Positions 1-38,716 of a DNA stretch of 38,716 nucleotides are shown piece by piece. How positions within the stretch are numbered: position 1 is the stretch's first letter; the number at the start of each line of letters is the position of its first letter. This stretch comes from Thiotrichaceae bacterium (lineage in GTDB: Bacteria > Pseudomonadota > Gammaproteobacteria > Thiotrichales > Thiotrichaceae), in assembly GCA_023144895.1 (NCBI GenBank), contig JAGLEV010000019.1:1-38716 (forward strand). The letters run 5' to 3'. The position numbers and the translations under genes were made by a program. The notes under the pieces are model-generated. The model was not told the DNA's origin and did not search any database. It worked only from the letters and a program-made list of their open reading frames with translations.

Positions 1-199
1 TAGTAGGCATTGCTCCTTCTGATGAATAATATTCTGTTACAGCAGATTTAGCGCCAGCCATCAGGCTTAAACCTTCAGAGACATGAGCACGTTTTGTATA
101 GTCCTGATAAGCAGGAAGTGCGATAGCAGCAAGAATTCCGATGATTGCGACTACGATCATTAATTCGATAAGTGTAAAACCTGATTGTTGCTTTTTCAT
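1..199 (-). CDS. pilA: Type IV major pilin / prepilin (PilA-like), 3' part outside window
   Basis: The first 66 codons read [20 protein letters not shown] and onward, which is the classic type IV prepilin start. It has a short basic leader, a Gly before the Phe at the peptidase site, Glu five residues into the mature chain, and a long hydrophobic helix. PilD-type peptidase would cut after Gly7 and N-methylate Phe8, and the mature subunit would assemble into pili at the inner membrane. The ATG has GGAG about eight bases upstream. The rest of the gene lies beyond the left edge, so the class (major pilin against minor pilin) rests on the helix and on the sigma-54 promoter upstream, which is typical of major pilins. 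A minor pilin or type II pseudopilin is the alternative. Confidence 0.9.
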
Positions 200-278
200 A
201 GGGTATCTCCAATTATTATTATTTTTTCTTAAGAAAGGCACTGGCTTTTCTTATTAATGTATTTGTTGTAAACCACTA

Positions 279-294
279 TGCAGAAGTCATGCCA
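279..294 (-). promoter_or_regulatory. Sigma-54 (RpoN) promoter of the pilin gene
   Basis: On the minus strand the site reads TGGCATGACTTCTGCA. GG and GC are exactly 12 bases apart, as at -24/-12 of RpoN promoters (consensus TGGCACN5TTGC). Transcription would begin near 267, giving a leader of roughly 65-70 bases. Major pilin genes of many gammaproteobacteria are RpoN- and PilR-dependent, so the placement fits. Confidence 0.75.
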
Positions 295-404
295 AATAAT
301 ATTAATCATTTTTAGTTATCTTGTAATTGTATGATATATAATATAATAGCATTATAATTTTACTTTTATTTTTACTCGTGAGTAAGTAATATTATGTTAT
401 TTTC

Positions 405-440
405 TTGTCACTTTATGACAATGACACATTGAGATTGTCA
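405..440. promoter_or_regulatory. Cluster of TTGTCA/TGACAA half-sites, candidate PilR activator region
   Basis: Four copies of the half-site lie within 36 bases: TTGTCA at 405-410 and 435-440, TGACAA at 416-421, and TGACA at 422-426. The first pair forms the inverted repeat TTGTCActttaTGACAA. They sit about 140-170 bases upstream of the predicted pilin transcription start. PilR sites described in Pseudomonas contain a TGTC core, so an enhancer role is plausible. They could instead serve purM, which is transcribed the other way. Confidence 0.4.
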
Positions 441-602
441 CTATCTAACTAGACTATTGATCGCAGGAGAGCAATAACATAATAATCAGCCTCAAAATGT
501 TAACCATGCCTAAAGCATGGTAGACTCGCTCTTCAAGAAAATACCAACTAACCCTATAGTAGGGTGCTAAATTATTAAAAATAGTGTGAGGCAGATTCAG
601 AA

Positions 603-1658
603 ATGACAGATCAACAAAAGACAGGGCTAACATATCGTGATGCAGGTGTTGATATTGATGCAGGTAATGCACTAATTGGGCGAATAGCACCTCATACTAA
701 ACGCACAAAGCGACCTGAAGTTATGGGGGGCATTGGTGGTTTTGGAGCATTAATGTCGATTCCAGCACGTTATCAAGATCCTGTATTAGTTTCTGGTACG
801 GATGGTGTTGGTACTAAGTTAATGCTTGCTATCGAGGCAGGTCTTTATGACACCATTGGTATTGACCTTGTTGCCATGTGTGTTAATGATATTATCGTTG
901 TGGGAGCAGAGCCACTGTTCTTTCTTGATTATTATGCCATGGGCAAGCTTGATTTAGAGGTTGCCGAAGCCGTTATTAAAGGTATCGCCGATGGTTGTGA
1001 GCAAGCAGGAGCCTCCTTAATTGGCGGAGAAACAGCTGAAATGCCAGACTTGTATGCAGAAGGACATTTTGATTTGGCAGGCTTTACTGTTGGTGTGGTT
1101 GAAAAAGAGCAAGTGTTAGATCAGTCACAAGTACATCGTGATGATGTTTTGATCGGCTTAGCCTCAAATGGTGTACATTCTAATGGGTTCTCATTAGTGC
1201 GTAAAATATTAGATCGTTCTGAAGATACTTTAGACAGTCCCTTATCAGACAATAATGATACAACGATTGGTCAAGCACTTTTAAAGCCAACTTATATTTA
1301 TGTAAAGCCAGTATTAAATGCTATTAAGCAGTTTGATATTCATGCCATTGCACATATTACGGGTGGGGGTCTTGTTGATAACTTACCTAGAGTCATGCCA
1401 AATGAAACCAAGGCCATCATTAATCTTGGTAGCTGGAAGCGTCCACCCATTTTTGATTGGTTACAAGAGCAGGGTGAAGTGAGTGATAAGGAAATGCTAC
1501 GCACTTTTAACTGCGGTATTGGCATGGTATTGATTGTTCCTCGTGATGAGGCAGAAGCCGTTATTAATGATATGCGCTTAAAAGAAATTGCTGCATGGGA
1601 AATTGGCGAAATGGCTTCTAGTGAAGCAGAACCTTATGTTGAGTTTGTGAATAGCTAA
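603..1658 (+). CDS. purM: Phosphoribosylformylglycinamidine cyclo-ligase (AIR synthetase)
   Basis: This enzyme closes the imidazole ring: FGAM plus ATP gives AIR, the fifth step of purine synthesis in the cytosol. The 351-residue length matches the family (E. coli about 345). The start [13 protein letters not shown], the DGVGTK motif near residue 60, the [11 protein letters not shown] stretch near 140 and the [13 protein letters not shown] motif in the second half are all diagnostic of PurM. It lies 77 bases before purN, the usual partner. The Shine-Dalgarno is modest (GAGG about 11 bases before ATG). No oddities are seen. Confidence 0.97.
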
Positions 1659-1675
1659 GGCTTTAATATTGACTT

Positions 1676-1721
1676 CTCTCATAATCTATAGGGAGAGGTT
1701 AGTACCAATTGTTAGACAATT
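1676..1721 (+). other. Two inverted repeats in the purM-purN gap
   Basis: CTCTC at 1676-1680 can pair with GAGAG in the run near 1691-1697. A second perfect hairpin, AATTGT-tag-ACAATT, lies at 1707-1721. Neither is followed by a T run, so they look more like RNA-stability or attenuation elements than an intrinsic terminator. Function is unknown. Confidence 0.3.
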
Positions 1722-1735
1722 AAGAGTAAAACCTT

Positions 1736-2437
1736 ATGAGTGATCCACACTTACTAGGCTCACAGAGCTCCTTTTCCATTGTTGTACTTATTTCTGGAAG
1801 TGGCTCTAATCTGCAGGCGTTAATTGATGCCGTTGAATTACAACAACTCAATGTAACTATTTGTGCTGTTATCAGTAATGTCGCCGATGCTTATGGTCTG
1901 CAACGGGCGGTCAAACATCATATTCCTACCCATGTTTTGGCTCATGGTGATTTTACATCAAGGTCTGATTTTGATCAGGCAATGCAAGGGTTAATTGACC
2001 AATATAGTCCTGATCTTATTGTGCTTGCAGGGTTTATGCGCTTACTCACTCCTGAATTTGTTAAAGCCTATGATCAACGAATGATTAATATTCATCCTTC
2101 ATTGTTGCCTAAGTACCGTGGCTTAAATACTCATCAACGCACACTAGAATCAGATGATACGGTTCATGGTGCAAGTGTTCATTATGTCACTCCTGAGCTA
2201 GATAGTGGTGCGGTTATTCTTCAAGCTGAAGTGATGATTAAGAGCAATGATACTGAAGCCACACTAGCAAAACGTGTATTATCTGTAGAGCATATAATTT
2301 ATCCCATGGTAATACAGTGGTTTGTCGATCAGCGTTTATCGATGAGAAAGAATCAATTATATTTTGATCAGAAAATTTTGCCTCGTCCTATTCTTTATAA
2401 AGCAGAAACTTTGCACTTTCCTGAAGCAATTAGCTAA
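1736..2437 (+). CDS. purN: Phosphoribosylglycinamide formyltransferase
   Basis: Transfers a formyl group from 10-formyl-THF to GAR, the third step of purine synthesis. The SGSGSNLQALI loop near residue 20 binds the phosphoribosyl group. The segment NIHPSLLPKYRGLNTHQRTL carries the catalytic Asn and His, and the downstream HYVTPELDSG the catalytic Asp. At 233 residues it is about 20 longer than E. coli PurN: roughly 13 extra residues precede the Rossmann strand and the C-terminus is slightly extended. The TAA stop shares its last A with the ATG of the following gshB, so the two are probably translationally coupled. Confidence 0.96.
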   Translation: MSDPHLLGSQSSFSIVVLISGSGSNLQALIDAVELQQLNVTICAVISNVADAYGLQRAVKHHIPTHVLAHGDFTSRSDFDQAMQGLIDQYSPDLIVLAGFMRLLTPEFVKAYDQRMINIHPSLLPKYRGLNTHQRTLESDDTVHGASVHYVTPELDSGAVILQAEVMIKSNDTEATLAKRVLSVEHIIYPMVIQWFVDQRLSMRKNQLYFDQKILPRPILYKAETLHFPEAIS

Positions 2438-3396
2438 TGACTGATAAAATAATACGTTTAGGGGTTTTGATGGATCCTATCGATTCAATTAATATCAAAA
2501 AAGATAGTAGTTTTGCAATGCTACTTGAAGCACAAAAGCGAGGCTGGGATATTAGTTATCTGGAGCAAGGCGATGTTTACTTAGAAGATGGTATTGTTCA
2601 TGCTCAGCTTCAGGCGTTGAGTGTCGAAGATAATACAGAGTCTTGGTTTGAGTTAGGTAAGCCAAAGGATCGTTGTCTTGATGAATTAGATGTCTTATTG
2701 ATGCGTAAAGATCCACCTTTTGATATAGAGTATATTTATTCTACTTACCTATTGGAAATGGCAGAAAAACAGGGTTTATTAGTTATTAATCGAAGTGAGA
2801 GTATTCGTTCTTGTAATGAAAAGCTCTTTGCTACATGGTTCCCGCAATATTGCCCAGAAACATTAGTCTCACGCAATCAAGAGCGTATTAAACAATTTCA
2901 TGATACACATGATAAAATAGTGGTAAAACCATTGGATGGTATGGGTGGAGCAATGATTTTTCAGCTTCATCAGGGGGATAATAATCGTAATGTGATTCTT
3001 GAAGCAATCACTGACCATGGTAAGCGAACCATTATGGCACAACGATTTTTACCTGAATATAAGCAAGGTGATAAGCGAATTCTTATTATTGATGGTAAAG
3101 CTTTTCCTTATGCACTTGCCCGCTTACCTGTAGAGGGTGAGGGGCGAGCAAATCTTGCCGCAGGTGGTAGCTATAAAGGTGTGGCTCTGACAGAAAGAGA
3201 ACATGAAATTTGTCATTCTATTGGACCTATTTTAAAAGAAAAAGGTCTGATGTTTGTTGGTTTGGATGTCATTGGTGACTATATTACTGAGATTAATGTG
3301 ACTAGTCCGACATGTATTCGTGAATTGGATACGATTTATGATGCTAATATTTCGGCTTTATTGATGGATGCTATTGTTGAGCATCTTGCAAAATAG
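2437..3396 (+). CDS. gshB: Glutathione synthetase
   Basis: ATP-grasp ligase joining gamma-glutamylcysteine and glycine to make glutathione. The N-terminal LGVLMDPIDSINIKKDSSFA block, the ATP-binding VVKPLDGMGGAMIF segment near residue 165 and the C-terminal EINVTSPTCIREL motif are specific for bacterial GshB. Its 319 residues match the E. coli enzyme (316). The start ATG overlaps the purN stop by one base and no separate promoter is apparent, so it should be co-expressed with purM-purN. That is an unusual genomic partner. No gshA is visible in the window. Confidence 0.96.
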   Translation: MTDKIIRLGVLMDPIDSINIKKDSSFAMLLEAQKRGWDISYLEQGDVYLEDGIVHAQLQALSVEDNTESWFELGKPKDRCLDELDVLLMRKDPPFDIEYIYSTYLLEMAEKQGLLVINRSESIRSCNEKLFATWFPQYCPETLVSRNQERIKQFHDTHDKIVVKPLDGMGGAMIFQLHQGDNNRNVILEAITDHGKRTIMAQRFLPEYKQGDKRILIIDGKAFPYALARLPVEGEGRANLAAGGSYKGVALTEREHEICHSIGPILKEKGLMFVGLDVIGDYITEINVTSPTCIRELDTIYDANISALLMDAIVEHLAK

Positions 3397-3590
3397 CTCA
3401 GTCTTACTGGTGATGAAAATAGGTGAAATAGACTGACGTCACATCAAAAATATGTATAAATCATTATGAGTCTCTTGAAATTTAGTGACTTTATTATGTA
3501 CTCGTCGCTTACCTATGGAAACGACGTTAGGTGAATATTGACAATCTTCCTGATGATTCAATATAAAGTAACCATTATTTTTCTACCTAT

Positions 3591-4718
3591 CTAATCCTCA
3601 ACAACTTCCACCACTCCATAATCCATCAACTGTGCAAACAAATCCTTAAAGTGGCTATCACAGAGTTTCTCTTCTAAAATATCAGCAGGAAATTCATAAT
3701 GCTGACAAAGATATTCAATCGCCGCCTTACTCTCAAGTGGCGCATGATTAGCCTCACCATTAATAAAAATCAGTAATCCATCCTCTTGTTCCAGCCAAGC
3801 TAAGCGATGAGCAGGATTGCGAGTAAAGGCAATATCATCATCAACATGATCAGTATGACTATAAAGCGTTTGTTGATCATTCTTAGCCTCAGTAAGATAC
3901 TTACCTAGCCAAGTTATAAACTGCTGGTCATCATCAAGCGCAGTACGCATTAGTGTTTTAATGCCTTCAATATCACTGCTATTGATTTCACCAGAGTGTG
4001 TAACCGTAGGGCGTTTTTGATCATTATAGCGTTGTGTTAGTCGCTTCTTTTCTGCCGAGTGATCCAGCCATGAGTTAAGCAGCTCATATTGGCTAGGGGC
4101 ACGAAAACCGATAGAAAAAGTCATACAACCATCACCTTGTGCCACACCATAGTGTGCGAGATTAGGTGGTAAATACAAAAAATCACCCGCCTCTAAAGTC
4201 CACTCCTTCTGCACATTAAAATTATCTAAAATACTTAATTCACAATCACTTAAACAACACTGACTATCAGCATCAGGGTCTAACTGCCAGTGACGTTGCC
4301 CCTGACCTTGAATAAGAAAAACATCATACTCATCTGTATGGGGTCCAACACTACCACCTTCAGGTGCATAGCTAACCATTAAATCATCAATACGCCAATC
4401 AGGAATAAAACGAAAAGGTTTTATAATCTCACCAAGCTGTGGATAATAACGTTCAATATCATTAACCAATAGCGTCCAATGAGTTTCAGGAGTCTCAAGG
4501 AAGTCTTGCTCTGTCAAAGGAGCATTCAGAACTTGCCAGTGCTTATCCTTACCAATCACTATTCGTCCCGCGACATCCGTATCACAACACAAGCCTGCTA
4601 ATTCTTCAGGGCTAAACGGTGGTGTGATGTTGGAAAAAGCTTGACGAATAAGTAGAGGCTTCTGCTGCCAATACTCATCCAAAAACTGTTGTTCAGAAAT
4701 AGCACCAAAGATAGACAT
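3591..4718 (-). CDS. roxA: 50S ribosomal protein uL16 arginine 3-hydroxylase (JmjC-type, RoxA/YcfD)
   Basis: A Fe(II)/2-oxoglutarate-dependent oxygenase of the cupin/JmjC class that in E. coli hydroxylates an arginine of ribosomal protein uL16. The metal triad is visible: His127 and Asp129 in GPHTDEYD, and His189 in PPNLAHYG, within two positions of E. coli YcfD. The 375-residue length also matches (373), with a winged-helix-like C-terminal region rich in acidic residues. Its ATG directly follows the TAG stop of purB with no gap, which indicates coupled translation. The purB-roxA pairing is common in gammaproteobacteria. Confidence 0.93.
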   Translation of the reverse strand: MSIFGAISEQQFLDEYWQQKPLLIRQAFSNITPPFSPEELAGLCCDTDVAGRIVIGKDKHWQVLNAPLTEQDFLETPETHWTLLVNDIERYYPQLGEIIKPFRFIPDWRIDDLMVSYAPEGGSVGPHTDEYDVFLIQGQGQRHWQLDPDADSQCCLSDCELSILDNFNVQKEWTLEAGDFLYLPPNLAHYGVAQGDGCMTFSIGFRAPSQYELLNSWLDHSAEKKRLTQRYNDQKRPTVTHSGEINSSDIEGIKTLMRTALDDDQQFITWLGKYLTEAKNDQQTLYSHTDHVDDDIAFTRNPAHRLAWLEQEDGLLIFINGEANHAPLESKAAIEYLCQHYEFPADILEEKLCDSHFKDLFAQLMDYGVVEVVED

Positions 4719-6527
<1,809 letters not shown>

Positions 6528-6830
6528 ATGTCTGATACAGAAGAAGAAGCAGGTAAGAGATTTTATGATAGAGCTGATAAGCATATTGATCTAGCGAATA
6601 CTCAAATGAATGATAAAGCAAGTGAGGGAGATGTCAGTGCTTCTTTTCTTTATGCGGCGAGCCGATTCAATGCATGGATAAGTGCAGCAAGCTTTAAAAA
6701 TGCAGAAGAGTTAACTAAAGAAAAGTCAGAGATCGTTGAGTACTTTACAAAGGAATATCGCACAATGCTGGAGGATAATATCGATTCTTATATTGAGCAC
6801 TTTGATGAAGATATTGGGACAGAGAAGTAA
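6528..6830 (+). CDS. DUF3144 family small acidic protein
   Basis: A 100-residue acidic cytosolic protein. The block FYDRADKHIDLAN near residues 12-24, followed by SASFLYAASRFNAW, is what I recognise as the DUF3144 family. It looks mostly helical with no signal peptide or membrane segment. Function is unknown in the family. It has a good Shine-Dalgarno (AAGGAA about seven bases from ATG). It stands alone, between a divergent purB and a convergent DUF2333 gene, and ends just before a strong hairpin. Confidence 0.8.
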   Translation: MSDTEEEAGKRFYDRADKHIDLANTQMNDKASEGDVSASFLYAASRFNAWISAASFKNAEELTKEKSEIVEYFTKEYRTMLEDNIDSYIEHFDEDIGTEK

Positions 6831-6850
6831 CAATAAACTTTCAAGCTCTT

Positions 6851-6885
6851 AGTATTTCCACCACAATCATTGTGGTGGAAATACT
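6851..6885. terminator. Bidirectional hairpin terminator between DUF3144 and DUF2333 genes
   Basis: A perfect inverted repeat with a 17-base arm (AGTATTTCCACCACAAT) and a one-base centre lies between the two convergent stops, 20 bases after one and 6 bases before the other. The T-rich stretches on each side are short (for example CGTTTCTT on the plus strand). Its size and position make a shared terminator the best reading. Confidence 0.75.
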
Positions 6886-6891
6886 CGTTTC

Positions 6892-7944
6892 TTAGCCGTT
6901 TTTAAGTAAATCTCTTAAATCAATCAAAGCAGCATTGGCACGAGAAATATACGATGCCATCACTAATGAATGATTCGTTACAAAGCCAAAGCCACTTCCA
7001 TTGAGAATCACAGGGCTCCAAACAGAAGCTTGAGCCATTTCTAACTCACGGATAATCTGTTGTATGCTGGCTAATGCATTCTTCTGTTTTAACACACTTC
7101 TAAAGTCATATTCAATGGCTTTAAGAATATGTAAAATCGCCCAAGTCTGCCCCCGTGCTTCATAAAAAACATTATCAATTTTCATCCAATCGGTTTTAAC
7201 AACAATCTCAGATGTTGATGTTGAGCTAGATGTTGCCGCATTATCACCTGCTAAATCTGTATTCACTCGTTTTTGAACGACGCTAGCACTCAAGTTTTGT
7301 GAAAGTGAGCCTAGGCGTTTTTGTATCTGATTTAAGAGAGAACGCAAATTATCAGCACGAGCAAAAAACTGCGCCTTACCCTTAGTGAGCTGTTGAAGAT
7401 AAGCATCAACCTTTTTACGACCTTTGTTATATTCACCCTCAGCAGAAGGTATCATCCATGATTTACTATCAATATTAAAAAAAGTTTGTGCTGAAACTAA
7501 ATACTTATTTTCAACAGATTGTGATTGAGAGCGGCTCAGATCATCACGTAGAGACAGCGACAAATCACGAATATGTGTTAACACACCAAATTCCCAGCTA
7601 GGAATATCATCCATTATAACACCAGGTGGCAACTTGTCGTTCTCAAGATATCCACCAGATTTATCAAGTAGTGTCGACATCATGTGTGACAGCGTTGCAG
7701 CAGTAACAGCACCATTGACTAAATTTTCACTTTCTTTGATACCCGTCATTTCACGAGCATTTTTGATGACATCAAAAGGCTCTGGCTCACTACTCCATAT
7801 AAACATAAGGACAAACATAGCAATAACAGCCGTTATTGATAATAAACCCAGTGTCCATTTTAGACCTTTTTCCTTCCAGACCTTGGGGTTGTAGTAGCCT
7901 ATAACCTCTTTGGATTTTTTTGCGGTATCGATGATAACTGTCAT
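6892..7944 (-). CDS. DUF2333 family inner-membrane protein
   Basis: I recognise the DUF2333 family by its single N-terminal membrane segment (LKWTLGLLSITAVIAMFVLM) followed by a long soluble, mostly helical domain that would lie in the periplasm. Function is unknown. I start it at the ATG at 7944 (MTVIIDTAKKSKEVIGYYNP, 350 residues) because an upstream ATG at 8061 would add a 39-residue tail unlike the family, and because AGGA lies about ten bases before 7944. The C-terminal half contains conserved-looking blocks such as ARGQTWAILHILKAIEYDF and a helical end that includes VMASYISRANAALIDLRDL. It is transcribed alone, divergently from the hydrolase gene. Confidence 0.8.
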   Translation of the reverse strand: MTVIIDTAKKSKEVIGYYNPKVWKEKGLKWTLGLLSITAVIAMFVLMFIWSSEPEPFDVIKNAREMTGIKESENLVNGAVTAATLSHMMSTLLDKSGGYLENDKLPPGVIMDDIPSWEFGVLTHIRDLSLSLRDDLSRSQSQSVENKYLVSAQTFFNIDSKSWMIPSAEGEYNKGRKKVDAYLQQLTKGKAQFFARADNLRSLLNQIQKRLGSLSQNLSASVVQKRVNTDLAGDNAATSSSTSTSEIVVKTDWMKIDNVFYEARGQTWAILHILKAIEYDFRSVLKQKNALASIQQIIRELEMAQASVWSPVILNGSGFGFVTNHSLVMASYISRANAALIDLRDLLKNG

Positions 7945-8150
7945 GTCATTGTATTCCTGTTGCTTTATTTTTAGTCTTGAAATGTCACAAGAGACTATAG
8001 CAACAAACTTGCAGGATACATACTGTATTGTTTGATTTCTAGGCTTATGCAAGTGATACAATGTCTGTCGCTGTTTTGTCAGAAAGGTGTATGTTTGGAT
8101 ACAGATGGGCTAAATTCAATAAAATATCTTTCAGTTATTAGAGTTTTTTA

Positions 8151-9776
8151 ATGCGTAGACTATTCCTTGTTTGTCTTTATATACTTTCATTAATCATTAT
8201 TATATTCATTAGTTATCTGTATTCTTTGAAGGTAAAAGAGTCAACTTTAGCCAATGGTGCACATTTTGAGCCTGTGGATTGCTGGTTTAACAATAAGATG
8301 TTTCCTGATGGCTTTAAGCTGTCCCAATGGACGTTGGGGCTTAAGGTAAAACGTATTGAATGTGGTTATTTAAGTACCCGTAAAGAACAAGAAAAATCCT
8401 ATTTTCGCTTACCTATTGTTATTATTCGGGACTCATTTTGGCGTAATAGTCAGCATCCTATACTCAATATTGAGGGTGGACCTGGTAGCTCATCAGGGCT
8501 TAATCAAGCAATGATGGAATATTGGTTATCACATATTGCAAAAAATAATTGGCATCATGATATGGTTTTATTTGATGCAAGAGGCACAGGTTTAAGTCAG
8601 CCAGCCTTGCATTGTGATCATTTAATTCAAGGTACTCTTGATATCTTTGCAAAAAACCTACTCCCTGAAGAAGAAGTTAAAACAGGTTACCAATTATTAG
8701 AAAATTGTTACCAACAGCTAGCTGATCACCCACAAAAAGGCAAAGCATTACAACATCTAGGTACGGTTAGAAGTGCGACTGATTTAGCAGATTTAGCCAA
8801 TTTATTAAAGGTCAAGTCATGGCATTTATACGGTACATCCTATGGTACACGCTTGGCTTTAGAGGTGGTGCGTTCCTATCCTGATAACGTTGCCTCACTT
8901 ATTTTAGACTCAGTGTATCCACAAGAAGTTGATGGTGAAGAAACTTTACCCGACCTTTATCTTGATTCTGTCAATAAAATACTCAGTGCGTGTCAGAGTG
9001 ATTCAAGCTGTGATGTATTATATCCTGATTTAAAAGTGAAACTTCTGACCTTATTCCAACGTTTACACAATAAGCCCATAACCTTAGTATTAAAGTATGA
9101 TCATCAATCCGTTCCGTTCGTGGTGACTCCTTCCCGTTTTTTTTCTCTGCTTTATTATACTGGTTATGATATTTTTGATGCTATTGTGGTTCCTAGGATG
9201 ATTGATTCATTCTATGAGGGAGAGGCTGCTGATTTAACTTTATTAGCACAAAACTATTTAGATTCAGCATTGGATAAAAGCTTTAGTAACCCCGTTTATA
9301 GCGAAGTAGAGTGTAATGAAAATGAGGTGAATGATCCACAGGCTCATATGAAAAGCGTGAAGAAAAGCTATAAGCAATATCCCATACTAAAACGTTGGCA
9401 ACTCTCCGCTTTAAAAAATGATTTTTGTGAGATTTGGGGCTCAGAGGAAAGTAAAGATGATTTTCACCAGCCTGTGATGACCGATAAGCCCGTGTTAATT
9501 TTTGCAGGAGCGCTGGATAGTGCAACACCCGTTGAATGGGGAAGGGCGTTAGCACAACGTTTACCCAATAGAGAATACCATGAGTTTAAGGCATCAGGAC
9601 ATGCTGTTTTATATAATGTTAACTGTGCTAAAGATATTGTACGGCGTTTTCTTAATCCTAAGAAGCATTATCCAAAGGGCTGTCAGTCAGAGAGTGCCTT
9701 TAAAAATGGGCAAGAAGTGTTGTGGTTGTCTGATGATACCGTCGATACTTTGTTAAAACATTACCAAAATAATTAA
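8151..9776 (+). CDS. Membrane-anchored alpha/beta hydrolase, S33/TAP-type peptidase
   Basis: 541 residues. An uncleaved N-terminal hydrophobic segment (about residues 4-24) suggests the catalytic domain faces the periplasm. The oxyanion loop GGPG is at 109-112, followed by the FDARGTGLSQP block of proline iminopeptidase/tripeptidyl aminopeptidase (S33) enzymes. The nucleophile is Ser230 in GTSYGTR, the acid Asp456 in GALDSATP and the base His484 in SGHAV. The last third matches the TAP-like C-terminal domain. The likely role is removal of N-terminal residues from peptides; the substrate is unknown and an esterase activity cannot be excluded. It starts 206 bases from the divergent DUF2333 gene. 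The Shine-Dalgarno is weak. Confidence 0.85.
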   Translation: MRRLFLVCLYILSLIIIIFISYLYSLKVKESTLANGAHFEPVDCWFNNKMFPDGFKLSQWTLGLKVKRIECGYLSTRKEQEKSYFRLPIVIIRDSFWRNSQHPILNIEGGPGSSSGLNQAMMEYWLSHIAKNNWHHDMVLFDARGTGLSQPALHCDHLIQGTLDIFAKNLLPEEEVKTGYQLLENCYQQLADHPQKGKALQHLGTVRSATDLADLANLLKVKSWHLYGTSYGTRLALEVVRSYPDNVASLILDSVYPQEVDGEETLPDLYLDSVNKILSACQSDSSCDVLYPDLKVKLLTLFQRLHNKPITLVLKYDHQSVPFVVTPSRFFSLLYYTGYDIFDAIVVPRMIDSFYEGEAADLTLLAQNYLDSALDKSFSNPVYSEVECNENEVNDPQAHMKSVKKSYKQYPILKRWQLSALKNDFCEIWGSEESKDDFHQPVMTDKPVLIFAGALDSATPVEWGRALAQRLPNREYHEFKASGHAVLYNVNCAKDIVRRFLNPKKHYPKGCQSESAFKNGQEVLWLSDDTVDTLLKHYQNN

Positions 9777-9904
9777 TACTTGAATCTAATCCATGCTTTT
9801 ACCCGTTGACTCTCATTTTATAAGGAACAAAGGTGCTATCATGGGATAAGCATAAATTAAGTGCTGCAATGCGGTTATTTTTCTTTATCAGGTTATAAAA
9901 ATCT

Positions 9905-11038
9905 ATGTCACAATATCAGCTCATAACCAACGGACAACTGGGTTCTTTTAAAATGAAAGGCTATGCCTTGCGTTATAGTTCCTTTGTGCCACGACTTTAT
10001 AATTTAACAAAATCATTAGGTTTTACTCCTAATAAGATCATGCCATCTCGTGCTTTTTGTTCAGACGAGAGTCAGGGCTTTCCGATTATTTTAATCGCCA
10101 AACATTTTGGTGCTTTCCCCTTTAATCATGGAAGAGTTGGTGGCATGATCGCCTTAGATCGCCATGGGCCGCATGCACATCATGGCTTGGATATGGTCAT
10201 TATTCATGCCAGTCATGTGGGATATGATAAAGATAGCCAACAGTATGGTGTTTATCGTCGCTTACAAACAGAGCCAGCGTGCAATACTTCAAATTGTGGC
10301 AAAATTGATGGAGTCTTAACATGGTATCTACAGCAGTATGAATATGCTAAGACCCATGTTTTTATTTCCAAGCAAGCGTATAACTACTCGATTATTATTG
10401 ATAATGAATTGCTTAATGAACAGCGCAACAGTGGTATTGTCTTAGCCTTAGAAAATCTTATTGAAGCCGATGATGCGGGTAATTTTCAGGTACTAGAAAA
10501 TTTAAGCACTGCGAAACGTTTTGCCTTAGTAAGCAAGCGTCGTGCAATAATGGAAAAAATGGATATTAAAGAAGGTGATGTCCTTCCTATTGGTGATTTA
10601 TTAACACCTAAGGACTTTAGCTTTAAAAAATCGACGACTGACCACATGGAAATGAATCTATTGCCTGCAATGCCCATCATCGTTTCTTCTGCATCGCCCA
10701 TGTTAAAAGCGGCACAGGTGAGTACACAGGTTGAGTTTGATCGTGGCTTTAGAAGTATTAGCCAAGATAGCCATTATAATGGTAAAAATGTTCTGTTTAT
10801 TTCTGGACTCAATGTGGATATTTCACCCAAATCTGGGCAGATATTTCCACTGACAAAATTTATTCCATGGGCTGTTTTTCATCAAAGCAGTGATGGTCAG
10901 CAAACCGTTTGGGAACAAGAAGAAGTATTGAAACGCTTACAGGCACAGCCCGAAGAAAATAATGATCAGATAGAGCTGGATAGTGCCATTAGTGATATGG
11001 AGTCTTATCAAGAAATCTTTTTGCATGAGCCTTCTTAG
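9905..11038 (+). CDS. LCIB/LCIC-type beta-carbonic-anhydrase-like protein
   Basis: 377 residues, no signal peptide or membrane segment. The first half keeps the layout of algal LCIB-family carbonic anhydrases: a Cys-X-Asp-Glu motif (Cys52-Ser-Asp54-Glu55), a GGMIALDRHGPHAHH loop matching the GGV loop, a strand ending in His104 (HASHVGYD, compare PHIGI), and Cys131 in NCGKI (compare ACGAL). Cys52, His104 and Cys131 would be the zinc ligands and Asp54 the catalytic aspartate. Near residue 300 VLFISGLNVDI resembles the LCIB C-terminal strand. Known members interconvert CO2 and bicarbonate; activity here is inferred. The start is uncertain: there is no strong Shine-Dalgarno, and Met17 is an alternative. 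It appears monocistronic. Confidence 0.65.
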   Translation: MSQYQLITNGQLGSFKMKGYALRYSSFVPRLYNLTKSLGFTPNKIMPSRAFCSDESQGFPIILIAKHFGAFPFNHGRVGGMIALDRHGPHAHHGLDMVIIHASHVGYDKDSQQYGVYRRLQTEPACNTSNCGKIDGVLTWYLQQYEYAKTHVFISKQAYNYSIIIDNELLNEQRNSGIVLALENLIEADDAGNFQVLENLSTAKRFALVSKRRAIMEKMDIKEGDVLPIGDLLTPKDFSFKKSTTDHMEMNLLPAMPIIVSSASPMLKAAQVSTQVEFDRGFRSISQDSHYNGKNVLFISGLNVDISPKSGQIFPLTKFIPWAVFHQSSDGQQTVWEQEEVLKRLQAQPEENNDQIELDSAISDMESYQEIFLHEPS

Positions 11039-11061
11039 CCCATCATTTTGTTTCAGAGACT

Positions 11062-11078
11062 CCTACCACATAGGTAGG
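11062..11078. terminator. Small hairpin between convergent genes
   Basis: CCTACC-acata-GGTAGG forms a perfect six-pair stem in the 40-base gap between the LCIB-like gene and the DUF4349 gene, touching the stop of the latter. There is no T run, so its terminator activity is uncertain. Confidence 0.35.
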
Positions 11079-11993
11079 CTAAAGCTTGACCTGCTTTGGC
11101 TCAGAATCATTTTTCACCATTTTCTTAGCTTTAGTAAAAACAGCTAATATTAACCAAATCCCAACCAATCCCAGTGATAATAAAACCCAAAAAACAATAA
11201 AGACTTGAGCTGTCCAAGTGATCGCAACATTAAGCCGATGAGCCAGTGATATGACTTTAAAGACAGGTTTACGTACTTCCTTTAAAGTAAACTTAACCGT
11301 ACAAAACTCATTTTTCTCATCAAATTCTCCTAGGCTCACACCTAAATCTTGTATTTGATTTTCAATGACTAAGAGGCGATTAGTGAGTTCAATCATTTCA
11401 CTGACACTGCCACCACTTTGTTTTAATGCAACGAGTGAATCACGAGCCTTTTGCAATGATACCCGTTTAGCTTCTAGCTTATTATATTCATTCGTTTTAT
11501 CTTTCTTGTCAATTTGAATTCGTTTAACTTCACCAATGGCTTTTAGTTTCTCAATAATACTTTCAAACTTATCAGGAATAACCCCTAAGGCAATATTGAG
11601 CCGTCTTGCTTGAGCTAAACCTGAACGTTGTTCTAGCTGAATCATGAGTTCTTGGGATTGAATTAATTGGTATAAAGTCTTTTCACTCTTATCATATTCT
11701 TTTGTTGTATTGGAAAGACTCCCTACTTTTTCATACTTTTGATCCACAGAGCTGGTTTGTACTTGTTGTTGCCTTGCCGTTTTATAGAGCATTTTTTTAC
11801 TGGCATAGTTCTTTCTTGAAAGCTCAAAGCTAGCAAGCGGATTATTATAGGTAGTAGAGGGCTTGCTATAGCCATTAGGATAAGTAATATAACCATAAAC
11901 CAACCGCATTAAAAATAGCAGAATGAAGAAGGCAAGGATGAAGAGAAGTTTCTTTTTAATTGATAATGTTGACATAGCGGTGGAGTATAGCAT
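11079..11993 (-). CDS. DUF4349 domain membrane protein
   Basis: 304 residues: an N-terminal membrane segment (about 14-35), a long charged helical or coiled-coil region (about 115-225) containing LEAKRVSLQKARDSLVAL and LTNRLLVIENQIQDL, then a second membrane segment (about 265-287) with a basic cytoplasmic tail. This two-membrane-helix layout with a central heptad-rich region ending in IENQIQDLGV is what I associate with DUF4349. Function is unknown. The ATG at 11993 has AAGG close upstream; Met7 (11975) lacks any Shine-Dalgarno, so I keep the longer form. It is divergent from miaB with only 68 bases between the starts. Confidence 0.75.
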   Translation of the reverse strand: MLYSTAMSTLSIKKKLLFILAFFILLFLMRLVYGYITYPNGYSKPSTTYNNPLASFELSRKNYASKKMLYKTARQQQVQTSSVDQKYEKVGSLSNTTKEYDKSEKTLYQLIQSQELMIQLEQRSGLAQARRLNIALGVIPDKFESIIEKLKAIGEVKRIQIDKKDKTNEYNKLEAKRVSLQKARDSLVALKQSGGSVSEMIELTNRLLVIENQIQDLGVSLGEFDEKNEFCTVKFTLKEVRKPVFKVISLAHRLNVAITWTAQVFIVFWVLLSLGLVGIWLILAVFTKAKKMVKNDSEPKQVKL

Positions 11994-12061
11994 GAACCTT
12001 TTTTTTCAACACAGGAACAGTTACTATAAGTACCCCTTCTTATGGTAAATGGCTAAGAGAC

Positions 12062-13420
12062 ATGGCTGGAAAAATCTTTATTGAGACACATGGTTGTCAA
12101 ATGAATGAGTATGACTCTGCGAAAATGCAGGATGTGCTGATTGAACATGATGGTATGGAAGTAACGGATGATCCTGCTGAGGCGAGTGTTATTTTGCTGA
12201 ATACATGCTCTATTCGTGAGAAAGCTCAGGAGAAGGTTTTTTCTCAAGTGGGTCGTTGGAAGCATTTGAAAAAAAATAATCCTGATTTAGTGATTGGAGT
12301 CGGTGGCTGTGTTGCTTCTCAAGAAGGTGAGAATTTACAAAAGCGAGCGCCCATTGTTGATGTGGTCTTTGGTCCACAGACTTTACATCGTTTACCTGAA
12401 ATGGTGGAAAAAGCACGGTCACAGCGCAAGCCTGTGATTGATATTAGTTTTCCTGAAATTGAAAAATTTGATCATTTACCAGAACCTAGGGCAGAAGGAC
12501 CTTCAGCTTTTGTCTCCATTATGGAAGGTTGTAGTAAGTATTGTACTTTCTGTGTTGTGCCTTACACGCGAGGCGAGGAAGTTTCCCGTCCTTTTGATGA
12601 TGTTTTAGCAGAAGTTGCTGAATTAGCAAAACAAAATGTACGCGAGGTTAACCTTTTAGGGCAAAATGTTAATGCCTATCGTGGCTTAATGAATGATGAG
12701 AGCTTTGCTGATTTGGCTCTGTTGATTCGTTATGTTGCAGCGATTGAGGGTATTGAGCGTATTCGTTATACTACATCACACCCTGTTGAATTTTCTACAA
12801 GTTTGATTCAAGTTTATGCTGATGTTCCAGAGCTGGTGAATCATCTGCACCTTCCTGTACAAAGTGGGTCAGATCGTATTTTAGCGGCGATGAAACGTGG
12901 GCATATGGCATTGGAATATAAGTCTAAAATTCGTAAGTTACGTGAAGTACGTCCTGATATTTCTATGTCCTCTGACTTTATTATTGGTTTTCCTGGTGAA
13001 ACGAATCAAGATTTTGCTGAGACGATGAAGCTGATTGAAGCGATTGGTTTTGATTATAGTTTTAGCTTTATTTATAGCGCCCGACCGGGTACGCCAGCGG
13101 CTAGCCTTGCTGATGTTGTACCTATGGATGTGTGTAAAGTACGTTTAAGCCAATTGCAAAAACGTATTAATGAAATGACCGCTGAAATTAGTCAGTCCAT
13201 GTTGGGTTCAATACAGCGTGTACTGGTTTATTCTGAATCAAAACGCTCTGCTGAAGATATGGCAGGAAGGACAGAAAATAATCGTATTGTGAACTTTAAA
13301 GGCGATTTGAGTATGGTGGGTAAATTTATTGATGTGAAGGTGACAGAGGCTTATACCAACTCTTTACGTGGTGATGTGGTGGCGGTTGAGAGTGAAATTG
13401 GATCGATGTTGTTTTCATAA
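12062..13420 (+). CDS. miaB: tRNA-2-methylthio-N6-dimethylallyladenosine synthase
   Basis: Radical SAM methylthiotransferase acting on i6A37 of tRNAs to make ms2i6A. The UPF0004 domain has its three cluster cysteines at 12, 49 and 83, and the radical SAM motif GCSKYCTFC supplies Cys157, Cys161 and Cys164. All six match E. coli MiaB positions. A TRAM domain follows at the C-terminus (GSIQRVLVY to [13 protein letters not shown]). At 452 residues its length is near the family norm (E. coli 474). In many gammaproteobacteria miaB precedes phoH/ybeZ and ybeY, but here it is followed by convergent genes instead, so the usual partners are absent. Confidence 0.97.
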
Positions 13421-13531
13421 TTGGCTTTATATTTTTATATAAAAGCTTTGATTATCTCTTTAAACCTTCGTCACTTGCATTAACAAAGCATGATAACTTG
13501 CTATTTTGGGTTATTTAATCTCTATTAATGC

Positions 13532-13561
13532 GGGTTGTATTATTAAGTACTAATACAACCC
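13532..13561. terminator. Hairpin terminator between miaB and the HMA gene
   Basis: GGGTTGTATTA at 13532-13542 pairs perfectly with TAATACAACCC at 13551-13561 around an eight-base loop. It lies 111 bases after miaB and 31 bases from the convergent HMA stop. There is no strong T run, but the 11-pair stem between convergent genes suggests a bidirectional terminator. Confidence 0.55.
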
Positions 13562-13592
13562 TCATCTTCATAATATTATTGGATTGCTTGCA

Positions 13593-13868
13593 TTAAGAAC
13601 CCACCTTACCAATAGCACAACTAACAATAGATTTAGCCTTTCCTTTCAAGGCTTCCAATCCTTCAACACTACCTTTTTCTGGATAGCCTAATTGAGCCAA
13701 AGTCTTAATAGCGATAGGTAAAGCATCATCAATACACTCAACACTAACAATCTGGTCTTCAATATTAATATCAACAGCTTCCAGCCCATGAATCGCTAAT
13801 AATTTCTTACTAATCGTATTAGCACAGCCACCACAGCGAATATTCTCAACTTCAATTTTATGATTCAT
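13593..13868 (-). CDS. Heavy-metal-associated (HMA) domain protein, CopZ-like
   Basis: 91 residues. The beta-alpha-beta-beta-alpha-beta HMA fold is evident with the metal site RCGGCANTI (Cys12-X-X-Cys15). The usual Met before the first Cys (MxCxxC) is replaced by Ile-Arg, which weakens a strict copper assignment. The chain extends about 25 residues beyond the HMA core and holds a third cysteine (SIVSCAIG). It likely binds and carries a soft metal ion in the cytosol. It follows the COG4255 gene by nine bases, with TAGGA seven bases before its ATG, so the two are co-transcribed. No copper ATPase is nearby. Confidence 0.8.
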   Translation of the reverse strand: MNHKIEVENIRCGGCANTISKKLLAIHGLEAVDINIEDQIVSVECIDDALPIAIKTLAQLGYPEKGSVEGLEALKGKAKSIVSCAIGKVGS

Positions 13869-13877
13869 TTTATATTC

Positions 13878-14873
13878 CTAAATAAGTTCAATGAGTTGCT
13901 TCGCGGATTTCAGTTTAAATCGACTCCAAAAAGGTGTTTTCCCAAGATCCCACGAATGACCTGAGTCTGTATAAATGATAGTGTGTATTTCTTTGTTTTC
14001 AATTAACGGGATAATTTTATCTTCAATCTGACTTAAACCCTGCTGCCATGCTGTCATATCATTGAGTTGGCTGGCATTAATGAGTTCATCATGGATAATA
14101 ATAGATGAAGTGTGGGGGATCCCATTGTGATGCTCATAATAATCCAGTGAAAAATGTTGGGCTAGTCGCTGTCCTTGCTCACCACCGCCTTGGATGCATT
14201 GAGCATTAATCTTTAGAGGCTGGCTCAGTGATTTATCCTTTCTATCCCATAACCAAAAACTTTGTACCTGTTCTTGTCGAGCAAGCTCTCGTTGTTGATT
14301 TGTTGGAGAATTATAAAGTAACATTTGTAATTCATTGAGTTGCTTACCCCATGCAATTTCAATTTTCCCTTCCATTAAGTCACGTAAACTAGCACCGAGG
14401 GCATTATTGATGGGAATGGTTTTTTTGGGTTTATCTTTTTGATTGAGCAATAAAAACCAAGTGCCCATCGTGCTCACTTTAAACTCCCAGCCATCTTGAG
14501 AAAAATGACGATTAAGCTCTTTACAGAGTGCTTGTTGCTGCTCAGAACTAATATCTTCAATCACAAAATCACCGATAACAATATCAGACATACCCGCTGT
14601 CATGCTAATGGGTGAGGCGCAAAGGATGGCTTGCTCTGTTGTTTGATTGAAATGTGCATGATATAACTGCTCAGCATAAGAAAAGCTGTGGTGTTTTTCT
14701 GCGAGTAAAATACAGGCATGTTGTAACCAATGTAGAGCAGGGTAGTCTGTTCTTTTTGCTCTATTTAAATGCTTAACAAGCAATGTCGTTGCGGTGAAAT
14801 GGTAGTCTCGTTGCCATATTTTTAGTGGTGAGAGTAATGAAGGGATAAAAATATAGTGTGTTTCTTTATTCAT
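13878..14873 (-). CDS. RpfE/COG4255 family protein (phosphoglycerate-mutase-like annotation)
   Basis: 331 residues, soluble. The blocks CASPISMTAGMSDIVIGDF, LNRHFSQDGWEFKV, KQLNELQMLLYNSPTNQQRE and VQSFWLWD match the family annotated as RpfE-type regulatory protein or 2,3-bisphosphoglycerate-independent phosphoglycerate mutase-related protein. I know of no proven biochemical role. The C-terminal third (GIPHTSSIIIHDELI, IHTIIYTDSG) has alkaline-phosphatase-like strand patterns but I cannot place metal ligands. It is transcribed with the small HMA gene and is divergent from the class V aminotransferase. Confidence 0.7.
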   Translation of the reverse strand: MNKETHYIFIPSLLSPLKIWQRDYHFTATTLLVKHLNRAKRTDYPALHWLQHACILLAEKHHSFSYAEQLYHAHFNQTTEQAILCASPISMTAGMSDIVIGDFVIEDISSEQQQALCKELNRHFSQDGWEFKVSTMGTWFLLLNQKDKPKKTIPINNALGASLRDLMEGKIEIAWGKQLNELQMLLYNSPTNQQRELARQEQVQSFWLWDRKDKSLSQPLKINAQCIQGGGEQGQRLAQHFSLDYYEHHNGIPHTSSIIIHDELINASQLNDMTAWQQGLSQIEDKIIPLIENKEIHTIIYTDSGHSWDLGKTPFWSRFKLKSAKQLIELI

Positions 14874-14986
14874 CAGGGGTAAAATTGCCAGTCAGTCGAT
14901 ATGGTTACTTTGTTAATGTTCCGCTTACCGTTATCATTATGCCTTTCACGTAATTTAATTTCACTTATTCATTTTTAGGTAGATTT

Positions 14987-16168
14987 ATGACCAGCATTAC
15001 TTCATTCCATCCTCCTGTTCGCACACTAATGGGGCCCGGGCCTTCTGATGTTAATCCTCGTGTACTTGAAGCACTGGCTCGTCCTACGATTGGACATCTT
15101 GACCCTGCCTTTGTTGGTATGATGGATGAAACTAAGGAACTTTTAAAATACGCTTTTCAGACTGAAAATAAGTTGACTATGCCTGTTTCTGCACCAGGGT
15201 CAGCAGGTATGGAGACCTGTTTTTCTAACCTTATAGAGCCTGGTGAGAAGGTTATTGTTTGCCAAAATGGTGTTTTTGGTGGACGCATGAAGGAAAATGT
15301 TGAGCGTTGTGGTGGTGTTGCCGTGATGGTTGAAGATGCTTGGGGTACAGCAGTTAGTGTTGATAAAGTTGAAGCGGCACTAAAAGCCAATAGCGATGCA
15401 AAAATTGTTGCCTTTGTTCATGCTGAGACTTCAACAGGTGTTGTTTCAGATGCACAAGCTCTCGTTGCACTTGCACATCAGCACGATTGTTTAACGATTG
15501 TTGATGCCGTAACATCACTGGGTGGATCACCATTAAAGGTGGATGAGTGGGATATTGATGCCATTTATTCGGGTACGCAAAAATGTTTGTCTTGTACACC
15601 AGGTATTTCTCCTGTGAGCTTTAATGAGCGTGCTATTGCTAAAATTCAAAACCGTAAAACGAAAGTGCAAAGCTGGTTTATGGATTTAAATTTAGTGATG
15701 GATTATTGGGGTAGTGGTGGACAGCGTTCTTATCACCATACTGCGCCTGTTAATGCTTTATATGGCTTGCATGAGTCATTGGTTATTTTGCAAGAAGAAG
15801 GTTTAGAGAAATCTTGGGATCGTCATGTTGCCAATCATGAAGGGCTTAAAGCGGGAATCGAAGCAATGGGCTTGAGCTTCTTTGTTGCTGAAGAAGATCG
15901 TTTACCACAGCTCAATGCGATTCAATTCCCAGAAGGTACCGATGAGGCGAAGGTGCGCTCTGAATTGCTTAACCGCTATAGTTTGGAAATTGGCGCAGGT
16001 CTTGGGCCGATGGCGGGTAAGATTTGGCGTATTGGCTTGATGGGCTTTGCTAGTAATCAAAAAAATGTTCTGCATTGTCTTGGTGCTTTAGATGCTGTGT
16101 TGAGTGAGATGGGTGCAGATATTCAATCAGGTAAAGCGGTGAGTGCTGCGATGAAAGTATTTTCATAA
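14987..16168 (+). CDS. Class V aminotransferase, serine/alanine--glyoxylate type
   Basis: PLP enzyme of 393 residues. The start RTLMGPGPSDVNPRVLEAL and the segment GHLDPAFVGMMDE are typical of alanine/serine-glyoxylate aminotransferases. The PLP lysine is Lys199 in SGTQKCLSCTPG, with the cofactor Asp in DAVTSLGG about 26 residues before it. Such enzymes detoxify glyoxylate, for instance in phosphoglycolate salvage or the serine cycle, and transfer amino groups from Ser or Ala. Which donor is used here cannot be read. AGGTAG precedes the ATG by five bases. It is divergent from the RpfE-like gene and followed by a REP-like element, so it is probably monocistronic. Confidence 0.88.
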   Translation: MTSITSFHPPVRTLMGPGPSDVNPRVLEALARPTIGHLDPAFVGMMDETKELLKYAFQTENKLTMPVSAPGSAGMETCFSNLIEPGEKVIVCQNGVFGGRMKENVERCGGVAVMVEDAWGTAVSVDKVEAALKANSDAKIVAFVHAETSTGVVSDAQALVALAHQHDCLTIVDAVTSLGGSPLKVDEWDIDAIYSGTQKCLSCTPGISPVSFNERAIAKIQNRKTKVQSWFMDLNLVMDYWGSGGQRSYHHTAPVNALYGLHESLVILQEEGLEKSWDRHVANHEGLKAGIEAMGLSFFVAEEDRLPQLNAIQFPEGTDEAKVRSELLNRYSLEIGAGLGPMAGKIWRIGLMGFASNQKNVLHCLGALDAVLSEMGADIQSGKAVSAAMKVFS

Positions 16169-16190
16169 GTAGGCGTTAATAAATAATGAG

Positions 16191-16237
16191 TCCAATCTAC
16201 TGAATGATCATCATTTGTAGGTTGGACTTCAGTCCAA
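16191..16237. repeat. REP-like double stem-loop
   Basis: TCCAATCTAC (16191-16200) pairs with GTAGGTTGGA (16217-16226, one G-T pair), and the enclosed AATGAT-c-ATCATT extends the stem. The same TTGGAC (16222-16227) can instead pair with GTCCAA (16232-16237) around TTCA, so the two folds compete. The core GTAGGTTGGACTTCAGTCC resembles REP-type intergenic palindromes that I associate with bacteria carrying RAYT transposases. Only one copy is in this window. Confidence 0.45.
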
Positions 16238-16275
16238 ATTTCAACGCATAAAACCTCATACAAGCTAATAATGCT

Positions 16276-17085
16276 ATGCCAGAACTCCCTGAAGTAGAAA
16301 CCACTCTCCGTGGTATTCATCCCCATTTATTGCAACAAAAAATTACCGCTGTTCGAGTTTATCAACCTAAATTACGTTGGGCTGTGCCCGATGAGTTACA
16401 GACTATTATTGGACAAAGGGTTTTATCGGTTAAACGCCGAGCCAAATATTTGTTAATTGAAACTAAGTTGGGTTCGGTGATTATTCATTTAGGCATGTCA
16501 GGTAGTTTGCGACTTTGTGATAAAGGGACAACGCGACAAAAACATGATCATGTGGAATTTGAGATTAATCAGCAACAAGTCTTGCGTTTACATGATCCTC
16601 GTCGTTTTGGCTGTGTGTTGTTTAGTCAAGACCCTTTGCAACATAAATTACTGATCAATCTTGGACCTGAGCCATTGCTTGATGCTTTTACTGCTAAGCA
16701 TTTATACCAACGCGCGGGTCAGCGCAAAGTGAGTATTAAGTCCTTTATTATGGATGCAAAAAATGTAGTGGGTGTTGGGAATATTTATGCGAATGAAGCC
16801 CTATTTATGGCGGGTATTAGCCCTAAAATAGCGGTAGGCTGCATTACACTAAAACGTTATCAATTACTTGTTGATGCAATTAAACAGGTGCTTGCTGATG
16901 CAATAAAGCAAGGAGGTACAACGTTAAATGATTTTGTTAATGCTGATGGTGATACAGGGTATTTCCAGCTCAAGTTGAATGTTTATGGACAAAATGATAA
17001 GCCTTGTTCACAATGTGAAACGATGATTATTAAGCTTGTACAAAATCAGCGAGCGAGTTTTTATTGCCCACAATGTCAGTCTTAA
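16276..17085 (+). CDS. mutM: Formamidopyrimidine-DNA glycosylase
   Basis: Excises 8-oxoguanine and formamidopyrimidines and nicks the abasic site. The mature N-terminus PELPEVET supplies catalytic Pro2 and Glu3. Lys57 sits in the KRRAKYL strand, and the helix-two-turn-helix region includes DAKNVVGVGNIYANEALF. The C-terminal zinc finger has Cys244, Cys247, Cys264 and Cys267. The 269-residue length equals E. coli MutM. It converges on cobS with only 24 bases between stops and no room for a strong terminator. Confidence 0.97.
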   Translation: MPELPEVETTLRGIHPHLLQQKITAVRVYQPKLRWAVPDELQTIIGQRVLSVKRRAKYLLIETKLGSVIIHLGMSGSLRLCDKGTTRQKHDHVEFEINQQQVLRLHDPRRFGCVLFSQDPLQHKLLINLGPEPLLDAFTAKHLYQRAGQRKVSIKSFIMDAKNVVGVGNIYANEALFMAGISPKIAVGCITLKRYQLLVDAIKQVLADAIKQGGTTLNDFVNADGDTGYFQLKLNVYGQNDKPCSQCETMIIKLVQNQRASFYCPQCQS

Positions 17086-17109
17086 ACTAAAATTTAGGAA
17101 GGTCTTGAT

Positions 17110-17844
17110 TTAATTTAATGCGAGTGCAGCACCTAATAAATAAAGCATTTCTGTTACTTCTGTCGTCGCCCCGACAGTATCACCGGTACAGCCGTATAAG
17201 TGTTGTAACATCATACGGCGTAATAAATAAAAACCGATGAGTGTGAGTAGTAAAGCGGTTAGAGAGAATATACCCGCAACAATAAGAATGGCAATTCCTA
17301 AAATAAACCCAATCCGTCGAGGAATATGTTGAATCAAATGGCTTGCCATGCCTTGTTTTCTTGCATAAGGGGTTGTTAAAAAAATAATAATGATAAAGCC
17401 ACGACCTACCATAGGTGCAATAAGGACAGGAAGGTATTCGCCTTGCTGAAATAGACTGACTAGAGCAACAAATTTTAGTAATAAGAGACCACTGATAGCA
17501 ATAACGCCTGCTGTTCCTAATGTGGGGTCTTTGAATATTTTTTCGATTCTTTCGGCATTACCTAAACCACCCAACCAAGCATCTGCACTATCGGCTAAGC
17601 CGTCTAGGTGCAATCCTCCTGTGATGGCTGCCCAGAGAATCGTAATAATGGCGGCAGATAATAAGGCTTTCTCTGTACCTAATGTGATGGCGAGTAAATA
17701 GAAAAGTGTTCCTAGTAATAAGCCAATCAGTGGATAGAATAGAGTTGCTTTGCCCATCATCTCAGGGCTTGGTGCTGGGTATTGGGGGCTAGGAATACGG
17801 GTTAATAAGGTGAGGGCGGTAAAGAATAGTTGGCGTAATCTCAT
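17110..17844 (-). CDS. cobS: Adenosylcobinamide-GDP ribazoletransferase (cobalamin synthase)
   Basis: Integral membrane enzyme joining adenosylcobinamide-GDP and alpha-ribazole (or its phosphate), the last assembly step of B12. The N-terminal LTLLTRIPSP, the acidic metal-binding motif HLDGLADSADAWLGG near residue 80 and KDPTLGTAGV are CobS marks. Several hydrophobic helices span the rest of the 244 residues (E. coli CobS is 247). It is the last gene of the amgK-murU-cobU-cobT-cobC-cobS block, 96 bases after cobC. Confidence 0.95.
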   Translation of the reverse strand: MRLRQLFFTALTLLTRIPSPQYPAPSPEMMGKATLFYPLIGLLLGTLFYLLAITLGTEKALLSAAIITILWAAITGGLHLDGLADSADAWLGGLGNAERIEKIFKDPTLGTAGVIAISGLLLLKFVALVSLFQQGEYLPVLIAPMVGRGFIIIIFLTTPYARKQGMASHLIQHIPRRIGFILGIAILIVAGIFSLTALLLTLIGFYLLRRMMLQHLYGCTGDTVGATTEVTEMLYLLGAALALN

Positions 17845-17940
17845 CGTGGTTAGGTTTCAGTGTATTGTCGATGCTAGGTTAGGAATGTGAGTTGTTTTTT
17901 AGCTTAAATTGATATTAGCAAAGGTCTGAGTTGAGTTAAG

Positions 17941-18540
17941 TTATTCTTTTAATCCATGACTGATAAAGGAATAAGTATCATCATGATAATAGGCAAGGCG
18001 CAGGTAGTGAGCATGGCGTATTTCAAAAGTCTGAGTATTTTTTAGTGGTATATCAAGGCAGTGGCTGAGTAATATACGAATGACACCAGCATGAGTAATG
18101 AGTAAAATTTTCTTATTTTGATGGTTTTTGAGTAAGGTTTTCCATGCTTTTATTACGCGTTGTTGAAAATTTAATATCGACTCACCCTCTGGAGCAATAA
18201 AGCTTTTAGGATGCTGCCATAGTTGTTGTAATTGCTTGGAATGGTTTTGCCATAACTGTGCTATTGGCTGATTAATCCAGTGACCAAAGTCCATTTCTGT
18301 AAAGTCATTGATGATTTCTATCGGGATGTTTTTTTTACTAGCGAGTGAGTGAGCCATTTGGCTACAACGCAGAAAGGGTGAGCTAATAATGATATCCCAA
18401 TGACCTTTTTGTGTACTGTCTTGCATCTGTTTTATGCCCTTTGTGCTGAGGTTTTTATTGGCACTGGCGCAGAATAACCCCTTGGTTTCTATTTCACCAT
18501 GACGTAGGCAGTCAATTAAGGTGGCTTTTACCGCTTTCAT
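17941..18540 (-). CDS. cobC: Alpha-ribazole phosphatase-like histidine phosphatase
   Basis: 199 residues of the histidine phosphatase superfamily. The phosphohistidine motif is LRHGE with Arg13 and His14; TEMDFGHW follows near residue 83, and the second histidine is in LLITHAGVIRILL. CobC removes the 5'-phosphate of alpha-ribazole phosphate or of cobalamin phosphate. The superfamily is broad, so the assignment leans on its place between cobT and cobS and on the EMDFG block common in CobC proteins. It starts 78 bases after the cobT stop. Confidence 0.85.
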   Translation of the reverse strand: MKAVKATLIDCLRHGEIETKGLFCASANKNLSTKGIKQMQDSTQKGHWDIIISSPFLRCSQMAHSLASKKNIPIEIINDFTEMDFGHWINQPIAQLWQNHSKQLQQLWQHPKSFIAPEGESILNFQQRVIKAWKTLLKNHQNKKILLITHAGVIRILLSHCLDIPLKNTQTFEIRHAHYLRLAYYHDDTYSFISHGLKE

Positions 18541-18618
18541 TGTATTTCCTTCTCTTGATGAATCTCTATAAAATTAGCTTGTTCTCATCATGGATTAACA
18601 GAAAAGAGTTTATTAGCA

Positions 18619-19677
18619 CTAATGAGTACCAGCAACCGCTGCCTCTGTAAAAGTTGCCATTTCATTATGTAAGGCGCAGGCTGTTCGTAATAAGGGGGCT
18701 GCCAGCGCAGCACCACTCGCTTCACCGAGTCGTAATCCCAAATCAATGAGTGGTTTATTGCTCTTCGTGTTCAATGTTATTAAATGCCCTTGTTCAGCAG
18801 AAAGGTGAGAATAAAATAACCATTCACTGATATCAGGCTGAATATGTTGAGCATATAAAGCGGCAACTGAGCTAATAAAGCCATCGACTAAAATAGGTAT
18901 TCCTCGTTGTGCTGCATGAAGATAAGCACCACATAAAGCAACAATTTCAAAGCCACCTACACACTGTAACCATTTTAAAGGATCAGAACCACAGTGTGAT
19001 TGGTGTTGGGCTAGAATTTGTTGTACTACCTGTGTTTTTGAGGCGATTGCTTGCTCATTTAAGCCTGTTCCTGCACCCGTTACTTGTGTTGGAGTTAAGT
19101 TTAATAAAGCACAATATAAGGCACTAGCACTGGTCGTATTGGCAATACCCATTTCTCCACCAATATAAAGTTGTGCGTTTTGTTTTTTTGCCCGAGTGGC
19201 GCTATCAAAGCCTGCATTTAAAGCAAGTCTCAGTTGTTCTTCACTCATTGCGGGGTGTTGAGTGCTGTTTTTAGTGCCTTTTGCGATGCGTTGTTCAATG
19301 AGTTTGTCGGGGGCGTTGAGTGGGGTTTTTATCCCAACATCAATAATTTCCAAATGGGCATTTAATTGTTTGGCAAGGACATTAATAGCCGCTCCGCCGT
19401 GTAAAAAATTACTGACCATTTGAGTGGTAACTTCCTGAGGGAATGCAGAGACATTTTCCTCAGCAACACCATGGTCTGCGGCAAAGATAGCGATGAAAAT
19501 ATTATCAGCACTGGGGTGTTTGGTTTGTTGAAGGTGTGCCATTTGAATCGCAATATCTTCAAGTCGTCCTAATGAACCCGCAGGTTTAGTGAGTTGGTTT
19601 TGATGTTCTATTGCTTGCTGTTTAAATTTAAGGTCAAGTAAGGGGAGTGTCTGGTCTATCCACTGTATTGTGGGCAT
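18619..19677 (-). CDS. cobT: Nicotinate-nucleotide--dimethylbenzimidazole phosphoribosyltransferase
   Basis: Makes alpha-ribazole phosphate from nicotinate mononucleotide and the lower-ligand base. The block LTKPAGSLGRLEDIA near residue 30, the AADHGVAEENVSAFPQEVT segment and the C-terminal LGEASGAALA with the catalytic Glu identify CobT. I choose the ATG at 19677 (MPTIQWIDQTLPLL, 352 residues, near E. coli's 359) because AAGGAC lies six bases upstream; an ATG at 19710 would add 11 odd residues. The start lies 44 bases inside cobU, a long overlap consistent with translational coupling. Confidence 0.95.
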   Translation of the reverse strand: MPTIQWIDQTLPLLDLKFKQQAIEHQNQLTKPAGSLGRLEDIAIQMAHLQQTKHPSADNIFIAIFAADHGVAEENVSAFPQEVTTQMVSNFLHGGAAINVLAKQLNAHLEIIDVGIKTPLNAPDKLIEQRIAKGTKNSTQHPAMSEEQLRLALNAGFDSATRAKKQNAQLYIGGEMGIANTTSASALYCALLNLTPTQVTGAGTGLNEQAIASKTQVVQQILAQHQSHCGSDPLKWLQCVGGFEIVALCGAYLHAAQRGIPILVDGFISSVAALYAQHIQPDISEWLFYSHLSAEQGHLITLNTKSNKPLIDLGLRLGEASGAALAAPLLRTACALHNEMATFTEAAVAGTH

Positions 19678-20200
19678 AGGGTTGTCCTTTGATGTATTGA
19701 GGAATACCAACGGTCATTAATACAACTTGGTCAAATAAGTAGGCAATACGTTGGTGTAAACGTCCTGATTCATCAACAAATAAGCGACTGAGTTTACCCA
19801 AAGGAATAATACCCATGCCAACTTCGTTGCTGACTAAAATAATGGGTGATTTTAGCTGGGGTAGGGTGTTTAATAAAGAGTCTAATTGATTTTTTAGTAA
19901 GGTTTCATTTTCACTACAGAGTAAGTTATTGAGCCATAGTGTTAAGCAGTCAACTAATAAGACAGATCCTACTTTATCATGAGCTAATAAAGTGTCAGCA
20001 AGTTGTTGAGGTTCTTCAATTGTTAGCCAGTGGCTTGGGCGATCTTTTTTATGTTGTTCAATGCGTTGTTGCATTTCATTATCGTGTGCTTGTGCTGTAG
20101 CAATATAAATCACCTCATCACTCAATTGACTAGCGAGCTGTTCAGCATAGCGACTTTTCCCTGAACGTGCACCACCAAGGATGAGGTATTGCTGGTTCAT
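19634..20200 (-). CDS. cobU: Adenosylcobinamide kinase / guanylyltransferase
   Basis: Bifunctional enzyme: it phosphorylates adenosylcobinamide, then transfers GMP from GTP to give adenosylcobinamide-GDP. The P-loop GGARSGKS is at 9-16, the probable guanylylated histidine is His50 in EQHKKDRP, and VDCLTLWLNNLL and VSNEVGMGIIPLGKLSRLF are further CobU blocks. At 188 residues it is close to E. coli CobU (181). Its start overlaps the murU stop by four bases and its end overlaps the cobT start, which places it at the joint between the two pathways. Confidence 0.95.
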   Translation of the reverse strand: MNQQYLILGGARSGKSRYAEQLASQLSDEVIYIATAQAHDNEMQQRIEQHKKDRPSHWLTIEEPQQLADTLLAHDKVGSVLLVDCLTLWLNNLLCSENETLLKNQLDSLLNTLPQLKSPIILVSNEVGMGIIPLGKLSRLFVDESGRLHQRIAYLFDQVVLMTVGIPQYIKGQPYAHNTVDRPDTPLT

Positions 20201-20886
20201 GAGCTTGCTGAGGCACGTAGCATTTGATCAAGTGATTCAAGGCGTTTAGGTGTGCCAATATCATGCCAAATACCATGATAATATTCACCACTGACTTGTC
20301 CTTTTTCCATTGCTGCACGCAGTAAAGGGGCAAGTGCCGCCTTTTCTCCTGCTGGATTAATGTTTTTAAATAGTTCAGGGCGATAGTAGCCAATACCACT
20401 AAAGGTTATGCCTACTTGGTTTTCTTTTCGGTCAGTGATTCGACCCTTCTCTAGGCAAAAATCTCCGCTAAGGTTGTGCTCAGGGTTCTTAATAAGTACC
20501 AAGTGTGCAAGATCATTCTCAGCAAGTGATTGCTTGGGGTAGTTATATTCACACCAAACATCACCATTAGTTACTAAGAAAGGCTCGCTACCTAATAAGG
20601 GCAGTGCTTTTGCAATACCACCCGCTGTTTCTAAAGCACCACTATCCTGTTCATCAGAGTATTGAATATTCAAGCCCCACTGTGAGCCTGAGCCTAGGGC
20701 TTCAGGAATTTTATGACCACACCAGCTAATATTAATAACAATATCAGTAAAGCCCGCATGTTTTAAACGCTCTAAGTGCCAAACAAGTAGTGATTTATCA
20801 TAAACTTTCAGTAATGGTTTAGGTAGGTGATTGGTGAGTGGACGCATTCGTGTGCCATGTCCTGCGGCAAGTATCATTGCTTTCAT
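20197..20886 (-). CDS. murU: N-acetylmuramate alpha-1-phosphate uridylyltransferase
   Basis: Nucleotidyltransferase of 229 residues with the signature LAAGHGTRMRPLTNHLPKPL at 6-25, the catalytic-metal Asp in TNGDVW near residue 109 and a C-terminal GIWHDIGTPKRL segment. Together with AmgK, MurU turns recycled MurNAc into UDP-MurNAc, bypassing de novo synthesis. Sugar-1-phosphate nucleotidyltransferases share these motifs. The assignment to MurU rests on the four-base overlap with the amgK-like gene and on the short length. Confidence 0.9.
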   Translation of the reverse strand: MKAMILAAGHGTRMRPLTNHLPKPLLKVYDKSLLVWHLERLKHAGFTDIVINISWCGHKIPEALGSGSQWGLNIQYSDEQDSGALETAGGIAKALPLLGSEPFLVTNGDVWCEYNYPKQSLAENDLAHLVLIKNPEHNLSGDFCLEKGRITDRKENQVGITFSGIGYYRPELFKNINPAGEKAALAPLLRAAMEKGQVSGEYYHGIWHDIGTPKRLESLDQMLRASASS

Positions 20887-21890
20887 TGTGGAATGACTAC
20901 TGTGCCAATTTTATCGGCAATTTTTAAGTCGGTAAATAATTGCATAAGGTCAGTCATTTCTTTATGGCGTTGTCCAATGTCAAGAAGGTAGCTTAATGTT
21001 AAAGGAAGGTCATTAAGATAGTGTGGTTTGTTGTCACGATGTTTTAGTCTAGCAAAGATACCCAGTACTTTAATATGACGTTGTAACCCGATTAAATCAA
21101 CTTGTTTGCTAAATTTTTCTATCGTCATTTTTGGTATCAATTGAGCATTTTCTGCCATCTGCTGATAATCACTAATCCATTGATCTACTTGGCTATGAGG
21201 CCAAGCAATATAGCAATCACGTAATAGGGAAACAAGGTCGTAACTTAATGGTCCGATAACAGCATCTTGGAAGTCAATGATTCCAGGGTTGTTTGTTTCG
21301 GTAATCATTAGGTTGCGAGAGTGGTAATCACGATGTACAAATCCTGTATTTTGTTCAGTAATCGCTGAGGTGAGGCTGTTAAAAGTGGTCTCGATAATTT
21401 GTTGTTGTTTTATCGTGAGTGTTATCCCAAGATGTTCACCCAGAAACCATTCTGGCATCAGAGTCATTTCTTCATGTAGTCTTTTGGTATCGTAATGGGG
21501 CAAGCCTGTTGTATTGACTTTTTGTAATTTAATTAAGGCTTGCATTGCGGCTTGGTAATAATTATCGACAGTGTCTTTGTTGAGTTTATCTAAGTATGCC
21601 GTAGAGCCTAGGTCTTCAAGAATTAAGAAACCTTGCTCAATATTTTGATGATAAATATGAGGAGCATGAGCACCTGTGGCTAAAATTCGTTGACAGATAT
21701 CGATAAAAGGTTGTACAGGTTCTTTGTCAGGAGGTGAATCCATCGCAATCAATGTTTTATTTTTATGGTGAATACGGAAATAACGGCGGAAGCTGGCATC
21801 TGCTGATGCGACTTCAATGGTTGCCTGAGATCCGTCGAGTGTTTGGTGAATCCATTGGCTAAGTTGCTGTAATCTACTATCTGTTGCCAT
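20883..21890 (-). CDS. amgK: N-acetylmuramate/N-acetylglucosamine anomeric kinase
   Basis: APH-fold kinase of 335 residues. The catalytic loop VHRDYHSRNLM has Asp188 and Asn193, the metal site is Asp206 in IIDFQDA, and the N-terminal DASFRRYFRI block near 31-40 is typical of AmgK. It phosphorylates MurNAc at C1 for MurU to use. It is the first gene of the six-gene minus-strand block and overlaps murU by four bases. In Pseudomonas amgK-murU sits near lptD-surA; here neither neighbour is present. Confidence 0.9.
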   Translation of the reverse strand: MATDSRLQQLSQWIHQTLDGSQATIEVASADASFRRYFRIHHKNKTLIAMDSPPDKEPVQPFIDICQRILATGAHAPHIYHQNIEQGFLILEDLGSTAYLDKLNKDTVDNYYQAAMQALIKLQKVNTTGLPHYDTKRLHEEMTLMPEWFLGEHLGITLTIKQQQIIETTFNSLTSAITEQNTGFVHRDYHSRNLMITETNNPGIIDFQDAVIGPLSYDLVSLLRDCYIAWPHSQVDQWISDYQQMAENAQLIPKMTIEKFSKQVDLIGLQRHIKVLGIFARLKHRDNKPHYLNDLPLTLSYLLDIGQRHKEMTDLMQLFTDLKIADKIGTVVIPQ

Positions 21891-22338
21891 TTTTAGAGAA
21901 TAATCCTTGTTGTCAGTTATTTTGTAAAACTACCACACTATGTTGAGTGAATGTTTTAATTAATTATTAGAGGTCATTGTGTGAATATTATGGTTTTTTA
22001 ACAGCAGCAGGAATAGTGATTTTAGCTTTTTTTTAGAAAAATGGCGTTATGATCAGCCTGATGATGATTGACTCTATACCTAAATCTTATTTTTTTACAA
22101 AAGGTATTGATCTATTGTTATTTAGAGCCGTTATGCACTTATTATACGAGTTCAGGAATTGATCTTTCTAACAGCCCATATCAGATGGCTCCAGAGAATA
22201 ATCGTGTGTTGAACACTATCGATAGACTTAAAAGTTAAGTTTTGTAGCTGAATAATATTGTGCTTCTCAAGACATTTGTTTTTTATCGACAGAGATTTAG
22301 AAATGCATTGTTTTTATATTAAATTTCAATGATTTAGG
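21891..22338. other. Intergenic region upstream of amgK
   Basis: 448 AT-rich bases between the sugar transferase stop and the amgK start, both minus strand. It holds a 10-base palindrome CTATCGATAG (22216-22225) directly followed by the hairpin ACTTAA-aag-TTAAGT (22226-22240). These could end the sugar transferase transcript or form an operator for amgK. A 37-codon open frame at 22049-22162 has no Shine-Dalgarno and is not believed. Confidence 0.5.
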
Positions 22339-22941
22339 TTATTTTGATTTTACTAACACCATTAGGGTTTTACCAATAATCTTAGCGTCACCACGTAAGG
22401 TATTATCTTTGACATACTTCATATAGTAATCCAATTTAATGGGTAAAACTTTCTCTCGATAATCTCTAACTGGATCAATAGAGCCTGCCAATAAGTTATT
22501 CTCATTCCTAAATTCAATAGAAGCACGATCCGTCATTCCTGGTAATACAGAAAGTACCGCTTTTTTCATTTCTTTTGGATAAAACTCAACATATTCAGGT
22601 ACTTCAGGTCGTGGCCCTACTAAGCTCATTTCACCCTTTAAAACATTAATTAATTGGGGTAACTCATCAAGCTTGTACTCACGTAAAAAATGCCCAAGCT
22701 TTGTTATTCTGCTATCACCCCCTGTGGTAACTTTAGCACCTTGGCTTTCAGCATTCATTACCATCGTTCTAAATTTTAAAATGTGAAAGTTCTTACCCCG
22801 TAAACCCACTCTTTTTTGCTTAAATAAGACCGAACCTTTGCTATCTAGCTTAATTGCAATTGCAATGAATACAAAAATAGGTGATAAAATTAGCACTGCA
22901 GGTAATATTAATACAAGATCAAATATTTTCTTAGCAAACAT
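22339..22941 (-). CDS. Polyprenyl-phosphate sugar-1-phosphate transferase (PglC-like small PGT)
   Basis: 200 residues, the size of monotopic phosphoglycosyl transferases. One N-terminal re-entrant helix (about 8-31) precedes KQKRVGLRGKNFHILKFRTM. The catalytic Asp-Glu pair lies in YKLDELPQLINVLKGEMSLV, followed by GPRPEVPEYV. The enzyme starts glycan assembly by loading a sugar phosphate onto undecaprenyl phosphate at the inner membrane. It follows the DegT-type aminotransferase by 54 bases and has an AGGCGAG Shine-Dalgarno. With that aminotransferase it suggests synthesis of an amino-sugar glycan (PglC/PglE-like). No further glycan genes are present. Confidence 0.9.
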   Translation of the reverse strand: MFAKKIFDLVLILPAVLILSPIFVFIAIAIKLDSKGSVLFKQKRVGLRGKNFHILKFRTMVMNAESQGAKVTTGGDSRITKLGHFLREYKLDELPQLINVLKGEMSLVGPRPEVPEYVEFYPKEMKKAVLSVLPGMTDRASIEFRNENNLLAGSIDPVRDYREKVLPIKLDYYMKYVKDNTLRGDAKIIGKTLMVLVKSK

Positions 22942-22995
22942 AGACTCGCCTAGATAAAAAATTATTTAAGAAGTTACAATCATTTTGGTCACTCA

Positions 22996-24165
22996 TTAGG
23001 AGTGAGTCAAAATTTTACGAACAGCTGTTATTACTCGCTTAACATCTTCATCCGTCATTTTTGGATAAATCGGCAAACTAACGACGCGATTAAATACAGT
23101 GAGAGACACTGGAAAATCTTCAGCGTTATAATTGTAACGATCTTTCCAATAAGGATGAAGGTGTAATGGAATAAAATGGACACTTGTAGCTATTCCTTCT
23201 TCTGCCATTAGCTCAATAAATTGATCTCTAGTGATAGTCAAGGAATCTAGTTCTAATTGAATGACATAGAGATGCCAAGCATGAGTATCATCGGGATAGG
23301 CAACAAAGGGGATTTGTAGAGGTAAATCTGCAAATGCCGTATTATATTGCACCGCAATCCATTCACGCCTTTCTTGAAAATCTTTTGCTTTTTTTAGTTG
23401 GTGAATGCCTAGTGATGCGGCTATATCCGTCATATTATATTTATAACCTGGCTCTACAATTTCATAAAACCAAGAGGGTTTATTAGAGGTATAACGATCA
23501 AAGGCATCCCGACTCATTCCATGCAAACGCATTACCTTCATGCGTTCAATATAGTCTTCATTATTACTCACCACCATACCACCCTCACCTGTGGCAATGG
23601 TTTTAGTGGTATAGAAACTATAAACGGTAATATCTGATAATGTCCCTACCATCTCTCCTTGCCAAGTAGTGGGCAAGGCGTGTGCAGCATCTTCTACTAT
23701 CTTCCAATTGTATTCATTTGCAATGGCACGAATGGCATCCATTTCACAAGATTGACCTGCAAAATGTACAGGCATAATGGCTTTAATATTGTCATGCTGG
23801 GAAGCGATTTCTCTGATTTTATCAGGGTCGATATTGAAAGTTCTAGGATCAATGTCGACTAATATAGGATCAGCTCCTAAATAACGGATAACCTCTGCTG
23901 TGGCAGTAAAGGTATAAGGTGTTGTGATGACTTTATCACCTCGCCCCACGCCAATAGCCTCTAAGGCTAAGTGCAAGCCTGATGTCGCCGAATTAACTGC
24001 TAAGGCATGGTCAACACCTATAAATTGACTGAAATCTTTTTCAAATCGAGCCGTTTTCAGACCTGTGGTTAGCCAGCCAGAGCGAAGAGTATCGGTGACT
24101 TCTTGTATTTCTTCTTCTCCCAGTGACGGAAGTGCAAAGGGTAGAAATTTTTTTGGGTTCATCAT
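22996..24165 (-). CDS. DegT/DnrJ/EryC1-type sugar aminotransferase
   Basis: 389 residues. The FALPSLGEEEIQEVTDTLRS start, the PYTFTATAE block near 83 and the PLP lysine Lys188 in SFYTTKTIATGEGG define the UDP-4-keto-sugar aminotransferase family, like PglE or ArnB. It would put an amino group on a nucleotide-linked 4-keto sugar. Its ATG shares the A of the hemL stop (TAATG), so translation is coupled to hemL. It is followed by the sugar transferase. The dehydratase and acetyltransferase that such a pathway usually needs are not in the window. Confidence 0.9.
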   Translation of the reverse strand: MMNPKKFLPFALPSLGEEEIQEVTDTLRSGWLTTGLKTARFEKDFSQFIGVDHALAVNSATSGLHLALEAIGVGRGDKVITTPYTFTATAEVIRYLGADPILVDIDPRTFNIDPDKIREIASQHDNIKAIMPVHFAGQSCEMDAIRAIANEYNWKIVEDAAHALPTTWQGEMVGTLSDITVYSFYTTKTIATGEGGMVVSNNEDYIERMKVMRLHGMSRDAFDRYTSNKPSWFYEIVEPGYKYNMTDIAASLGIHQLKKAKDFQERREWIAVQYNTAFADLPLQIPFVAYPDDTHAWHLYVIQLELDSLTITRDQFIELMAEEGIATSVHFIPLHLHPYWKDRYNYNAEDFPVSLTVFNRVVSLPIYPKMTDEDVKRVITAVRKILTHS

Positions 24166-25448
24166 TAAGAAATTCCAGCAAAAACCTCATTAGCCGCCTC
24201 AACCGTTGCCTGAATATCAGCCTCAGTATGAGCTGCTGATAAAAAGCCCGCTTCAAAAGCAGAAGGCGCAAGATTAATGCCACGATCTAACATACCATGA
24301 AAAAAGTGATTAAATCGCTCAGTATCACAAGCCATCACTTCATTAAAATTACTCACCTTCTTAGCATCGGTAAAGAATAAACCAAACATTCCCCCCACCT
24401 GATTCGTTGTTAATGCAATACCATTGTGATCAGCGACGGTTTGAATCCCTTCCAAAAATCGACTCGTTTTCTCAGTCAATTCCTCATAAAATCCACTTTG
24501 TGTCACAATATCTAACGTCGCCATTCCAGCAGCCATTGCTACAGGATTTCCAGATAAAGTACCTGCCTGATAAACAGGACCTGAGGGAGAAAGCTTCTCC
24601 ATAATCTCACGTCGCCCACCAAAAGCACCGACTGGCATTCCACCACCGATGACTTTACCTAGCGTCGTTAAATCAGGGCGCACACCATAAACTTTTTGCG
24701 CTCCACCTAAATCCACTCGGAATCCCGTCATGACCTCATCAAAAATCAACACAGTACCATGTGCATCACAAACCTGTCGCAAAGTTTGTAAAAAACCCTC
24801 TTTAGGAGGAATGCAGTTCATATTGCCAGCGACAGGCTCAACAATAATACAAGCAATATCATCACCCATCTCAGCAAAGACTTCCTTCACTTGAGTCGCA
24901 TTATTATACTCCAATGTGAGCGTACACTCTGCCAATGCCGCAGGAACACCTGGAGAATTAGGTTCACCAAAAGTTAATGCTCCAGAGCCTGCTTTTACTA
25001 ATAAAGAATCACCATGTCCATGATAGCCCCCTTCAAATTTTACAATCTTATCGCGCCCTGTATGCCCACGGGCTAAGCGAATGGCAGACATCGTTGCCTC
25101 TGTTCCAGAATTCACCATACGCACCATTTCTAGTGATGGCATAATCTCACACAGTCGTAATGCAATAAGCACCTCAATCTCAGTCGGTGCACCATAGCTT
25201 AACCCCTTCTTAGCAGCGAGCTGTACCGCCTCAACCACATCAGGATTCGCATGCCCTGCAATCATTGGACCCCATGATCCTACATAATCAATATAGCGTT
25301 TACCATCAACATCATAAAGATAAGCCGCTTCAGCACGCTCAATAAATAAAGGAGTACCACCGACACTTTTAAATGCACGTACAGGTGAGTTAACACCACC
25401 GGGAATAACTTTATTGGCTTGTTCAAATAGTTCGGCTGATCGGGTCAT
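24165..25448 (-). CDS. hemL: Glutamate-1-semialdehyde 2,1-aminomutase
   Basis: Converts glutamate-1-semialdehyde to 5-aminolevulinate in the C5 route to haem and, in B12-makers, corrinoids. The PLP lysine is Lys265 in [18 protein letters not shown], the same number as in E. coli. [16 protein letters not shown] and [11 protein letters not shown] are further marks, and 427 residues match E. coli (426). It heads the hemL-aminotransferase-sugar transferase unit, an unusual pairing. Its product feeds tetrapyrrole synthesis, which links loosely to the cob genes 4 kb away. Confidence 0.97.
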
Positions 25449-25874
25449 AGAGGTATCTCAAAAAAAGGGAGAATAGGTAAATAATACAATATAACATGAA
25501 TAATCAGCAATTCCCGTTTTAGTTATAAATTATAAAGCAAGATGGTTGCAATCTTTTAGCAACAGAAAATCAAGGCTTTAGACTTCAATCATCATCAATT
25601 TATTTTATAGGTATTATAAAATGGAAGCTATTGATGAATAATGTCTAAATTTCCTCGTTAAATTAAGCAAGGTCTAATAACTTCCTAGCAAGTAATTGGC
25701 TTAAATTAATAGCCAATGGCAAAAAACGTGTATAGATTTCTTTTATCAATGATTTCCATCACTTTATCAAAACTTCTTAACTATTCTGAGCTTTCGTCAC
25801 CAATAAAAACTATAGCTAAGGTATTCGAGAAAGGGGCTATCAAGTTCCTTTATAACTTAACATAGGGTTTTGAT
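25449..25874. other. Divergent intergenic region hemL / DUF1566 protein
   Basis: 426 AT-rich bases without a gene. It contains the hairpin ATTGGCT/AGCCAAT at 25695-25717, a smaller GTTGC/GCAAC hairpin at 25545-25563 overlapping a sequence shared with 6373-6400, and the octamer TTCGTCAC at 25793-25800. The promoters for both flanking genes should be here but none is clear. Confidence 0.5.
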
Positions 25875-28800
25875 ATGTCACATATAGTAAAGAGCTTCAT
25901 TTTGAAGCTTTTAATACTCTTATTTATTGCAACAACACCGACTACATATGCAGAGATTACCGTGAAAGAAGTAGTACAAGGTAATGGTGCTGAGGGTACT
26001 TTTCAGCTTAGTCATGAACTTCAGGCAGGTGATGATCGTGTCATTATGGTGGGAGTCTCACTTGAAGACGTGAATGCAATAGGGCAGGTAACTAATATTC
26101 AATACGGTGGTGTTGCAATGACTGTAGTGCCTAATAGTCAATCATCAAAGCAAACAGGTTCTTATTCGATTGCAACCGCTTGGTATGTTCTATTGGATGC
26201 GGCTCTTCCTGCAATAGGAGATCAGAATCTTAGCATCCAACATGATGCAAATGATCTTACCGTTGTCGTGATGCAATTAGAGGGTGTTGATCAGGCACAA
26301 ACCTTTCAAGTGGCTAATCATGGTGCAGCAAATACAGGCAGTTTAACGACAAGTATTATGACAAACACTACAAATAATCTATTGATAGATATTTTAGGAG
26401 GTGGTCATCCTCAAAGTCGAGCTACTTTTTCTTCCACAGGACAAAGCTTGCAACAATGGACAGCCAATGCCACTAGTAGTCAAAGTATCGGTATTCTAAG
26501 ATTATTACCAACAGTGGGTAATCATAGTGTGACCTATCAAACCGCTGGTATTAATCGAATGGCACACTCAATGCTAGCAATAGCCGCCACTGATTCAACG
26601 GGTGGAGGTACTGGTGGCGGCAATACTGGAATGCTAGGGATATCAAGCAGTGCCTCAAGTCAGCTAGCCACATTAACCTACCCACATACATTAGGTGCTG
26701 GGGAGAAACGTGTTGTGATTGTCGGTGTTGAGATTGAGTCAGCTGGACAAGCACAACATGCTAGCGTAGTACAATATGCGGGTATTACTATGCACCCTGT
26801 ACCCCTTTCTTATGCTCCTATTACTTCGTCTTCCTATGCTTTGAGTACTGAGTTGTTTTATCTTGAGCAGAGTGAGTTGCCTATCGCGGGTAATCATACC
26901 GTTTCTATTCAACATAATGGACTAGAAGTCACCAGCACCACAACCGAAGTGAATAATGTGGTGGTTGATGGTATTTATAACGGTTTGACGAAGACGACGG
27001 TTAGCTCAGGGTCACTCCATCTTGATGTCAATGTGGCGACAGAAGAAGGCTTAATGTTGAGCTTTATTGCTGGGGGAAAACCCAGCCCAATAATCCAATC
27101 AACATCAAGCCAGAACCTTATTGCCAATACTTTTGCGAATAGTAGTCACTCCGTGATGACAAGTAGAGAAATATCAACAATAGGTAACTATGCCGAATCA
27201 TGGCAAACATCACAAATGAATCGAGCCGCTTTATCGGTTGTTATTTTATCGGCTATTGAAGGTGATGGGAATGGTGGCGGTGGCGGTACAGGTACTGAGG
27301 CAGAAGTCACATTAGGTGATGCTAATGGTGCAGGTGGTCAAGGGGGTGATTTAAGCTACCAACATAATCTGAGTATTGGAGAAAATAGAGTCATTGTTGT
27401 TGGTGTAGAGATAGAATCAGGTAGTGACGCAGGGCGTGCTAATAACGTAGAGTATGCAGGCATTGCCATGAACCCAGTACCTGACACTTATGTATCCGCC
27501 ATTTCAGGATCTTACTCTATAAGTACTGAGTTATTCTATTTAGAGGAAAGTGAATTACCCACAGAAGGAAGCAACACCATCAGCCTTCAACATAATGGTA
27601 TAGAAGCAACAAGTACTGCGGTTCAGCTTATTGGGATTGCTGTTGGGGGAAATTATACCAGCTTAACCACTACAGGGATTGCACCCCAATCGGTAAGTCT
27701 CAATACCGACGTGACGATGGAACAGGGGATGATCATTAGCTTTGTGGGTGGTGGAAATCCTAGCCCAAGAATGCAAGCGGGTGTGAATCAAAATATCGTG
27801 ACAGAGGCGATGGCAAGTAGTAGTCACTCATTGATGTCAAGCCAAGCGATTACGGCAATAGGAAGCTATACAGAATCATGGCAAACACCTCAAATGAACC
27901 GAGTCGCTCTATCTGTCATGATTTTACCCGCACTGAGCTCAGGTAGTAACACAACGACCCTAGTCACTCGTGATCTTAATGACACAGGAATTGATACTTG
28001 TGTTGATGATATTACCAATGCCAATTTAATTGATTGTGCACAAACTCTATTACTTCATCAAGATGGAGCGGTTGGTAGAGATGTGGATAACAATGATTCA
28101 AATGATGGTCATGTTGGTTTTGCATTTACTAAGCTTGATGCTACAGGTGCTGACCTGCCCGTTATTGCCGCAGATTGGTCTTGTATCCGTGATAATGTTT
28201 CAGGCTTAATTTGGGAGAAAAAGTCAGTGGCAGGTTTACATACAGCCAATGACCAGTATGCCTATTACAATCCTAGCAGATTCTATCCAGGTTATGAGCA
28301 ACCTGAGGACGGTATAGAAGGTTTTGCTGCGGGTGACTTCTTAATGGAAGAGTTAAATAACAATGTTTGCGATGGTTATGACAGTGCAGATTCAAGTACT
28401 TTCTGTAATACCACAGCGTATACACAACGAGTGAATGATGAGGCTTATTGCGGTATTAGCAACTGGCGCTTGCCCGACAGAGAAGAAATGCGCTCTATTG
28501 CTGATTTATTTACAATGTCTTATGGTGTGGTAAATATTGATACTAACTTTTTCCCCAATACCATTGGATCAACCAAAATATGGCAAACTAGTCAGCCTCC
28601 TTATGGTAAAGGACCAGGTTATGCAACATCGGATACTGCATTAGAGTACCCTGATAAAAGCTGGATGGTTTATTTTGATGACCCTGAAATTGATCATGCA
28701 ATGACTCAGCGAGAAGTGCGCTATGTACGCTTAGTTAGTGGTAATCCAGTCGATACAGAGGCGACAGCTCGTTTTGTTATTAATGGCAGTACAGTGAAGG

Positions 28801-29219
28801 ATAAGCAAACAAACCTCATCTGGAAACGTTGTGTTGAAGGGTATCGTTTTGATGATAATGATACGGCAACAAACTTTAATGATGATCACTGTGTTGCTGA
28901 AAATACCAGTGCTTTTAATTATGCCGAGGCTTTGGGTTTAACAGGTAGTACTTATGCCAGCCAAAATACATGGCGAGTTCCTAATATTACTGAGTTGATG
29001 AGCGTCGTTAATGTTAAGGATATTTATCCAGCCGTTGATTCACGTGTCTTCCCTGATTTACCAGGAACTAGCTATAGTAGTTCAGCTAATATCCATTGGA
29101 CATCATCCATACATACTGGTAATCATCACAGTGGATGGGCGGTAAACTTCTGGAATGGTGGCGATAGAGTGAAAGGAATGGAGACAACGTATTCTGTACG
29201 TTTAGTGCGAAACCCTTAA
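25875..29219 (+). CDS. Exported three-module protein with two DUF1566/Lcl-type C-terminal domains
   Basis: 1114 residues. A signal peptide (cleavage after TTYA, residue 26) is followed by three related modules of about 215 residues (about 27-240, 252-460, 476-688). Each carries a GE-x-RVIxVGVEIES-like strand, then YAGI-x-MxPVP, a LFYLE-x-SELP segment and a terminal WQTxQMNRxALSVxIL. Gly-rich linkers (TGGGTGGGNTG, GNGGGGGTGTE) separate them. Then come two DUF1566-type domains (about 693-953 and 962-1114) with ISNWRLPDREEMRSIAD, TWRVPNITELMSVV and repeated VRLV ends. DUF1566 is the Lcl C-terminal fold, known in surface adhesins. I infer a surface or secreted binding protein. The modules are not a family I can name. 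No sorting signal is visible. Confidence 0.75.
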   Translation: MSHIVKSFILKLLILLFIATTPTTYAEITVKEVVQGNGAEGTFQLSHELQAGDDRVIMVGVSLEDVNAIGQVTNIQYGGVAMTVVPNSQSSKQTGSYSIATAWYVLLDAALPAIGDQNLSIQHDANDLTVVVMQLEGVDQAQTFQVANHGAANTGSLTTSIMTNTTNNLLIDILGGGHPQSRATFSSTGQSLQQWTANATSSQSIGILRLLPTVGNHSVTYQTAGINRMAHSMLAIAATDSTGGGTGGGNTGMLGISSSASSQLATLTYPHTLGAGEKRVVIVGVEIESAGQAQHASVVQYAGITMHPVPLSYAPITSSSYALSTELFYLEQSELPIAGNHTVSIQHNGLEVTSTTTEVNNVVVDGIYNGLTKTTVSSGSLHLDVNVATEEGLMLSFIAGGKPSPIIQSTSSQNLIANTFANSSHSVMTSREISTIGNYAESWQTSQMNRAALSVVILSAIEGDGNGGGGGTGTEAEVTLGDANGAGGQGGDLSYQHNLSIGENRVIVVGVEIESGSDAGRANNVEYAGIAMNPVPDTYVSAISGSYSISTELFYLEESELPTEGSNTISLQHNGIEATSTAVQLIGIAVGGNYTSLTTTGIAPQSVSLNTDVTMEQGMIISFVGGGNPSPRMQAGVNQNIVTEAMASSSHSLMSSQAITAIGSYTESWQTPQMNRVALSVMILPALSSGSNTTTLVTRDLNDTGIDTCVDDITNANLIDCAQTLLLHQDGAVGRDVDNNDSNDGHVGFAFTKLDATGADLPVIAADWSCIRDNVSGLIWEKKSVAGLHTANDQYAYYNPSRFYPGYEQPEDGIEGFAAGDFLMEELNNNVCDGYDSADSSTFCNTTAYTQRVNDEAYCGISNWRLPDREEMRSIADLFTMSYGVVNIDTNFFPNTIGSTKIWQTSQPPYGKGPGYATSDTALEYPDKSWMVYFDDPEIDHAMTQREVRYVRLVSGNPVDTEATARFVINGSTVKDKQTNLIWKRCVEGYRFDDNDTATNFNDDHCVAENTSAFNYAEALGLTGSTYASQNTWRVPNITELMSVVNVKDIYPAVDSRVFPDLPGTSYSSSANIHWTSSIHTGNHHSGWAVNFWNGGDRVKGMETTYSVRLVRNP
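25953..27940 (+). repeat. Three tandem coding modules of about 640 bases
   Basis: Modules at roughly 25953-26595, 26628-27255 and 27300-27940 encode homologous protein segments. Modules 2 and 3 are closest at the protein level (shared STELFYLE-x-SELP, IQHNGLEVTST compared with LQHNGIEATST, SSHSVMTS compared with SSHSLMSS), while module 1 is more diverged. DNA identity is patchy, so the duplications are not recent. Confidence 0.7.
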
Positions 29220-29224
29220 AAACT

Positions 29225-29271
29225 AGGAAGTGGTGATTTGCTTATGATTATGAGCTAAACCATCACTTCCT
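29225..29271. terminator. Bidirectional terminator between the DUF1566 gene and the Spy-like gene
   Basis: AGGAAGTGGTGATTT pairs with AAACCATCACTTCCT (one G-T pair and one mismatch), and the inner GCTTAT/ATGAGC continues the stem to a four-base loop. It fills the 60-base gap between convergent stops. Confidence 0.7.
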
Positions 29272-29279
29272 ATAAAATC

Positions 29280-29807
29280 TTACTGAGTGATCGGTGGCAG
29301 TGCTTTTGTCTCTTTTTCACTTTCTTTTGTTGTTTCAGCAAGTAATTCCTTGCGTAAAACCAGTTGTGCTGGTGTTAATAGTGAAGTAATTAAATAACGC
29401 ATTTCACCCTTTTCAATAATCATGTGTCGCATTAGATTTGCTTTCTTTCCCGCAATTTCAAATACCTTAGCCTTATAATTTGAGGCTTGAGGATCTAGTT
29501 GGAAAAATGTTTTTTGTAAAGACATCATTTCTGTACGAATAGACTTCATGACCTTCATTTTATGCTCTTTTAATGAAGAGATCTTTTGCTTCTGGTCATC
29601 CGTTAAGGCTAGCTTCTTAGCCATTGTCTTAAAGTCTTTATGACTATTCTTATGATGCTTACAGAATTCCTTATGTCCTTTATCTTTAGGAGTAGCAGAT
29701 GCTTCAGACTTTGCTGCTTCTGCGTTTGCAGCTACTGGATTTGCTGTTGCTACTGTGCAGGCAGTGATAAGAGCCAGTGATGCAAGCGTGTACTTGATGA
29801 TTTTCAT
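29280..29807 (-). CDS. Spy/CpxP family (LTxxQ motif) periplasmic protein
   Basis: 175 residues. The N-terminal export signal (about 1-22) contains ITAC, which could serve as a lipobox at Cys17, so the protein may be either a lipoprotein or a soluble periplasmic protein cut after TATA. The mature chain has a His/Lys-rich stretch (GHKEFCKHHKNSHKDF) followed by helical repeats with the LTDDQ and LTPAQ motifs of Spy/CpxP, which act as periplasmic chaperones and metal or envelope-stress sensors. The His-rich segment could bind metal. No CpxR box was recognised upstream. Confidence 0.8.
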   Translation of the reverse strand: MKIIKYTLASLALITACTVATANPVAANAEAAKSEASATPKDKGHKEFCKHHKNSHKDFKTMAKKLALTDDQKQKISSLKEHKMKVMKSIRTEMMSLQKTFFQLDPQASNYKAKVFEIAGKKANLMRHMIIEKGEMRYLITSLLTPAQLVLRKELLAETTKESEKETKALPPITQ

Positions 29808-30108
29808 TATTTAAATATCCTTTTAAAAAAATTATTGGTAGAGCTGGAATTAAAAGACATCCTAAGCTATATCCGATTTTCAGTTCAAATCAAATGAGAT
29901 CAGAGGTGTATCACTATTCTACACACCCATAATACTTAGGGTTACAATAATCTGAGCGGGCTTGAGTTGGGCTAAAAAGACTTCGTCGATTAGGGCTATT
30001 TATTTCCATTCCATGGTTATTGTGTCCTATCTATGAGCAGTACATAAACAACATGTGTCGTTGTTTTAAACAGTTTAGTCTAATAGATATTATTAAGAAA
30101 GCTCAGTT
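29808..30108. other. Intergenic region between Spy-like and unknown exported gene
   Basis: 301 bases, both neighbours on the minus strand. A small hairpin AAACAAC-atgtgtc-GTTGTTT lies at 30046-30066, 42 bases after the stop of the upstream gene, and may help end its transcript. Otherwise nothing clear is seen. Confidence 0.4.
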
Positions 30109-30906
30109 TTAAAGTTTAGGTGCTTGAGGAACATACATAGGATAAGGGCTACCATCATCCATTAGAACAGGAGAGCTGTCACTTTGTGAGCTTTTCAGTA
30201 CAAAGATTTTTCTTGGTTGGCTGTATTGGTAACTCGATTGAACCCAGCTAGAACCCGCATTGTGCTCAAAATAATTAATATTAATATCAATCTGATTAGC
30301 CTTGTGACTAATAGTGAACTCTCCACCCATCGTTGAATCACCTAAGGCATTAAATGAGAGGTTGCTGAGTTTACGTTGGTAGCCTTGTGTACTACTAATA
30401 CAGCTTAAAAGACGTACCCTATCCTTACTATTACGCTCAATAAAAAGATAGTCTTTTAATTGATCATGATTAAAATCATAGCTAATCAGCCCATGAGTTA
30501 CAGGGTATTTAACCTGTGTTTCATAGCGAAAAGAATGATAAATAGAACGTACAGGACGATACTTTCCTAAAGGGTCTCGACAACTTGATGGAATTTGTAC
30601 TTTGTTATCAGGGTTAAGTGATGAACTGATGTGAACTTTACATTCTTTCAGTAATTTATCACGTGCTTTAGTCTCTGAGGCACTAATTTTATAACGTACC
30701 GTTTCACACCAATGTTGGTGCCCTGCTTTATTGTTGCTCCAGCGTAGTCCGTGATAATCACAACTTAATTTAATATTTTCAGTATGTTGTTTACTTGCAG
30801 TGCGTGCATAAGTTTCACAATCTATGGTACGGTTAGCACTGGCACTGGATGAGAATATGACGGTACTGACGAGTACGAGATAGGGAGTAGTGTGTAATTT
30901 ATACAT
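30109..30906 (-). CDS. Exported protein of unknown function with a VCBS/EF-hand-like loop
   Basis: 265 residues that I do not recognise. A signal peptide ends near SSSASA-N (residue 25). The mature N-terminal part (about 26-120) has five cysteines in the pattern of a small disulfide-bonded domain (CETYARTA, LSCDYHGLRW, HWCETVRYK, LKECKVH, SSCRDPLG). The second half contains ISYDFNHDQLKDYLFIE, resembling the Asp-rich calcium loop of FG-GAP/VCBS repeats, then beta-rich sequence and a Pro-rich end. It is probably periplasmic or surface exposed. It lies between two other exported-protein genes on the same strand but with long gaps, so an operon is not evident. Confidence 0.7.
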   Translation of the reverse strand: MYKLHTTPYLVLVSTVIFSSSASANRTIDCETYARTASKQHTENIKLSCDYHGLRWSNNKAGHQHWCETVRYKISASETKARDKLLKECKVHISSSLNPDNKVQIPSSCRDPLGKYRPVRSIYHSFRYETQVKYPVTHGLISYDFNHDQLKDYLFIERNSKDRVRLLSCISSTQGYQRKLSNLSFNALGDSTMGGEFTISHKANQIDININYFEHNAGSSWVQSSYQYSQPRKIFVLKSSQSDSSPVLMDDGSPYPMYVPQAPKL

Positions 30907-30978
30907 AATGACATCTCATAATGATAGTTACGTTTTATTTAATGATACAGAGGGTTAGGTCAGTAAGCATTCACTCAG

Positions 30979-31014
30979 TTCAATACTGGTTTTGAATACA
31001 AAATCAGTATTGAA
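30979..31014. terminator. Strong hairpin after the Sel1-repeat gene
   Basis: TTCAATACTG pairs perfectly with CAGTATTGAA, and the inner TTTTG/CAAAA continues the stem around a four-base loop, giving about 16 pairs. It begins ten bases after the Sel1 gene stop on the minus strand. There is no clear T run, so it could also be an RNA-stability element. Confidence 0.6.
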
Positions 31015-31024
31015 TGGAGCTTAT

Positions 31025-32389
31025 TTACTTCATTTGTTGTAATACTTGCTTAGCACCTTTATGCCCACCTTTTGCTGCTTTTTGTAACCAGCTTCGACCT
31101 GCACCAGGATTAGGTCGTACACCTTTCCATCCAGTCACATACATTGCACCCACACTATATTTTGCTTGAAGAATGCCTTTAGCTGCTGCTTTCTTGTACC
31201 AAGCCATGGCTTGATTTGGGTCTTTAGGGAAACCCACACCATCATGATACATATCAGCAATCATCAACATAGCCGCAGGTAAACCTTTAGCTGCGGCTTT
31301 CTTATACCAAACACCTGCTCTAGCAGGGTTCTTTGCAGTACCGACACCTTGTAGATTCATATCACCTAGCATCGCCATGGCTAATGGAGCCCCTTTTTGT
31401 GCGACTTTAGTAAAATAATTAAAGGCAAACTTAGGGTTTTTCCGTGTTCCTAGTCCTTCAAGGTTCATTAGCGCCTCTAAATACTTGGCCTTTGGAATTC
31501 CTTTGTCTGCGGCTATTTTAATATGACGATAGCCTAGAACAGGGTTTTTCTTTGTGCCTAATCCATTGGCATACATCACACCTAATAGATAATCAACCTG
31601 TGGTATCTTGGCATTTTTTGCCTTGGTCGCATAACGGAAAGCTTTAGGATGATTGGGCTTAACACCCTTAGTTCCGTCAAGATAAAGGTTGGCTAGCATG
31701 ACCTGTACATCTAACATACCTTGGTTAGCTGCTTGCTCATACCATTGTACTGCCTGATGAATATTTTTTTGTACACCAATACCTTGCTCATACATAATAC
31801 CTAAGTCACGTTTCGCATCGGGTATTTTAGGAGCAGCCTTCTTAAATAACTGTATAGCTAATCGTGGATTCTTCCGAGTACCCAAACCTTTAGCAAGCAT
31901 TACAGCCTGAAAATATTGTGCACCAGCATGATTTTTATCAGCCGCTTTTTTTGTCCATGTATAGGCTTGCTGGGGATTTTTAGCAACACCTTGACCATTA
32001 AGATAAAGCTGACCAAGAATGTATGCACCCGCAGAGTCGCCTGCTTTCGCATAGGCTGATGCCATTTTAAAAACAGTATTAAAATCTTTGCGTGCATAAG
32101 CTGCCTGTAATATTTTATTAGGATCACCCCCTGTTTGAGGTCGTCCCTGTGTACGGGCAGGAGCTCGTTTACTTTGTTGGGGTGCACGTCGACTACCTGC
32201 AGAAGCGCCTGGAGCACCATTTCCATGGCGGTGACCAACACCTTGAGCAGGAAGGTTATGAGTATGTGGTCGTCCAGCATGAGTATGTGGTTGAGCATAG
32301 CTGGTAGCACTAGTGAGCAATAACACACCTGTTAATAACACAGGAGATAGGTATTTTGTAGTGATTGAATAGGCTTTATATTTATACAT
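31025..32389 (-). CDS. Exported Sel1-like repeat protein with His-rich N-terminus
   Basis: 454 residues. The signal peptide ends at SYA (residue 32). The mature start is rich in His pairs (His35, 37, 42, 44, 53, 55 in PHTHAGRPHTHN and GHRHGNG), followed by a basic Ser/Arg/Gln linker to about residue 90. Nine Sel1-type repeats of about 36 residues then run to near 442, each of the form A-x-LG-x-MY-x-G-G-x-KN-x-A-WYKKAA-KG. Sel1 proteins are alpha/alpha solenoids used as scaffolds. The His cluster may bind zinc, copper or nickel; this is inferred from composition only. It is divergent from trpF. Confidence 0.85.
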   Translation of the reverse strand: MYKYKAYSITTKYLSPVLLTGVLLLTSATSYAQPHTHAGRPHTHNLPAQGVGHRHGNGAPGASAGSRRAPQQSKRAPARTQGRPQTGGDPNKILQAAYARKDFNTVFKMASAYAKAGDSAGAYILGQLYLNGQGVAKNPQQAYTWTKKAADKNHAGAQYFQAVMLAKGLGTRKNPRLAIQLFKKAAPKIPDAKRDLGIMYEQGIGVQKNIHQAVQWYEQAANQGMLDVQVMLANLYLDGTKGVKPNHPKAFRYATKAKNAKIPQVDYLLGVMYANGLGTKKNPVLGYRHIKIAADKGIPKAKYLEALMNLEGLGTRKNPKFAFNYFTKVAQKGAPLAMAMLGDMNLQGVGTAKNPARAGVWYKKAAAKGLPAAMLMIADMYHDGVGFPKDPNQAMAWYKKAAAKGILQAKYSVGAMYVTGWKGVRPNPGAGRSWLQKAAKGGHKGAKQVLQQMK

Positions 32390-32473
32390 AGTGAATTTAT
32401 TAATAATCTAAGTGGTAAAGTTAGTGGAAAATTTGTATTGCTTTACTTTGTTCAAAATCCTTACAGAATGGTT

Positions 32474-32518
32474 CGATTAAGGTATTATATATCCCCTTAT
32501 TTTGATAATACCGATTAA
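32474..32518. promoter_or_regulatory. Operator-like element upstream of trpF
   Basis: A perfect inverted repeat GGTATTAT (32481-32488) / ATAATACC (32505-32512) is flanked by direct copies of CGATTAA (32474-32480 and 32512-32518). It lies about 40-80 bases before the trpF ATG, where a promoter, operator or leader hairpin would be. It does not resemble the E. coli TrpR operator. No Trp-codon leader peptide is present. Confidence 0.4.
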
Positions 32519-32556
32519 ATTGTGCTATTTGCAATAATAGCTGAGGGGACTTTTAA

Positions 32557-33189
32557 ATGACACGAGTAAAAGTATGTGGGATAACGTCAATTAATGATGC
32601 TTTATTAGCAACTAAAGCAGGTGCTGATGCTATTGGACTGGTTTTTTATCACAAAAGTTCCCGATATGTAACGATTGAGCAAGCAGCAGAGATTGTAGCG
32701 GCATTACCTCCTTTTGTAAGCACAGTAGCATTATTTCTTAATCCAAGTGAAGATTATGTTTATGAAGTGATTGAAGAAGTTAATTGTGACCTATTACAAT
32801 TTCATGGTGAAGAGCCTGCCGCATTTTGTGAAAATTTTAATCATGCCTATATCAAAGCGTTAGCAATGGGAGGAGGGCTGACTAGCACGATAGCAGAGAC
32901 AATTACTGATCATACTCAATCAAGAGGCTGGTTACTTGATAGTCATCATGTTGGTGGCATGGGTGGCTCTGGAGAGGCATTTGATTGGCAAACAACCCCA
33001 ACAACATTACAGCGTCCTTTGATTTTAGCGGGTGGTTTAACGCCCAATAATGTGGCAGAAGCGATAACAGCAACAGAAGTTTATGGAGTTGATGTCAGTA
33101 GCGGGGTAGAATCAGCACCAGGTATTAAAGATGCCGAGAAAATTAAACACTTCATACAAGAGGTAAGACGTGTCGACTGTAAACAATAA
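32557..33189 (+). CDS. trpF: Phosphoribosylanthranilate isomerase
   Basis: Third-to-last enzyme of tryptophan synthesis, an Amadori rearrangement of PRA to CdRP. The 210-residue TIM barrel starts with VKVCGI, where Cys7 is the catalytic base, and [18 protein letters not shown] follows. The catalytic Asp is in [21 protein letters not shown], and [14 protein letters not shown] and VDVSSGVES form the phosphate site. A strong Shine-Dalgarno (GAGGGGA) lies eight bases upstream. The 3' end overlaps the trpB start by 20 bases. Confidence 0.97.
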
Positions 33190-34399
33190 TTTTGATGCAA
33201 TAAATTGGGCAGAATTCCCTGATCAAGCAGGACATTTTGGTATTCATGGCGGTTGTTTTGCTGCAGAAACCTTAATGGAAGCAATAGATGCCCTGCGTGA
33301 AGCCTACTTTAGCTTAAAGGATAGTGAAGCTTTTCAAGCAGAATTTGATGATGATCTACGCCACTATGTTGGTCGTCCTAGCCCTTTATATCATGCGAAG
33401 CGCTGGAGTAAAGAGATTGGTGGGGCACAAATATTTTTAAAGCGTGAAGATTTAAATCACACTGGTGCTCATAAGATTAACAATACTATCGGACAGGCTC
33501 TGCTTGCCAAGCATATGGGTAAAACTCGTATTATTGCTGAGACTGGTGCGGGTCAACACGGTGTTGCCTCTGCAACAATTGCTGCTCGCTTAGGATTGAA
33601 ATGTGTTGTCTATATGGGCGAGGTCGATATTGCTCGACAAGCGCCTAATGTCTACCGAATGAAATTATTAGGTGCTGAAGTGGTACCCGTTACTTCGGGA
33701 TCAAAGACGCTAAAAGATGCTTTAAATGAGGCGATGCGTGACTGGGTAACGAATGTTGATGATACCTTTTACATTATTGGGACGGTAGCAGGCCCTCATC
33801 CTTACCCACAAATGGTAAGAGACTTCCAATGTGTGATTGGTCGTGAAGCACATGAACAAATCCAACAACAAACGGGACGTTTACCCGATGCTCTTGTTGC
33901 CTGTGTTGGTGGGGGATCGAATGCGATTGGTTTATTTCATCCCTTCCTTGCGGATAGTGACGTGAAGATTTTTGGTGTTGAAGCTGCAGGTGATGGTTTG
34001 AATACTGACCGACATGCTGCCCCCTTATGTAAAGGTAAGCCAGGTGTATTACATGGTAATCGTACTTATTTAATGGACGATGAGCATGGTCAAATTATGG
34101 AAACTCACTCTGTCTCGGCGGGACTAGATTATCCGGGTGTAGGACCTGAGCATTCATGGCTAAAAGATATTGGTCGAGCTAACTATGTGGCTGTTACCGA
34201 TGATGAAGCCTTGGAGGCTTTCCATGCGTTAACTCGTATTGAAGGTATTATTCCCGCGTTGGAAAGTAGTCATGCCTTAGCGTATGGAATGAAACTAGCA
34301 GCAACAATGCGTCCAGATCAACAAATTATTATTAATCTTTCAGGGCGTGGTGATAAAGATATTAATACGATTGCTGCTATTGAGGGAATTGAGTTATGA
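33170..34399 (+). CDS. trpB: Tryptophan synthase beta chain
   Basis: PLP enzyme joining indole and serine to make tryptophan. Lys102 in [14 protein letters not shown] is the PLP lysine, [11 protein letters not shown] and [10 protein letters not shown] bind the substrate and cofactor, and 409 residues match the TrpB1 class. The start is GTG at 33170, inside trpF, preceded by AGAGGT; this yields [17 protein letters not shown], a normal TrpB N-terminus. It overlaps trpA by four bases, so trpF-trpB-trpA are tightly coupled. Confidence 0.97.
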
Positions 34400-35199
34400 G
34401 TCGATTAGCAGGATGCTTTCAAAGCTTAAAGGCTAAAAATAAAACGGCATTAATTCCTTATATTGCAGCAGGTGACCCTAACCGATCGTTAACTGTGCCC
34501 TTGATGCACGATATGGTAGAGCAGGGTGCTGATATTATTGAGCTGGGAGTGCCTTTTTCTGATCCTAGTGCAGATGGTCCAACCATTCAGTTAAGTATGG
34601 AGCGTGCTTTAGAGAATAAGACCTCATTGAACACAGTGTTAAGCATGGTGGCAAGCTTTCGTGAAAAAGATCAGCAAACCCCGATTGTATTAATGGGTTA
34701 CCTTAACCCCTTGGAAAGAATGGGGTATAGTCAATTTGCTAAAAAAGCCTCTATTGCAGGTGTTGATGGTGTTTTAACCGTTGATTTACCACCAGAGGAA
34801 GCAGGAGAATTCTGCCCCATACTGAAAGCAGAAGGATTGGATGCTATCTTTCTTGTTGCACCGACTACGATTGCTGAGCGTATCGCTAAGATTGCTGTAT
34901 TAGCCAGTGGCTTTATGTATTACGTTTCACTCAAAGGGGTGACGGGATCAAATACTCTCAATATTAAAGAGGTTAGTGCTAAACTAGAACAAATTCGTAG
35001 TATGACTGATATACCTTTAGCCGTTGGTTTTGGTATTAAAGATGCGGCTTCAGCTGCTGCTGTAGGAAAGGTGGCAGAAGGGGTGGTTGTTGGTAGTGTA
35101 CTGGTAAAGAAGATTGAAGAAAATACAGCTGATGCAGAGAAAATTACTCATGAAATAGGAGTTGTTTTATCAGCGATGAGAAAGGAGATGGATAAATAA
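34396..35199 (+). CDS. trpA: Tryptophan synthase alpha chain
   Basis: Cleaves indole-3-glycerol phosphate to indole, which is channelled to TrpB. The catalytic residues Glu49 (in [12 protein letters not shown]) and Asp60 (in SADGPTIQ) are at the Salmonella positions. [15 protein letters not shown] and [11 protein letters not shown] are further family blocks, and 267 residues match (268 in E. coli). ATGA overlaps the trpB stop, and the trpA stop shares its last A with the accD start. Confidence 0.97.
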
Positions 35200-36158
35200 T
35201 GAAAGAAGATGTTATTAGCTGGTTTGAAAAACTATTACCCTCACGTATTCGTACAGATGAAACTAATAGTAAAAAAACATCAGTTCCTGAAGGCTTATGG
35301 AGCCAGTGCCCATCGTGTAGTGCCATGCTTTATAATATGGATGTGGAGCGTAATGCCTATGTCTGTCCTAAATGCGATCATCACATGCGCCTAGGCGGAC
35401 GAAAGCGTTTAGAGGTTTTCTTAGATAAAGAGGAAATGGAAGAAATTGGTGCAAATATTACACCCTTAGATATCCTCAAGTTTAAAGATGGTAAAAAATA
35501 TAAAGATCGTATTACCCTATCTCAGAAAAAAACGAATGAAAAAGATGCTCTAATTGTTATGAAAGGCACTTTGCATGGTAATCCAATTGTCGTGGCAGCT
35601 TTTGATTTTCGCTTTATGGGTGGCTCGATGGGTTCGGTAGTGGGTGAGCGCTTTGTGCGTGGTGTGGATCGTGCCATTCAAGAAAATTGTCCCTTTGTTG
35701 TTTTTTCTGCCAGTGGGGGCGCGCGAATGCAGGAGGCTTTATTCTCTTTAATGCAAATGGCTAAAACGAGTGCTGCATTAACTCGCTTGTCCGATGCAGA
35801 ACAGCCTTATATTTCAATATTAACTGATCCTACGATGGGTGGTGTCTCTGCAAGTTTTGCTATGTTAGGGGATATTAATATTGCTGAGCCAAAAGCATTA
35901 ATTGGTTTTGCAGGCCCTAGAGTGATTGAGCAGACTGTTCGTGAAACATTGCCTGAAGGTTTTCAGCGTAGTGAGTTTTTACTAGAAAAAGGTGCTATTG
36001 ATAAAATCATTCGTAGAAATGAACTTCGAACAGAGATTTCCGACCTATTAGCAATACTAAAACATCGCCCTCGCCCTCTTTATGAGGAAGAAGTGGTTGA
36101 AGCAACGGAAAGAGAAGCACCTTCAGAGGTGTTACCTGAAAATGACACCACATCATAG
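35199..36158 (+). CDS. accD: Acetyl-CoA carboxylase carboxyltransferase subunit beta
   Basis: Zinc-bearing half of the carboxyltransferase that moves CO2 from biotin to acetyl-CoA, committing carbon to fatty acids. The zinc ribbon has Cys37, Cys40, Cys56 and Cys59 (CPSC and CPKC). [20 protein letters not shown] and [18 protein letters not shown] are the oxyanion and CoA-binding regions, and 319 residues are normal (E. coli 304). The C-terminal 20 residues are acidic and variable. It is coupled to trpA by a TAATG overlap, an arrangement also known in other proteobacteria. Confidence 0.97.
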
Positions 36159-36182
36159 TTTGATGGTATTAATTATTCAATA

Positions 36183-37448
36183 ATGAAACCTCGCTTTACG
36201 ACCCTAGATGATTGGTTGCATTGGCAAGAGTCACTACATTGGCAGTCAATCGACCTTGGCTTAGACCGAATTCGTGAAGTTGCTGGGCGCTTATCCCTGT
36301 TTGAGTTGCCCTTTCAACTCATTACTGTGGCTGGAACGAATGGTAAAGGTTCAACGATTGCATTGATGGAAGCAATGCTCGCTTCTACAGAATATTCTGT
36401 CGGTATCTATACCAGTCCTCACCTATATCGCTACAATGAGCGTGTTTGTATTGATGAAATAGAGGTCAGCGATGCTATGCTCTGTGATGCCTTCTCTGCC
36501 ATTGATGAAGCACGTCAAAATATCTCTTTGAGCTACTTTGAATTCTCAACATTAGCGGCAGTTTGGCTGTTTCAGCAAAAAAGTGTTGATATTGGAATTC
36601 TTGAGGTGGGTCTTGGTGGTCGGCTGGATGCAGTCAACTGTTGGGATGCAGATATTGCGGTGATAACGAGTATTGGTATTGATCATGTCGATTGGTTGGG
36701 TGATAACCGTGAGAGTATCGCAAGAGAAAAAGCGGGTATTTTTAGAAAGGATAAAATAGCTGTTTCAGGTGACCCCGAGCCCCCCAAGGCGATAGCGTTG
36801 TTGGCAGAAAAAGTAGGTGCTGTTTTATTACAAGTGGGTCGTGATTTTGATTGGCAGTGTGCAGAAGCGAATTGGCAGTTAAAGTGGAATGATCTGTTAT
36901 GGCAAGAGCTTCCTTTTCCTGCTTTAGTCGGTGAGCATCAAGTGAATAATGCTGCAACAGCAATCATCACACTTCAGCATTTACAGAAGGTGATTATTGA
37001 TAAAGTAATGATAGAAAAAGCACTAAAGCGGGTGAGCTTGAGTGCTAGAATGGAGTTTTTACAAACGAAGCCAGACATTATTTTGGATGTGGCTCATAAC
37101 CCTCATGCAGTTGAAAAACTGGCATTGTGGCTAGAGAAAAATCCTATTCAAGGTAAGACCTATGCATTGTTTACCATGTTGGAAGATAAAGATATTGCTA
37201 CTGTTGTTAGTCATATGGCTGTTTATATCGATCATTGGTATGTTGTGGGTTTAGCTGAACCACGTGGTTTAAGTGGGGAAAATTTAGTCAGTCGTATGAC
37301 AGAAAAGAGAGTAAATAAACTCGATTTGAGTCTTTATGAAACAGTAGAAATGGCATGGAATACTTGTAAAACTAAACTTGGGAGTCATGATCGATTCGTT
37401 GTTTTTGGGTCATTTGGGCTTATTTCACAATTTAAAGTGATTTTTTAG
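36183..37448 (+). CDS. folC: Dihydrofolate synthase / folylpolyglutamate synthase
   Basis: Adds glutamate to dihydropteroate and then to folates. The P-loop GTNGKGST is at 51-58; YTSPHLYRYNERVCID follows, VGLGGRLDAVNCWDADIAVI carries the conserved metal-site region, and DVAHNPHAVEKLA is the C-terminal domain mark. At 421 residues it matches E. coli FolC (422). It begins 24 bases after accD with no good Shine-Dalgarno, which suggests dependence on upstream translation. Confidence 0.96.
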   Translation: MKPRFTTLDDWLHWQESLHWQSIDLGLDRIREVAGRLSLFELPFQLITVAGTNGKGSTIALMEAMLASTEYSVGIYTSPHLYRYNERVCIDEIEVSDAMLCDAFSAIDEARQNISLSYFEFSTLAAVWLFQQKSVDIGILEVGLGGRLDAVNCWDADIAVITSIGIDHVDWLGDNRESIAREKAGIFRKDKIAVSGDPEPPKAIALLAEKVGAVLLQVGRDFDWQCAEANWQLKWNDLLWQELPFPALVGEHQVNNAATAIITLQHLQKVIIDKVMIEKALKRVSLSARMEFLQTKPDIILDVAHNPHAVEKLALWLEKNPIQGKTYALFTMLEDKDIATVVSHMAVYIDHWYVVGLAEPRGLSGENLVSRMTEKRVNKLDLSLYETVEMAWNTCKTKLGSHDRFVVFGSFGLISQFKVIF

Positions 37449-37644
37449 AAATATCTGGTAATATGCTCATACATAAAAGTTTGTTGGTTTTAATATTGCA
37501 TCATTAAGTGATCATTTTTTATTGAGAGGTCTATCACAATACCCCTGTCTACTTATCGAGTGTTCGTGAAAGTGGATGAAAGATGGCTTACCAACCTGAG
37601 GTAAACAGTGATAGTGACTTGTATTATAATTTTAGGAGTTAGAA
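37449..37644. other. folC to dedD-like intergenic region, possible weak terminator
   Basis: Near 37500-37512 a short stem ATCAT/GTGAT is followed by CATTTTTTATT, a plausible weak intrinsic terminator after folC. A 19-codon frame (37583-37642) ends two bases before the next ATG; it has no good Shine-Dalgarno. The next gene has its own strong site, AGGAG at 37634-37638. Confidence 0.35.
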
Positions 37645-38716
37645 ATGGAAAAGGCAGTTGTTAGACGTGGAATTGGAGCTGTAGTGTTAGCACTGGTTGC
37701 TGCTTTATTATTGGGTTATTTACTTAATGGTAAAAAGGAGGTTCGCGAGCAAGTTGTTACTAAGGAACTACCAAAGGCACCTATTCAGATTTTTCCTACT
37801 GAACTTGAGACGGGTTCACCTAATGCTGGTGCTAATGTAGCACTGAACCCTACCAACACCAATGATGCCAGTAAGAATACTGATGCAGGTAATGGGGCTA
37901 AAGATGTAGGAGGCAATACTGCTACTGACTCTGTAGTCAATAATACTAAGGATACGACTGGAGATGCAGCAGTCGCCGCAACTGCAGCAGTAGCTGCAAC
38001 TGCTAATAAAGGCAATGTGTCAAGTGCTGTTGATAGTACAGCACAGTCTAATGTAAACCCTGATATTGCTACACAGAGTTTGAAAGATGGTATCTCTGGT
38101 AATCCTAATATTGCAGCCAATAATGCCAAGGTAACTATTGATAATGCAGGTCAGCCTGTTGTAAAAGCAGTTGATTTTAATACAACCGCTCCAGTAGGAA
38201 GAAATAATAATACTGGAAGTTCCACAGCTGATTTGGCTAAATCAACGGTAGAAGAAAAAGCTAACGTTGCGGCAAATACGCGACTACGCCCTCTTGTTGC
38301 TGATAATGGGAAAAGTAATAAAGTCGCTGTTACACCTCAGCCTGATAAGGTAGCTAAAAATACTCCTAAGGCTCAAGTTGCTCAAAATACTAAGAGTGGT
38401 AATAAAGATAGAGGAAGTAGTAAAAACACGAATAGAGCTACTGCTAATAAAGGGCAAGTTGTTAAAAATACTCGCCCTCGCCAACGTCAAAGATCTAATG
38501 CACGTTTAGTCGGTGAATCTAAGCTAAAGCCAGTGGGATCAGAAGTTGTAAAAAATACTTCTCGTCGTCAGCCTCGTAATAGTCGTACTAACCGTCACAA
38601 TAAGAGAGAACAAGCTAAAATAGTTGCTTCAGAAAGAAAACAAATTGTTGCTGCTAAAAAAGCGGGCGCTAAAGAGCGTATTGCTAAAAATAGAAGTGTT
38701 ACTTCTAAAAACAGAA
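37645..38716 (+). CDS. DedD-like inner-membrane protein, probable SPOR-domain protein (3' part outside window)
   Basis: An open frame of 357 codons runs off the right edge without a stop. The start MEKAVVRRGIGAVVLALVAA gives a short basic N-terminus and one membrane helix (about 10-27), as in DedD. The rest seen is a long low-complexity linker, first rich in Asn, Ala, Thr and Gly (about 55-220), then increasingly rich in Lys and Arg (about 230-357, for example NTRPRQRQRSNAR). The place after accD-folC is that of dedD in gammaproteobacteria, where a C-terminal SPOR domain binds septal peptidoglycan. That domain is not in view, so the name is inferred from context. The linker is much longer than in E. 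coli DedD (220 residues in total). Confidence 0.6.
   Translation, partial: MEKAVVRRGIGAVVLALVAALLLGYLLNGKKEVREQVVTKELPKAPIQIFPTELETGSPNAGANVALNPTNTNDASKNTDAGNGAKDVGGNTATDSVVNNTKDTTGDAAVAATAAVAATANKGNVSSAVDSTAQSNVNPDIATQSLKDGISGNPNIAANNAKVTIDNAGQPVVKAVDFNTTAPVGRNNNTGSSTADLAKSTVEEKANVAANTRLRPLVADNGKSNKVAVTPQPDKVAKNTPKAQVAQNTKSGNKDRGSSKNTNRATANKGQVVKNTRPRQRQRSNARLVGESKLKPVGSEVVKNTSRRQPRNSRTNRHNKREQAKIVASERKQIVAAKKAGAKERIAKNRSVTSKNR

What the first reader, a model, noticed from the sequence alone, without database searches (positions are those of the whole stretch)
9905..11038. LCIB/LCIC-type carbonic-anhydrase-like protein in a gammaproteobacterium
The protein keeps the order and spacing of the Cys-X-Asp-Glu, PHIGI-like His and ACGAL-like Cys motifs of algal LCIB proteins, which work in the carbon-concentrating mechanism. 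A chemolithoautotrophic host could use it for CO2 capture, yet no carboxysome, RuBisCO or bicarbonate transporter gene is nearby. The long C-terminal part (about residues 150-377) beyond the zinc half deserves comparison with algal members.
Basis: partly seen in the sequence, partly recalled or inferred. Interest (0 to 1): 0.6.

Follow-up and report, generated by a model that had tools for sequence, protein, structure and literature searches.

The report
LCIB-type carbonic anhydrase of sulfur bacteria
A bacterium related to sulfur oxidisers carries a distant cousin of the algal protein LCIB, very likely a zinc enzyme that interconverts CO2 and bicarbonate; in about a third of the related bacteria examined the same gene lies near genes for CO2 fixation or bicarbonate uptake, although not in this stretch of DNA.

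Summary
The 377-aa ORF at 9905-11038 is an LCIB-family protein: PF18599 above cut-off, and a confident AlphaFold model (pLDDT 87) whose eight best PDB chains are all LCIB family (PtLCIB4 Z 20.8, 222 of 241 residues). The puzzling C-terminal part is a beta-rich insert (about 152-246) followed by the second half of the LCIB fold. C52, H104 and C131 match PtLCIB4's zinc ligands C46, H102 and C126; with D54, H93 and R119 they are invariant in 32 of 32 aligned rows. A genome scan confirmed 302 relatives; the 80 shown are mostly Gammaproteobacteria of sulfur-oxidising groups. The window has no carbon-fixation neighbours, but 32 of 103 distinct loci (window included) carry carboxysome/RuBisCO, DabA, SulP or Mrp genes in the fetched stretch, against 2 of 40 control stretches. 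The host has RuBisCO (form II by model), DabA and one alpha-CA, but no Pro_CA-type beta-CA and no CsoS2. Best reading: a cytoplasmic zinc carbonic anhydrase of inorganic-carbon acquisition. Activity is untested. New variant of a known kind.

The parts
9905..11038 (+). LCIBx gene, 377 aa, LCIB-type carbonic-anhydrase-like protein
9971..10396 (+). residues 23-164, the part matched by Pfam PF18599 (profile positions 3-147 of 223; zinc half)
10058..10069 (+). Cys52-Ser53-Asp54-Glu55: first zinc cysteine (PtLCIB4 C46) and CxDE motif; Ser53 stands where PtLCIB4 has Ser47
10181..10183 (+). His93, invariant; probable equivalent of PtLCIB4 His88 (inferred)
10214..10216 (+). His104, zinc ligand by motif alignment (PtLCIB4 H102)
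10259..10261 (+). Arg119, invariant; probable active-site Arg of LCIB (inferred)
10295..10297 (+). Cys131, second zinc cysteine (PtLCIB4 C126)
10358..10642 (+). residues about 152-246: beta-rich insert relative to canonical LCIB; boundaries are my reading; no clear PDB match when folded alone
10643..10933 (+). residues about 247-343: second half of the LCIB fold (two helices, then the GLNVDISP and LTKFIPWA strands)

Best explanation
The gene makes a cytoplasmic zinc carbonic anhydrase of the LCIB family. Cys52, His104 and Cys131 hold zinc, which activates water; Asp54, Arg119 and His93 complete the active site; CO2 and HCO3- are interconverted. Across the lineage it serves inorganic-carbon acquisition: with DabA/Mrp or SulP it helps hold or regain carbon as HCO3-, and in carboxysome-bearing relatives it could recapture leaked CO2, as proposed for algal LCIB. 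In this host, with form II RuBisCO, no CsoS2 and no Pro_CA, it more likely equilibrates HCO3- and CO2 for RuBisCO and for biosynthetic carboxylases. Shown: gene, family, predicted fold, residue conservation, gene neighbourhoods. Inferred: zinc binding, catalysis, direction, partners, location in the cytoplasm.
For: PF18599 above cut-off. Model pLDDT 87.1, pTM 0.86; the 8 PDB chains (6 entries) with E<=0.001 are all LCIB family; PtLCIB4 Z 20.8, LCIB Z 16.9, LCIC Z 16.6, then a beta-CA Z 8.8, then 6.0. C52/H104/C131 correspond to PtLCIB4 zinc ligands C46/H102/C126 (figure legend, PMC6352938; alignment). Active-site residues invariant in 32 of 32 and 103 of 103. Ser53 is kept where the PtLCIB4 S47R mutant has Arg; PtLCIB4 is reported active (PMC9614477 passage). 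Neighbours named by Pfam on representatives: 29 of 103 loci have cso/RuBisCO, DabA or SulP against 2 of 40 controls, p=0.003; 32 with Mrp, p=0.0008. All 10 family genomes with both LCIBx and CsoS2 have them on one contig within 34 kb, 8 of them in one genus. RuBisCO in 27 of 29 LCIBx genomes against 19 of 34 without, p=0.001. Host lacks Pro_CA.
Against: No activity or zinc is shown. Algal LCIB has shown no quantified CA activity in vitro (PMC9614477 and PMC5876011, passages); PMC5876011 even says none of three characterised homologues was active. The window has no carbon-fixation neighbour and 61 of 103 loci have none of the markers. The RuBisCO link is not significant in genomes at least 90% complete (21 of 23 against 18 of 24, p=0.24), and DabA presence does not track LCIBx (18 of 29 against 18 of 34, p=0.61). 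Related genomes are not independent. The window protein is on a long branch (1.06). Recalled: a free cytosolic CA short-circuits a carboxysome-based mechanism.
Confidence: 0.65

Rival explanations
1. A plain housekeeping carbonic anhydrase that replaces the usual bacterial beta-CA (Pro_CA), supplying HCO3- to biosynthetic carboxylases, with no special part in CO2 concentration.
For: Host has no Pro_CA. Among 47 family genomes at least 90% complete, Pro_CA is in 14 of 23 with LCIBx and 22 of 24 without, p=0.017; the three of these with neither Pro_CA nor alpha-CA (G045, G047, G055) all carry LCIBx. No carbon-fixation neighbours in the window.
Against: Over all 63 genomes the Pro_CA contrast vanishes (15 of 29 against 23 of 34, p=0.30) and 15 genomes have both. 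G047 and G055 also have DabA and CsoS2. Neighbourhoods in relatives point to carbon uptake and fixation. The host has an alpha-CA and a DabA.
Confidence: 0.2
2. A non-catalytic or regulatory relative: a CO2/HCO3- sensor, or a scaffold or barrier near RuBisCO or transporters, as has been proposed for LCIB/LCIC.
For: Absence of quantified in vitro activity of algal LCIB and a proposed barrier role (PMC9614477, PMC5876011, passages); an insert of about 95 residues could bind a partner.
Against: The probable active-site residues are invariant, which a dead enzyme would not need; Ser53 matches PtLCIB4, reported active.
Confidence: 0.1
3. A hydrolase for carbonyl sulfide or carbon disulfide; beta-CA-related enzymes with such activity are known in a sulfur bacterium.
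For: Named hosts are mostly from sulfur-oxidising groups (ecology recalled); COS hydrolase of Thiobacillus thioparus and its kinship with beta-CAs (titles and starts of abstracts of PMC8209446 and PMC5745022; CS2 hydrolase recalled).
Against: Recurring neighbours are carbon-uptake and fixation genes; the fold is LCIB, with an ordinary beta-CA only at Z 8.8.
Confidence: 0.05

Closest known systems
PtLCIB4 (diatom) and PDB 6kfs, LCIB family (PF18599; also filed as theta-CA, PMC7215798 passage)
   Same: Whole LCIB fold: Z 20.8 over 222 residues with 5b5y, Z 20.5 over 223 with 6kfs; Cys-Ser-Asp-Glu with Ser at the S47 position; zinc ligands C46, H102, C126 correspond to C52, H104, C131.
   Different: 16% identity over the aligned residues; an insert of about 95 residues; NCGK in place of CCGx; a profile of the lineage finds no LCIB chain in the PDB by sequence at E<=10.
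Chlamydomonas LCIB/LCIC
   Same: Same fold, Z 16.9 and 16.6; tied to CO2 fixation.
   Different: Chloroplast proteins without quantified in vitro activity (PMC9614477, PMC5876011 passages); here bacterial, near carboxysome or transporter genes in many relatives.
Canonical bacterial LCIB (L033, 246 aa, genome G177 of the same class)
   Same: PF18599 family; CSDD, GPHIGI and CCGA motifs align.
   Different: Full-length Pfam match at 254.9 bits against 28.7 here; shorter, so no room for the insert; G177 is not found by the lineage profile.
DabA of the DAB/DAC complex (PF10070)
   Same: Beta-CA-like fold and CO2 hydration in chemolithoautotrophs (PMC13144422, abstract and passages); encoded near LCIBx in 6 of 80 named loci.
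   Different: About 1100 aa with a membrane partner; the window protein has no PF10070 match at E<=1.
CsoSCA, carboxysome shell carbonic anhydrase
   Same: A CA in some of the same gene neighbourhoods.
   Different: Other Pfam families; where both are present LCIBx is not simply its substitute.

Membership tests
LCIB family (PF18599) | Profile match above the curated cut-off | tested here: met
   29.8 bits, cut-off 25; profile positions 3-147 of 223 only
LCIB family (PF18599) | LCIB fold along the whole chain | tested here: met
   Predicted model, Z 20.8, 222 of 241 residues of PtLCIB4
LCIB family (PF18599) | Cys/His/Cys zinc residues and CxDE motif | tested here: met
   Motif alignment (weak score), ligands of PtLCIB4, invariant in 32 of 32
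LCIB family (PF18599) | Zinc bound and the three residues converging in space | not testable with these tools
   No coordinates or metal; inferred from the fold match
LCIB family (PF18599) | CO2 hydration activity | not testable with these tools
   Needs an assay
Ordinary beta-carbonic anhydrase (PF00484) | Pro_CA profile match | tested here: not met
   No Pro_CA hit for the protein at E<=1; none in the host genome
DabA (PF10070) | DabA profile match | tested here: not met
   No hit at E<=1
COS/CS2 hydrolase | Hydrolysis of COS or CS2 | not testable with these tools
   Needs an assay; no sequence test was made

The most novel reading that the evidence does not exclude
LCIBx is an unrecognised third element of the CO2-concentrating mechanism of chemolithoautotrophic bacteria: an LCIB-type enzyme, gated or one-directional, that recaptures CO2 leaking from carboxysomes or from RuBisCO and works with DabA, Mrp or SulP, so that algae and sulfur bacteria use members of one protein family for the same leak problem; the insert would be its docking or control element.
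Probability: 0.3. Interest if true: 0.8.

Novelty: new variant of a known kind. Interest (0 to 1): 0.58.

Why it matters
How LCIB works in algae is unsettled: it is thought to capture CO2 as HCO3-, yet no activity has been quantified in vitro (PMC9614477 passage). A bacterial lineage with the probable active site intact, encoded near carboxysomes and carbon uptake systems in genera with cultured members (Thiothrix, recalled), offers a system in which enzyme and role can be tested. It also adds a carbonic anhydrase that Pfam's cut-off mostly misses (6 of 25 LCIBx genomes pass it in the class sample) to the carbon budget of vent, seep and symbiont bacteria.

Tried and rejected
An early thought that the host might be a Legionella relative and the protein an injected effector (acidic C-terminus) was dropped when the named relatives proved to be Thiotrichaceae, Thiothrix, Cocleimonas, Sedimenticola and the like; it was not tested further. 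Single-sequence searches gave nothing: PDB phmmer at E<=10, first genome-contig scan. The profile search of the PDB gave one unrelated hit, E 1.5. The insert folded alone (pLDDT 82.9) found no match at E<=0.001 (best 0.14, riboflavin synthase N-domain) and no Z of 5 or more (best 3.5); this shows neither that its fold is new nor that it differs from known ones. DabA and alpha-CA presence gave no signal.

Dropped rows: G130's class-scan match (24.9 bits, stops inside) was judged spurious, so 25 rather than 26 genomes are counted and G130 stands with the 344 others. L060, L093, L096 and L137 (of the 120 loci L046-L165) left the tree because my ORF caller gave no LCIBx ORF there; rows identical over the compared core were merged. 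Of 32 matches in the family 28 were fetched with their surroundings; of the class genomes only the 11 found by PF18599 (12 loci; 13 others found by A1 alone were not fetched). In tables alone, two of those 13 (G351, G403) have RuBisCO on the same contig within about 13 kb. Invariance of C52-E55 among the 80 named loci is partly by construction, since one of the two scan patterns contained CSDE; the 32 rows of A1 came from protein and Pfam-profile searches.

Papers: Jin et al. 2016 (PMC5187666) and Wieschollek et al. 2024 (PMC11409652) are not held. In searches (listings and starts of abstracts) I saw no paper that ties an LCIB homologue to chemolithoautotroph carbon uptake; PMC13144422 names LCIB only in its reference list, and the word is absent from PMC12628692.

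Full report
What was checked. The ORF 9905-11038 on the plus strand encodes 377 aa from an ATG. Pfam's LCIB_C_CA (PF18599) matches residues 23-164 with E 4.6e-7, 29.8 bits against a cut-off of 25, over profile positions 3-147 of 223. NCBIfam has no match at E<=1. I call the lineage LCIBx.

Lineage. The host genome has one copy. In the family coded f1, 29 of 63 genomes have a match, two of them (G007, G013) short fragments; in an even sample of the class, 26 of 369, of which G130 looks spurious. PF18599 itself rings in 13 of those 369 and passes its cut-off in 7, one of which (G177, locus L033) is a canonical 246-aa bacterial LCIB that the lineage profile does not find. So the cut-off sees 6 of 25 LCIBx genomes, although 31 of 32 members of A1 match the model at E<=0.01. 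A scan of 84,980 species' genomes confirmed 302 relatives, of which only the best 80 were shown. Their titles name Thiotrichaceae, Thiothrix, Cocleimonas, Sedimenticola, lucinid, Solemya and tubeworm symbionts, Chromatiales, Contendobacter, Methylophaga and unnamed Gammaproteobacteria; one title each names Desulfobacteraceae, Deltaproteobacteria and Puniceicoccaceae. That many of these groups oxidise sulfur is recalled knowledge.

Anatomy. With an alignment of 32 rows AlphaFold gave pLDDT 87.1, pTM 0.86. Foldseek's 8 PDB chains at E<=0.001 (6 entries) are all LCIB family (6kfs 1.7e-9, PtLCIB4 1.9e-9, LCIB 4.6e-6, LCIC 1.2e-4), the next being E 0.09. VIA-align gives PtLCIB4 Z 20.8, rmsd 2.9, 222 residues, model range 16-343; LCIB Z 16.9; LCIC Z 16.6; a fungal beta-CA Z 8.8; then rows from 6.0 down. 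As 222 of about 328 model residues in that range are aligned, roughly 105 are extra. From the order of secondary structure I place most of them at about 152-246, between the Cys131 helix and two helices (247-261, 265-287) followed by two long strands (295-306, 316-327) that correspond to the last strands of LCIB. These boundaries are my reading, not a tool output. Folded alone the insert has no clear PDB match.

Active site. An hhalign comparison with the canonical L033 protein pairs C52 with CSDD, H104 with GPHIGI and C131 with CCGA (E 0.0039 but probability only 8.6%, a single template sequence). PtLCIB4's zinc is held by C46, H102 and C126 (figure legend in PMC6352938), and counting in the printed PtLCIB4 sequence puts these in the same motifs. 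Comparison with the S47R crystal mutant shows that residue 47 lies between Cys and Asp; here it is Ser53. PtLCIB3 and PtLCIB4 are said to appear constitutively active, whereas LCIB lacks quantified in vitro activity (PMC9614477, passages); another review says none of three characterised homologues was active and ties this to disorder of His162/161 and Arg194/193 (PMC5876011, passages). His93 (for His88, by count) and Arg119 are my inferred equivalents. C52, D54, E55, H93, H104, R119 and C131 are identical in 32 of 32 rows and in 103 of 103 (with the reservation on CSDE under Tried and rejected); Ser53 in 102 of 103.

Neighbourhoods. In the window the neighbours are a TAP-like alpha/beta hydrolase, a DUF4349 protein, MiaB and DUF2333 and DUF3144 proteins; of 15 marker profiles built from neighbour clusters only LCIBx matches. 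Relatives differ. Of 80 named loci, 12 hold SulP, 6 DabA, 16 NADH-quinone/Mrp-type membrane subunits, 10 CitMHS-type and 10 NhaD-like transporters, and 3 RuBisCO or carboxysome genes; of 40 loci from family and class genomes, partly the same loci, 11 hold RuBisCO or carboxysome genes and 3 DabA or SulP. Of 40 control stretches of 20 kb that I took at round positions from 15 of the same genomes, 2 hold SulP, 3 LysR and none any other marker. Pfam names of single representatives: RuBisCO_large, RuBisCO_small, CsoS2_M, CsoSCA, BMC, EutN_CcmL, LysR, VWA; CbbQ and Mrp subunits; DabA, Sulfate_transp, Proton_antipo_M. After merging duplicates, 29 of 103 rows (window included) have cso/RuBisCO, DabA or SulP (p=0.003 against controls), 32 with Mrp (p=0.0008), 42 with CitMHS/NhaD also counted (p=1e-5), and 61 none. 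The loci average 12-16 kb and many are cut by contig ends; the controls are longer, but they come from fewer lineages. On a quick tree (30 of 100 inner branches poorly supported) the label linked/not changes at least 19 times and the carboxysome label 3 times, so the link is not one inherited event. In 27 of 102 loci a gene of a wider marker set (with CitMHS, NhaD, LysR and CbbO) is the next ORF, and in 12 it is on the same strand within 150 bases. In the family, 10 of 14 CsoS2 genomes have LCIBx, and in all 10 both lie on one contig within 34 kb; 8 of the 10 are of one genus.

Host. The genome (100% complete, 103 contigs) has one RuBisCO of 460 aa that passes NCBIfam NF010002 (874.8 bits, cut-off 489) and fails the form III model's cut-off and that of NF003252, another large-subunit model; NF010002 is, as I recall, the form II model and NF003252 the form I one. 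Beside it lie CbbQ_C/AAA, VWA and LysR genes. There is one DabA, no Pro_CA, no CsoS2 and one alpha-CA. SulP, gamma- and iota-CA genes were not sought in the host genome.

Co-occurrence. In the class sample RuBisCO (or RuBisCO-like) genes are in 20 of 25 LCIBx genomes and 167 of 344 others, p=0.003; in the family 27 of 29 against 19 of 34, p=0.001, where one of the 27 (G022) is a fragment below cut-off. Among 47 family genomes at least 90% complete it is 21 of 23 against 18 of 24, p=0.24. Pro_CA: 14 of 23 against 22 of 24 in those, p=0.017, but 15 of 29 against 23 of 34 in all, p=0.30. CsoS2: 10 of 29 against 4 of 34, p=0.04. DabA and alpha-CA show no trend. Relatedness is not corrected for, nor the number of tests.

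Reading. Family membership is close to certain. Catalysis is likely because the probable active site has not drifted in a lineage that otherwise varies by half. A part in carbon acquisition rests on neighbourhoods that recur in separate branches. A tension remains: from established knowledge (recalled), a freely active cytosolic CA defeats a carboxysome-based mechanism, so next to carboxysomes the enzyme should be tethered, gated or one-directional, as DAB2 is described (PMC13144422, abstract seen) and as unidirectional hydration has been hypothesised for LCIB (PMC5876011 passage). In the window's host, without CsoS2, that tension does not arise, and the enzyme may simply serve form II RuBisCO and carboxylases. 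The window copy is on a long branch (1.06; nearest L046 at 59%), yet it departs at only 7 positions that are at least 90% conserved, within the range of the rows, 0-14, so decay is not indicated.

Noticed in passing
L004, L005, L023-L028, L032 (family f1 genomes): A second, more distant LCIBx subgroup (about 42-47% to the window) forms its own clade; in G003, G008 and G021 it occurs together with the main type, and in four loci (L146, L148-L150) an aminotransferase class I/II gene lies next to it.
   Followed up: partly
L127, L129-L134, close to LCIBx: A protein of about 210-214 aa, in the one representative scanned with a weak BMC match in its C-terminal part (PF00936, 2.4e-6), lies between LCIBx and the carboxysome operon; possibly a CsoS1D-like shell protein (name recalled).
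   Followed up: no
window 25875-29219: 1114-aa ORF with Lcl C-terminal domains (PF07603) as its only Pfam match; the rest is unassigned.
   Followed up: no
window 13878-14873 and 30109-30906: Two ORFs of 331 and 265 aa with no Pfam match at E<=1e-5.
   Followed up: no
window 6892-8061 and 11079-11993: DUF2333 and DUF4349 proteins of unknown function on the minus strand on either side of the finding.
   Followed up: no
L047, L049, L050, L054, L065, L066, L099 and others: CitMHS-type transporters (one scanned has TrkA_C domains) and NhaD-like ones lie near LCIBx; possibly sodium handling for bicarbonate uptake.
   Followed up: partly
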